This document shows, in pieces, positions 1 to 39,456 of a stretch of 39,456 bases of DNA (position 1 is the first letter of the stretch; each line of letters begins with the position of its first letter). Below the pieces are notes generated by a model. It saw only the letters and a program-made list of their open reading frames with translations, was not told the DNA's origin and made no database searches. Made by a program: the position numbers and the translations under genes. Origin of the DNA: a virus; IMG/VR virus record IMGVR_UViG_3300037258_001204, positions 1 through 39,456 of that record; one strand, given 5' to 3'.

Positions 1-678
1 TCAGCGGCTCCGGCGCCGCGGCAGATTCTGTTCTATTTCGTCGCACCACTCCTGGATTTGGACGACCAGCTCTCGAACGCGCCGCGATTCGTCGTAGGAG
101 AGAGCGCTGGCGAGCGGCCCCGCGGGATGCAGACGGATAAAAGCTGCAAAATTTCCAAGTCCGCGTGACGCCGTGAGCTCATTGTAAGCCGCGCTGGCGG
201 GACGGCGGCCCAGGTGTGAGTTCCTCTGCTTTCCTAGCTGTGCCAAATCGTGGACGCTGATCGGTGGCGATTGTTCAATTTTTTCGTTGCGGACGTGCTT
301 TGGCATCATTCCGATTGCCGTGATGCTCGCAAGATCGCCGTGACTTAGGCCTATAGCACGCGCCGCGGCCGCGCGACTGTTGGGGTCTAGAGTGCCTTTT
401 GGAACCTTGCCCCGGCCCTTCGCAGGCGGAATGGATGCCAATATTTCGGCCATGCGTTCGCGGGCGCGCAGTTTGATGCGCCTTGCCGCTTCCATCAAAA
501 ATGGTTCCTTGATTTGTCGGTAGTAGCTCGCCGCCGCGGCCGCGTGGTCCTCCCATGCTTTGCACTCATCCAGACGCTCACACTCGGCGAGCGCTTTTTT
601 TGCCGCTTCGTAGTTCACGGGTAGCCGCGCGTTTGGAATGTCGCGCTTTATAACCGCCGGAATTGTTGATATGCGCAT
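1..678 (-). CDS. Phage hypothetical protein, 225 aa, downstream of integrase
   Basis: No certain function. Residues about 22-80 form a helical segment (AKKALAECERLDE, then an Ala-rich run and RRIKLRARERMAEIL). It resembles the N-terminal helices of many small phage and plasmid proteins of unknown role. A central basic part (about 85-145) contains AAARAIGLSHGDL, which could be a helix-turn-helix. The ATG lies 2 nt after the integrase stop with a GAGGAA ribosome site inside the integrase 3' end, so the two are co-transcribed and coupled. It is the last gene of the leftward operon seen here; its stop codon is at the window edge. A DNA-binding accessory role in integration or partition is only a guess. 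Confidence 0.75.
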   Translation of the reverse strand: MRISTIPAVIKRDIPNARLPVNYEAAKKALAECERLDECKAWEDHAAAAASYYRQIKEPFLMEAARRIKLRARERMAEILASIPPAKGRGKVPKGTLDPNSRAAAARAIGLSHGDLASITAIGMMPKHVRNEKIEQSPPISVHDLAQLGKQRNSHLGRRPASAAYNELTASRGLGNFAAFIRLHPAGPLASALSYDESRRVRELVVQIQEWCDEIEQNLPRRRSR

Positions 679-680
679 TG

Positions 681-1673
681 CTAAGATTCCTCAAGAATTC
701 GAAGCGCCGGCGCGCGCCGCGGCAGCCGTCGATACACCCTGCGCGTCATCCTGACGTCGGCGTGCGCGAGCCGGTCGGCGGCCTCCTGGTCGCTGCCCGC
801 ATCGCTCGCCGACTTCGCGCGCAGGTCGTGGAAATGAAATCGCGCCGACAACCCAGCCTTCATCGCCCTGCGCATTAAACGCTGCCACTGGCTCTGAAAG
901 CCGTTCATAGAATACGGGCTGCCCTTGCGGTTGCAGATCAGCGCGCGCCGCATCTGCGGCCGCTCGCGCAGCAGCGCCTGCACTGTAAGGCGCAGCTCCT
1001 CGTTCCATTCAATCAGCTGGCGCTCGCCCGTCTTGCGCCGCTCGAAGCTGATCCCCTCATCTGTCAGGTGGCGGCGCTCGAGTCTTCGAATCGTCCCCTC
1101 ATCCATCCCGCCCAACAGCGCCAGATCCATCGCGTACCCGATCATCGGCTGCGCGAGATCTCGCACCAGCAAAAACTCCTCATCTGTCACATACCGCTCG
1201 CGCGGCTTTGACTGCGGCAGCTGCAGGCCGAAGCACGGATTGGGTCGCGTGCGTGCTCCGATGCGCCGCGCGAACGTCAGCAGCGTCGATAGCGCCCGCA
1301 CTTCGTGCCTCGCCTGTTCCGTCGCGCCGCGCCGGCGCCAAAAGTTCCACACATGGTGCGGCTCGATCGTCTCGGCCGGCATGTGGCCGAAGACGCGCGC
1401 GATCATCTTGAATTCGCGTCGACGGCTTTTCCGCGTCTCCTCAGCCTTCGTGCTGAGCTCCTCAACGTCAAAGCGCGCGATCAACTGGTCGATCGAATTG
1501 CCGGGCGCGGCCGCGCCCAGAAGCGATGCGAGGCGGCGAAGCGCCTCGGCGTAGTCGGCGCCCAGGCGCTTCCAGCTGCCGGCTCGATCGACGTAGTAGT
1601 ACGATCCCGACCGGAAATACACGCGCTGCGGCAGGTGCCTGTCGCTTTTTCTTTTTCTCCCCACGCCTGACAC
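681..1673 (-). CDS. int: Tyrosine recombinase (phage integrase), catalytic Arg I missing
   Basis: A 330-aa tyrosine recombinase starting at GTG, which has a GAGG site 7 nt upstream and follows the DUF4224 stop by one base. The N-terminus (RVYFRSGSYYYVDRAGSWKRLG) is the arm-binding domain typical of integrases found beside DUF4224. The catalytic domain has the beta-hairpin Lys (RKTGE), H282-x-x-R285 in FHFHDLR, H304 in LAHADV and Tyr314 in RRVYRR. The box I Arg, expected in a context like TGxRxGD, is replaced by Asp191 in LGGMDEGTI. Activity is therefore doubtful unless another Arg substitutes. It sits at the left end, as expected for the gene that made the attachment site. Confidence 0.9.
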   Translation of the reverse strand: MSGVGRKRKSDRHLPQRVYFRSGSYYYVDRAGSWKRLGADYAEALRRLASLLGAAAPGNSIDQLIARFDVEELSTKAEETRKSRRREFKMIARVFGHMPAETIEPHHVWNFWRRRGATEQARHEVRALSTLLTFARRIGARTRPNPCFGLQLPQSKPRERYVTDEEFLLVRDLAQPMIGYAMDLALLGGMDEGTIRRLERRHLTDEGISFERRKTGERQLIEWNEELRLTVQALLRERPQMRRALICNRKGSPYSMNGFQSQWQRLMRRAMKAGLSARFHFHDLRAKSASDAGSDQEAADRLAHADVRMTRRVYRRLPRRAPALRILEES

Positions 1674-1674
1674 G

Positions 1675-1878
1675 CTAATGCCTCGCCGGCAGCGCGTCAA
1701 AATTCGGCTCGATCGATGTCCTGGTCGGCCGGTCCGGAGCGATCGAATCGGCGCGCACGGTAGGGTGACCATCAGCCCGGACGAAATGCTGCACCCCGTT
1801 TTTTCTGAGCCACCCGATCTGCCGCGCCGGCTGGCGGTAGCCGGTGAGCTCCTCGAGCTGCTCGCGCGTCAGAAACAT
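1675..1878 (-). CDS. DUF4224 domain protein
   Basis: A 67-aa protein beginning MFLTREQLEELTGYRQPARQ, the hallmark of DUF4224, with the WLRKNGVQHF continuation. Members are small and nearly always lie just upstream of a phage integrase. An excisionase-like or integrase-accessory role is commonly inferred but I know of no proof. The ATG was chosen because the conserved domain starts there; the frame stays open upstream to about 2019, but that part has no domain character and overlaps a better candidate gene. Its stop (TAG) is one base before the integrase GTG, so the two are translationally coupled. Confidence 0.8.
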   Translation of the reverse strand: MFLTREQLEELTGYRQPARQIGWLRKNGVQHFVRADGHPTVRADSIAPDRPTRTSIEPNFDALPARH

Positions 1879-1882
1879 GGTG

Positions 1883-2077
1883 TCAGGGATCAATTGCGCT
1901 CGCGCGCGCGATCCGCTCACCGGCCTTTCTGCCGCGCTCCCATTCGGCCGTGCTGGCCTGCGCGCTGAACCAGCTGAAGTGCGTATTCGCGCAATCCGAT
2001 CCATTGACGCCGGCGTCAAGGCCTGCGTCGTACGGTGTGCGGAATCGGCGTTGAGCGGCCGAGCGGCAGCTGCGAAT
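1883..2077 (-). CDS. Possible small phage protein, start uncertain
   Basis: The frame ends 4 nt before the DUF4224 start. Its last 50 residues look like a real small phage protein: TPYDAGLDAGVNG, then a Cys-Asn-rich stretch, FSWFSAQASTAEWERGRKAGER. Small phage proteins with a 'DxGxxAG...W..G' pattern are common, which is why this frame is preferred over the upstream extension of the DUF4224 frame. No ATG, GTG or TTG lies close to the conserved part. The start given is an ATT that overlaps the preceding gene; a CTG further upstream is an alternative. Treat the 5' end as unknown. Confidence 0.4.
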   Translation of the reverse strand: MRSCRSAAQRRFRTPYDAGLDAGVNGSDCANTHFSWFSAQASTAEWERGRKAGERIARASAIDP

Positions 2078-2306
2078 TACACGGGTGCGACGCCCAGGCC
2101 TCGGCGTGCTCAGGGCACAGGTCCTTGCCCGGCGCCGGCGAGGCTGTGCAACTGTCGCATAGGGCAGCATCGCAGGTGCGATCGCGGCCGAGTTTCCAGT
2201 CGCACTCTCGGGTGGCGATGCAGCCGCACTTTACACACGCGGCGATGCGGTGCTTGCCGCAGATAATCGCCCACGCGCCGCCGATCCGAACCCGGGTGCA
2301 ACGCAT
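2016..2306 (-). CDS. Cys-rich putative zinc-binding phage protein
   Basis: A 96-aa protein beginning MRCTRVRIGGAWAIICGKH. It has paired Cys/His clusters (CVKCG, CDW, CDAALCDSC, LCPEHAEA) that fit two zinc-binding knuckles, with a basic Arg-rich tail. Small proteins with this N-terminus and CxxC plus CDxxLC layout recur in early operons of proteobacterial phages; their function is unknown. The start is the ATG in front of the conserved MRC motif; upstream codons in the frame read through the 58-aa membrane protein region and are rejected. It is the second gene after the leftward promoter. Confidence 0.75.
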   Translation of the reverse strand: MRCTRVRIGGAWAIICGKHRIAACVKCGCIATRECDWKLGRDRTCDAALCDSCTASPAPGKDLCPEHAEAWASHPCNSQLPLGRSTPIPHTVRRRP

Positions 2307-2313
2307 GTGCTTC

Positions 2314-2490
2314 TCAGGCGCCCGCAGGCGCGCGGCCGCGCCCAGCGGGCCGTGGCGCATATCCGCGAAACCCTATCTCGAGATTCTTCGGCCAGTCGGC
2401 GAAGAGCGATCCCCATTCGATCCAGATGAGGGCTCCGAAAATCGCGATCGCCACCAGCGCGCCGGCCTCAAAGCGAGCATCCAGGTACAC
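2314..2490 (-). CDS. Small single-pass membrane protein, first gene after PL
   Basis: A 58-aa frame starting GTG (VYLDARFEAG), with an AAGGGG ribosome site 6 nt upstream. Residues about 11-26 (LVAIAIFGALIWIEWG) are hydrophobic and flanked by charged residues, so it is probably a single-span inner-membrane protein with a basic C-terminal tail. Its stop is 7 nt before the next start, and its GTG is about 30 nt from the predicted PL start site, which fits the first gene of the leftward operon. I do not recognise a family. A short leftward lytic membrane protein could affect host physiology or superinfection, but that is inference. Confidence 0.6.
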   Translation of the reverse strand: MYLDARFEAGALVAIAIFGALIWIEWGSLFADWPKNLEIGFRGYAPRPAGRGRAPAGA

Positions 2491-2525
2491 GCGTTTCCCC
2501 TTGACGCAGATTGCGAAGGGAAGAG

Positions 2526-2554
2526 ATTAAACACCGCGTTTAATTGATCGTCAA
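2526..2554 (-). promoter_or_regulatory. Predicted leftward promoter PL
   Basis: Reading leftwards, TTGACG (2554-2549) and TTTAAT (2531-2526) are separated by exactly 17 nt; each matches five of six consensus bases. One operator covers the -10 and a second covers the -35, so the repressor should shut it off. The predicted start site is near 2519, about 30 nt before the GTG of the 58-aa membrane protein. Confidence 0.7.
2527..2543. promoter_or_regulatory. Left operator OL1
   Basis: TTAAACACCGCGTTTAA is a 17-bp near-palindrome with half-site TAAAC. It matches the three operators in front of the Cro-like gene and overlaps the -10 box of PL. Confidence 0.75.
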
Positions 2555-2566
2555 CGTCCTGTTTAT
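2550..2566. promoter_or_regulatory. Left operator OL2 (degenerate)
   Basis: GTCAACGTCCTGTTTAT keeps the C-x5-G core and a good right half (TGTTTA) but has TCAAC in the left half. Its centre is 23 bp from OL1, close to the 24-25 bp spacing of the right cluster, and it overlaps the PL -35. Confidence 0.55.
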
Positions 2567-2579
2567 TTGCAACAGCCCG

Positions 2580-2969
2580 TCAGTGGGCTTCGGATGCATT
2601 CCCCACGCCGGCGACGTAACGATTGAAGCCATCGAGCACGAGGCTCGCACTCGGGACGCAGCCAAACATGTTGTTGCAAAAAAAGGTGGCCACGATCGCG
2701 TAGGTGCCGTTCGGCTGTGGCGCCTTGTTCACGGTCGCCGCGAGTGCGGCGTCGCCAGGTCCTGGGTTGAACGTCTGCATGAAGTCGGGCGAGTAGGTCT
2801 GAATCTTGTATGCCGTGTTCTGCAGCACGTAGGTGCGCGCTGCGGCCCATTTAACAGTGCAGTCCGCGTCGCTCGAGCAGATCGGAGCAGGAGCGATCGG
2901 CGCGGACGGCGTTGTCGCGCAGCTGATCAAAGACGCGGCGATCGGCGCGGCGAGCATATTTCTGCGCAT
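2580..2969 (-). CDS. Lipoprotein encoded between OL and the repressor
   Basis: A 129-aa protein with a short signal peptide (MRRNMLAAPIAASLISC) and a lipobox ending at Cys17, so the mature form should be lipidated. The rest has paired cysteines (CSSDADC, FFCNNMFGC) and a VLQNTAYKIQTYS segment. I recall similar small lipoproteins from Burkholderia and other proteobacterial prophages, with no assigned function. The ribosome site is AAAGGGGG before the ATG. The gene lies inside the immunity region in the repressor's orientation, the place where lambda carries rex. It may therefore be expressed in lysogens and act in superinfection exclusion or surface change; this is inferred from position. Confidence 0.75.
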   Translation of the reverse strand: MRRNMLAAPIAASLISCATTPSAPIAPAPICSSDADCTVKWAAARTYVLQNTAYKIQTYSPDFMQTFNPGPGDAALAATVNKAPQPNGTYAIVATFFCNNMFGCVPSASLVLDGFNRYVAGVGNASEAH

Positions 2970-3089
2970 ATTCCCCCCTTTGTCGATCGTGCGTTTACCA
3001 GAAATTGCTACCCGGTGACACTGTCATTTCTAGCAGGTTCATGACCTGGACCTCATCCAGTAGGCTTGCGAAATTGGGCGCTGGTGCGT

Positions 3090-3500
3090 TTACCGTCTGG
3101 CCAGTTTGCTATGTCGCCGGTTCGGGCGAGACGCTTCCATCTCACACCCCTCGAGCGCCAGGCGCACGGCGATTCGAAAGTCTCGTCTCTGCTCCTCGGG
3201 AAGCGCCTCGTAGCGGTCAATTTCCCACTCGAAGGGCCACGCGGTGCGCACTGGCGCCTGCGGCCTGGGGGCCCCTCTATCGGGCACTAATCCAACGAGT
3301 TCATCCAGCGAGCGGCCCAGGACGGCCGCGCATGCAACCCACATCGTCGGCGGGATATCGCCCCCGCGACGCTTCCAGTTCGTTAGGTTCTGCGGCGCAA
3401 GATTCAGCTTTTTTGCCAGCGCGGCGACGTTCCAGCCCTTTGCACTGGCCCACCGAATTGCTCGGGCGAATTGCGTCTCCGTTTTGGGCGCTCTGGCCAC
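3090..3500 (-). CDS. CI-like phage repressor, XRE-type HTH, no S24 domain
   Basis: A 136-aa DNA-binding protein. Residues about 8-60 form an XRE/Cro-type helix-turn-helix (WNVAALAKKLNLAPQNLTNW) followed by PPTMWVACAAVLGRSLDELVG. The C-terminus (AWPFEWEIDRYEALPEEQRRDF) is the short domain seen in non-cleavable phage repressors. There is no S24/LexA-like Ser-Lys peptidase, so RecA-triggered self-cleavage is not expected and induction probably needs another route such as an antirepressor. The start is GTG with no ribosome site; predicted PRM would start transcription within a few bases, giving a leaderless mRNA like lambda cI. It diverges from the Cro-like gene across three operators. Confidence 0.85.
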   Translation of the reverse strand: MARAPKTETQFARAIRWASAKGWNVAALAKKLNLAPQNLTNWKRRGGDIPPTMWVACAAVLGRSLDELVGLVPDRGAPRPQAPVRTAWPFEWEIDRYEALPEEQRRDFRIAVRLALEGCEMEASRPNRRHSKLARR

Positions 3501-3508
3501 GGGGAAAG

Positions 3509-3537
3509 ACTAAACAATCCGTTTAGGCATTTGTTAA
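3509..3537 (-). promoter_or_regulatory. Predicted repressor-maintenance promoter PRM
   Basis: Leftward TTAACA (3537-3532) and TTTAGT (3514-3509) are separated by 17 nt. The -10 lies within the operator nearest the repressor gene and the -35 overlaps the central one. The GTG start follows the -10 by 8 nt, so the transcript should be leaderless or nearly so. Confidence 0.65.
3510..3526. promoter_or_regulatory. Right operator proximal to repressor gene
   Basis: CTAAACAATCCGTTTAG has perfect six-base outer arms around a 5-bp centre. It covers the PRM -10, so occupancy should switch off repressor synthesis, as OR3 does in lambda. Confidence 0.75.
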
Positions 3538-3550
3538 ACGCCGCGTTTGA
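3534..3550. promoter_or_regulatory. Right operator, central
   Basis: TTAAACGCCGCGTTTGA matches OL1 in 15 of 17 positions. Its centre is 24 bp from the first right operator. It overlaps the -35 boxes of both PRM and PR. Confidence 0.75.
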
Positions 3551-3576
3551 CTTTTTCTGTAAACGCGGTGTTTACT
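3547..3576 (+). promoter_or_regulatory. Predicted rightward early promoter PR
   Basis: TTGACT (3547-3552) and TTTACT (3571-3576) are separated by 18 nt. The central operator covers the -35 and the third operator covers the -10. The Cro-like ATG is 8 nt after the -10, so this message too may be leaderless. Confidence 0.6.
3559..3575. promoter_or_regulatory. Right operator proximal to Cro-like gene
   Basis: GTAAACGCGGTGTTTAC is the most symmetrical of the set and lies over the PR -10, 25 bp centre-to-centre from the middle operator. Confidence 0.75.
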
Positions 3577-3584
3577 CCGCGTCG

Positions 3585-3791
3585 ATGGATGGCCAGACCA
3601 CCGCCAGATTGATCGATGCCGCCGGCGGCGACACCGCGTTCGGCAAGCTCCTGGGCATCGGCGGAGAGGCCGGCTTTCAGCAGCGGGTGAACAACTGGCG
3701 CCGGCGCGGACTGCCGGCGGCCGTGGCGCTCGAGCATTACGACGTCGTCAAGAAACTGCACGCGAAAATAGGGCGCGGGCGCGCTCGCTAG
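3585..3791 (+). CDS. Cro-like / YdaS-type HTH regulator
   Basis: A 68-aa basic protein: MDGQTTARLIDAAGGDTAFG, then KLLGIGGEAGFQQRVNNWRRRGLPAAVALEHYDVVKKL. The 'A-x-L...W...GLP' pattern is typical of YdaS/Cro-like helix-turn-helix proteins that sit divergently from a phage repressor. The upstream part of the open frame crosses the operators and is discarded; the ATG directly follows PR. It is expected to bind the same operators and favour lytic growth. It is the first gene of the rightward early operon. Confidence 0.8.
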   Translation: MDGQTTARLIDAAGGDTAFGKLLGIGGEAGFQQRVNNWRRRGLPAAVALEHYDVVKKLHAKIGRGRAR

Positions 3792-3801
3792 CTGCAAGCC
3801 G

Positions 3802-4056
3802 ATGGCTCCCGCACGCAATCTCATCCGCTCACCGGCACGACTTAATCTGGCGCGCATCGCCAGCAAACCCCCGATTCGCGATCGCCGGCGACTGGCGCGC
3901 CAGGCCGCCGATGCCCTGGTCGCCTGGCGGCGGAAGTGGGAGCGCGAATTTTGCTCCGCGCCGAGTGAAGGCATGGGGCAGGGCGACGAGCTTCGGATGT
4001 GGCGGGTCGCCGGCCGCCTCATGGCGGCGCGAGGCATCCGGAGTCGGTTCGCGTGA
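3802..4056 (+). CDS. Small basic early protein, unknown
   Basis: An 84-aa, strongly Arg-rich protein (about 20% Arg), with RDRRRLARQAADALVAWRRKWERE in the middle and ELRMWRVAGRLMAARG near the end, probably two helices. No family recognised. It starts 11 nt after the Cro-like gene, and its TGA overlaps the GTG of the ribbon-helix-helix gene, which supports translation. The high charge fits a nucleic-acid binder, but nothing more specific is visible. Confidence 0.6.
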   Translation: MAPARNLIRSPARLNLARIASKPPIRDRRRLARQAADALVAWRRKWEREFCSAPSEGMGQGDELRMWRVAGRLMAARGIRSRFA

Positions 4057-4277
4057 GCGAGAAGCTCAAGGATTTTCGCGGCAAGATCACGCCGGAGATC
4101 TATGTCGCGCTCGAGGCCGAATCGCGCGTCAGCGGACGCACGCACTCGGAGATCGCGCGAGAGGTTTTGCACCGTTGGGCCCTCGAAAAGCTGCACATTT
4201 CCAGCGTAGTCGAGGGGCTTGCCGCCGCTGAGGGAATCGGAGGGAGAGCGAGGGATCGCTCGCCCGGCGGGCGCTGA
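4053..4277 (+). CDS. Ribbon-helix-helix-like early regulator
   Basis: A 74-aa protein starting at GTG, which overlaps the previous stop (GTGA). Residues about 7-45 (FRGKITPEIYVALEAESRVS, GRTHSEIAREVLHRWALEK) fit the beta-strand plus two-helix pattern of ribbon-helix-helix DNA-binding proteins of the Arc/CopG type, which act as dimers. Similar short proteins recur beside phage cro and replication genes. Longer in-frame starts are rejected because they lie in the coding part of the preceding gene. Probably controls early transcription; the operator is unknown. Confidence 0.65.
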   Translation: MSEKLKDFRGKITPEIYVALEAESRVSGRTHSEIAREVLHRWALEKLHISSVVEGLAAAEGIGGRARDRSPGGR

Positions 4278-4282
4278 CGACG

Positions 4283-5038
4283 ATGGCGCGACGTGACAGG
4301 GAAATCTCGGCAGCTGCGCCGCCGGTCGCGGGATCCACTGTCTTACCGATCTGGCCGCAGCGCCAGATCGCCCGCTGGCGTGACGCCATTCTCGACGACG
4401 AGAAGCTATCCGCCGGCGAGAAGCTCACGGCCATGGCGATCGCGCGCTTCGCCGACAGCGCTTCCGCCAAGACCTTCGCTTCTGCGCCGCGCCTGGCGCG
4501 CCTGGCGAGCCTGGCCGAGCGCAGCGTGCGCACCCATACCCTGCGACTGATCGAGGCCGGCTACGTGCGTGCGGTGCGCAAGCCGCAGCGCTCCAGCCGC
4601 GCCTGGGCGACGCGCGAGCTGGTGCTGCTGCTGCCGCGAGGTGCGGCAACCATTGCCGGACCACAGAGCCGAGGTGCGGCAACGGTTGCCGCAGCACAGG
4701 CTCGAGGTGCGGCAAAAAACGACGCGAGGTGCGGCAAAAAACGACGCGAGGTGCGGCAACGGTTGCCTACTATCCCGTATATATCCAGATCTATCCCGGG
4801 GCCCGCCGCGCCGGCCGACTTTGCGGAGTCGGCCGCGCTGGGCCCGGAGATCGAGGCGCAGATCGGCGAGCTCGCGCACGCCGGCATGACCAGCGCGGCG
4901 ATCGCCAAGCGCCTGCGCCGCGAGACCCCGCATGTCCTGAGCACCCGGCAGGTCGACGCGGTCCTGGCGCGCCAGCAGCGCTCGCTTCCGCTGGGGCCTT
5001 GCCTGGTGGCAGCGGACAAGCGGACGACTGGCAAATGA
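4283..5038 (+). CDS. Replication initiator with winged-helix domain (lambda O-like role)
   Basis: A 251-aa protein. Residues about 28-115 (LSAGEKLTAMAIARFADSAS, LARLASLAERSVRTHTLRLI, EAGYVRAV) form a winged helix-turn-helix like those of phage replication initiators. The next part is a repetitive RGAA-containing linker, a by-product of the DNA iterons inside the gene. The C-terminal region (about 190-235) has AGMTSAAIAKRLRRETPHVL, a second small helical module. By analogy with lambda O it should bind the iterons and recruit the host helicase. No helicase or helicase loader is seen nearby, so host DnaB and its loader are presumably used. Its stop overlaps the start of the second recombinase. 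Confidence 0.75.
   Translation: MARRDREISAAAPPVAGSTVLPIWPQRQIARWRDAILDDEKLSAGEKLTAMAIARFADSASAKTFASAPRLARLASLAERSVRTHTLRLIEAGYVRAVRKPQRSSRAWATRELVLLLPRGAATIAGPQSRGAATVAAAQARGAAKNDARCGKKRREVRQRLPTIPYISRSIPGPAAPADFAESAALGPEIEAQIGELAHAGMTSAAIAKRLRRETPHVLSTRQVDAVLARQQRSLPLGPCLVAADKRTTGK
4637..4759 (+). repeat. Five phased iterons: predicted replication origin
   Basis: Five exact copies of CGAGGTGCGGCAA begin at 4637, 4670, 4703, 4725 and 4747. Their spacings of 33, 33, 22 and 22 bp are three and two turns of an 11-bp helix, so all face one side. A perfect 17-bp palindrome, GCGGCAACGGTTGCCGC, lies at 4677-4693, and shorter inverted copies follow iterons 1 and 5. Iterons within the initiator gene are the lambda O/ori arrangement. 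Confidence 0.8.
4768..4796. other. AT-richer stretch beside the iterons (candidate unwinding element)
   Basis: A 29-bp segment containing CCCGTATATATCC is about 62% A+T in an otherwise very GC-rich gene and directly follows the last iteron. This is where a DNA unwinding element would be expected. Confidence 0.5.
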
Positions 5039-6171
5039 GCGGCCGATACCAACGTGGCTCGCTGCGCCGCGAAGGGGACCGCTGGATCCTGCGCCGGCGC
5101 GTTGATGGCAAGGAACAGCGCCTGCCGATCGGCAAGGTGGCCGACCTGCGCACTGAAGGGGCGGCCAGGCGCGCGGCCGATGCGCTGCTCGAGACGATGG
5201 CCGAGGGCGCCCGGGCGGCAGGTGAGCGCATCACGTTCGAGCGCTATGCGACCTTTTTCCTCGACAAGGTCTGCGCGCAGAAAAAGCCGGCGACCGTCGT
5301 GACTTATCGCAGCGTGATCAAGCAGCACCTGCTACCGCGGCTGGGCCGCGAACCGCTCACGCGCATCGATGGACGGGCCTTCACGCGGCTGATCTCGGAT
5401 CTGGAGGGCGAGCAGCTCTCACCGCGTACCGTGCGCCTCTCGGTCATTGTTCTGGCTCGGGCGCTGCGCAGCGCGCGATCGAACGGCTACGCGGCCGCGG
5501 ATCCGGACACGAAGATCCTGCGGCTGGATTCCAAGCGATCGCTCGATCGGCCGCGGCGGGTTTTCACACGCGAGGAGCTCGTCCGCATCGTCCATGGCGC
5601 CCCCTATCCGTGGCGCGCGCTGTACGCGCTGCTGGCGTATGCAGGCCTTCGCACCGGTGAGGCGCTCGGTTTGTCCTGGCCGGCGATCGACCTGGCCGGC
5701 GCGAGCATCACGATCTTTCAGGCCGCGTACATGGGCCAGATCCAGACGACCAAGACGGCCGAGTCGGCCGTGACGATCCCGATCATTTCGCACCTGGTCG
5801 AGGAGCTCGGCACCTTCCGCTATTGGTGGCAGGACAATTGTCGGCAGGCCGCGCCGCTGTTCGAGAACGCGCCTGGCGCGGGCCTGCTGTTCCCGTCGCC
5901 GCAGGATCCGGCGCGCGCCTGTCATCGATCGGGCGTGCATAAGCACCACTTCGTCCCGCTGCTCAAGCGCCTGGGGATCGAGCCGGAGGGCTTCCACATT
6001 TTCCGGCGCACCTACGTGACCGAGCTGTTCCGCGCCGGCGCGGCCGCGCCCACGGTTAAGCGCCTGGCTCGCCACTCGGATCTGAAAACGACGGAGCGCT
6101 ACGCGCAGCTCAACGTTTCCGATCAGCGCGCAGCGGTCGAGGCCTTCGGACGCGCTTTGCCAGCGACCTGA
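5035..6171 (+). CDS. Second tyrosine recombinase, catalytically complete
   Basis: A 378-aa site-specific recombinase. N-terminal arm-binding domain: RYQRGSLRREGDRWILRRRV. SAM-like core-binding domain at about 65-150 (FERYATFFLDKV to SARSNGYA). Catalytic domain with Arg206 in GLRTGEALGLSW, a Lys in TTKTAES, His321-x-x-Arg324 in FHIFRR, His347 in LARHSD and nucleophile Tyr356 in ERYAQ. All key residues are present, unlike the left-end integrase. The ATG overlaps the initiator stop (ATGA), so it is coupled to replication and driven by PR. It may be the working integrase or excision enzyme, or act in resolving replication products. Confidence 0.9.
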   Translation: MSGRYQRGSLRREGDRWILRRRVDGKEQRLPIGKVADLRTEGAARRAADALLETMAEGARAAGERITFERYATFFLDKVCAQKKPATVVTYRSVIKQHLLPRLGREPLTRIDGRAFTRLISDLEGEQLSPRTVRLSVIVLARALRSARSNGYAAADPDTKILRLDSKRSLDRPRRVFTREELVRIVHGAPYPWRALYALLAYAGLRTGEALGLSWPAIDLAGASITIFQAAYMGQIQTTKTAESAVTIPIISHLVEELGTFRYWWQDNCRQAAPLFENAPGAGLLFPSPQDPARACHRSGVHKHHFVPLLKRLGIEPEGFHIFRRTYVTELFRAGAAAPTVKRLARHSDLKTTERYAQLNVSDQRAAVEAFGRALPAT

Positions 6172-6228
6172 GTAGTACAGGCGACATACAAACAAATCTT
6201 GTCCGCACCGCGAAAGGGGAAAAGTAAA

Positions 6229-6738
6229 ATGAAAAGCACCGTTGAATCGACAACAGGCGCCGCGCGCGTGCGCAAGCCGAGCTCGCAGCGGCTGCTGCAG
6301 CTGGCCGGCGACTGCATCGACGACGCGATCGCGTTCGGCCCGCAGGACCTGCAGGATCTGCGCGAGGCACTCGTCGAGCTGATCGCGGCGCGCCGAGATC
6401 AGCGTAACGGCGAAGCTGACGCCGGCGGCGTGCCGGCATCGATCGCTCCGATCGCAGTGATCGATCTCGCGGACCCGATGACTAATCTCGCGCCAGACAA
6501 GGTTCAGGCGCTCCAGAAATCCGCGTCCCTCGAGCTGCCGCTGCTCGCGTGGCTCGCAATCCACGGAAACGTGTGCCTGGGCCTGCGCCATCCGATGAAC
6601 CGAGGGCCCTCGAGGGCGGTCACGCTTGAAGCGCTGAAAGGCATCGGCTCAGTGCTCGTCGATCACGGCGTGCTGCTGCGCGAGCAGCTCGAGGCCGCCG
6701 AGCGCCTAGAGCGCGAACAGCAGGCCAGCACGTTGTGA
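6229..6738 (+). CDS. Early phage protein, unknown, 169 aa
   Basis: Starts MKSTVESTTGAAR after an AAAGGGGAAAAG ribosome site, the strongest among these early genes and a sign that a new translational unit begins. The N-terminal third is helical (QRLLQLAGDCIDDAIAFG; DLREALVELIAARRDQ), and the C-terminal half (LPLLAWLAIHGNVCLGLRHP, then a long LLREQLEAAERLEREQ helix) looks like a folded domain with a coiled tail. I do not recognise a family. The stop overlaps the Lar-like gene start. Confidence 0.7.
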   Translation: MKSTVESTTGAARVRKPSSQRLLQLAGDCIDDAIAFGPQDLQDLREALVELIAARRDQRNGEADAGGVPASIAPIAVIDLADPMTNLAPDKVQALQKSASLELPLLAWLAIHGNVCLGLRHPMNRGPSRAVTLEALKGIGSVLVDHGVLLREQLEAAERLEREQQASTL

Positions 6739-6965
6739 CTGCCTCGCCCAAGCTCGTCCTGGCGCTCCTCCGGGCGGCCAGCTGCCCGTTCTGCGCAGGC
6801 GCCGCGCACAAGCTGGTCGAGCTGCCGAACGGGACGCACGTCGTCGTGTGCATGCGACCAGGTTGTCACGGCTGCGGGCCCGATGGCCGCGACTACGCCG
6901 ACGCGGTCGATCGGTGGAATCGACGCTGCGAGCCAGCAGTGCCGGCGACCGGGCAGATCTCGTGA
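6735..6965 (+). CDS. Lar-like restriction-alleviation zinc ribbon protein
   Basis: A 76-aa protein with the Lar pattern: SCPFCAGAAHKL, a central VVVCMRPGCHGCG, and the closing DRWNRR. The CPFC and CxxxxCxxC pairs would hold one zinc. Lar/RalR-type proteins of Rac and lambda-like phages modulate host type I restriction to protect phage DNA, but many small zinc ribbons of this shape are untested. GTG start overlaps the previous TGA. Function is assigned by family resemblance only. Confidence 0.65.
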   Translation: MTASPKLVLALLRAASCPFCAGAAHKLVELPNGTHVVVCMRPGCHGCGPDGRDYADAVDRWNRRCEPAVPATGQIS

Positions 6966-7417
6966 GCTGGCTGCGCGCGCTGCTCGGGCTGGCCGCCGCA
7001 ACGGCGATCGCGCGCGAGCTCGTCTACGTCACCTGGGCGCAGGCGGATCGGATGCTGCGCGACCCGAGCGGCGGCTGGTCGCTCGCTCCGGAGGAGGACC
7101 GCAACCGGGTGCTAGGGATGGCCTACCTCGAGCGCCGGCGGCCGCCGGCGGACCGCATGAGCGCGATCAACCCGGCGGCTGCGCATCGCTGTCACTGGCC
7201 GGGCTGCAGCGCCCTGGTGCCCCCCGAGCGATGGGGCTGCCAGCCACACTGGTACGCGCTGCCGGCCGAGCTGCGCCGGCGGCTGTGGTCGACCTACCGC
7301 ACCGGCCAGGAGATCTCGAAGACACCGAGCCTGGAATACCTGGCGGCCGCGCGCGCTGCCCAGGACTGGATCCAGGCGCACGCCGCCGAGCTGCGCTCGC
7401 TGATGGTGGAACCGTGA
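6962..7417 (+). CDS. Phage protein with N-terminal membrane segment and Cys/His motif
   Basis: A 151-aa protein starting at GTG in a GTGA overlap. Residues about 4-20 (LRALLGLAAATAIARELV) are moderately hydrophobic and may be a membrane or amphipathic helix. From about residue 72, HRCHWPGCSALVPPERWGC followed by QPHWYALPAELRRRLWSTYR has a C-x4-C...C-x2-H layout suggesting one zinc site. This C-terminal module (to AARAAQDWI) is familiar from early operons of many proteobacterial phages, where it usually stands alone. Function unknown. Confidence 0.7.
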   Translation: MSWLRALLGLAAATAIARELVYVTWAQADRMLRDPSGGWSLAPEEDRNRVLGMAYLERRRPPADRMSAINPAAAHRCHWPGCSALVPPERWGCQPHWYALPAELRRRLWSTYRTGQEISKTPSLEYLAAARAAQDWIQAHAAELRSLMVEP

Positions 7418-7719
7418 CCAGGTCGGCCGAGCTCACCCCGACGATGTGCAAGGCGATCGCCTTCATGCGAGCGCACGGCGATGTGATCGCCCGCTACCCG
7501 GGCGACTACTGGTGCGGGCCGCGGTTCGACCGGTACCGATCGTTGGAGAGCTCGACCGTGCAGGCCCTGGTCGATCGCGGGCTGGCCGAATACCACGCCT
7601 GGGCGGCGTATTCGCGCGGCAGCGGGCTTGAGCATTTCCCGATCGGGGCACGACTGACTGCGCAGAGTGCGGCGTATCTCGGCGAAGCGGCCGCAAAAAG
7701 GCCTATTTCTCCCGAGTAA
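7414..7719 (+). CDS. Small phage protein, possible winged-helix fold
   Basis: A 101-aa protein starting at GTG that overlaps the previous stop. It reads LTPTMCKAIAFMRAHG, YPGDYWCGPRF, SSTVQALVDRGLAEYHAW, FPIGARLT. The helix - strand - 'STVQALVDRGLAEY' - strand order resembles a minimal winged helix and recurs in phage early operons. No enzymatic motif. The last gene of a tightly coupled run; a 41-nt gap follows. Confidence 0.65.
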   Translation: MTRSAELTPTMCKAIAFMRAHGDVIARYPGDYWCGPRFDRYRSLESSTVQALVDRGLAEYHAWAAYSRGSGLEHFPIGARLTAQSAAYLGEAAAKRPISPE

Positions 7720-7760
7720 TTCGCAACGTCGCTTTATTGCTAACTTAATGGCACAGGAAA

Positions 7761-8198
7761 ATGAGCATGAGAAAAATCAGAAAGTCGCAGGGGAAAGTTA
7801 AAGTGAAGGGCGAACGCCCCCGGCCGCCCCCGGTCGATCCGGCGCCGATCTTCAGATCGTTGTGCGATGCATCGCCACTCAACCCACGCGGGGCCGACGA
7901 GCTGTTCCTTCGCACCTTCCGCCGCGGCTTCATCGAGCGCCAGGGCGCCGCCGGCTCCCCGCCGGTATGTGTCTGTATCGCCTGCGGTTGCGATGATCTG
8001 CACCCCTGCGACAGCGACCTGGGCAAGCCGTGCAGGTGGAGCTACCTCGCACCGCTCGCGGGCATCAGGATCTGCTCGAGCTGCTTCCCGCGCGATGCCG
8101 AGGCCGCCTGCCGCCTCGGAATGGCTTTCGGCCGGATCGCAAAGCTGGTGCTCGAGCGCGATCCGCTGGCGCGGCGCGCCGCCAGGCGCGCGGCGTGA
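7761..8198 (+). CDS. Cys-rich phage protein, putative zinc binding
   Basis: A 145-aa protein with an ACAGGAAA ribosome site. A basic N-terminus (MSMRKIRKSQGKVKVKGERP) precedes a helical part (FLRTFRRGFIERQG). A cysteine cluster follows at about 70-110: CVCIACGCDDLHPC, then CRW and ICSSCF. The ACGC-x-D-x2-PC...CxW...CxxC signature is seen in small phage proteins thought to bind one or two zinc ions. The 41-nt AT-rich gap upstream could hold a promoter but no convincing pair of boxes was found. Function unknown. Confidence 0.7.
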   Translation: MSMRKIRKSQGKVKVKGERPRPPPVDPAPIFRSLCDASPLNPRGADELFLRTFRRGFIERQGAAGSPPVCVCIACGCDDLHPCDSDLGKPCRWSYLAPLAGIRICSSCFPRDAEAACRLGMAFGRIAKLVLERDPLARRAARRAA

Positions 8199-8476
8199 TG
8201 CAACTGTTGCTCGAGATCGGCCAGGCGGCGACCTTCGACGGGCTCGTGCACGGGACCGACGGGGTACTCACGCTGCCCGAGGGGGCCGACCTGGTGCTGG
8301 CAACCAAGGACGGGGCTACCGAGTCCGGGCTGCCGGCCGCGGTGCTCGCCTTCACCGTCCAGCTGCCGGACGGGCGCACCGCCCGCGCGCGGACGGTGCT
8401 GACGGTGCGCCTGCTGATCATGACGCTCGTCGCCCTGCGCGGCCGCTACGGCCCGGACGGGAAGGGCGCGAACTGA
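8198..8476 (+). CDS. Small beta-rich early protein, unknown
   Basis: A 92-aa protein in a TGATG overlap with its upstream neighbour. Alternating hydrophobic strands (LLLEIGQAATFDGLVHG; GVLTLPEGADLVLATK; AAVLAFTVQLPDGRT; VLTVRLLIMTLVAL) suggest a small beta barrel. No family recognised. The coupling by four-base overlaps on both sides supports translation. Confidence 0.6.
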   Translation: MQLLLEIGQAATFDGLVHGTDGVLTLPEGADLVLATKDGATESGLPAAVLAFTVQLPDGRTARARTVLTVRLLIMTLVALRGRYGPDGKGAN

Positions 8477-8655
8477 TGGCCCGGCGCGTCGGCAGCCTCA
8501 AGATCAGCGTGAGCCCACGCCTGCGCTCCTACCTTGATCGCCTGGTCGCGATCCAGGGCTACGGGTCGGATCGCCAGAAGGTGGCCGAGCGCTTTGTCTG
8601 GGACGGTGTTCACCGCCTGCTCGAGGCCGGCGTCCTGAAGGAGCGCGGACCCTGA
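8476..8655 (+). CDS. Short helical protein, possible RHH-type regulator
   Basis: A 59-aa protein that starts in a TGATG overlap: MARRVGSLKISVSPRLRSYL, DRLVAIQGYGSDRQKVAERF, VWDGVHRLLEAGVL. A basic strand (SLKISVSP) followed by two helices fits a ribbon-helix-helix DNA-binding fold, as in CopG-like antitoxins and phage regulators. No toxin partner is seen beside it. It ends the coupled block before the opposite-strand cassette. Confidence 0.5.
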   Translation: MARRVGSLKISVSPRLRSYLDRLVAIQGYGSDRQKVAERFVWDGVHRLLEAGVLKERGP

Positions 8656-8674
8656 GCTCGTGTACCGCAAAAAG

Positions 8675-8691
8675 TGCATCCCGGGGATGCA
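8675..8691. promoter_or_regulatory. Perfect 17-bp palindrome
   Basis: TGCATCCCGGGGATGCA has two 8-base arms around a central G. It lies 19 bp after the stop of the short RHH-like gene and before the convergent zinc-ribbon cassette. It could be a regulator operator or a weak bidirectional terminator stem, though no T-run follows. Confidence 0.45.
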
Positions 8692-8864
8692 GATTGGCGG
8701 GGCGGCGAGCCGGGGCGCCAGGTTCTCGGCGCATCGCCATGCGAATTCAGCCTGGCGATCAATCCGGACGCTTTTCTTCAGTGAGTTTGCGAAATTGCGC
8801 AGGTCGCCGATTCGGCTGCCGCGGGCGAGCTCGGCGCGCGCAGGGCGTTCAATGCGCTCGGCGG

Positions 8865-9107
8865 TCAATTCTTTCTCGCGTAGTGCACCTTGCCCGTCTG
8901 CCCGCACTGCGCGCAGGTTGGGCGCAGGGCCGCCAAGATGTCATCGGGCATCTGGCCGTAGCTCGTAACCGTGATGGTCTCGCCGCTGAAGCCCTCCAGA
9001 CTGAAGTGCTCCCACAGGGCGCTGTAGGGCTGATCGTTCTTGCGCAGGACGACAAAGCCCCGGTGGCCGCACTGGCAGACGATTTGACTGCGGGTGGTGG
9101 ACGTCAT
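8865..9107 (-). CDS. Zinc-ribbon protein, paralogue 1
   Basis: An 80-aa protein on the strand opposite to all neighbours. It has IVCQCG near the N-terminus and TCAQCGQTGKV near the C-terminus, a CxC...CxxC zinc ribbon. The middle (LEGFSGETITVTSY, MPDDILAALRPT) is shared with the next gene. The two are about 60% identical over equal length. A GGAG site precedes the ATG. Opposite orientation and its own flanks suggest a moron that may be expressed in the lysogen. No function is known to me. Confidence 0.7.
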   Translation of the reverse strand: MTSTTRSQIVCQCGHRGFVVLRKNDQPYSALWEHFSLEGFSGETITVTSYGQMPDDILAALRPTCAQCGQTGKVHYARKN

Positions 9108-9277
9108 GGCTGCTGGCTCCGTCGGCCTCGGAAAACCGATGCGCGCGTAGCAAAAAAGAATAAGCAGCGCAGGAATTCAGGACGTGCGGCTTGTCACAGA
9201 CCGGCGCTCTTCGGACTAACGGGCCCCCGATGAGCCGGCAGGCCTACAGGGGGCCGGGCATTAGCAGCCGTCGGCCA

Positions 9278-9520
9278 TCAACGTTTCGTCGCGTATTGGA
9301 CCTTTCCTGTCTCCCCGCACTGCGGGCAGGTGGGCCGCAGTGCAGCCAAGATATCCGGGGGCGTGTCGCGGTAGCTCATGATCGTAATGGTCTCGCCGCT
9401 GAAGCCATCGAGACTGTACTTTTCCCAGAAGGGGGTGTCGGGCTGATCGCTTTCGCTGATCACCAAGTGGCCTGCGTTCCCGCACTGACAAACGATTGGG
9501 CGCTTAGTAAGCATGGTCAT
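9278..9520 (-). CDS. Zinc-ribbon protein, paralogue 2
   Basis: An 80-aa protein (MTMLTKRPIVCQCG ... TCPQCGETGKVQYATKR), tandem paralogue of the gene 170 bp downstream on the same strand. The start at 9520 is preferred over the internal ATG at 9514 because an AAGGGAAG ribosome site is correctly spaced from it and the two paralogues then have identical length. Four cysteines (CxCG and CxxCG) fit one zinc. The shared GFSGETIT and PDILAALRPTC blocks mark the family. The frame stays open far upstream, but that part runs through the integrase remnant. Role unknown. Confidence 0.7.
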   Translation of the reverse strand: MTMLTKRPIVCQCGNAGHLVISESDQPDTPFWEKYSLDGFSGETITIMSYRDTPPDILAALRPTCPQCGETGKVQYATKR

Positions 9521-9599
9521 CAGTGTTGGCTTCCCTTCATCTTTGCCGGGCAACGGCGCGCCCTGACGAGGCGGCCTGCGATTTTTGTACCTGCAGCAT

Positions 9600-9775
9600 G
9601 CCACACTCGCGCGCGGGAGGCCCTCGAGCGCGTCAGGCACTGCGCGCACGGAAGGGGACATGCACATCAGAGGATGAAGGCTGGACTTTCGGCGCGATTT
9701 CATTTCCATGACCTGCGCGCGAAGTCGGCGAGCGACGCGGATAGTGACCAGGAGGCCGCCGATTCGGCTCCCGCG
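9600..9775 (+). pseudogene. Decayed integrase fragment
   Basis: Bases 9673-9775 encode MKAGLSARFHFHDLRAKSAS and DQEAAD, the box II segment of the left-end integrase, at close to 90% DNA identity but in the opposite orientation. One inserted base after the DQEAAD codons breaks the frame before the catalytic His and Tyr. Upstream, in another frame, RQALRARKGT resembles RRALICNRKGS of the same protein, which suggests an internal deletion. It is non-functional and lies beside the zinc-ribbon pair. The remaining bases of the 9521-9899 gap show no further gene. Confidence 0.75.
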
Positions 9776-9899
9776 CACCGCCGCCGCGCAAGAAATTTCT
9801 CTTTCCGATACCGCGGTTTGAAGTCGCACTCCGCGCGATTTTTTTCCGCCCGCCGTGGCGTCGTAGCAACTCAATCCGTCACCGACAGGAGGCAATCCC

Positions 9900-10118
9900 A
9901 TGCCCGAAGACATCACTGACGAACAGACCGCCGCCCTGGTGCGTTACCTCAGCCGAGCCGTGCTGGCCGGCCTGTGCGTGGCCGCAGCGCGCGCGAGCGC
10001 CGTCGCTCCGCTCGGCTCCGATCCGCAGGGCGCCGCCGTCGCGGCCGCCGCGGACGAGGGGCTTGCGCTGGCCGACGCGCTGCTTGAGCGCTTGGGCCCG
10101 GCGCCCTTGCCGACATGA
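9900..10118 (+). CDS. Small Ala-rich early protein, unknown
   Basis: A 72-aa protein with a strong AGGAGG site 7 nt before the ATG, restarting translation after the inserted cassette. MPEDITDEQTAALVRYLSRA starts an acidic then Ala-rich helical sequence; two long helices with hydrophobic faces (LAGLCVAAARASAVAPLG; AVAAAADEGLALADALLERL) are likely. No family recognised. The TGA overlaps the next ATG. Confidence 0.6.
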   Translation: MPEDITDEQTAALVRYLSRAVLAGLCVAAARASAVAPLGSDPQGAAVAAAADEGLALADALLERLGPAPLPT

Positions 10119-10306
10119 GCCTGGTGAACGAGCTGGAGGCGGTCTCCGACGAGGAGCTCGCCGAAATGATCGAACGCTGCCGACGGCGAGTGCAGCCCGG
10201 CTATTTCGAACGCTACGGCATGGATCTGCCGGCCGAGTCGGCCGCGACGCTGCGCGCGCTGCTAGAGCTGCAGCGCCGGCGACGACAGCAGCAGGTGGGC
10301 GCGTGA
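10115..10306 (+). CDS. Small acidic helical early protein
   Basis: A 63-aa protein in an ATGA overlap (MSLVNELEAVSDEELAEMIE, ALLELQRRRRQQQVGA). Acidic N-terminal helix, basic C-terminal helix. I see no known domain. Coupled on both sides (its stop overlaps the next GTG), so it is very likely translated. Confidence 0.55.
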   Translation: MSLVNELEAVSDEELAEMIERCRRRVQPGYFERYGMDLPAESAATLRALLELQRRRRQQQVGA

Positions 10307-10725
10307 GCGGCCGCGGCCGGATCGTGCTGCCCGGAGAGGGCCCGGGCGGTCAGGACGAGCCGGGCGCGCAGCGCGTCTACACGATCGAGGCCGGCTCGGG
10401 CGTCGACCAGGTGCTGCTCGAGCGCGTGCGCCAGGTTTGCGCGGAGGGATTCGACGGCAAGCACGACGCCAGGTGGACGAGCGACGAGCTCATCGGCGCG
10501 GCGATCGCGCTACTGCTATCGGCCATGTCGGGCGGCCACGACGTGGATGATGCGACGGCCGAAGGTCTGATCGAGATGGCGCGCGACTTCTGGCCGAGCG
10601 GGGCCGGCGAGCTCAAGCGCAAGACGCCCGATCGCGATCTGGTGCGTGCCGCGGCGTTGCTGCTGGCGGAGCTCGACCGGCGCTATCTGGCGCGCTCAGC
10701 CGAGCGTCCGGTGCTGCAGTCGTGA
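10303..10725 (+). CDS. Early phage protein, unknown, 140 aa
   Basis: Starts at GTG (VSGRGRIVLPGEGPGG) in a GTGA overlap. From about residue 30 the sequence is helical: VDQVLLERVRQVCAEGFDGK, WTSDELIGAAIALLLSAMSG, LIEMARDFWPSGAGE, DLVRAAALLLAELDRRYL. The FDGKHDARWTSDEL region, together with 'DFWP...DRDLVRAAALLLAELDR', is a pattern I know from small phage proteins of no assigned function. No catalytic motif. Confidence 0.65.
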   Translation: MSGRGRIVLPGEGPGGQDEPGAQRVYTIEAGSGVDQVLLERVRQVCAEGFDGKHDARWTSDELIGAAIALLLSAMSGGHDVDDATAEGLIEMARDFWPSGAGELKRKTPDRDLVRAAALLLAELDRRYLARSAERPVLQS

Positions 10726-10994
10726 GCGCCGCCGACGGCAGCGAGCCGGATCCGGATGATCATGGCGGTCCGGGCATCGCCGCCGGCGAGGCCTTCGCCA
10801 GGGCGATGATGCCGGCGATCCGGATCTGCGTGGACAACGCCATGTCGCCCGCGCAGTTCTGGGCCGGCTTCGTGACGGGCGTGGCCGGCATGGCGATCGC
10901 CGACCTGGGCGGCTACACGGCCGCCGCGCTGCTGGAAACGGCCGCGCGCGTCGCCAAGCAGATCGCCGCCGAGCGCGACGGCCGGGTGAACTGA
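10722..10994 (+). CDS. Small early protein with hydrophobic helix
   Basis: A 90-aa protein at a GTGA overlap. The acidic start (DGSEPDPDDHGG) is followed by FARAMMPAIRICVDNAMSPA and a hydrophobic stretch (FWAGFVTGVAGMAIADLGGY), which may be a membrane segment. It ends with an amphipathic helix (ALLETAARVAKQIAAERDG). No family recognised. Confidence 0.55.
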   Translation: MSAADGSEPDPDDHGGPGIAAGEAFARAMMPAIRICVDNAMSPAQFWAGFVTGVAGMAIADLGGYTAAALLETAARVAKQIAAERDGRVN

Positions 10995-10995
10995 C

Positions 10996-11346
10996 GTGGC
11001 GAAGCTCTTCGGACTGGCTTGGCCGCAGCACCCGCACGAGCTGCCGACCGATCGGCGGATGCTGCTCCGGTTCGCGCTCGATGCCATGCCGGTGTTTGAA
11101 ACTCGCGCGCGCTGCCGGATCGCGATGCTGCACGGTCTGGCCAGTTTCGAGCACGACAACGTCTACCTGCAGGTGCGCGACGTACCGGAGGGCGAGCCAC
11201 TGCTGGCCGGTCGAATCGTCTGGTCGGTCACCCTGGAGAAGCACGCGATCGCGCAGCTCGGCACGCCCACGCCAGTGTGGTTCGAGGACTGCCTGCACGC
11301 GAAAGAGATCTACGAAAGCGCCGAAAATCCCTGGAGACTGCATTGA
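10996..11346 (+). CDS. Early phage protein, unknown, 116 aa
   Basis: GTG start one base after the preceding stop. It reads MAKLFGLAWPQHPHELPTDR, then helical RMLLRFALDAMPVFETRARC and beta-like VYLQVRDVPEGEPLLAGRIV, ending with PVWFEDCLHAKEIYES. Mixed alpha/beta and probably globular. I do not recognise it. Four-base coupling to the following TTG gene. Confidence 0.6.
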   Translation: MAKLFGLAWPQHPHELPTDRRMLLRFALDAMPVFETRARCRIAMLHGLASFEHDNVYLQVRDVPEGEPLLAGRIVWSVTLEKHAIAQLGTPTPVWFEDCLHAKEIYESAENPWRLH

Positions 11347-11585
11347 TCAACGGACTGATCGAGATCAAGCGCCTCGAGGATCTGCGATCGCGCGTCAAGC
11401 GACTGGCGCAGCACTACGCCGCGAGCCGCCCTGACATCACGCAGCTGCGCGTTGCGCGCGCGGATTTCGAGCTGCTCGCGCGCGCTAGCCCTGCAGCCCT
11501 GGTCGGCGCCGGCATCGGCGAGCACCAGGGCCGTTTCTACATCCTCGAGGCCGCCCGGCGCTTCGAACTGGTGAGCTCCACGTGA
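11343..11585 (+). CDS. Small early protein with TTG start
   Basis: An 80-aa protein. The TTG overlaps the previous TGA (TTGA), matching the coupling used throughout this operon; the frame's earlier GTG would overlap the neighbour by about 70 nt. LINGLIEIKRLEDLRSRVKR is basic and helical, followed by RPDITQLRVARADFELLARA and GRFYILEAARRFELV. Function unknown. Confidence 0.55.
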   Translation: MINGLIEIKRLEDLRSRVKRLAQHYAASRPDITQLRVARADFELLARASPAALVGAGIGEHQGRFYILEAARRFELVSST

Positions 11586-12331
11586 GTGCGATCGGCGAGG
11601 AGATCTCGCGCATCGGAGAAGCCCACGCGCGGATCCTGGACGAGCTCGGCGATCGGCCGCTCGATCACGCGGAGCTGGCCGCGGCTACAGGCCTTTCCGG
11701 CTCGCTGCTGCTGAACTCGGTGCGCACGCTCGAGCGCGGAGGCCGGATCCGCTACGTGCGCGGCCGCTACGAACTCACAGGCTCGCCGGTCGCGCTGCGC
11801 GCGGATGACGAGGGCGGCATGGTGCTGTCGCCCGACCCGCGGCCGCGGCCGCGGCCGGAGCCACCGGCGCCGGCGAGTGCCTCGCAGGCCGCCGCGGCGA
11901 TCGCCACGGCGCGCGCGACGCCAGGGCGGCGTGACGCAACGAAACCGTCAATCGATGAGACGGAATCGCCTGTCGGCGCAACAAAGCCTGCGATTTCCGA
12001 GACGAAAGCCACGATTCATGAAACGCCGGCACCCGCCGGCGGCACTAGCCAGGAGACAGCCATGCCAAGAGGTGTTTACCCGCGGAAGCCCAAGACGCCC
12101 CGACCCGCAGCCGCACCGAATCCGCCGCGTCCACGACGAATGACCGCGACGGTATCCAGCGCATTCGAGCCGTTCCACATTCCCGCATCGCCCGCGCTGG
12201 CCGCAACATTTGAGGACGGGATCGTGAAGGTCGCCAACGATCCTGCACACCCGGTCGCGATGACCCTGGCGCAAGCGGACCAGTTCGCCGACTGGTGGAG
12301 GCGATCACGCGGAACAGCGACGGCGCTGTGA
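11582..12331 (+). CDS. Winged-helix DNA-binding protein with long disordered tail
   Basis: A 249-aa protein at a GTGA overlap. Residues about 1-62 form a small winged helix (ILDELGDRPLDHAELAAATG, SGSLLLNSVRTLERGGRIRY). Residues about 75-195 are Pro/Ala/Thr-rich and disordered, with ETKP/ETKA repeats and PRGVYPRKPKTPRP. A short C-terminal module follows (FEPFHIPASPALAATFEDGI ... MTLAQADQFADWWR). Likely an early regulator. In-frame ATGs inside the tail could give shorter products. Confidence 0.6.
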   Translation: MSAIGEEISRIGEAHARILDELGDRPLDHAELAAATGLSGSLLLNSVRTLERGGRIRYVRGRYELTGSPVALRADDEGGMVLSPDPRPRPRPEPPAPASASQAAAAIATARATPGRRDATKPSIDETESPVGATKPAISETKATIHETPAPAGGTSQETAMPRGVYPRKPKTPRPAAAPNPPRPRRMTATVSSAFEPFHIPASPALAATFEDGIVKVANDPAHPVAMTLAQADQFADWWRRSRGTATAL

Positions 12332-12732
12332 CATTGCACCTGGTCGAGCGCAGCAGCGGCACGCGCCCGCCCGTACGGCTGACTTTCACGCTGCCTTACC
12401 CGCCGACGACGAATAACCTCTTCGCCGGCGCGTTCGGCGGCCGCCGGCTTTCAGTGACCGCCAGGGCGTACGTCAAGCGAGTGGCCGAGCTCGCGCTGAT
12501 GAACGCGCAGCACATGCCGCGTTTCGTCCTGACCGGGCGCATCGGGATCGCGCTGGTCGCATCGCCCCCGGACGCGCGCGATCGCGACCTGGACAACCTG
12601 CTGAAGGCGCCGCTCGACGCGCTGAAAAAATGCGGCGTGCTGCGCGACGACTGCGACATCGACGACATTCACATCCGGCGCGGCTCGATCATTCCAGGCG
12701 GCCGCCTCGAGGTCACGCTGTGGCAGCTTTGA
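12328..12732 (+). CDS. rusA: RusA-family Holliday junction resolvase
   Basis: A 134-aa endonuclease. TFTLPYPPTTNNLFAGAFGG is the classical RusA N-terminal motif, and the acidic active site is visible in PDARDRDLDNLLKAPLDALK followed by DDCDIDDI, with several conserved Asp and the Lys. RusA dimers resolve four-way DNA junctions made during phage recombination or replication before packaging. GTG start overlaps the preceding TGA; an earlier in-frame GTG would extend into the neighbour. The usual position, just before the Q-type regulator, agrees. Confidence 0.9.
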   Translation: MTLHLVERSSGTRPPVRLTFTLPYPPTTNNLFAGAFGGRRLSVTARAYVKRVAELALMNAQHMPRFVLTGRIGIALVASPPDARDRDLDNLLKAPLDALKKCGVLRDDCDIDDIHIRRGSIIPGGRLEVTLWQL

Positions 12733-12932
12733 ACCGACCGGATCCGCGCGGCGTGCGCGGCTACCTGGTACGCCGCCTGCGCGGCTGTCCGCGAAACCAG
12801 GTATACATTGTCCCGGGGTCTCCAGCCTCTAAGTGGTGGAATTTCAAGGACGGAATTGCCGTCGTGGACCAATCACTGACCGCCGCGCTCGAACAAGTCC
12901 ACCGGTTGACGGGGAACGAAGCATGCACCTGA
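12729..12932 (+). CDS. Possible small ORF between rusA and Q
   Basis: A 67-aa frame opening with TTG over the rusA stop and overlapping the Q start by 10 nt. The tail (KDGIAVVDQSLTAALEQVHR) is plausibly amphipathic, but the N-terminus is only Arg-rich and there is no ribosome site. It fits the coupling habit of the operon, yet could equally be a 190-nt non-coding spacer. Weak call. Confidence 0.3.
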   Translation: MNRPDPRGVRGYLVRRLRGCPRNQVYIVPGSPASKWWNFKDGIAVVDQSLTAALEQVHRLTGNEACT

Positions 12933-13381
12933 GAGGATGGATCGAGCCGCTGCTGCGCGACTTCGGAAATCAGAAACGTCGAGCCATCACCGGGATCCGC
13001 CACCTGCGAGGCGGGGGCACGCACGAGGACGGCTGGCCGACGATCTCGGCCGCCGCCTTTGCCAAGGAGGGCGGCATCACCCTGGCAGCCGGCGCGCCCC
13101 AGGCGCGCGGCCTCTACTACGGCGAGGTCTACACGAAAGAAGCGCTGGAAATTTGGAGGATTTACGAACAGTTACCCTACGACATGCGCGAGATCATCTT
13201 CGCGCATTTCGTGGCCACCGAGGACGCTCCGGCTAAGGCGCGCGAGCTCGGGATCTCGGTTCGCAGCTACTGGGACCGGCTCAAGAATGTCTACTCGTTC
13301 GTCGCCGGCTACCTGATGGCCGCTGGCATCAAACCGCCGTCCGGGGCGCCGAAAACCGTGTGCACGCCTGAAACGCAATAG
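12923..13381 (+). CDS. Q-like late antiterminator / late regulator
   Basis: A 152-aa protein starting MHLRGWIEPLLRDFG. The key block is residues about 75-130: EIWRIYEQLPYDMREIIFAH followed by KARELGISVRSYWDRLKNVY. It is a sigma-region-4-like helix-turn-helix of the kind seen in phage Q antiterminators and related late regulators. ATG has a GGGGAAC site. Position agrees: after rusA, directly before a candidate promoter and strong terminator, and upstream of all late genes. Whether it works by antitermination or by promoter activation cannot be read from sequence. Confidence 0.7.
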   Translation: MHLRGWIEPLLRDFGNQKRRAITGIRHLRGGGTHEDGWPTISAAAFAKEGGITLAAGAPQARGLYYGEVYTKEALEIWRIYEQLPYDMREIIFAHFVATEDAPAKARELGISVRSYWDRLKNVYSFVAGYLMAAGIKPPSGAPKTVCTPETQ

Positions 13382-13398
13382 ATTGCGCCCCGTCGGTG

Positions 13399-13428
13399 TT
13401 GCGCCTACAGGATCTTGTGCTGTATAAC
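13399..13428 (+). promoter_or_regulatory. Candidate late promoter (pR'-like)
   Basis: TATAAC (13423-13428) is a good -10. At 18 nt upstream is TTGCGC, a weak -35 (three of six bases). It lies just after the Q-like gene and about 45 nt before a strong terminator, the lambda pR'-tR' layout. Confidence 0.45.
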
Positions 13429-13471
13429 GCCCGGAACTTGCAATTAGGGCGATTTTCCCCATCGCTCAGTG

Positions 13472-13500
13472 AAGGCCCCGTTCGCGGGGCCTTTTCGTTT
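13472..13500 (+). terminator. Rho-independent terminator downstream of Q
   Basis: A 9-bp perfect stem (AAGGCCCCG / CGGGGCCTT) with a TTCG tetraloop, followed by TTTTCGTTT. It could end early transcripts and, if the upstream promoter is real, act as the tR' terminator that Q overcomes. Confidence 0.85.
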
Positions 13501-13609
13501 CCGTTTCGCGTGCCGCGGCTCTTTCTCCCCTGCCGCGGCTTTCGGCCCGGCGCTCGTCGGGCCAGCTTCTTACATCGATCGCCGCCACGGCGCACAGGTG
13601 CCGTAACCG

Positions 13610-14311
13610 ATGGCGGTCTCATTCCAAAGCGTCCCGGTAGCAGCATGGGGCAACGCCCTAAGCCCTAGCGGCTCCGCAGCCTTCGCGCCCACGGCAGCGA
13701 GCGATCAGCTCCTATGCGTTGGCCTGAACGGATCGGGCACCGGCCTGAATGCGATATTCAGCGGCACCGGCACGTTCACGTCGCTGACCTCGATCAACGA
13801 CATCAACAACGGCAACAGCGTCACCGCATACGTCAACGCGGCATGCTCGGGAGCTTCTCAGACCGTTACCAACACCGGTGCAACCGGTCAGTTCATGTGG
13901 TCATGGGTGCTGGAATACATCGGCGCCACGACGGTTACGGCGGTAGCGAATCTATCGCACACGCCGGGCGCCGGTGCGGGCGCGATCTTGGGCACCAGTC
14001 AGAGTGTTCCGTCAGGGCAAATTCTTGTTGCGCTGTGCATGGACACGAGCGGCGGCACGACAGCGATCAGCAGTCCGGGCGGCACGAATCGCGGTAGTGG
14101 GTCGCTCGGCGCAGGCACCAGCATCCCGTATTGCTGGACGGAGTACGCGGGAGCCGGAGCCGCGATTCAGCCCAGCTTCACCTCCAGCTCCGGTGCCGCG
14201 CACAGTTTCGTCATCATTCAGTTTCTGCTGACGCCGCCGGCAACGAGCTTTCCGCCGGTCCCCGAATCGCTTTCGCTCAAAAGCCAGGTCAACGCCCTAT
14301 TGGTCAACTGA
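13610..14311 (+). CDS. Putative virion protein, Gly/Ser/Thr-rich
   Basis: A 233-aa protein (MAVSFQSVPVAAWGNALSPS) whose composition (Gly, Ser, Thr, Ala, few charges) and alternating hydrophobic strands fit an all-beta virion protein such as a decoration or fibre-associated subunit. Repeated SGTGTFTS/SGGTTAIS/GSGSLGAGTS turns are visible. No signal peptide. First gene after the late terminator. It resembles uncharacterised 'phage surface' proteins only in style; no family is claimed. Confidence 0.6.
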   Translation: MAVSFQSVPVAAWGNALSPSGSAAFAPTAASDQLLCVGLNGSGTGLNAIFSGTGTFTSLTSINDINNGNSVTAYVNAACSGASQTVTNTGATGQFMWSWVLEYIGATTVTAVANLSHTPGAGAGAILGTSQSVPSGQILVALCMDTSGGTTAISSPGGTNRGSGSLGAGTSIPYCWTEYAGAGAAIQPSFTSSSGAAHSFVIIQFLLTPPATSFPPVPESLSLKSQVNALLVN

Positions 14312-14325
14312 GGAGCAGTAGCACC

Positions 14326-14589
14326 ATGTCCCGATTCGTCATTCGCCACCCCAAGGGCGGCCTGTTCACTGAGGTCGACATCGTCGGCACCGTTAAGAGC
14401 ACCGAGTCAGCTGGCCCTGATCAAGACGTCGTGCATCGGCGTCACAGCCTATCGCCGCGTTTCGATGGTCTGCACCCGTCGCAGGCCTCGAAGTTCGATA
14501 CCGCCGAGGACGCCACCGGCCTCATGGCGCACCCGCACCTGGCCGATGCCAAGGCGTTCGAGGGCTGCACGGTCGAGCCGGCGACCTGA
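14326..14589 (+). CDS. Small late protein, unknown, 87 aa
   Basis: ATG preceded by TGAGGAG, which includes the previous gene's stop. The sequence MSRFVIRHPKGGLFTEVDIV is followed by a His-rich hydrophilic region (DVVHRRHSLSPRFDGLHPSQ) and ends HPHLADAKAFEGCTVEPAT. No known domain. Co-transcribed with its neighbours. Confidence 0.55.
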   Translation: MSRFVIRHPKGGLFTEVDIVGTVKSTESAGPDQDVVHRRHSLSPRFDGLHPSQASKFDTAEDATGLMAHPHLADAKAFEGCTVEPAT

Positions 14590-14639
14590 AGCGCGATCGC
14601 GCACCGTTCCGCAAATCTCCAAACCTCGAGGAAATCGCA

Positions 14640-15227
14640 ATGATCCGTAACCTGTCGCGCGCGCGCCTGGTGCTCGGGCTGATCATGCTCGTGCTGCTCG
14701 CCGCCCTGCTGTTCGTACATCCGGAGCCCGGCCTGGCGCTGGCCATGTTCATCGGGCCGTGCTACGCCGTCGTCAATAACGGCGTTTCGATTTCGACCGC
14801 GATCACGGCGGTGCAGTACAAGGCCGGCACCAACGGCGCCGCCGAGATCCTGCGAGCCTCGCTCAGCCAGGGGTCCAGCGCGAACAGTGCGCCGATCGCA
14901 GCGTCGCTCCTGCGCAAGACCGCCGGCGCGACCGTGACCACGGGCGTCGCCGGTACCACGGTTGTGAAGCAGAATCCGATCAATCCGACGACCGACGCGT
15001 CGCTCGGAACATCGGCCACCGGTATCACGGCCAGTGCCGAGGGCACCAACGGTGAGCAGTTCCTGAGCGACGGCTTCAATGACCTGAATGGCCAGACGTG
15101 GCTGCCCGCGCAAGAGGAGCGAATGCTGGTGCCGCAAGGCGGAATCGTCGGGCTGACGTTCCTGGCCGCGCCGCAGTCTGCGACCCGGTACGGCCGCATC
15201 GCCTGGCGCGAGCTTCGCGGCAGCTGA
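14640..15227 (+). CDS. Putative virion protein with N-terminal membrane helix
   Basis: A 195-aa protein with a CGAGG site upstream. Residues about 10-28 (LVLGLIMLVLLAALLFV) form a clear transmembrane or signal-anchor helix. The rest (MFIGPCYAVVNNGVSISTAI ... GIVGLTFLAAPQSATRYGRI) looks like a beta-rich virion protein. An internal in-frame ATG at 14745 would give a 160-aa form without the helix. Membrane anchor plus virion-like body is odd: either a surface-displayed protein or two products from one gene. Family not recognised. Confidence 0.6.
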   Translation: MIRNLSRARLVLGLIMLVLLAALLFVHPEPGLALAMFIGPCYAVVNNGVSISTAITAVQYKAGTNGAAEILRASLSQGSSANSAPIAASLLRKTAGATVTTGVAGTTVVKQNPINPTTDASLGTSATGITASAEGTNGEQFLSDGFNDLNGQTWLPAQEERMLVPQGGIVGLTFLAAPQSATRYGRIAWRELRGS

Positions 15228-15229
15228 TC

Positions 15230-15592
15230 GTGCTTCGGTCGAACGTCTACAAGACGCCGCGACCGCACGAGATTGAGCTGCCCAGAAAGGACGACCTGGC
15301 GGAGATCCGGCGCTCGCACTGCGTCGCGGAATCCGGGCTGCTGCTCCAGGTCGTCGGCGACCCGCACCTGTGCTATTGCCAGTGTGCGGATTGCGGTCAG
15401 GAGGTCACCGAGTATTTCGTCGAGGTTTACTCGCCCTGCGCGCAATGGTGGTTCAAGACGCCGGGCCCGTGGTTCTACCCGATCGACTGGCTCAAGCGCG
15501 TCGACCCGCGCGATCCGGTGCAATACGAGCGCGTGCGCAACTACATGCCGCTGTGGCCGACTGAGCAGCAGATCGCGCTGGCAAATCGATGA
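15230..15592 (+). CDS. Late protein with Cys cluster, unknown
   Basis: A 120-aa protein, GTG start 2 nt after the previous stop. Residues 47-54 contain CYCQCADCG, a tight cysteine cluster that may bind zinc or iron-sulphur. An aromatic C-terminal half follows (CAQWWFKTPGPWFYPIDWLK). The stop overlaps the ATG of the repeat-protein gene. No match to a family I know. Confidence 0.55.
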   Translation: MLRSNVYKTPRPHEIELPRKDDLAEIRRSHCVAESGLLLQVVGDPHLCYCQCADCGQEVTEYFVEVYSPCAQWWFKTPGPWFYPIDWLKRVDPRDPVQYERVRNYMPLWPTEQQIALANR

Positions 15593-16623
15593 GCACATTT
15601 CGGCCGGTGCAGCCGCCGCAGCAGCCCGCGGTATTCTTTACACCTGGTGCTGCAGCGTCATTTCCGGCTGGCGCGCTTCAGCAGATCATCGGCAGATCTG
15701 GCTCGGACATCGCGGCACTCGATGAAGTACTGCCGCCGTTCATCGTGCAACCAGCGACGTCGCGCGTGATTTCGCCGCAACCCCTGCCGCCGATCGCGCC
15801 GCCGGCGCGCAGCGACCTGGCTGCGCTCGATGAAACGCTGCCGCCGTTTGTGATACCGATTCCGCCGCCGGCGGCTTCGAACGTGCCGCCGGCGAGCAGC
15901 TCGGCGCCGGCGACGTCGATTCGCGCCGATCTTGCGCCGCTGGACGAGGTGCTGCCGCCGTTCATCGTGCAACCGGCGATGTCGCGCGTGATTTCGCCAC
16001 CGGTGGCGCAATCGATCAGTCCGGCGGCGCGTAACGACCTGGCTGCGCTTGAGGAATCGCTGCCGCCGTTTTTCGTGCCGCTGCCTAGCGCGCCGCCCGC
16101 AAACGTGCCGCCGGCGAGAAGCTCGTCGATACCTGCGGCCGCGCGCTCGGAATTCGCGCCGCTGGACGAGGTGCTGCCGCCGTTCATCGTGCAACCAGGG
16201 ATGTCGCGCGTGATTTCGCCGCAACCCCTGCAGGCGATCGCGCCGCCGGCGCGCAGCGACCTGGCTGCGCTCGATGAAACGCTGCCGTATTTCACGCCGG
16301 CAGTAAGCGTCCCGCGCGGGATCGCGGTGAGCGCGATGATCCCTGCGCCGCGAGATTTCGCTGCTTACCAGCTGCCTCGATCGCCGTCACCTGGTCAGAT
16401 TCCGCGCTTTGTGCCGGCTGGCAGAATTGCTGCACCGGCGTTTGCGACCCTTGTCGATCGCGCAGCGCTGCAGCGGCAGATTTTCGCGCCGATCGTTTTC
16501 GAGATCATCAAGCCACCTGCCGATCGCGTGCTCGAGGCGTTCTACCAATCGCGCACATTGGTCGCGGTGTACGGCGATCGCAGGATCATCGTCACCTACC
16601 GCACGCGCACGCTGGAGGCGTGA
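15589..16623 (+). CDS. Pro-rich protein built of 74-residue tandem repeats
   Basis: A 344-aa protein in an ATGA overlap. Residues about 40-234 are 2.6 copies of a 74-residue unit, each made of two halves of about 37 residues. Every half starts with D-[LI]-A-[AP]-L-[DE]-E-x-L-P-P-F (six copies; the last has LPYF). Odd halves continue IVQPxxSRVISP; even halves are Pro/Ala-rich. No signal peptide. The C-terminal 60 residues (IFAPIVFEIIKPPADRVLEA ... VYGDRRIIVTYRTRTLEA) are a separate beta-rich domain, likely for assembly. It may be an extended virion or tether protein, or a docking array. No family recognised. Confidence 0.7.
   Translation: MSTFRPVQPPQQPAVFFTPGAAASFPAGALQQIIGRSGSDIAALDEVLPPFIVQPATSRVISPQPLPPIAPPARSDLAALDETLPPFVIPIPPPAASNVPPASSSAPATSIRADLAPLDEVLPPFIVQPAMSRVISPPVAQSISPAARNDLAALEESLPPFFVPLPSAPPANVPPARSSSIPAAARSEFAPLDEVLPPFIVQPGMSRVISPQPLQAIAPPARSDLAALDETLPYFTPAVSVPRGIAVSAMIPAPRDFAAYQLPRSPSPGQIPRFVPAGRIAAPAFATLVDRAALQRQIFAPIVFEIIKPPADRVLEAFYQSRTLVAVYGDRRIIVTYRTRTLEA
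15706..16290 (+). repeat. 222-bp tandem repeat (2.6 copies) in the Pro-rich gene
   Basis: Copies start at 15706, 15928 and 16150 (partial). Landmarks such as TTCATCGTGCAACC recur at 15739, 15961 and 16183, exactly 222 bp apart; copies 1 and 3 are nearly identical over about 125 bp. Confidence 0.9.
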
Positions 16624-16629
16624 AAATTG

Positions 16630-17115
16630 ATGGACGCACGCCCGCAGCCGTACCGCGAGTATCTCGCGAAAGTCGGATTAAAGGCGCAGTTCGCGATCGA
16701 CTGGGAAGACGAGCTCTCAATCCGTTGGCCAGCTGCAGGTCGCTATATCAGCGCCGGCGTTGTGGTTCGTCCGTCGATGGCGACCGGATTCGAGTACCTG
16801 TGCGCGGTCGCTGGTTACACCGGCAGCGCCGAGCCAGCCTGGCAAACGACTGACGGCACCACGACGGTCGATGGTTCGGTGCAGTGGACTGCACAGCCGG
16901 TGTCGAATGCGTCGCTGACATCCACGGTGCAGTCGTCAACCTGGGCGCCGGTGAGCGGCGTCAGCTTGACCGGTGGCGCGGTCAACCGGCAGGAAGCGAT
17001 CGTAACTGCCGACTTCTCGGCCGCGACGTCGCCAACTGACTACGACCTGGTCAACACGGTGACGCTGGTTGATGGAACGACGCGCGTTGGAATGTGGCGA
17101 GTCAAGATCCGCTAG
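16630..17115 (+). CDS. Putative tail/virion protein with surface module
   Basis: A 161-aa protein. After a short N-terminus (MDARPQPYREYLAKVGLKAQ), residues about 36-90 (RPSMATGFEYLCAVAGYTGS, then EPAWQTTDGTTTVDGSVQWT) form a small beta module found in many phage tail and fibre proteins. The rest (SGVSLTGGAVNRQEAIVTAD ... VTLVDGTTRVGMWRVKIR) is an Ig-like strand pattern. The ATG is preferred over the TTG one codon earlier. It is probably virion-associated and part of the orphan block before the packaging genes. Confidence 0.6.
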   Translation: MDARPQPYREYLAKVGLKAQFAIDWEDELSIRWPAAGRYISAGVVVRPSMATGFEYLCAVAGYTGSAEPAWQTTDGTTTVDGSVQWTAQPVSNASLTSTVQSSTWAPVSGVSLTGGAVNRQEAIVTADFSAATSPTDYDLVNTVTLVDGTTRVGMWRVKIR

Positions 17116-17516
17116 CGATTCGAAACGCATCGCGACAATACGCCGAGCACGATCGTGACTACGGTCGACGCTGGCGAACGGCGCGCGCTCGTTTCCTGCG
17201 GCAGCATCCGCTTTGCACTTATTGCCAGCGGCAAGGATTTACGGTTGCAGCGACGTGCGTCGATCATATCGTCCCGCACCGTGGCGACCTGGTGCTGTTC
17301 TGGGACGAGACGAACTGGCAGAGCCTGTGCCAGCCGTGCCACGACGGCGCTAAGGCCGAGCTCGAACGCACTGGCAAGCTGCGCGGCTGTGACGCCGGCG
17401 GCGCTCCAGTCGATCCTCAGCACCCCTGGGCGGCCGAGGACAACGAACGAAGGCCACCGGGGGCAGTGAAATCTCTGGCACCTGGCGGCCGGACACCGCA
17501 CGGGACAAACAAATGA
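17094..17516 (+). CDS. HNH endonuclease
   Basis: A 140-aa nuclease. YGRRWRTARARFLRQHPLCT, YCQRQG, then VDHIVPHRGD, and NWQSLCQPCHDGAKA form the HNH beta-beta-alpha-metal fold: CxxC, D-H, N and CxxCH are all in place. HNH proteins directly upstream of terminase genes act with the terminase in DNA cleavage during packaging (HK97 gp74 is the example). The GTG start overlaps the previous gene by 22 nt; a shorter start cannot be excluded. Confidence 0.88.
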   Translation: MASQDPLAIRNASRQYAEHDRDYGRRWRTARARFLRQHPLCTYCQRQGFTVAATCVDHIVPHRGDLVLFWDETNWQSLCQPCHDGAKAELERTGKLRGCDAGGAPVDPQHPWAAEDNERRPPGAVKSLAPGGRTPHGTNK

Positions 17517-17537
17517 GATATCCCGCAAGAATTTTTT

Positions 17538-17966
17538 ATGGACAAACCGGGCAGAAAAAGCGCGGCCGAGCGACATCTGGCGTCGGTGACCGTGTTGCCG
17601 GTCGGGCAGCTCAAGCCGCCTGACGAACTGACCGAGGAGCAGGGCAAAATATGGACCGAGATCGTTCAGTCAAAGCCTGACGACTGGTTCGGCAGGGATT
17701 CGCACGCGCTGCTCGTGAATTACTGCATTGCAGTTATTCGCCGGCGCGCGATCACACGCGAGATCGAACGCAAGATGGGGCTGAAGCGCCCGAATGTCGG
17801 TCAGCTCGAGAAGCTCCACGAAATGGAGCGCCGGCAGATCGCAACGATTAGCTCGCTGTCGACCAAAATGCGACTTTCGCAGCAATCTAAGTACGGTCCG
17901 AGGGCCGCGGACACTGCGAGCAAGCACTATCCTGGCGTTCAGAAACCGTGGGAACAAAGCGCCTAA
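17538..17966 (+). CDS. terS: Terminase small subunit (P27 family)
   Basis: A 142-aa protein: RHLASVTVLP, LTEEQGKIWTEIVQSKPDDW, HALLVNYCIAVIRRRAITRE, and the C-terminal QRKYGP-like motif (LSQQSKYGPRAADTA). These match the P27-type small terminase, which recognises phage DNA and hands it to the large subunit. It overlaps terL by 19 nt, as usual for the pair. ATG is weakly provided with a ribosome site. Confidence 0.88.
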   Translation: MDKPGRKSAAERHLASVTVLPVGQLKPPDELTEEQGKIWTEIVQSKPDDWFGRDSHALLVNYCIAVIRRRAITREIERKMGLKRPNVGQLEKLHEMERRQIATISSLSTKMRLSQQSKYGPRAADTASKHYPGVQKPWEQSA

Positions 17967-19480
17967 CGCGAGGCGATCGAAATATCGCGTGGATCGAGGC
18001 GCACTGCCGGATCCCGGAGGGCAAATTCATCGGGCAGCCGGTGAAGTTGCGGCGCTGGCAGCGCCGCGAGATAAAAAAGATCTACGACACGCCGACGCGG
18101 ACCGCGATCATTTCCTTCGGCCGTAAGAATGGGAAAACAGCGCTGGCAGCGATGCTGCTGCTGCTGCACCTGGCGGGAATAGAGGCGCGCCAGAACGGTC
18201 AGCTGTACTCGGCCGCACAGTCGAAAGAGCAGGCCGGAATTGCATTCGCATTGGCAGCGAAGATGGTCCGGCTCTCGCCCACCCTCAACGCGTGGATATT
18301 GATTCGCGACCACGAAAAGCACCTTTTCTGCCCAGGTGTGGGGACGCTCTATCGCGCGCTGTCGGCCGAGGTGAGGACGTCGCTCGGTCTTTCGCCGACC
18401 TTCATCCTGCACGATGAGCTCGGCCAGGTGCGCGGCCCGCGCAGCGAGCTGTACGAGGCGCTCGAGACCTCGACTGGCGCGCAGGATGACCCGCTGTCGA
18501 TCATCATCTCGACGCAGGCGCCGACCGACTCCGATCTGCTGTCAGTGCTGATCGATGATGCGAAAACCGGTGCGGACCCAACCGTCAAGCTTGCTCTCTA
18601 CACAGCGGGCGAGCAGCTCGATCCGTTCAGCGTGAAGGCGATGCGAGCGGCGAATCCGGCCTACGGTGATTTCCTGAATCCATCGGGCGTGCGCAAGATG
18701 GCCGAGGACGCTCGGCGCATGCCCTCGCGCGAGTCAAGCTACCGCAACCTGGTGCTCAACCAGCGCGTGAGCCAGGCGGCGACGTTCGTTTCCAGGCGCG
18801 TCTGGAACAAGAACCGCGGCGAGCCCTCGGAAGCTGCGTTTGCGTCCTTTCCAGTCTATGCCGGGCTGGATCTATCGGCGCGTAACGACCTGACGGCGCT
18901 GGTTTTATGCTGCCAGGACGACGAGCTAGTCTGGCATGTGAAATGCGTCTTTTTCGCCCCGACGATCGACCTGATCGAGCGCGCCAAGCGCGATCGCGTG
19001 CCCTATGACCTGTGGGCCCGCAAGGGGCTGATTACCCTGGCGCCAGGCGCGTCGGTCGACTACGACTTTGTCGCCGATCGGCTGCTCGCCCTGGCCGATT
19101 CCTGCGACCTGCGCCAGATAGCGTTCGACCGCTGGCGTATGGACGTGTTCAAGGCCGCCTTGGCCCGGCGCGAGCGCGAGCTGCCGATGCTCGATCACGG
19201 GCAGGGCTACAAGGACATGTCGCCGGCACTTGACTCCCTCGAGGCCGAGCTCGTCAACGCACGGCTTCGGCACGGCGCGCATCCGGTGCTGACCTGGTGC
19301 GTGTCCAACGCGATCGCGACCAAGGACGCCGCCGGCAACCGCAAGCTCGATAAGTCGAAAGCGACGGGCCGCATCGATGGCGCGGTCGCACTGGCGATGG
19401 CGATCGGCGCCGGCGCGCGGGCGGTGAACGATCCGAAGGTCACAAAGCTGGATCCCGGCTACCAGGTGGTGAGCGCGTGA
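17948..19480 (+). CDS. terL: Terminase large subunit
   Basis: A 510-aa packaging motor. The Walker A-like motif SFGRKNGKTALAA is at about residues 57-69, and Walker B TFILHDELG follows near 150. The coupling motif lies in IIISTQAP (about 180). The nuclease domain has the first acidic residue in VYAGLDLSARNDLTAL (about 305), a second region in RQIAFDRWRM, and the final acid in GRIDGAVALAMA near the C-terminus. It cuts concatemers and pumps DNA into proheads. It is of the HK97/P27-associated type. GTG start inside terS. Length is normal for the family. Confidence 0.93.
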   Translation: MGTKRLTRGDRNIAWIEAHCRIPEGKFIGQPVKLRRWQRREIKKIYDTPTRTAIISFGRKNGKTALAAMLLLLHLAGIEARQNGQLYSAAQSKEQAGIAFALAAKMVRLSPTLNAWILIRDHEKHLFCPGVGTLYRALSAEVRTSLGLSPTFILHDELGQVRGPRSELYEALETSTGAQDDPLSIIISTQAPTDSDLLSVLIDDAKTGADPTVKLALYTAGEQLDPFSVKAMRAANPAYGDFLNPSGVRKMAEDARRMPSRESSYRNLVLNQRVSQAATFVSRRVWNKNRGEPSEAAFASFPVYAGLDLSARNDLTALVLCCQDDELVWHVKCVFFAPTIDLIERAKRDRVPYDLWARKGLITLAPGASVDYDFVADRLLALADSCDLRQIAFDRWRMDVFKAALARRERELPMLDHGQGYKDMSPALDSLEAELVNARLRHGAHPVLTWCVSNAIATKDAAGNRKLDKSKATGRIDGAVALAMAIGAGARAVNDPKVTKLDPGYQVVSA

Positions 19481-19641
19481 AGCTACGGACGATCGCTTAC
19501 AACCTGTCGATAGTCGCCGGCGTGGCGCTGATCGGCATCGGCGCCGGGCTGCAGTTCGGCCTCGCGATAGGACTGATAACCACCGGAGCGTGCATCTTGG
19601 GCCTGACACTGCTGATGATTCGCGGCGCGCGCGGGGCCTGA
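19477..19641 (+). CDS. Small two-helix membrane protein between terL and portal
   Basis: A 54-aa protein with GTG overlapping the terL stop (GTGA). VKLRTIAYNLSIVAGVALIG then GAGLQFGLAIGLITTGACIL and GLTLLMIRGARGA: two hydrophobic helices with basic ends, so probably an inner-membrane hairpin. Short hydrophobic proteins here are fairly common in HK97-like phages, with no known role. Coupling and near-contact with the portal start support translation. Confidence 0.6.
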   Translation: MKLRTIAYNLSIVAGVALIGIGAGLQFGLAIGLITTGACILGLTLLMIRGARGA

Positions 19642-19646
19642 GAGCC

Positions 19647-21134
19647 GTGTTTTTCTTCCCGCGCGCGGAGGATCGCTCGCCCTGGGGCGACTTCTGGTTC
19701 ACGCCGGTGGGCGCGCGCACGGCGACCGGTCAGCAGGTCACAGGCGAAAACGCGATGCGCCATGCGGCAGTCTATGCCTGCGTGCGCGTGCTGGCCGAGA
19801 CCTTCGCCATGCTGCCGTTTTCAATGTCGCGCATGGCCGGCGAAACCCTAAAGGCGGTGACCGATCACTGGCTTTATCGACTGCTGTCGAAACGGCCGAA
19901 CGACTTTCAGACGCCCTTCGAGTGGTCCGAGATGATGATCGGTCACCTGGCGCTGCGTGGAAACTGCTACCAGCAAATCCTTTCGAACGGCGCCGGCGAG
20001 GTCACGCAGCTGATCCCGCTGCATCCAGATCGTGTCAAACAGGAGGTCCTCGATAACGGCCGCATCCGCTACCGCGTGCGCAGCCGCGATGGCACGGAGA
20101 CCGTCTTCCCGGCCGGCCAGATCTGGCACATCAAGGGGCTCTCGTCGGATGGCTTAATGGGTCTCTCGCCGATCGAGCTCGCAAGCCAGACGATCGGCCT
20201 GGGCCTGGGCGTGCAGGAATACGGATCGCGTTTCTTCCAGAACGATGCGCGCCCTGGCGGTGGCTGGATCGAACACCCCAGCCACTTCAAGGACAAGGAA
20301 TCGCGAGAAATCTTCAAAACCTCCTGGCAGGAGTCGAATTCCGGGATCAATCGGCACAAGACGTCGGTGCTCGAGTGGGGAATGAAGTACCACGACCTGC
20401 CGATCAAGAATAACGACTCGCAGTTCCTGGAGACGCGGCAGTTCCAGGTCATCGACATCGCACGAATTTTCCGCGTGCCGCCGCACCTGGTCATGGACCT
20501 GACGCGCGGCACGTTCTCGAACATCGAGCAGCAGTCGCTCGAGTTCATGGCCTATACGATGGCGCCGTGGGCCGAGCGGCTGGAGAGCTCGATCGAGTTC
20601 AACTTCCTGCCCGACGAGGAGGACTGGACCACGGAGTTCGACATGCGCCACTTGATGCGCGGCGATTCCGCGGCGCGCGCCGGCTACTACACCAGCGGGA
20701 TCAACGCCGGCTGGCTCACGCGCAACGAAGCGCGCGAAGCCGAAGGGATGAACAAGCTCCCGGGGCTGGACGAGCCGCTCACGCCGATGAACATGGCCGG
20801 CGGCGCGAAGCCGCCCGCGCCGCCGCCGCCGGCGGAGGCCTCGGCGCAGCGCGTCGTGATCGCCGCGGCCGAGCGCGTCGTTCGTAAGGAGGTCGCAGCT
20901 GTGCGAAAGGCCCTCGAGCGCGGCGCCAGCGCCAAGGCGGTCGGAGAATTTTACGAGGCGCATATCCGCTTCGTCAGCGAGGCCTTTGCCGTCAGCGAGC
21001 AGCGAGCGCAGGCCTGGTGCGCCAACCAGGTCGAGCAGCTGAAGGCCTGCGCGGATGCGGTTGCGCTCGATTCGATGTTGCGCGACTGGGAATCAGCAGG
21101 GCCCGCGCGCCTGGCGCGTGCGATGTATCCGTAG
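19647..21134 (+). CDS. Portal protein (HK97 family)
   Basis: A 495-aa protein of the Phage_portal type: ENAMRHAAVYACVRVLAETF near the N-terminus, then YRLLSKRPNDFQTPFEWSEM, GNCYQQILSNGAGEVTQLIP, and RVPPHLVMDLTRGTFSNIEQ. Twelve copies form the ring through which DNA enters and to which the neck attaches. The C-terminal 100 residues are a helical, Ala-rich extension. GTG is chosen because the conserved region starts soon after and longer forms overlap the small membrane gene. Neighbours (terL before, protease after) fit. Confidence 0.93.
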   Translation: MFFFPRAEDRSPWGDFWFTPVGARTATGQQVTGENAMRHAAVYACVRVLAETFAMLPFSMSRMAGETLKAVTDHWLYRLLSKRPNDFQTPFEWSEMMIGHLALRGNCYQQILSNGAGEVTQLIPLHPDRVKQEVLDNGRIRYRVRSRDGTETVFPAGQIWHIKGLSSDGLMGLSPIELASQTIGLGLGVQEYGSRFFQNDARPGGGWIEHPSHFKDKESREIFKTSWQESNSGINRHKTSVLEWGMKYHDLPIKNNDSQFLETRQFQVIDIARIFRVPPHLVMDLTRGTFSNIEQQSLEFMAYTMAPWAERLESSIEFNFLPDEEDWTTEFDMRHLMRGDSAARAGYYTSGINAGWLTRNEAREAEGMNKLPGLDEPLTPMNMAGGAKPPAPPPPAEASAQRVVIAAAERVVRKEVAAVRKALERGASAKAVGEFYEAHIRFVSEAFAVSEQRAQAWCANQVEQLKACADAVALDSMLRDWESAGPARLARAMYP

Positions 21135-21147
21135 GAGGCTTATCGAT

Positions 21148-22059
21148 ATGCGTCACGCGCTGCTGGTATCCGAATTTCTGTCGACGCCCTGGGCGGTCGA
21201 GCATTCGCGCCTGGCGGTGTTCGCCGGTGTCGTGGCGCGCTGGGCGCACGGCGTACCGCGGACCATGGAAGAGTACGACGACCCTTCCGAGATCCAGGCC
21301 CGGCGCGATGCGGCGCAGCGCCAGGCGAACACGCTCGGCGGTGGCGTGGCGCGGATCCCGATCTTCGGGGCCATCACTCAGCGCGCCAGCATGATGTCGG
21401 ATTGGTCCGGTGGAACCTCGACGCAGCAGGTCTCGCAGCAGCTCGCCGATGCGCTTTCCGACGATTCGGTCGGCTCGATCCTGCTGGACATCGACTCGCC
21501 CGGCGGCTCTGTCATGGGAATTCAGGAGCTCGCCGACGAGATCCGCGCCGCCGGCGCGAAAAAGCCGGTCGCCGCGATCGCTAACTCGATGGCCGCCAGC
21601 GCCGCGTATTGGCTTGCGAGCCAGGCCTCGGAGTTCTACCTGACGCCCTCGGGCATGGTCGGGTCGATCGGCGTCTACGTGGCGCACGAGGATTACAGCA
21701 AGGCCCTCGACGAGATCGGCATCAAAACGACGCTGGTTTCGGCCGGCAAATTCAAGACTGAGGGAAACGACGTCGAGCCGCTGAGCGACGAGGCCAAGGC
21801 GCACATGCAGGCGACCGTCGACGCGTACTACCAGGCTTTTACCGGCGCCGTCGCCCGCGGCCGCGGCGTGCCGGTCGCGGAAGTGCGCGGCGGCATGGGC
21901 CAGGGCCGGATGCTGACGGCCGACGAGGCCAAAGCGGCCAAGATGGTCGATGGCGTGCAGACGTACGCGCAGACGGTGAAGCTGATGCAGCGGCGAAACG
22001 CCGCGCCGGCGGCCGCGCGCGCCAGGGCGCGAAGCCTAGCGCTCCTCGAGCAATCCTGA
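21148..22059 (+). CDS. Prohead maturation protease, S49/SppA-like
   Basis: A 303-aa peptidase of the S49 type: VARIPIFGAITQR, SILLDIDSPGGSVMGI, then the catalytic Ser in NSMAASAAYWLAS, GMVGSIGVYVAHEDYSKALD, and the catalytic Lys in GKFKTEGND. It should cleave the N-terminal delta domain of the capsid protein during head maturation. Strong TAGGAGG site 8 nt before the ATG. Ends in a basic Ala-rich tail. Confidence 0.92.
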   Translation: MRHALLVSEFLSTPWAVEHSRLAVFAGVVARWAHGVPRTMEEYDDPSEIQARRDAAQRQANTLGGGVARIPIFGAITQRASMMSDWSGGTSTQQVSQQLADALSDDSVGSILLDIDSPGGSVMGIQELADEIRAAGAKKPVAAIANSMAASAAYWLASQASEFYLTPSGMVGSIGVYVAHEDYSKALDEIGIKTTLVSAGKFKTEGNDVEPLSDEAKAHMQATVDAYYQAFTGAVARGRGVPVAEVRGGMGQGRMLTADEAKAAKMVDGVQTYAQTVKLMQRRNAAPAAARARARSLALLEQS

Positions 22060-22162
22060 CGAATTCGGGTCGTGCATTGACCCAGTGCCGCGCGCTCCGT
22101 TGAGCCGCGCGGTCTCGCCCGTCGGCGAGGCGATGCGTCGTTCAACTCACCAAGGACAAACC

Positions 22163-23494
22163 ATGAGTAAGGCATTGCGCGAGCTACAGGCTCGCAAGGC
22201 CAAGCAGGTCGCAGCCCTGCAGGCGATTAACGATGAAGCCGTGGCGGAAAGCCGCGAGCTGAGCGCCGAGGAGCAGACGGCATACTCCGCCGGCGAAGCA
22301 GCTCTTCGTGGCACCAACCAGGCAATCGTGCGCACTACCGCGCTGATCGCCGAGGAGACCCAGATTGACCGCGTACCGGAACAGCTGGTGGCTCGCATCG
22401 CGGCGACCGATCTGCAGGCCGAGCAGGATCCGAAGCGCGGATTCCGCAGCTTCGGCGAGTACGCACAGGCGGTGCGCGCGTCGGTCAAAGGGCGGATCGA
22501 TCCGCGCCTGGCGGCGATTGAGGCGGCCGCGCCGACGACCTACGGCAGCGAGGGATTGGGTCAGGACGGCGGTTTTGCGGTCCCTCCGCAATATTCGACC
22601 GACATCTACACGCTGGCGCTGACCGAGGATTCGCTGATCCCGCTCACCGACCGGACTCCGATCAGCAGCAACTCGATGGTGTTCCCGAAGGACGAGACCA
22701 CGCCCTGGGGGACCGACGGCGTGCGCGCTTACTGGCAGGCCGAGGCGGCGGCGGCCACACAGACGAAGCCGAAGCTCGGCACCAACACGCTGCGGCTAAA
22801 CAAGCTGATGGCGCTGGTCCCGCTGACCGACGAGCTCCTGGCCGATGCGCCGGCGCTCGGTGCGTATCTGACGCCGCTGATGGCCCGCTCGATCCGCTGG
22901 AAGACGAACGAGGGCATTCTGTTCGGCCCCGGCAACGGCCAGCCGCAAGGTGCTTTCGCTGGCGGCGCGGCGATCGTGCAGGCGAAGGATTTGGGCCAGG
23001 CGACCAAGACGGTCACCATCGGCAATATCACCAACATGGTCGCCCGACTGCCTCCCGGCATGTACAACGGCGCGATCTGGCTGGTGACGCCCGACGCGCT
23101 TCCGGCGCTGTTTCAGCTCACCCTGGGCAACTATCCGATCTATCTGCCGATCGGCGGCGGCGTCGGTGCGGTCCAGGGCGGTGCTGGAGTCGCGCAGAAC
23201 GTGCAGGGCGGTCCGATCGGCATGCTGTTCGGCCGACCGCTGTTCCCCAGCCAGCACGCGGCCGCGTTCAGCGCGCAGGGCGACCTGCTGCTGGCGAATC
23301 TCAGCTGGTACCGCACGATCGAGAACTCGGACGGTGTCCAGACGGCAACCTCGATGCACCTGTATTTCGACGCGGACGCGACGGCCTATCGCGTGACGTT
23401 CCGCATCGACGGGTCGTCGAAAATCGCGGCGCCGATCTCCCAGGCGAAGGGCACGAACACGCTGTCGCCCTTCATTCAGCTCGCGTCGCGCTAG
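22163..23494 (+). CDS. Major capsid protein, HK97 fold
   Basis: A 443-aa capsid subunit. Residues about 1-100 (MSKALRELQARKAKQVAALQ ...) are a charged coiled coil, the delta or scaffold domain removed by the protease. The HK97 core starts near GLGQDGGFAVPPQYSTDIYT; typical blocks include LVPLTDELLADAPALGAYLT and EGILFGPGNGQPQGAF. It ends with YRVTFRIDGS. ATG has an AAGGAC site. The longest open frame runs further upstream, but the conserved start is here. A strong RNA hairpin follows. Confidence 0.93.
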   Translation: MSKALRELQARKAKQVAALQAINDEAVAESRELSAEEQTAYSAGEAALRGTNQAIVRTTALIAEETQIDRVPEQLVARIAATDLQAEQDPKRGFRSFGEYAQAVRASVKGRIDPRLAAIEAAAPTTYGSEGLGQDGGFAVPPQYSTDIYTLALTEDSLIPLTDRTPISSNSMVFPKDETTPWGTDGVRAYWQAEAAAATQTKPKLGTNTLRLNKLMALVPLTDELLADAPALGAYLTPLMARSIRWKTNEGILFGPGNGQPQGAFAGGAAIVQAKDLGQATKTVTIGNITNMVARLPPGMYNGAIWLVTPDALPALFQLTLGNYPIYLPIGGGVGAVQGGAGVAQNVQGGPIGMLFGRPLFPSQHAAAFSAQGDLLLANLSWYRTIENSDGVQTATSMHLYFDADATAYRVTFRIDGSSKIAAPISQAKGTNTLSPFIQLASR

Positions 23495-23522
23495 TAGGCG
23501 TAGCTGCAGCTGAAACGGTAAG

Positions 23523-23550
23523 CCGAGCTCCGCCTGGCGGCGGGGCTCGG
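23523..23550 (+). promoter_or_regulatory. 12-bp hairpin after the capsid gene
   Basis: CCGAGCTCCGCC and GGCGGGGCTCGG pair over 12 bp (one G-U) around a TGGC loop, 28 nt past the capsid stop. No long T-run follows, only TCCCTT. It may be a leaky terminator or an RNA-end stabiliser that sets capsid mRNA apart from downstream genes. Short TTCGAACAC repeats follow at about 23556-23577. Confidence 0.6.
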
Positions 23551-23587
23551 TCCCTTCGAACACTTCGAACACTTCGAGGATCAATTC

Positions 23588-24034
23588 ATGACTCCGAATG
23601 CACGTCCGACCGAGCATCTCAGCGTGCTCGCGAGCATCGATCCGATAAGCCAGGCGGCCGGAACCGCCGCGACCGGATGGGTGCCCGTTTTGAATCACGA
23701 TGCGCTCCTGGCTCTGATCGACGTTGGCGTCTTTGGCGCCAGCGCGACCGTCGACTCCAAGATCCAGCAGGCCCAGGACGGCTCTGGCACCGGCGCGAAG
23801 GACCTGACCGGAAAGGCGATTACGCAGCTGCTGGCCGCCGGCGGCAACAATCGCCAGGCGGCGATCAATTTCCGCTCCTCCGACCTGGATACGAACAACG
23901 GCTTCGGCTGGGTGAAGCTGTCGGTGACCGTTGGAACGGCCGCCTCGCTGATCCAGGCACTGTTGCTCGGCTTCTACCCGACCTTCGAGACGGGCGAGCA
24001 GTTCAATCAGGCCGGCGTCGCCCAGATCGTCTAG
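23588..24034 (+). CDS. Putative head protein (decoration candidate)
   Basis: A 148-aa protein directly after the capsid gene, with a GAGGA site before the ATG. ARPTEHLSVLASIDPISQAA, ATGWVPVLNHDALLALIDVG, FGWVKLSVTVGTAASLIQAL. Low charge and beta-rich composition fit a small capsid-associated protein; a family cannot be named. Position between capsid and connector is where HK97-like phages often carry decoration or fibre genes. Confidence 0.6.
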   Translation: MTPNARPTEHLSVLASIDPISQAAGTAATGWVPVLNHDALLALIDVGVFGASATVDSKIQQAQDGSGTGAKDLTGKAITQLLAAGGNNRQAAINFRSSDLDTNNGFGWVKLSVTVGTAASLIQALLLGFYPTFETGEQFNQAGVAQIV

Positions 24035-24083
24035 GGGCTAGTCCGATCGGCGGCCGCGCCCGCGGCGGCCGCCATCCCTCGCT

Positions 24084-24713
24084 ATGCCCCTGAAACTCAC
24101 AACTCCGCCGGCGCAGGAGCCGGTCAGCGTCGAGGACTTCCGGGCCAATTCGCGCCTGGAAAGCGCGAGCGGCGATGATGAGCCGCTCCTGCAGCGGCTG
24201 ATCACGGCTGCCCGCGTTCGGGTCGAGAATTACTGTAACCGCTCGCTGATTACGCAGGAGTGGTTGCTGACGCTGGACGCTTTCCCGGGCGCACAGACCG
24301 TCGGGTCGCAGATGATCCAGGCGCCCTACAACCTGCCCGACAACGCGGTGCTGCTCGAGCGCGGCCCGATACAGTCGGTTGATCAGATCGCCTATACCGA
24401 CATGGGCAGCAACTCCCAGGTCACGGATCCGTCGATCTACACCGCCGAGCTGTCCGGCGACGTTGGCCGCATCACCCCGGTGTTCGGCCAGATCTGGCCG
24501 ATCACGTTGCCGCAGATCGGCGCCGTGCGCATCGGCTTCACGGCGGGCTACGGGGACGCTGCTGACATGGTCCCGGGGCCGATCATTCAGGCGATCCTGA
24601 TGCTCTGCGAGCACCTGTACGGCAATCGAGGCGTCGTGGCAGCCAGCTCGCTTAAAGAGCTGCCCTGGGGCGTCGCCGCGCTCCTGGACGACTACCAGGT
24701 CCAGCTCAATTGA
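24084..24713 (+). CDS. Head-tail connector, gp6-like
   Basis: A 209-aa protein: MPLKLTTPPAQEPVSVEDFR, EPLLQRLITAARVRVENYCN and RSLITQEW are the helical head of gp6-like (DNA packaging/connector) proteins. A beta-rich insert follows, then VRIGFTAGYGDAADMVPGPI and ILMLCEHLYGNRG. It forms the first adaptor ring below the portal. Longer than the minimal family because of the inserted beta part, as in many Beta- and Gammaproteobacterial phages. Confidence 0.88.
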   Translation: MPLKLTTPPAQEPVSVEDFRANSRLESASGDDEPLLQRLITAARVRVENYCNRSLITQEWLLTLDAFPGAQTVGSQMIQAPYNLPDNAVLLERGPIQSVDQIAYTDMGSNSQVTDPSIYTAELSGDVGRITPVFGQIWPITLPQIGAVRIGFTAGYGDAADMVPGPIIQAILMLCEHLYGNRGVVAASSLKELPWGVAALLDDYQVQLN

Positions 24714-25030
24714 TCGCCGCCGGCGATCTGGACCGGCAAATCGAGATCCTCAAGCGCCGCGTCGTCAAGAGCGACGCGGGCGAGGAGTCCGAGACCTTCG
24801 TGTCGGGCCTGACGGCCTGGGCCAAGGTCGTGCAACAGGCCGGCCGCGACTATTTCGCTGCGCGCCAGGTGCACGCCGAGGAGACCATGCAGTTCACGAT
24901 CCGCTACCGGACCGACTTTGATCAGTTCGATCGGATCGGCTACCGCGGTCGCCAGTTTCGCATCGCGCACATGGCCGAACTCGGCCGCCGCGAAGCCTGG
25001 GAGATCACCGGCGTCGTGGCGCAGAACTAG
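24710..25030 (+). CDS. Head-tail adaptor / head closure protein
   Basis: A 106-aa protein beginning at TTG, which overlaps the connector stop. IAAGDLDRQIEILKRR, LTAWAKVVQQAGRDYFAARQ, MQFTIRYRTDFDQFDRIGYR and GRQFRIAHMAEL match the SPP1 gp16-like stopper family, which seals the filled head and binds the tail. Spacing and order after gp6 are canonical. Confidence 0.88.
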   Translation: MIAAGDLDRQIEILKRRVVKSDAGEESETFVSGLTAWAKVVQQAGRDYFAARQVHAEETMQFTIRYRTDFDQFDRIGYRGRQFRIAHMAELGRREAWEITGVVAQN

Positions 25031-25036
25031 ACCGCC

Positions 25037-25387
25037 GTGGAGCTCGAGGACGTCCGCGATGCACTGGTCGAATTCCAGCCAGTCACAGCACTGGTCGCCG
25101 GCAGCATCTATTACCTGCAGGTGCCCGAAAACTCGGCGGCGCCCTACATCGTGCTCAAGCGCATTTCAACCGAGCCGCAGCGCTCCCTGACTGGGTCGAC
25201 GGGCGAAGAGCCGACGCAGTTCATCGTCGAGTGCTGGGCGCCGACTTACACGGCCGTGATCAGGCTGCGCGATGCAGCCCGCGCGGCGCTCGAGCAGGCC
25301 GGCCTGCAGATGCAACTCGAGGCGGAGGAGTACGACAGCGTCGTGCGCCTTCATTCGGTCGTTCAACACTGGATCCTGTGGGACTAA
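25037..25387 (+). CDS. Tail completion protein (DUF3168)
   Basis: A 116-aa protein with GTG start: ELEDVRDALVEFQPVTALVA, YYLQVPENSAAPYIVLKRIS, FIVECWAPTYTAVIRLRDAA. This is the DUF3168 (HK97 gp11 / lambda gpU-like) fold, which caps the tail tube at the head-proximal end. Six nucleotides separate it from the adaptor gene. Confidence 0.85.
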   Translation: MELEDVRDALVEFQPVTALVAGSIYYLQVPENSAAPYIVLKRISTEPQRSLTGSTGEEPTQFIVECWAPTYTAVIRLRDAARAALEQAGLQMQLEAEEYDSVVRLHSVVQHWILWD

Positions 25388-25399
25388 GGAGCTCACCCC

Positions 25400-26041
25400 A
25401 TGCCGAATACAAAGGCACAAGGCACAATCCTCTACGCCGAGTCGGCGCGCGCGGCTACAAAGCCGATAAGCGCCGTCACGAACGCAAATCCTGCGGTCGT
25501 CACGGCCACGGCCCACGGCTATTCGAACGGCCAGGTCGTATTTATCACCGGCCTGGTGGGCCCGACGCAGCTCAATGATCGCGCTTTCGTGATCAGCGGC
25601 GTCGCTGCCAACACGTTCACCCTGGGCGGTGAGGATTCCACGACCTACGGCGCCTATGTCTCGGGCGGCACGGCCGCGGCGCTCACGATGCAGAACGTCG
25701 GCCAGGTCTCCGACATCACGGCATTCGACGGCAAATCTTCCGAGGTCGACATCACGCACCTGCTGTCGGCCGCCAAGCAGTGGCAGCCCGGGCTGCCGGA
25801 CTTCGGCAATGTCACCCTGCAGCTGATTACCGACAATGTCACGCCGGACACCGGCCAGGCGCTGCTGCGCTCGATCAAGAACCAGCAGAAGATCGTCGGC
25901 TTTCAGATCCAAACCGTGGACGGCAAAAACGCGGTGTTCACTGCCGGCGTCATGAGTTTCACGGCAGACCTGAAAAAAGATAGCGTGCTTATGTCTCAGG
26001 TCGCGCTGCGCGTCTCCAATCAGCCGCAGTGGTTTGCCTGA
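25400..26041 (+). CDS. Major tail tube protein
   Basis: A 213-aa protein. Residues about 20-75 (AVTNANPAVVTATAHGYSNG, QVVFITGL, RAFVISGVAANTFTL) are a beta module of the ubiquitin-activating enzyme FCCH-like kind that decorates many phage tail proteins. The tube domain follows (TMQNVGQVSDITAFDGKSSE, LPDFGNVTLQLI, GVMSFTADLKKDSVLMSQVA). It polymerises as rings around the tape measure. TAAGGAG-type ribosome site before ATG. Stop overlaps the chaperone start (TGATG). Confidence 0.88.
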   Translation: MPNTKAQGTILYAESARAATKPISAVTNANPAVVTATAHGYSNGQVVFITGLVGPTQLNDRAFVISGVAANTFTLGGEDSTTYGAYVSGGTAAALTMQNVGQVSDITAFDGKSSEVDITHLLSAAKQWQPGLPDFGNVTLQLITDNVTPDTGQALLRSIKNQQKIVGFQIQTVDGKNAVFTAGVMSFTADLKKDSVLMSQVALRVSNQPQWFA

Positions 26042-26400
26042 TGACGCTGGCCACGCGCGAGCAGCTGCTGCGCGCGCAGCAGCAGAAGTTCGTCGACGTG
26101 CCGTGTCCGGAGATCGGCGAGGACGTCGTCGTGCGCGTCGGTCTTTGGACTGGCGCGCAGCGCGACGCCTTTGAGGCCGCGCTGTCCGATCGAAAGGAAC
26201 TCGGCACGCTGCGCGAGAACGCCCGCGCGGTCATGGTGGTGCATTCGGCGCTGGACGAGCAGGGCAACCGCATGTTCAGCGACGCCGATCTGCAGGTGCT
26301 CAGCACGCTGCCCTGGTCGCTGCTGGATCGAATCGCCAATGCCTCGGGCAAGCTCAACGGCGTAGGGCCGGGGCAGGACGAGGCGGCGGCAAAAAACTGA
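26041..26400 (+). CDS. Tail assembly chaperone (G-like)
   Basis: A 119-aa protein: TLATREQLLRAQQQKFVDVP, VRVGLWTGAQRDAFEAALSD, ARAVMVVHSALDEQGNRMFS. It has the size and place (tube protein before, tape measure after) of lambda gpG. It ends GCA-AAA-AAC-TGA, a perfect A_AAA_AAC slippery heptamer at the stop. A minority of ribosomes should shift -1 and make the longer GT form. Confidence 0.85.
   Translation: MTLATREQLLRAQQQKFVDVPCPEIGEDVVVRVGLWTGAQRDAFEAALSDRKELGTLRENARAVMVVHSALDEQGNRMFSDADLQVLSTLPWSLLDRIANASGKLNGVGPGQDEAAAKN
26391..26397 (+). promoter_or_regulatory. -1 programmed frameshift site A_AAA_AAC
   Basis: The heptamer lies in the zero frame exactly before the TGA of the chaperone gene, the canonical X_XXY_YYZ arrangement. 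A -1 slip joins codon 119 to the downstream T frame starting CTG at 26397. Confidence 0.88.
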
Positions 26401-26597
26401 GGGCCCAGCCGCATCGCCGGTTCACCTTCGAGCTGGCGCGCGAGCTGGGCATGACCAGGTCGGAGCTGCTCGAGCGTATGAGCTCGGCCGAGCTCACCGA
26501 GTGGATCGCGTTTTATCGCGTCCGAGGCGAACCGGCGGTCTCGCCGGTCGATTCAAAAATCGCAAAGATCTTCGCGAGGCCTGCCGGTGGCGGATGA
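26397..26597 (+). CDS. T extension of the tail chaperone (made by -1 frameshift)
   Basis: A 66-codon frame without its own good start: LRAQPHRRFTFELARELGMT, RSELLERMSSAELTEWIAFY, RVRGEPAVSP. The RFTFELARELGMT...ERMSSAELTEW motif is typical of the T part of phage GT chaperones. The fusion with the G part (join 26041-26397 and 26397-26597) would be 185 aa. G and GT bind the tape measure and guide tube assembly and are absent from the virion. The T stop lies inside the start of the gp10-like gene. Confidence 0.85.
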   Translation: MRAQPHRRFTFELARELGMTRSELLERMSSAELTEWIAFYRVRGEPAVSPVDSKIAKIFARPAGGG

Positions 26598-27042
26598 AGT
26601 CGAAATTACCTTCAACGACCGCGACCTGGTTGCCGCGCTTCGGGAATTCACCGACACGGTCGCCCGCAAGATCGTTCGAGCCTCCCTGCGCCAGATCGCC
26701 TCGGTAATCCAGGGCGCGATCGCCGCGGCCGCTCCTCGCCGCACCGGCAAACTCGCCGACAACATCGCCGTCACCACCTCGTTTTCCGCTTCGCGCGGGA
26801 TCGTCAAATCGCGCGTTATCGTCCGGACGGAGGGAAAGGCCGGCGATGCACGAAACGCCTTTTACTGGCGCTTCGTCAATTTCGGCCACCGCACGCGCCC
26901 GGGCAAGCACGGTGCCCAGCACGAGGTGGCCGCGCAGCCGTTCGTAACGCAGGCCGGCGCCCAGGCGCAGAACTACGCGGCCGACCAATTCTTCTCCGAC
27001 CTGGAAGCCGGCATAGACCGGCAATTCACCCGACAGGCCTGA
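26587..27042 (+). CDS. HK97 gp10-like tail/neck protein
   Basis: A 151-aa protein starting at GTG: EVEITFNDRDLVAALREFTD, IQGAIAAAAPRRTGKLADNI, WRFVNFGHRTRPGKHGAQHE, AQPFVTQAGAQAQNY. 'APRRTGxLxxxI', 'WRFVxFG' and 'AQPF' are the signature of gp10-family neck proteins that join head and tail. Normally this gene lies between the adaptor and DUF3168 genes; here it sits between the chaperone and the tape measure. Confidence 0.88.
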   Translation: MADEVEITFNDRDLVAALREFTDTVARKIVRASLRQIASVIQGAIAAAAPRRTGKLADNIAVTTSFSASRGIVKSRVIVRTEGKAGDARNAFYWRFVNFGHRTRPGKHGAQHEVAAQPFVTQAGAQAQNYAADQFFSDLEAGIDRQFTRQA

Positions 27043-27043
27043 T

Positions 27044-28765
27044 ATGGCGTTATTCAACGTCCTGTTCGACATCGCTGCCCGCACGGCCTCGTTCGAATCA
27101 TCGATGAATCGTATCGAGCAGCGCTTCAACTCCCTCACCAGTCTCGCCAAGGGCGCCGGCGCCGCCATCGGCGTCTCCCTGTCCGTCGAAGGCATCGTTT
27201 CCAAGTTCAACCAGGTCCTGGATTCCGCGCAGCAGATCTCCCGCGCCATGGATCGGATCGGCGCGAGCTCGGAGTCGCTTAGCCAGCTGCGCTACGCCGC
27301 CGGTACCGCGGGCGTGAGCTTCGAGCAGCTCAGCACGTCGCTTTCGAAAATGCAGCGCACGATCAGCCAGAGCAACGGCGATGACACCGTGTTTGCAAAG
27401 ATCGGCGTCGACCTGGGCAAGCTCAAGACCCTTTCGCCCGACAAGCAGTTCGAGGCCATCGCCGAGGCGATCTCCCGCATCAAGGATCCGTCCGATCGCG
27501 CCAACGCGGCGATCGCGATTTTCGGCCGCTCCGGGGCCGATCTCCTGCCGCTGCTGACGCAGGGCGCCTCGGGCATCGAAAAGCTGCGCAAAGAATCCGA
27601 CACGCTCGGACAGACCCTCGACAAGCTGACGACCAAAAATCTTGCCGATGCGAAGGTCGCGATCGACAAGATGGATAAATCCTGGAATGCGCTGTTCACG
27701 ACCGTCGCCGCCAAGGTCGCGCCGGCGCTCACGGCGCTGGCCGATAACCTGCGCAAGCTCGCCGGCGGCGCCACCGATGTCGAGAAACTGCAGCAGCGCC
27801 TGCAGAGCCTTGAGGCGATGCTCAGCGGCGGCCGCACCAACGCGCGCGAGATCCCGGCCATTAAGGCCACGATCGATGCGGTGAAGCAGCAGCTGGCCGA
27901 CGCGCAGGAGCTCACCGAAAACAAGCTCACACCCGTCGACATCTCCGACGTATTGACCAAGGCGCTCGGCTTCGGACCGGACCAGCTGCAGGAGATCCAC
28001 ATCTCGGCGACGCGGATGGAGACCAGCGTCCAGGACATCATCCGCGAGTATTACCTGGGCCTGCAGGACAGTACCCAAAGCGAAGTCGAGCACTTCGAAT
28101 CGAAGTACACCGAATTTAAATTTCAGATCAATCAGCTGCTCGGCGCGGGTCTGATCAGCCCGACCACAGCGCAGCAGCGGACCGATGCTTTCATCGCCGA
28201 CAACCTGCTGCCGAACCTGCAGGAGATCCAGCCGCGTTTTCAGATGATGCAGACCGAGGCCCAGAAAACCTGGGCGGCGATCACCGACGCGGAGCACGCG
28301 GCCAGCGTGCAGATGGCCAACTCGTTCGAGCAGTTTTTCGCCAATCCGATGAAAACCGGCCTCAAGGGCCTGGGCGAGGCGTTCATTCAGACCATCGATC
28401 AGATGGTAGCTAAGGAGGCAACGCTCAAGCTCTTCGGCTCGGACTCGAGCAGCGGCGTGCTCGGTTCGATGTTTTCCAGCCTGTTCAGCTTCTTCGGCGG
28501 CCACATGGCCGACGGCGGTCCCTTAAGCGCAGGCAAGTGGTACATCGCCGGCGAGCACGGGCCGGAGCCGATCTGGGGCGGCGGATCCGGAGCGTACGCG
28601 GCTGGCTACGGCGGAGGCGCCAGCGCACCGATCAGCGTCACATTTCAGGTCGACGCCCGTGGCGCCACGCAGGATGCCGTCCAGATGCTGCCCGGGGCCA
28701 TGAAGCAGGCCTCCGATAACGCAGTGCAGCGCGTGATCGACCTGCGCCGGCGAGGCCAGCTGTGA
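27044..28765 (+). CDS. Tail tape measure protein
   Basis: A 573-aa protein, mostly alpha-helical: FDIAARTASFESSMNRIEQR, then long coiled segments (about 40-440). A Gly-rich hydrophobic C-terminus follows (GSMFSSLFSFFGGHMADGGP, then WYIAGEHGPEPIWG and QVDARGATQDAVQMLPGAMK). The C-terminal pattern is that of lambda-family tape measures. Tail length scales with this protein at about 0.15 nm per residue, predicting a short siphophage tail of roughly 85 nm. Stop overlaps the next GTG. Confidence 0.9.
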   Translation: MALFNVLFDIAARTASFESSMNRIEQRFNSLTSLAKGAGAAIGVSLSVEGIVSKFNQVLDSAQQISRAMDRIGASSESLSQLRYAAGTAGVSFEQLSTSLSKMQRTISQSNGDDTVFAKIGVDLGKLKTLSPDKQFEAIAEAISRIKDPSDRANAAIAIFGRSGADLLPLLTQGASGIEKLRKESDTLGQTLDKLTTKNLADAKVAIDKMDKSWNALFTTVAAKVAPALTALADNLRKLAGGATDVEKLQQRLQSLEAMLSGGRTNAREIPAIKATIDAVKQQLADAQELTENKLTPVDISDVLTKALGFGPDQLQEIHISATRMETSVQDIIREYYLGLQDSTQSEVEHFESKYTEFKFQINQLLGAGLISPTTAQQRTDAFIADNLLPNLQEIQPRFQMMQTEAQKTWAAITDAEHAASVQMANSFEQFFANPMKTGLKGLGEAFIQTIDQMVAKEATLKLFGSDSSSGVLGSMFSSLFSFFGGHMADGGPLSAGKWYIAGEHGPEPIWGGGSGAYAAGYGGGASAPISVTFQVDARGATQDAVQMLPGAMKQASDNAVQRVIDLRRRGQL

Positions 28766-30375
28766 CCGACTTCGTCTTTCCGCCCTGGGCTCGCTGCTCC
28801 AATGCCCAGTATACGGCGGTCTCCAACACGGGCGTTTCCCGGTCGGTGTTCACCGGGGCGACGCGCTCGATCGGCCGCACCGGCGATCGCCTGCTGGTGT
28901 CGTTCAACGTGCTGGGCGCCAGCGATCGCGCCGGCAGTGCCGAGCGCGCTGCGGTGCGCGCCGTGCGCCTGGCGCTGCGAGGGCAGGGCAATCGCCTCTT
29001 CTGGGGCGACCCGTCCTATGCGGCCCGTGGCAGCTTCCCGGACGGGGAGCTGCTGCAGAACTACCAGTTCCTGCAGGGCACCACGGGATGGACGGCCGGC
29101 GCGACGGGCGGCTCGGACCTGTCCGCAATCTCCGCCAGCGACAACGTGCTGCGCATCCTGCGCGTGGACGCCTCGCCCGTTCCCCAGGCCTACCAGACGG
29201 TCGCCTGCATCCAGTACGCGCCCTACGTGGCGCGCGCGCACGGGATGAACGGCCGCGGCAACCCACCGCGCATGCAGCTCATCGATGGCACCTACGTCGG
29301 CGGCGGAGTCTCCACGCTTGCCCTGGGCCCGGGCATGATCATCGCCTCGCTGGTGCCATTGAACACGCAGGCCACGATCGGCCTGTACAGCTCCTCGGGC
29401 GACGGCGCCTATTTTCCCGGCGACTACAACGAATATCCCTATGCGTCGCTGACGCGCTGCATCCTGTCCGACGGCGGGGGCAACGCGGTCCAGTTTTCCG
29501 ACCAGCTGGATAATGCGGCCTGGACCAAGGCGGCGCTGGGCGTTACGGCCAACGCGACCAACGCGCCGGACGGTACCGCGACCGCGGACGCCCTGATTCC
29601 CACGACCGCGAGCTCGCAGCACAGCATCGCTCAATCGGTGACCGGTGCGGCGCAGGGCACCGACTGGTCCGTGTGCGGAGCATTCAAGGCTGACGGCTAC
29701 AACTTCGTCGCCCTGCAGATCCTCGAGGCCTCCGGCAGCACGGTCGTCAATCAGACGTTCAATCTGAACACCGGCGCGATCGGCGCCACGGCGAACACAG
29801 GCGCCGGCTGGAGCAACCGCCGCGCGTTCATCTCCTCGCTGGGCAACGGCTGGTATTACTGCTGCCTGGTCGCACACAAGGGCAGCGGCACCGGCACCGT
29901 AACTCCGGCGGCGCTCTCCTGCAGCACCGACTCGGTCGCCAATTTCGCGGGCAACGGGACGTCTGGCACCTTCGGCTGGCGCCTCACCTTCGCACAGTCC
30001 TCCGTGCCGCAGCGCCTGGTAGCGAGTACGACCGCCGTGAATGCCTCGGCGCAGGCGACCGGTGCGATCTACGTGAAGGGACTGCCGGCGAGCACCAACG
30101 GGCTGCTGCTGCCCGGCGACATCATCCAGTCGGGCAACGAGATCAACTGTGCGATCTCGGCACTGAATTCGGATGCGGCGGGCCTGGGCTATCTGGCGCT
30201 CTATCGTCCCTTCAAAAATGCGCCGGCGGATGATTCCCCGATCATCGTGACGCGCCCGATGGGCCGATTCGTGCTCACAGCGAACGATCAGAGCCAGGGC
30301 AACACGCACTGGCAGGACTCGCCCGGGATTTTCACCGACTACACGTTCGAGATCGAGGAGGCGCTCGATGTATGA
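28762..30375 (+). CDS. Distal tail protein with carbohydrate-binding-like inserts
   Basis: A 537-aa protein after the tape measure, where siphophages encode the distal tail protein. The N-terminal 85 residues (DFVFPPWARCSNAQYTAVSN ... LRGQGNRLFWGDPSYAARG) and the last 70 (IVTRPMGRFVLTANDQSQGN, FTDYTFEIEEAL) form one tail domain. In between are two beta-sandwich-like regions (ELLQNYQFLQGTTGWTAG; FSDQLDNAAWTKAALGVTAN, GWSNRRAFISSLGNGWYYCC) resembling carbohydrate-binding modules. It likely forms the tail-tip ring and contributes to host-surface contact. Confidence 0.7.
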   Translation: MTDFVFPPWARCSNAQYTAVSNTGVSRSVFTGATRSIGRTGDRLLVSFNVLGASDRAGSAERAAVRAVRLALRGQGNRLFWGDPSYAARGSFPDGELLQNYQFLQGTTGWTAGATGGSDLSAISASDNVLRILRVDASPVPQAYQTVACIQYAPYVARAHGMNGRGNPPRMQLIDGTYVGGGVSTLALGPGMIIASLVPLNTQATIGLYSSSGDGAYFPGDYNEYPYASLTRCILSDGGGNAVQFSDQLDNAAWTKAALGVTANATNAPDGTATADALIPTTASSQHSIAQSVTGAAQGTDWSVCGAFKADGYNFVALQILEASGSTVVNQTFNLNTGAIGATANTGAGWSNRRAFISSLGNGWYYCCLVAHKGSGTGTVTPAALSCSTDSVANFAGNGTSGTFGWRLTFAQSSVPQRLVASTTAVNASAQATGAIYVKGLPASTNGLLLPGDIIQSGNEINCAISALNSDAAGLGYLALYRPFKNAPADDSPIIVTRPMGRFVLTANDQSQGNTHWQDSPGIFTDYTFEIEEALDV

Positions 30376-30604
30376 GGCGCTGGTGTACTTCGACGGGCCG
30401 CTTTCGCGCTGGAGCGGCAAGCCGGACGAGCGCGAGATTATCTGGCGCTGCGAACGGCGCGTCCGCGCATTCGCGATCGGAGCAGCGCGCGCCCGGGCGC
30501 GCAGCCTGACCGGATGCGGCTGGATCGTGCTGCGCGACGGCGTCGTGGTGGCGGGCGAGCTGCCGACGCCGACGGTCGTCCCGGGAGCTGCGGCCGCGCC
30601 CTGA
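30368..30604 (+). CDS. Small tail-region protein, unknown
   Basis: A 78-aa protein starting in the end of the distal-tail gene. MYEALVYFDGPLSRWSGKPD, then RRVRAFAIGAARARARSLTG, GWIVLRDGVVVAGEL. Small mixed alpha/beta, basic, with an Ala/Pro tail. No family recognised; flanked tightly by tail genes, so possibly a tail assembly factor. Confidence 0.55.
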   Translation: MYEALVYFDGPLSRWSGKPDEREIIWRCERRVRAFAIGAARARARSLTGCGWIVLRDGVVVAGELPTPTVVPGAAAAP

Positions 30605-31264
30605 ATGAGCCGGTTTGTATCAACACTCAATGCGGCCGCGATCACGCAGCCGCACATCGACTACGTGCTCTTTCTGGAGCTCGACTTCGTCTCGGGCACC
30701 ATCTACTGCAGCACGGCGGACCGGTCTTTCACCTGGGGCGGCAACACCTGGCTGCCCCTCGGCAAGCTGGCATCGCTCACGGATCTATCCGAGACAACGG
30801 ACATCAGCAGCCAGAAACTGCAGTTCACGCTCGCAGGCGTGGATCCGAGCCTGATCAACACCACGCTCGGCGAGAAGTATCACAACCGCACGGCCGAGAT
30901 GTACGTCGGACTTCTGGACCGGGTGAACTACCAGCTGATCGATACGCCCGAGTCGATCTGGTCAGGGCTCATGGACGTACTGACGATCAGTGCGCAGCCC
31001 AACACGGCGCAGATCATCCTCGATTGTGAAAACCGCCTGGTGCTCTGGAATCAGGCCTCCGGCTGGCTCTACACGCAGGAGCATCAGCGATTGATCGATG
31101 CGACCGACAATTTCCTGGACCAGGTCAACACGCTCGCGAGCAAGGCAGTCGTGTGGGGCAATTCAGGAGTCAACACCGGTCCCGGCTACACCGCCGCCGG
31201 AACGCGCTTCTCGCTCTTCGGGCCCGACACGGCGGTCCGTTCGAACGTCCTGGGCGTGAGGTAG
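30605..31264 (+). CDS. Tail hub-associated protein (DUF2163/gpL-like)
   Basis: A 219-aa protein: PHIDYVLFLELDFVSGTIYC, FTWGGNTWLPLGKLASLTDL, SSQKLQFTLAGVDPSLINTT, EMYVGLLDRVNYQLIDTPES. The layout (beta domain reading 'x-F-x-W-G-G-N-x-W') and the place between distal tail protein and the NlpC/P60-like gene match the gpL / DUF2163 class of tail-tip proteins, which link the hub to the tube. Starts right after the previous stop. Confidence 0.7.
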   Translation: MSRFVSTLNAAAITQPHIDYVLFLELDFVSGTIYCSTADRSFTWGGNTWLPLGKLASLTDLSETTDISSQKLQFTLAGVDPSLINTTLGEKYHNRTAEMYVGLLDRVNYQLIDTPESIWSGLMDVLTISAQPNTAQIILDCENRLVLWNQASGWLYTQEHQRLIDATDNFLDQVNTLASKAVVWGNSGVNTGPGYTAAGTRFSLFGPDTAVRSNVLGVR

Positions 31265-31268
31265 ACCG

Positions 31269-31679
31269 ATGAGATTTCCAGACTGGCCGCAGCGCCTCGA
31301 CGCAGCGATCGAGGTCGCGCGATCGCTGCCGTTTGCCTACGGCACGCACGACTGCTGTCTGTTCGCGGCCGACGTCGTCCTTGCCGTCACCGGCGAGGAC
31401 CACGCCGCGCAGCTGCGCGGTACCTACACCAGCGAACAGGACGCCCAGGCGCTGCTCGAGCAGCTCGGAGGGCTTGAGGCCTTCGTGCGCTCAAAGCTCG
31501 GCGAGCCGATACACGTCGCCATGGCCGGCCGCGGCGACATCATGCTGGCCGACGCGCCGCCGCCGGCGACGCTCTCGGGCCTGGGCGTGTGCATCGGGCT
31601 TCGATGCGCGTTTGCCGACACCCGCGGCCTGGCGTTCATCCCGCGCCAGCGCTGCCGTCTGGCCTGGAAGATCTCCTAG
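31269..31679 (+). CDS. DUF6950 / NlpC-P60-like tail protein
   Basis: A 136-aa protein: FPDWPQRLDAAIEVARSLPF, AYGTHDCCLFAADVVLAVTG, and a later GRGDIMLAD. The HDC motif gives the candidate catalytic Cys, and the 'GD-I' strand fits a minimal NlpC/P60 papain-like fold (DUF6950). In lambda, gpK at this position is a tail-tip peptidoglycan peptidase. It may help local cell-wall opening at DNA entry. The usual catalytic His region is not obvious, so activity is uncertain. Confidence 0.75.
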   Translation: MRFPDWPQRLDAAIEVARSLPFAYGTHDCCLFAADVVLAVTGEDHAAQLRGTYTSEQDAQALLEQLGGLEAFVRSKLGEPIHVAMAGRGDIMLADAPPPATLSGLGVCIGLRCAFADTRGLAFIPRQRCRLAWKIS

Positions 31680-34600
31680 ATGCCCGCAGCGATCGCCTTC
31701 GTCGCCGACATCATCGTCGACCTGATTCCCTACGGCGTCACTGAGCTCGGCTACGCGGTCATCTATACCGCCGTGTCGGTGGCCGCCACCATCGGGCTGA
31801 GCGCGGCCGCCCAGGCGCTGGCCGGCAAAAAGGGCTCGGCGGGGATTGCATCGCGCGACGTGACAGTGCGAGGCACGATCTCGCCGCGCCAGATCATCTA
31901 CGGCGAAGCGCGCACCGGCGGCGTGCTGATCTATTACGGCCTCGGCGGCCCGAACGGCGCGTTCCTGTTTTTCGTCATCGCGCTCGCCGGGCACCAGTGC
32001 GACACGATCGAGGATGTCTGGCTCGACGGCCGAGTGGTCAAGAGCTCGGAGATCAACCCGTCGACCGGAGTGGTCGCAACGACGGCCTCCAACGGGTCGT
32101 TCTACGACGGCGCCACCGCGACGCTGAGCATTTACAAGCACACCGGTACCTCGGCGCAGGCCTCCGATGCGACGATGAATACCTACATCCCGGAGTGGGA
32201 CAGCACGCACCGCGGCGCGGGGATCGCCTACATCGTGCTGAACATGTCGCATAGTGAGCACTGCTATCCGGACGGTGCGCCCTCCAACATCTTCGCCCTG
32301 GTGCGCGGCCGGCGCCTCTACGACCCGCGGCTGGACTCTACCAACGGCGGCAGCGGCTCGCACCGCGTGAACGACGCGACGAGCTGGACCTGGTCGGGCA
32401 ACTGGGCCCTGGCCGTGCGCGATTATCTGGCCGGCGGCAGCATCTACTACGACGTCGCCACGCCAAATCCAATGCTCACGATCGCCGAGAGCAATGCGCG
32501 GATCGACGACTCGTTCACGATCACGGCCGCCAATCACGCGGACGAGGTCATCACTGTGCCGGCGCCGGTGCTGTCTGGCACGACGAACTGGACCAACGCG
32601 AGCGCCGCCGTCGTGGGCACCGGGACGCAGTTCACCTACCAGCTGGCCGTCGGCAATATGCTGCTCGGGCCCGACGGGCTTTGGTACACGGTGCTTTCGA
32701 TCACCGATGACACGCACCTGTCGCTGACGGCGAATTTCGCCGGGACCACGACGACCTCTGGACAGACCACGCAGTGGAACACGACGGCCTCGGCCACGAC
32801 CACGCAGGCGCGCTACACGGCCGACGGGCAGCTCTCCTGCGGAGACACGCACGCGACCAATATCACCGCGCTGCTGAGCGCTGGCATCGGCCACCTGACC
32901 TATGCGAAGGGCAAGTATCGGATCTACGCCGGAGTCTATGACGCCCCGGTCATCTCGCTCGGGCCCGATGATCTGACCGGTTCGGTCGAGGTAGCCACGC
33001 ACCCGACGGGCGAGGATCTCTACAACCTGGTCAGCGGCACCTTTTACGACGAGATCCGCGGCTGGCAGCAATCGACGTTCCCGGCCCAGCAATCGGCCGC
33101 GTACCAGGCTGACGACGGAGGCGTATTCCCCCGCAACGTCGATCTGCCCATGACGCGCACCAGCTGGCGCTGCCAGCGCATCGCCAACGTTCTGCTGCAG
33201 CAGTCGCGGAATAAGACCGCCGTGACGCTGTCGGGCTGCGGACCTGCCGCGATGAACATCGTGACCTGGGAGACCTTCAACCTCACGATTCCCGAGTACA
33301 GCTGGGTGAACCAGGTGCTGCGCTGCCTCACCTGGAAACTGCTCGCGTCCGGCTACGTCGAGATCACGGCGCGGATCGAAGCGAGCGGCGCATATGCCGA
33401 TCTGCCGACTAACCAGTATCAGATTCTGGCTGGCAACTCGGCGCCGACAATCAGCATGAAACTGCCGGATCCGCCGACCGGCCTGTCGGCGCAGACCGTC
33501 TACGGCGCGATGCTCTTCGTGGTCACGATGCCCACGAATTTCGGCGCCGGTAGTGTTATCGAGCTGTGGGAATCCAATAGCGCGACGCCTTTCTCGGGCG
33601 CCACGAAGGTCGGCGATTTTCAAAGCAGCGTGATCACATATAGCAAGGTCGATGCTATTCCGCGCTTCTACTGGGTGCGCGTGCGCGATCGCTGGGGAAA
33701 TGTCTCGACCACGTTCCCCGCATCCAACGGCCTGCAGGCCGTGGCCGCCATGCCCGGGTATACGCTCAAGGCGATCGCCAACTGCAACGCCTTTGCGACC
33801 CAGGCGATTGCCACCGGTGCAACCACCGCCTGGTCGACGCATGTCTGCCAGTCGAATCAGTCCTACGCCGGCGGTGTCTTCTGCACCTTTACCATGAATC
33901 CGGCGACCGACAACGTCGCCTGCGGTCTCTCGAGCGCGCCGGCCTCGGGCGCCTCGGCGTTTTCGCTATTCACCGCCGGATGGGGAGTCGGCGCTGGCCT
34001 GGGCGCGGCGCCAATTTTCAACGGCAACGTCCTGACCGCCGGCGCGGCGCCGTCGATCGCAGATGAATTCACGACCTTTTTCGACGGCTTCTGGTGGCAG
34101 TGGCTGCGCAACGGCGTGCTCGTGCACCAGGAATATCAGCCTGACAATGTGACGCCGTTCTTTCTGTTCGGCGACATGCATGAGCCGGGCGCGCAGATCG
34201 CGAATATTGCCTTCGGCCCGGTCACGCAGTCCTCGCCCAACCCTTTCAGGGCCACCGGCAACGCGGTAACGCACGACTCCACCGCGGCGAAGGTTGGCGG
34301 GTCCGCTGCGTTCGATTCGACGGTCGTGAGCATCAATGGCTATATCACGGCCCACGTCCAGGGCAAGCCGATCTTCCCGAGCAAGTCGCTGATCATCGGC
34401 CTGGCGACGATCACAAACCCGAGCGTCGCCAACATTTTCGCGACGCCGCTGATCGCGATTGAACTGGACGCGGCGGCCGGCAATTACAAGGTCATCACGG
34501 CCGGCACGACGGCCGCGACCATCGGCGGCACACCGGCGGCGACCGATCTGCTCGTGGTCGACTTCGACGGCAGCAATGCCCACTGCACGATCAACGGGCA

Positions 34601-35177
34601 GCTGCTCGACACTCGGGCGATCTTTCCGTCCGCCCAGCCGCTGTTCGGCTTCATCGCTTTCAAGGACGCCGGCGGCGCGCTGTCGTTCCTATCGTTCGGG
34701 CCAGGCACGACGCCTGACACTGTGCCGACCGCCTCGATCGATCCGAACGCGGCGACCGATGTCTACGTTTCGCTTGTGGCCGGCCCGGTCAACGTGTACG
34801 ACGGCACCGGCACGCACTCGACGCAGGTCACGTCGGTCTCCGTGCCCGCCTATCCGCAGGCGATCAACATCATCGTGACAGCAACCGGCGGCGCCGACGA
34901 GACCGCTGCGGCGGGAACTCAGGGCAGCACCTGCGCGGCAATTCTTAACTCGAGCAGCACCGCCTCGATCATGAGCGTGCCCAACACGGTCGCTCGCAAC
35001 GCGAGCACCGGGGATCCGGAGGCGACGAACAGTTTTGCGCTCGAGCGGCAGTTTTCCGTGGCGGCAAATACGCCCGTCACCTACTACCTGAATGCCCAGG
35101 GCATGGGTTTTTCGGCTGCCGGCTCGGTCTGCAACATCGCCAACGTGATGCTCAAGGCCGAGGTACTCAAGCGATGA
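31680..35177 (+). CDS. Central tail tip / host-specificity protein (gpJ-like)
   Basis: A 1165-aa protein, the largest in the window. The N-terminal 60 residues contain hydrophobic helices (YGVTELGYAVIYTAVSVAAT) and a Gly/Ala stretch (IGLSAAAQALAG). The hub domain then begins: VRGTISPRQIIYGEARTGGV, FVIALAGHQCDTIEDVWLDG, VLNMSHSEHCYPDGAPSNIF, VRDYLAGGSIYYDVATPNPM. An FnIII-like region near 600-680 (LPDPPTGLSAQTVYGAMLFV) and lectin-like C-terminal sandwiches (WWQWLRNGVLVHQEYQ; DLLVVDFDGSNAHCTINGQL) follow. It should form the tail-tip trimer that recognises the host receptor. ATG overlaps the previous stop. Confidence 0.85.
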   Translation: MPAAIAFVADIIVDLIPYGVTELGYAVIYTAVSVAATIGLSAAAQALAGKKGSAGIASRDVTVRGTISPRQIIYGEARTGGVLIYYGLGGPNGAFLFFVIALAGHQCDTIEDVWLDGRVVKSSEINPSTGVVATTASNGSFYDGATATLSIYKHTGTSAQASDATMNTYIPEWDSTHRGAGIAYIVLNMSHSEHCYPDGAPSNIFALVRGRRLYDPRLDSTNGGSGSHRVNDATSWTWSGNWALAVRDYLAGGSIYYDVATPNPMLTIAESNARIDDSFTITAANHADEVITVPAPVLSGTTNWTNASAAVVGTGTQFTYQLAVGNMLLGPDGLWYTVLSITDDTHLSLTANFAGTTTTSGQTTQWNTTASATTTQARYTADGQLSCGDTHATNITALLSAGIGHLTYAKGKYRIYAGVYDAPVISLGPDDLTGSVEVATHPTGEDLYNLVSGTFYDEIRGWQQSTFPAQQSAAYQADDGGVFPRNVDLPMTRTSWRCQRIANVLLQQSRNKTAVTLSGCGPAAMNIVTWETFNLTIPEYSWVNQVLRCLTWKLLASGYVEITARIEASGAYADLPTNQYQILAGNSAPTISMKLPDPPTGLSAQTVYGAMLFVVTMPTNFGAGSVIELWESNSATPFSGATKVGDFQSSVITYSKVDAIPRFYWVRVRDRWGNVSTTFPASNGLQAVAAMPGYTLKAIANCNAFATQAIATGATTAWSTHVCQSNQSYAGGVFCTFTMNPATDNVACGLSSAPASGASAFSLFTAGWGVGAGLGAAPIFNGNVLTAGAAPSIADEFTTFFDGFWWQWLRNGVLVHQEYQPDNVTPFFLFGDMHEPGAQIANIAFGPVTQSSPNPFRATGNAVTHDSTAAKVGGSAAFDSTVVSINGYITAHVQGKPIFPSKSLIIGLATITNPSVANIFATPLIAIELDAAAGNYKVITAGTTAATIGGTPAATDLLVVDFDGSNAHCTINGQLLDTRAIFPSAQPLFGFIAFKDAGGALSFLSFGPGTTPDTVPTASIDPNAATDVYVSLVAGPVNVYDGTGTHSTQVTSVSVPAYPQAINIIVTATGGADETAAAGTQGSTCAAILNSSSTASIMSVPNTVARNASTGDPEATNSFALERQFSVAANTPVTYYLNAQGMGFSAAGSVCNIANVMLKAEVLKR

Positions 35178-35620
35178 TCGCCGTGAGTTTCTACGACAAA
35201 GCGACCGGGCTTTTCACCGGCCGCCGCCTGGTGAGCACGCACGACGGCGCGCTCGAGATCAATACGCCCGAGGGCTGCGCGGCCATGGACGGCGAGCATG
35301 ATCACCTGTCCAGCAAGGTCGACCTGTCGGATCCGAGCAATCCGAAAGTCGTCGACTACCAGCCGCCGGCGCCCTCGAATGATCACGAATGGAACGCCGA
35401 TACCAAACGCTGGCAGCTCAAGACGGCGGCACAGGCGCTGCTCGACTCCAGGCAGCGCGCGACCTGGGCAATCCGCTCGCTCGAGGCCTCGCAGCCGCGC
35501 TGCCTGCGCGAGCTCGCCCTGGCGCTGCATCGAAACGATGCCGGCGGCGCGGCCGCGGCCGCAGTCCGCCTGCAGGGCCTCGACGATCAGATTGCGAAGC
35601 ATCGCGAGACGCTGAAGTAG
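35174..35620 (+). CDS. Tail-tip accessory protein
   Basis: A 148-aa protein, ATGA overlap with the hub gene. The N-terminal half is a beta domain (AVSFYDKATGLFTGRRLVST, EINTPEGCAAMDGEHDHLSS), and the second half is helical (WQLKTAAQALLDSRQRATWA, LALALHRNDAGGAAAAAV-like). It resembles the small proteins after the last tail or fibre gene that act as assembly factors or fibre chaperones. Exact role unknown. Confidence 0.6.
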   Translation: MIAVSFYDKATGLFTGRRLVSTHDGALEINTPEGCAAMDGEHDHLSSKVDLSDPSNPKVVDYQPPAPSNDHEWNADTKRWQLKTAAQALLDSRQRATWAIRSLEASQPRCLRELALALHRNDAGGAAAAAVRLQGLDDQIAKHRETLK

Positions 35621-35626
35621 GCGCCC

Positions 35627-36112
35627 GTGAACCTGGTGCTTCAAAGGCTGACGCCGAATGCCGTGGCGACGCAAGGCCTTTTGTCCGGACTTCCCCGGCA
35701 GCTCTTTTCGATCGAGCTGCCTTGGCACAATAACGATGCCAATCGGTCGTGCGTGCCGGCGGGCGTCTTCGACCTGGTCCCGTATCTCTCGCCGAAGCAC
35801 GGGCGCACCTACTGCCTGCGCAACGCCGAGCTCAAGATCCTCGGCGCCGGGATTCTCACGCCCGCGCAGGTCGCGGCTGGCTACCGCAGTTTATGCGAAC
35901 TGCACTCAGCGAACTGGGCGGCCGAGCTGCGCGGCTGCATCGCCTTCGGATTCGAATCGCACCCGATGCTCGATCCGCTCACAGGCCGCGTCGAGCCGGC
36001 GGTCGAGCACAGCGGCGATGCGATCGAGTACCTGCTCGAGCAGCTCGAGTGGGCGACGGCCGCGCACACGCTGACGATCGAGGATCTGGCCCCGCCGTCG
36101 GCGCCCGCGTGA
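35627..36112 (+). CDS. DUF5675 family protein (lysis-module candidate)
   Basis: A 161-aa protein: FSIELPWHNNDANRSCVPAG, VFDLVPYLSPKHGRTYCLRN, then GCIAFGFESHPMLDPLTG. The 'ELPW.(D/N)N....SC(I/V)PAGVY....SPK.GR' pattern is DUF5675, found in phage lysis or tail-end clusters. Biochemical role unknown; some members are proposed to act on the cell wall, which I infer from context only. It is one of two candidates for the missing endolysin. The stop overlaps the next GTG. Confidence 0.75.
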   Translation: MNLVLQRLTPNAVATQGLLSGLPRQLFSIELPWHNNDANRSCVPAGVFDLVPYLSPKHGRTYCLRNAELKILGAGILTPAQVAAGYRSLCELHSANWAAELRGCIAFGFESHPMLDPLTGRVEPAVEHSGDAIEYLLEQLEWATAAHTLTIEDLAPPSAPA

Positions 36113-36378
36113 CGGGCGCCCAGTCGAGCGACGACGGCCGCTACACGCTCGAGGAGTGGCAGCGCTATCAGCGCATGCAGGCCATTAAGGCGGATCTCGA
36201 CGCGGACATCGGGAAGCGCGACGAGGAAACAAAACGGGCGATCAAAGAAGCGGTAGACGAATGGCTCGATGAGAAATTCGCGCAGGTCGGCAAGTGGACG
36301 GTGCGCGGGATCATCGTGACGCTCTTCGGCGCCGCGGTGTGGTTCATCGTCTGGTCGAGGGGCCTGAGATTCCCCTGA
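36109..36378 (+). CDS. Coiled-coil membrane protein, XhlA/holin-like
   Basis: An 89-aa protein starting at GTG (GTGA overlap). Residues about 12-55 are a charged helix (YTLEEWQRYQRMQAIKADLD, KRDEETKRAIKEAVDEWLDE), followed by one transmembrane helix near the C-terminus (GIIVTLFGAAVWFIVW). One-span proteins with an N-terminal coiled coil are typical haemolysin XhlA-like partners of holins. Probably part of the lysis cassette. Confidence 0.65.
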   Translation: MTGAQSSDDGRYTLEEWQRYQRMQAIKADLDADIGKRDEETKRAIKEAVDEWLDEKFAQVGKWTVRGIIVTLFGAAVWFIVWSRGLRFP

Positions 36379-36445
36379 CGCTCGAACAGTGCTCTGTGCG
36401 CAAGCTGGACGCGCTCGATTTGTCCAGCACCAGGAGGAGGATCAC

Positions 36446-36607
36446 ATGCTGACCTACATCATCATCGCCGCCGTGGGCGTCGCCGCAGGACTGCTCATCG
36501 GCATCAACAATCCGACGCTGGCCGCCTCGGTCAAGAAGGCACTCGTTAGCGATGCCAGCAAGCTCGACGCTGCTCTGGCCACGGTGCGGGCCAAGCTCGG
36601 CAAGTGA
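36446..36607 (+). CDS. Small membrane protein in lysis cassette
   Basis: A 53-aa protein with a very strong AGGAGGAGG site. MLTYIIIAAVGVAAGLLIGI is a transmembrane helix, followed by NNPTLAASVKKALVSDASKL and an amphipathic tail. The upstream extension of the frame lacks a ribosome site. One-span topology allows a small holin or antiholin. Its stop overlaps the following GTG. Confidence 0.65.
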   Translation: MLTYIIIAAVGVAAGLLIGINNPTLAASVKKALVSDASKLDAALATVRAKLGK

Positions 36608-36894
36608 TCGGAAAGGCGCAACTGCTCCATGCGGCGGAGATTCTGGATTCGCTGCGGATCTTCCCGCGGCTATTCGTGGGGACCTACACCGTATGGGGCG
36701 GTGGCACCTGTTGGCAGGTGCTGCACTGGTATTTCGCGCAGCCCGCAGCCGAGCGCACCGTCCAGGATGCGGGCCTCGTGACCAGCGTCGTCACCGTGCT
36801 CGTCGGCTTCCTGACCACGATGTACCGCACCTATTCAGATAGCGGACGCGACTGGAATGCAAGGCCGGTCGATCCGATGAGGCCTCAACCATGA
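36604..36894 (+). CDS. Holin-like protein, two membrane segments
   Basis: A 96-aa protein starting at GTG in a GTGA overlap. LFVGTYTVWGGGTCWQVLHW forms one hydrophobic region and LVTSVVTVLVGFLTTMYRTY a second, with a hydrophilic C-terminal tail (DSGRDWNARPVDPMRPQP). Two membrane spans, the size, and the place directly before the spanin gene favour a holin. Family not certain. Confidence 0.65.
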   Translation: MIGKAQLLHAAEILDSLRIFPRLFVGTYTVWGGGTCWQVLHWYFAQPAAERTVQDAGLVTSVVTVLVGFLTTMYRTYSDSGRDWNARPVDPMRPQP

Positions 36895-37370
36895 ATGCGC
36901 TCGAGATCAAGCTCGCGGCGATCGCGATCGTCTCCGCACTGCTCGCCGGCGCGGCCTTCTACGAAGGCTGGGCGCACGGAACCGCGTCGGTGCAGGCGAA
37001 ATGGAATGTGGAAAAGCTCGGCGAGCAGAAGGCCGTCGAGGATGCGCAGGCTCGCGCGCTCGCGGCTGAACAGCAACAGGAGGCGGCCGTGCAGGCCGTG
37101 CAACAGGACTATGAAACGAAACTTCGCACTGCTGATGCTACCAGCACTGCTCTGTCTGGCCTCGTGCGCCAGTACGAAGACCGCCTTCGTCGCAGCGCCG
37201 TGCCCGCGCGTGCCGTCACCGCCGGCGGACCTGCTGCAGGCGCCGAAGTCGCCAGAGGCGACGGCGGTGTTGATGCAGCGGCTGCAGCAGCAATTGAAGC
37301 CTGCCAGTCAGACGCCGCCCAGCTCGGCACCCTGATCGAGTGGGTGCAGAAAACAACCGTCCAGGAGTAA
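36891..37370 (+). CDS. Rz: Rz-like inner-membrane spanin
   Basis: A 159-aa protein with an N-terminal membrane anchor (LAAIAIVSALLAGAAFYEGW) and a long periplasmic coiled coil (VQAKWNVEKLGEQKAVEDAQ, AAEQQQEAAVQAVQQDYETK), ending in an Ala-rich segment. This is the architecture of Rz i-spanins, which with Rz1 fuse inner and outer membranes at lysis. ATG overlaps the holin stop. A second gene is nested inside in another frame, confirming identity. Confidence 0.88.
   Translation: MNALEIKLAAIAIVSALLAGAAFYEGWAHGTASVQAKWNVEKLGEQKAVEDAQARALAAEQQQEAAVQAVQQDYETKLRTADATSTALSGLVRQYEDRLRRSAVPARAVTAGGPAAGAEVARGDGGVDAAAAAAIEACQSDAAQLGTLIEWVQKTTVQE
37111..37335 (+). CDS. Rz1: Rz1-like outer-membrane lipoprotein spanin, nested in Rz
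   Basis: A 74-aa protein in the +1 frame entirely within Rz. MKRNFALLMLPALLCLASC has a lipoprotein signal with lipobox LASC (Cys19). The mature part is Pro-rich (CPRVPSPPADLLQAPKSP; QTPPSSAP), as expected for o-spanins. AGGA lies 4 nt before the ATG. It pairs with the Rz C-terminus across the periplasm. Confidence 0.88.
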   Translation: MKRNFALLMLPALLCLASCASTKTAFVAAPCPRVPSPPADLLQAPKSPEATAVLMQRLQQQLKPASQTPPSSAP

Positions 37371-37375
37371 TTACG

Positions 37376-38971
37376 ATGAAACGCTACCTCATTGCGGCAA
37401 CGGCCGCCGTGCTCGCGTGCGCGGGTGCTCTAGCCGCGAATCCGGTCACGACCACGGTCGGCCCCTACAACGTCAACGGTGTTGGCAGCTTCGCGACGTT
37501 CGCGGCCGCGCAGGCATCGATCGCGGCGCCGGCGCCGGGCAAATCCGCCTCGGCCGTGATCGCGGCCCAGGTGACGGTGACGAACGCCGAATCTCCTTCT
37601 GGCACCGTCGTCCTGGCTGGCAAGGGGCAGATCGTCGACCACGCCGGCAACGTCTGGTCGACGGAAGCGACGGGCTGCAATTCTCTTCTGCCGGCGCCCT
37701 GCGTGACGGAAAACGGAACGGAAGCGGCCTACGTCACGACGGGCGCAGGCAATTCGCTCTCCGGCAACGTGCTCCTGCTTTTTTACGTCTCCGGAAACCT
37801 GTATCACCAGGCCAAGGACTGCGGCATTTGGCAGTCGAACGGCACGGTGTGGGTGCGCTCAGCCGCGCCGCCCAGCGTGACGCTGCCGCCCTGCAGCGCC
37901 GTCAGCTCGAGCAGCTCCTCGAGCTCGAGCAGCTCGTCATCGTCCAGCGGCGGCAGCTCCAGCAGTTCGAGCAGCTCCTCGAGCAGTGGCTCGAGCTCCA
38001 GTAGCAGCGGCAGCTCCTCCGGATCCGGCGGCTCGCCGAGCGCCAGCGCGGCCGCGCTGCTGAAGTATCTGCAGGGCTTGTCTGGCCAGACCAAGCACCT
38101 CCTGCTCGGTCAGCACAGCGGCTATTGGGACGGTCCCTCGGGCGGCGGTACGCCCAACAGCGCGGCGATGGACACCATCGCGCCGATCCCGACGCTCGCG
38201 GGCGTCGGCGGCAAGCAGGTGGCGATCGCCGGCTTCACCAACGATCAATCCGGCGACAGCGAGGACGTCGTTGGCCTGTCCAACGCGTGGCTCGCGCAGG
38301 GCGGCATCGTGCTGGTCTCGCAGTGGCCGCGTAATCCGCTCGCGGCGATCGGCAGCACGAACTTTGCAAATCTGATCGTCGCCGGCACTGCTGAATACAA
38401 GCAATGGCACAGCTACCTCGACACTCAGATCGCGAAGTTTCAGCAGATCAACGGCGCCTTTATCTATCGGCCCTTCGTGGAGCTTGACGGCTCGTGGAGC
38501 TGGTGGGTACCGACTGAGGGCTCGCAGCAGGGGACATTCAAGACGCTCTGGCAGCAGACGCACGACTACGTCGAGTCGAAGATGCCGGGCAAGATCGTCT
38601 GGCTATTCAGCCTCAACAACTTCGAGAGCGCGGCGACCTGCGCGGCCTGGTATCCGGGCAGCGCCTACGTCGATGCCGTCGGCTTCGATGAGTACCCGCC
38701 GCTCGCCGCCGGCATCACGCCTGGTTACACCTGGGCGCTGACTACCGGCAAGGTGATCATGCTGCCGGAAGTGGGCGGCAACGTGACCGAGTCAAACGAG
38801 CCTGCCAACAGCTTCGATAACAGCACGATCTTGACCACCGTCAAGGCCAATTGGCCCAAGGTCGCTGCTATCGTGGTGTGGTCCAACGGTGAGCAGATCC
38901 CGATTCAGAAGGGCGCCGGGCCGCTCCTGAACGATCCTGCGGTGGTCACGCTCAGCGACTTGCCGCATTGA
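37376..38971 (+). CDS. Secreted GH26-like glycoside hydrolase with polyserine linker
   Basis: A 531-aa protein. Signal peptide MKRYLIAATAAVLACAGALA; an unrecognised beta-rich N-terminal domain (about 22-172, two Cys pairs); a Ser/Gly linker (about 175-222); and a C-terminal catalytic domain. HLLLGQHSGYWDG, FIYRPFVELDGSWSWW (candidate acid/base Glu369), DAVGFDEYPP and LPEVGG (candidate nucleophile Glu465) follow the GH26 beta-mannanase pattern (RPxHExNGxWFWW). Polyserine linkers are common in exported polysaccharidases of Gammaproteobacteria. The ribosome site overlaps the Rz stop, so it sits in the lysis operon. Lysogenic conversion enzyme or depolymerase; not a typical endolysin. Confidence 0.75.
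   Translation: MKRYLIAATAAVLACAGALAANPVTTTVGPYNVNGVGSFATFAAAQASIAAPAPGKSASAVIAAQVTVTNAESPSGTVVLAGKGQIVDHAGNVWSTEATGCNSLLPAPCVTENGTEAAYVTTGAGNSLSGNVLLLFYVSGNLYHQAKDCGIWQSNGTVWVRSAAPPSVTLPPCSAVSSSSSSSSSSSSSSSGGSSSSSSSSSSSGSSSSSSGSSSGSGGSPSASAAALLKYLQGLSGQTKHLLLGQHSGYWDGPSGGGTPNSAAMDTIAPIPTLAGVGGKQVAIAGFTNDQSGDSEDVVGLSNAWLAQGGIVLVSQWPRNPLAAIGSTNFANLIVAGTAEYKQWHSYLDTQIAKFQQINGAFIYRPFVELDGSWSWWVPTEGSQQGTFKTLWQQTHDYVESKMPGKIVWLFSLNNFESAATCAAWYPGSAYVDAVGFDEYPPLAAGITPGYTWALTTGKVIMLPEVGGNVTESNEPANSFDNSTILTTVKANWPKVAAIVVWSNGEQIPIQKGAGPLLNDPAVVTLSDLPH
37899..38040 (+). repeat. Low-complexity Ser/Gly codon tract
   Basis: AGC, TCG, TCC and AGT codons alternate with few Gly codons for about 140 bp, encoding the interdomain linker of the GH26-like protein. 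The repeated AGCTCGAGCAGC units could slip, changing linker length. Confidence 0.85.
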
Positions 38972-38991
38972 CGGCCGTGGTGTCGCTGGAG

Positions 38992-39066
38992 CTATCTAAT
39001 ATTCGGATTCGAAACGCGAAAAAGCGGCGGAAAATGAGGGTGTTCTGCGGCGAAAATATTGGATAG
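38992..39066. repeat. Inverted repeat beside the right attachment site
   Basis: CTATCTAATATT (38992-39003) and AATATTGGATAG (39055-39066) match as an inverted pair in 11 of 12 bases. Related ATATTC...GGAT words recur up to 39090. This AT-rich non-coding stretch lies 50-125 bp from the tRNA fragment, where integrase arm-type or excisionase sites are expected. Confidence 0.5.
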
Positions 39067-39116
39067 TTCCGCGGCACATATTCAATCGGATCAAGGCGCG
39101 CGGCGTGGTTCGCGCG

Positions 39117-39166
39117 AGCGCCTCCTAAGCGCTAGGTCGTCGGTTCAACTCCGGCCGGGGGCGCCA
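39117..39166 (+). other. attR: 3' half of tRNA-Arg(CCT)
   Basis: The anticodon arm AGCGC-CTCCTAA-GCGCT (anticodon CCT at 39124-39126), variable AGGTC, T arm GTCGG-TTCAACT-CCGGC, acceptor strand CGGGGGC, discriminator G and CCA are all present. The upstream D arm and the 5' acceptor strand (expected GCCCCCG) are absent. This is the duplicated 3' part of a tRNA gene, as left by integration; the crossover should lie within it. The whole tRNA is expected left of this window. Confidence 0.88.
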
Positions 39167-39172
39167 GTAATT

Positions 39173-39198
39173 CGTCTCACCAAGACAACTTGGAGACG
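39173..39198. other. Hairpin downstream of tRNA fragment
   Basis: CGTCT-CA-CCAAG pairs with CTTGGAGACG around an ACAA loop, with a 2-nt bulge. It follows the CCA by 6 nt and is host DNA; it may be the tRNA transcript's end structure, although no T-run follows. The rest of 39199-39243 shows nothing. Confidence 0.45.
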
Positions 39199-39243
39199 GC
39201 AGAGGCGCCCACGGCGGCCAAGGCACGACTCGTCCGTGCGCAA

Positions 39244-39456
39244 TCAACTTCTCGTTGCCGGCCGCGTCAGCCACGCTAGCGAAATGATCAGCAACGTGAG
39301 TACCAGCGGTTCCAGGACCATCGCCAAGCTGCCCCAGACTGCATTGGCCCTGAGCACCGTCAGCGACAGGACAGTCGCCGTGCCTACGGAACTGATGAGC
39401 ACGATCGTTCCATAAAACGTATATCTGGGCAGGAATAGCAGCACGGCACCCACCAC
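39244..39456 (-). CDS. Host membrane protein, C-terminal part only
   Basis: The frame is open to the window edge, so the 5' end is probably missing. The 70 residues contain three hydrophobic stretches (VGAVLLFLPRYTFYGTIVLI, ISSVGTATVLSLTVLRANAV, LVLTLLIISLAWLT), so it is a multi-span inner-membrane protein. Not recognised. Composition and location past attR mark it as bacterial rather than phage. Confidence 0.6.
   Translation of the reverse strand: MVGAVLLFLPRYTFYGTIVLISSVGTATVLSLTVLRANAVWGSLAMVLEPLVLTLLIISLAWLTRPATRS

Follow-up and report, generated by a model that had tools for sequence, protein, structure and literature searches.

A GH26-family polysaccharidase gene of apparently bacterial origin behind the spanin genes of a soil prophage

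The DNA analysed here (hereafter the window) is the whole stretch of 39,456 nucleotides of the IMG/VR record IMGVR_UViG_3300037258_001204. It carries a soil prophage of a temperate HK97-type phage, with a TerL closest to that of Pseudomonas phage PAJU2 (57% identity). The features relevant to its two ends are as follows:

681-1772, minus strand: tyrosine integrase, at the opposite prophage end
35627-36112, plus strand: DUF5675 protein in the endolysin position (Pfam/PHROG search)
36109-36378, plus strand: holin candidate, small protein whose C-terminal part has a transmembrane segment (by eye; PHROG search without match)
36446-36607, plus strand: holin candidate, 53-aa membrane protein (by eye; no PHROG match)
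36604-36894, plus strand: holin candidate, 96-aa membrane protein (by eye; phrog_10198, function unknown)
36891-37370, plus strand: Rz-like i-spanin (phrog_2466, 5.3e-8)
37111-37335, plus strand: nested Rz1-like o-spanin, Pro-rich, with a LASC lipobox (by eye)
37363-37367, plus strand: Shine-Dalgarno sequence AGGAG within the final Rz codons, 8 nt before the GH26 ATG
37376-38971, plus strand: GH26 enzyme gene, P0001 (open reading frame, Pfam, solved relatives, AF2, Foldseek)
39105-39168, plus strand: attR, 3' part of tRNA-Arg(CCT) (92-98% match to tRNA-Arg(CCT) genes)

The GH26 gene is preceded by a tail-fibre gene, the DUF5675 gene, the small membrane proteins and the Rz-like spanin. The lysis region of the window yielded no recognised endolysin domain, and in the close phage relative L043 an ordinary phrog_315 endolysin occupies the position held here by DUF5675. 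Only 5 nt separate the Rz stop codon (37368-37370) from the GH26 ATG (37376), and the ribosome site of the enzyme gene lies inside Rz, coupling it to the holin/endolysin/spanin cassette as would be expected of an exoenzyme released in a type 10 secretion-like manner. A scan covering sigma-70 patterns only returned no promoter-like site from 36300 to the GH26 gene, and no promoter-like or terminator-like site above chance adjoining that gene. On its other side, the enzyme gene is the last one before the tRNA-Arg(CCT) att remnant. Both the ribosome site shared with Rz and the position next to attR had been pointed out in a preliminary description of this DNA, and both stand. No intact tRNA was found in the window, and attL lies outside the record.

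The right half of the window has no DNA similarity to known phages, and the near phage relatives L042 and L043 either end before the lysis region or differ there. Another IMG/VR record (L172, IMGVR_UViG_3300036790_000800) is 99.98% identical to window positions 7951-28489 and ends before the GH26 gene; judging from this identity, the same phage is present in a second record.

The open reading frame starts with ATG, has no internal stop and encodes 531 aa, arranged as follows:

37376-37435, plus strand: signal peptide, residues 1-20 (SPase I site ALA/A, read by eye)
37589-37909, plus strand: N-terminal module, residues 72-178 (37-41% identity to modules on GH5 proteins of two bacterial genomes, G001 and G005)
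37904-38032, plus strand: polyserine/glycine linker, residues ~177-219 (sequence)
38036-38950, plus strand: GH26 catalytic domain, residues 221-525 (Pfam, AF2)
38318-38338, plus strand: SQWPRNP, residues 315-321, in which Trp317 replaces a subsite -1 His (BoMan26B His-136; alignment, PMC6556568)
38477-38500, plus strand: V368-E369 (acid/base)-LDGSW-S375, where Val and Ser occupy the positions of BoMan26B His-200 and Phe-207 (alignment, PMC6556568)
38768-38770, plus strand: catalytic nucleophile Glu465 (alignment of GH26 domains)

The signal peptide reads MKRYLIAATAAVLACAGALA. A weak alternative lipobox (VLAC, residues 12-15) was also seen by eye, so that lipidation of the enzyme is possible; its relatives, whose motifs are LAGC and LAAC, appear to be lipoproteins. 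Serine codons in the linker are mixed (AGC/TCG/TCC/TCA/AGT), which means that this segment is not a simple DNA repeat, and the GC and GC3 values of the gene are those of the phage genes. The reading of the frame and its sequence agrees with the initial account of a signal peptide, a Ser-rich linker and an overall build typical of bacterial secreted enzymes.

The assignment of the catalytic half to family GH26 is supported by several lines of evidence. The Pfam profile PF02156 matches residues 221-525 and is covered nearly end to end (E 2.3e-22, 80.2 bits against a curated cut-off of 20.2). By sequence, the closest solved relative is the Klebsiella mannanase KMAN (7EET, E 1.3e-19), with Bacillus mannanases also among the best matches. 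An AF2 model of the domain, built from 28 natural sequences, has a pLDDT of 84.7 and a pTM of 0.89 and shows strands alternating with helices; the top Foldseek matches of this model are the GH26 enzymes 3CBW (E 3.1e-19), 7EET (1.4e-18) and 2WHK, with a TM of 0.80. Both catalytic glutamates, the acid/base E369 (38480-38482) and the nucleophile E465, are kept in columns that are invariant in 31 aligned GH26 domains. Together these results confirm a GH26 (beta/alpha)8 barrel and rule out a chance match, so that the core with both Glu recognised at the outset is borne out.

Close relatives of the domain proved scarce. None turned up when IMG/VR and GTDB contigs were scanned with the single sequence, and alignment-based scans did find some. 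Among the best 80 bacterial loci of a scan with a four-row alignment, one stood out (L076, JABCZO010000016.1; 44% identity, E 1e-68, the next being 1e-24), which lies on the chromosome in a Gammaproteobacteria MAG and encodes a protein 44-48% identical to that of the window, with a lipoprotein signal and a polySer linker. Searching 60 related genomes brought in L162 of G005 (45% identity), and wider draws of 117 genomes from the order and 120 from the family contributed only G250, 32% identical and with the usual His. In a tree of 109 GH26 domains, the window, L076 and L162 form one clade with 100/100 support, and the IMG/VR phage GH26s L009-L013 fall on another branch. A position among phage virion enzymes, which the preliminary description had named as the result that would speak against its reading, is thus not what the tree returned: the window sides with bacterial enzymes. 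Since it groups with chromosomal genes and apart from phage GH26s, the gene is, as far as its sequence tells, of bacterial origin and not a known virion enzyme. A chromosomal sister clade and a location 5' of an att remnant identify it as prophage cargo (a moron or auxiliary metabolic gene), its dispensability being presumed. Beyond the tRNA remnant, no convincing match to the DNA was found in relatives of G001.

The two chromosomal enzymes of soil Gammaproteobacteria MAGs share with the window protein the Ser-rich linker and a secretion signal, but differ in having typical lipoboxes (LAGC, LAAC) and in lying outside prophages. Ahead of the linker, an Ig-like domain (He_PIG in Pfam) is present in L162 and no N-terminal domain is recognised in L076, whereas modules of the window type occur in their genomes on GH5 proteins instead. 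The N-terminal module had been called novel; it matches no Pfam family, yet the relatives on GH5 proteins belong to G001 and G005, the genomes carrying the nearest GH26 domains. A profile search of the 60 related genomes found the module in two of them only, the same two that have this GH26 clade, and no relatives of it were found in IMG/VR. Because the module sits on GH5 enzymes of these same genomes, both halves of the window protein look host-derived, with parts that co-occur in one bacterial group. Its AF2 model was poor (pLDDT 55), below use for a fold search, and a binding role can be guessed from its place in the protein. A weak match in the Agrobacterium phages Atu_ph02/03 runs antisense to an annotated tail-fibre gene and was put down to chance.

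Many phage polysaccharidases are tail proteins, and the enzyme could accordingly be a tail-attached depolymerase that opens the capsule during adsorption, the more so as some IMG/VR GH26 domains reside in very large phage-contig proteins (L009, L013). The window protein, however, has a signal peptide, no tail PHROG match and no tail-attachment domain; its gene follows the Rz/Rz1 lysis genes instead of lying among tail genes, its domain does not group with phage GH26s in the tree, and a BFVD search gave weak TIM-barrel matches only. A virion-borne function is consequently very unlikely.

GH26 beta-mannanases have, besides the two Glu, six conserved residues at subsite -1, which in BoMan26B are His-136, Arg-197, His-200, Phe-207, Tyr-263 and Trp-314 (PMC6556568), and His, Trp, Phe, Tyr and Trp have been listed as conserved at -1/+1 (PMC6381184). 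In the window, three of the six are replaced (His-136 by Trp, His-200 by Val and Phe-207 by Ser), with Arg365, Tyr440 and Trp502 retained along with the catalytic Glu. Compared with characterised beta-mannanases (KMAN 7EET, Bacillus Man26 2WHK/3CBW, BoMan26B and YpenMan26A), the domain is alike in fold, in both Glu and in the Arg, Tyr and Trp of the -1/+1 region, but departs from them in the Trp/Val/Ser set and in the absence of the usual CDY/GDY stretch, at 22-29% identity. The His preceding the acid/base is kept in nearly all other aligned GH26 domains. Outside the window clade the exceptions are L009, which has Val as in the window, and L013, which reads HMVE. With half of the conserved subsite -1 residues replaced, the window enzyme is probably not a standard mannanase and ordinary beta-mannan is a doubtful substrate, contrary to the mannan-like polymers first proposed among its targets.

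Such losses could also mark a passenger, recently captured with a crippled active site and of no use to phage or host, and the long branch of the window in the GH26 tree (0.79, against 0.31 and 0.32 for its two relatives) is consistent with this. The same three replacements are, however, found in L076 and L162; they therefore predate phage capture, which argues against decay of the active site. The retained Glu, Arg365, Tyr440 and Trp502, a frame intact over 531 codons and a base composition matching the phage also make a dead enzyme improbable. The branch with a Trp/Val/Ser subsite -1 offers a concrete lead to a GH26 activity that nobody has measured.

If the enzyme is active, it may serve the lysogen, which would secrete it and live on beta-mannan from plants or fungi, or on a related hemicellulose, as expected of a gene of the classical auxiliary metabolic kind. 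The arrangement of signal peptide, linker and accessory module is that of saprophyte enzymes, the relatives are chromosomal genes of soil bacteria, and cargo under its own promoter is often found in the last place before attR. There are also viral parallels: activity was demonstrated for a GH5 endomannanase of viral origin from soil (PMC6786970), and the viral CAZymes listed for mangroves include mannanase (GH26) (PMC6460857). Against such lysogenic conversion stand the ribosome site inside Rz, with no promoter-like site between the genes in the sigma-70-only scan, and the replaced subsite -1 residues, so that this role appears somewhat unlikely.

GH26 genes in prophages had been called unusual; they are uncommon, yet the window is not the sole case. 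A full GH26 domain is present in at least five further IMG/VR phage records, a mangrove-soil phage has genes annotated as endoglucanase and mannanase, and mangrove viral CAZymes include mannanase (GH26), as cited above. The soil viral CAZymes resemble the window gene as phage-borne polysaccharidases presumed to be auxiliary, but are mostly on non-proviral contigs or belong to GH5, and the consulted parts of the two reports describe no link of the gene to lysis genes. Two INPHARED entries considered as phage GH26 precedents (MT837087 and MT836656) were rejected: deposited as 'Bacteriophage sp.' (L007 and L008, respectively), they showed no phage genes in the frames read, their readable genes look bacterial, and L008 has a SusC/SusD-type locus with PUL genes. 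Two of the IMG/VR records contain frames of approximately 1,600 codons that join GH5, GDSL-lipase and GH26 domains (L009:4929-9737 and L013:4935-9722).

Proximity to lysis genes is also seen elsewhere, in cases selected in the course of the analysis. In three of these IMG/VR phage records (L010, L011 and L012, on G145, G146 and G147; contigs of 50-67 kb), a distance of 0.2-0.7 kb separates the GH26 domain from the sole endolysin match of the record. The chance of such proximity is roughly 5% in each, but the three cases are not independent, L011 being the sister of L012 and L010 belonging to the same wider branch. No endolysin match was found near GH26 in L009, L013 and the other records, many of which are fragments. 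These three phages are like the window in having GH26 near a lysis gene, but their domains belong to another GH26 clade and keep the His before the acid/base, and L010 and L011 start without a signal peptide. Furthermore, three Klebsiella conjugative plasmids carry a KMAN homologue directly upstream of holin-endolysin-Rz genes. In K. pneumoniae pKP121-2 (NZ_CP031851; L002:2829-4008), the leaderless homologue heads a GH26-holin-endolysin-Rz series followed by a colicin-like bacteriocin gene, and has two overlapping LexA-like boxes (15/20 each) ~120 nt ahead of it. This cluster has in common with the window a GH26 gene adjoining a phage-type lysis cassette; it differs in its ordinary mannanase active site, the lack of a signal peptide, the position upstream of the cassette and the plasmid location. 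Taken together, the three phages and the Klebsiella plasmid are suggestive of mobile GH26 genes that, uncommon as they are, recur beside lysis genes. Release of exoproteins by lysis cassettes of phage type has been described (PMC10101115).

The best explanation for the window gene, which we hold tentatively and at a little under even confidence, is that of a captured host polysaccharidase made late, released at lysis and acting on a matrix polymer other than mannan. In the corresponding model, the gene of a host-derived secreted GH26 polysaccharidase would close the lysis operon of a temperate HK97-type phage as cargo and be transcribed late together with Rz/Rz1. The enzyme would be exported by Sec to the periplasm or the outer membrane, possibly as a lipoprotein, and would be liberated once the outer membrane is opened by the spanins. 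Its substrate would then be not ordinary beta-mannan but another polymer, most likely an exopolysaccharide that the host group makes itself, and the cutting of this matrix may ease virion escape and spread. We infer both the identity of the polymer and the timing of expression. Of the roles suggested earlier, matrix release at lysis is therefore favoured, and digestion by the lysogen becomes its rival.

The signal peptide counts against release by lysis, for which it is superfluous; its absence from L010, L011 and the Klebsiella protein is what would be expected, as release by lysis needs none. Regarding the polymer, L162 in G005 lies between two GH5 genes and beside WecG, GT2, GT9, UbiA, Wzy_C and heptose-pathway-type genes. 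This neighbourhood hints at a self-made surface polysaccharide, in one genome only, and the neighbours of L076 differ, being fdhD/mobA/xdh-type genes with no polysaccharide-gene neighbourhood.

A broader and unlikely extension, offered as speculation, is that mobile elements repeatedly place GH26 genes in lysis operons, so that virions or bacteriocins would be freed along with a matrix-loosening enzyme, the window representing a branch of new specificity directed against the exopolysaccharide of its own host group. If release at lysis is true, some phages would carry a matrix-clearing enzyme freed with the burst and not built into the tail, which would explain in a simple way how virions get out of slimy colonies and would make the distinction between 'metabolic' cargo and lysis genes less sharp.

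Three repeats were observed elsewhere in the window. An inverted repeat of 90 nt (775-864 and 9673-9762, 91% complementary) has one arm inside the integrase gene, and for this reason the second arm may be an integrase fragment. Three tandem 222-nt repeats at 15701-16350 lie inside the open reading frame 15589-16623 and correspond to 74-aa protein repeats. Finally, a 22-nt repeat, CGAGGTGCGGCAAAAAACGACG, is present in four to five copies at 4635-4767, and these copies are possibly operators.
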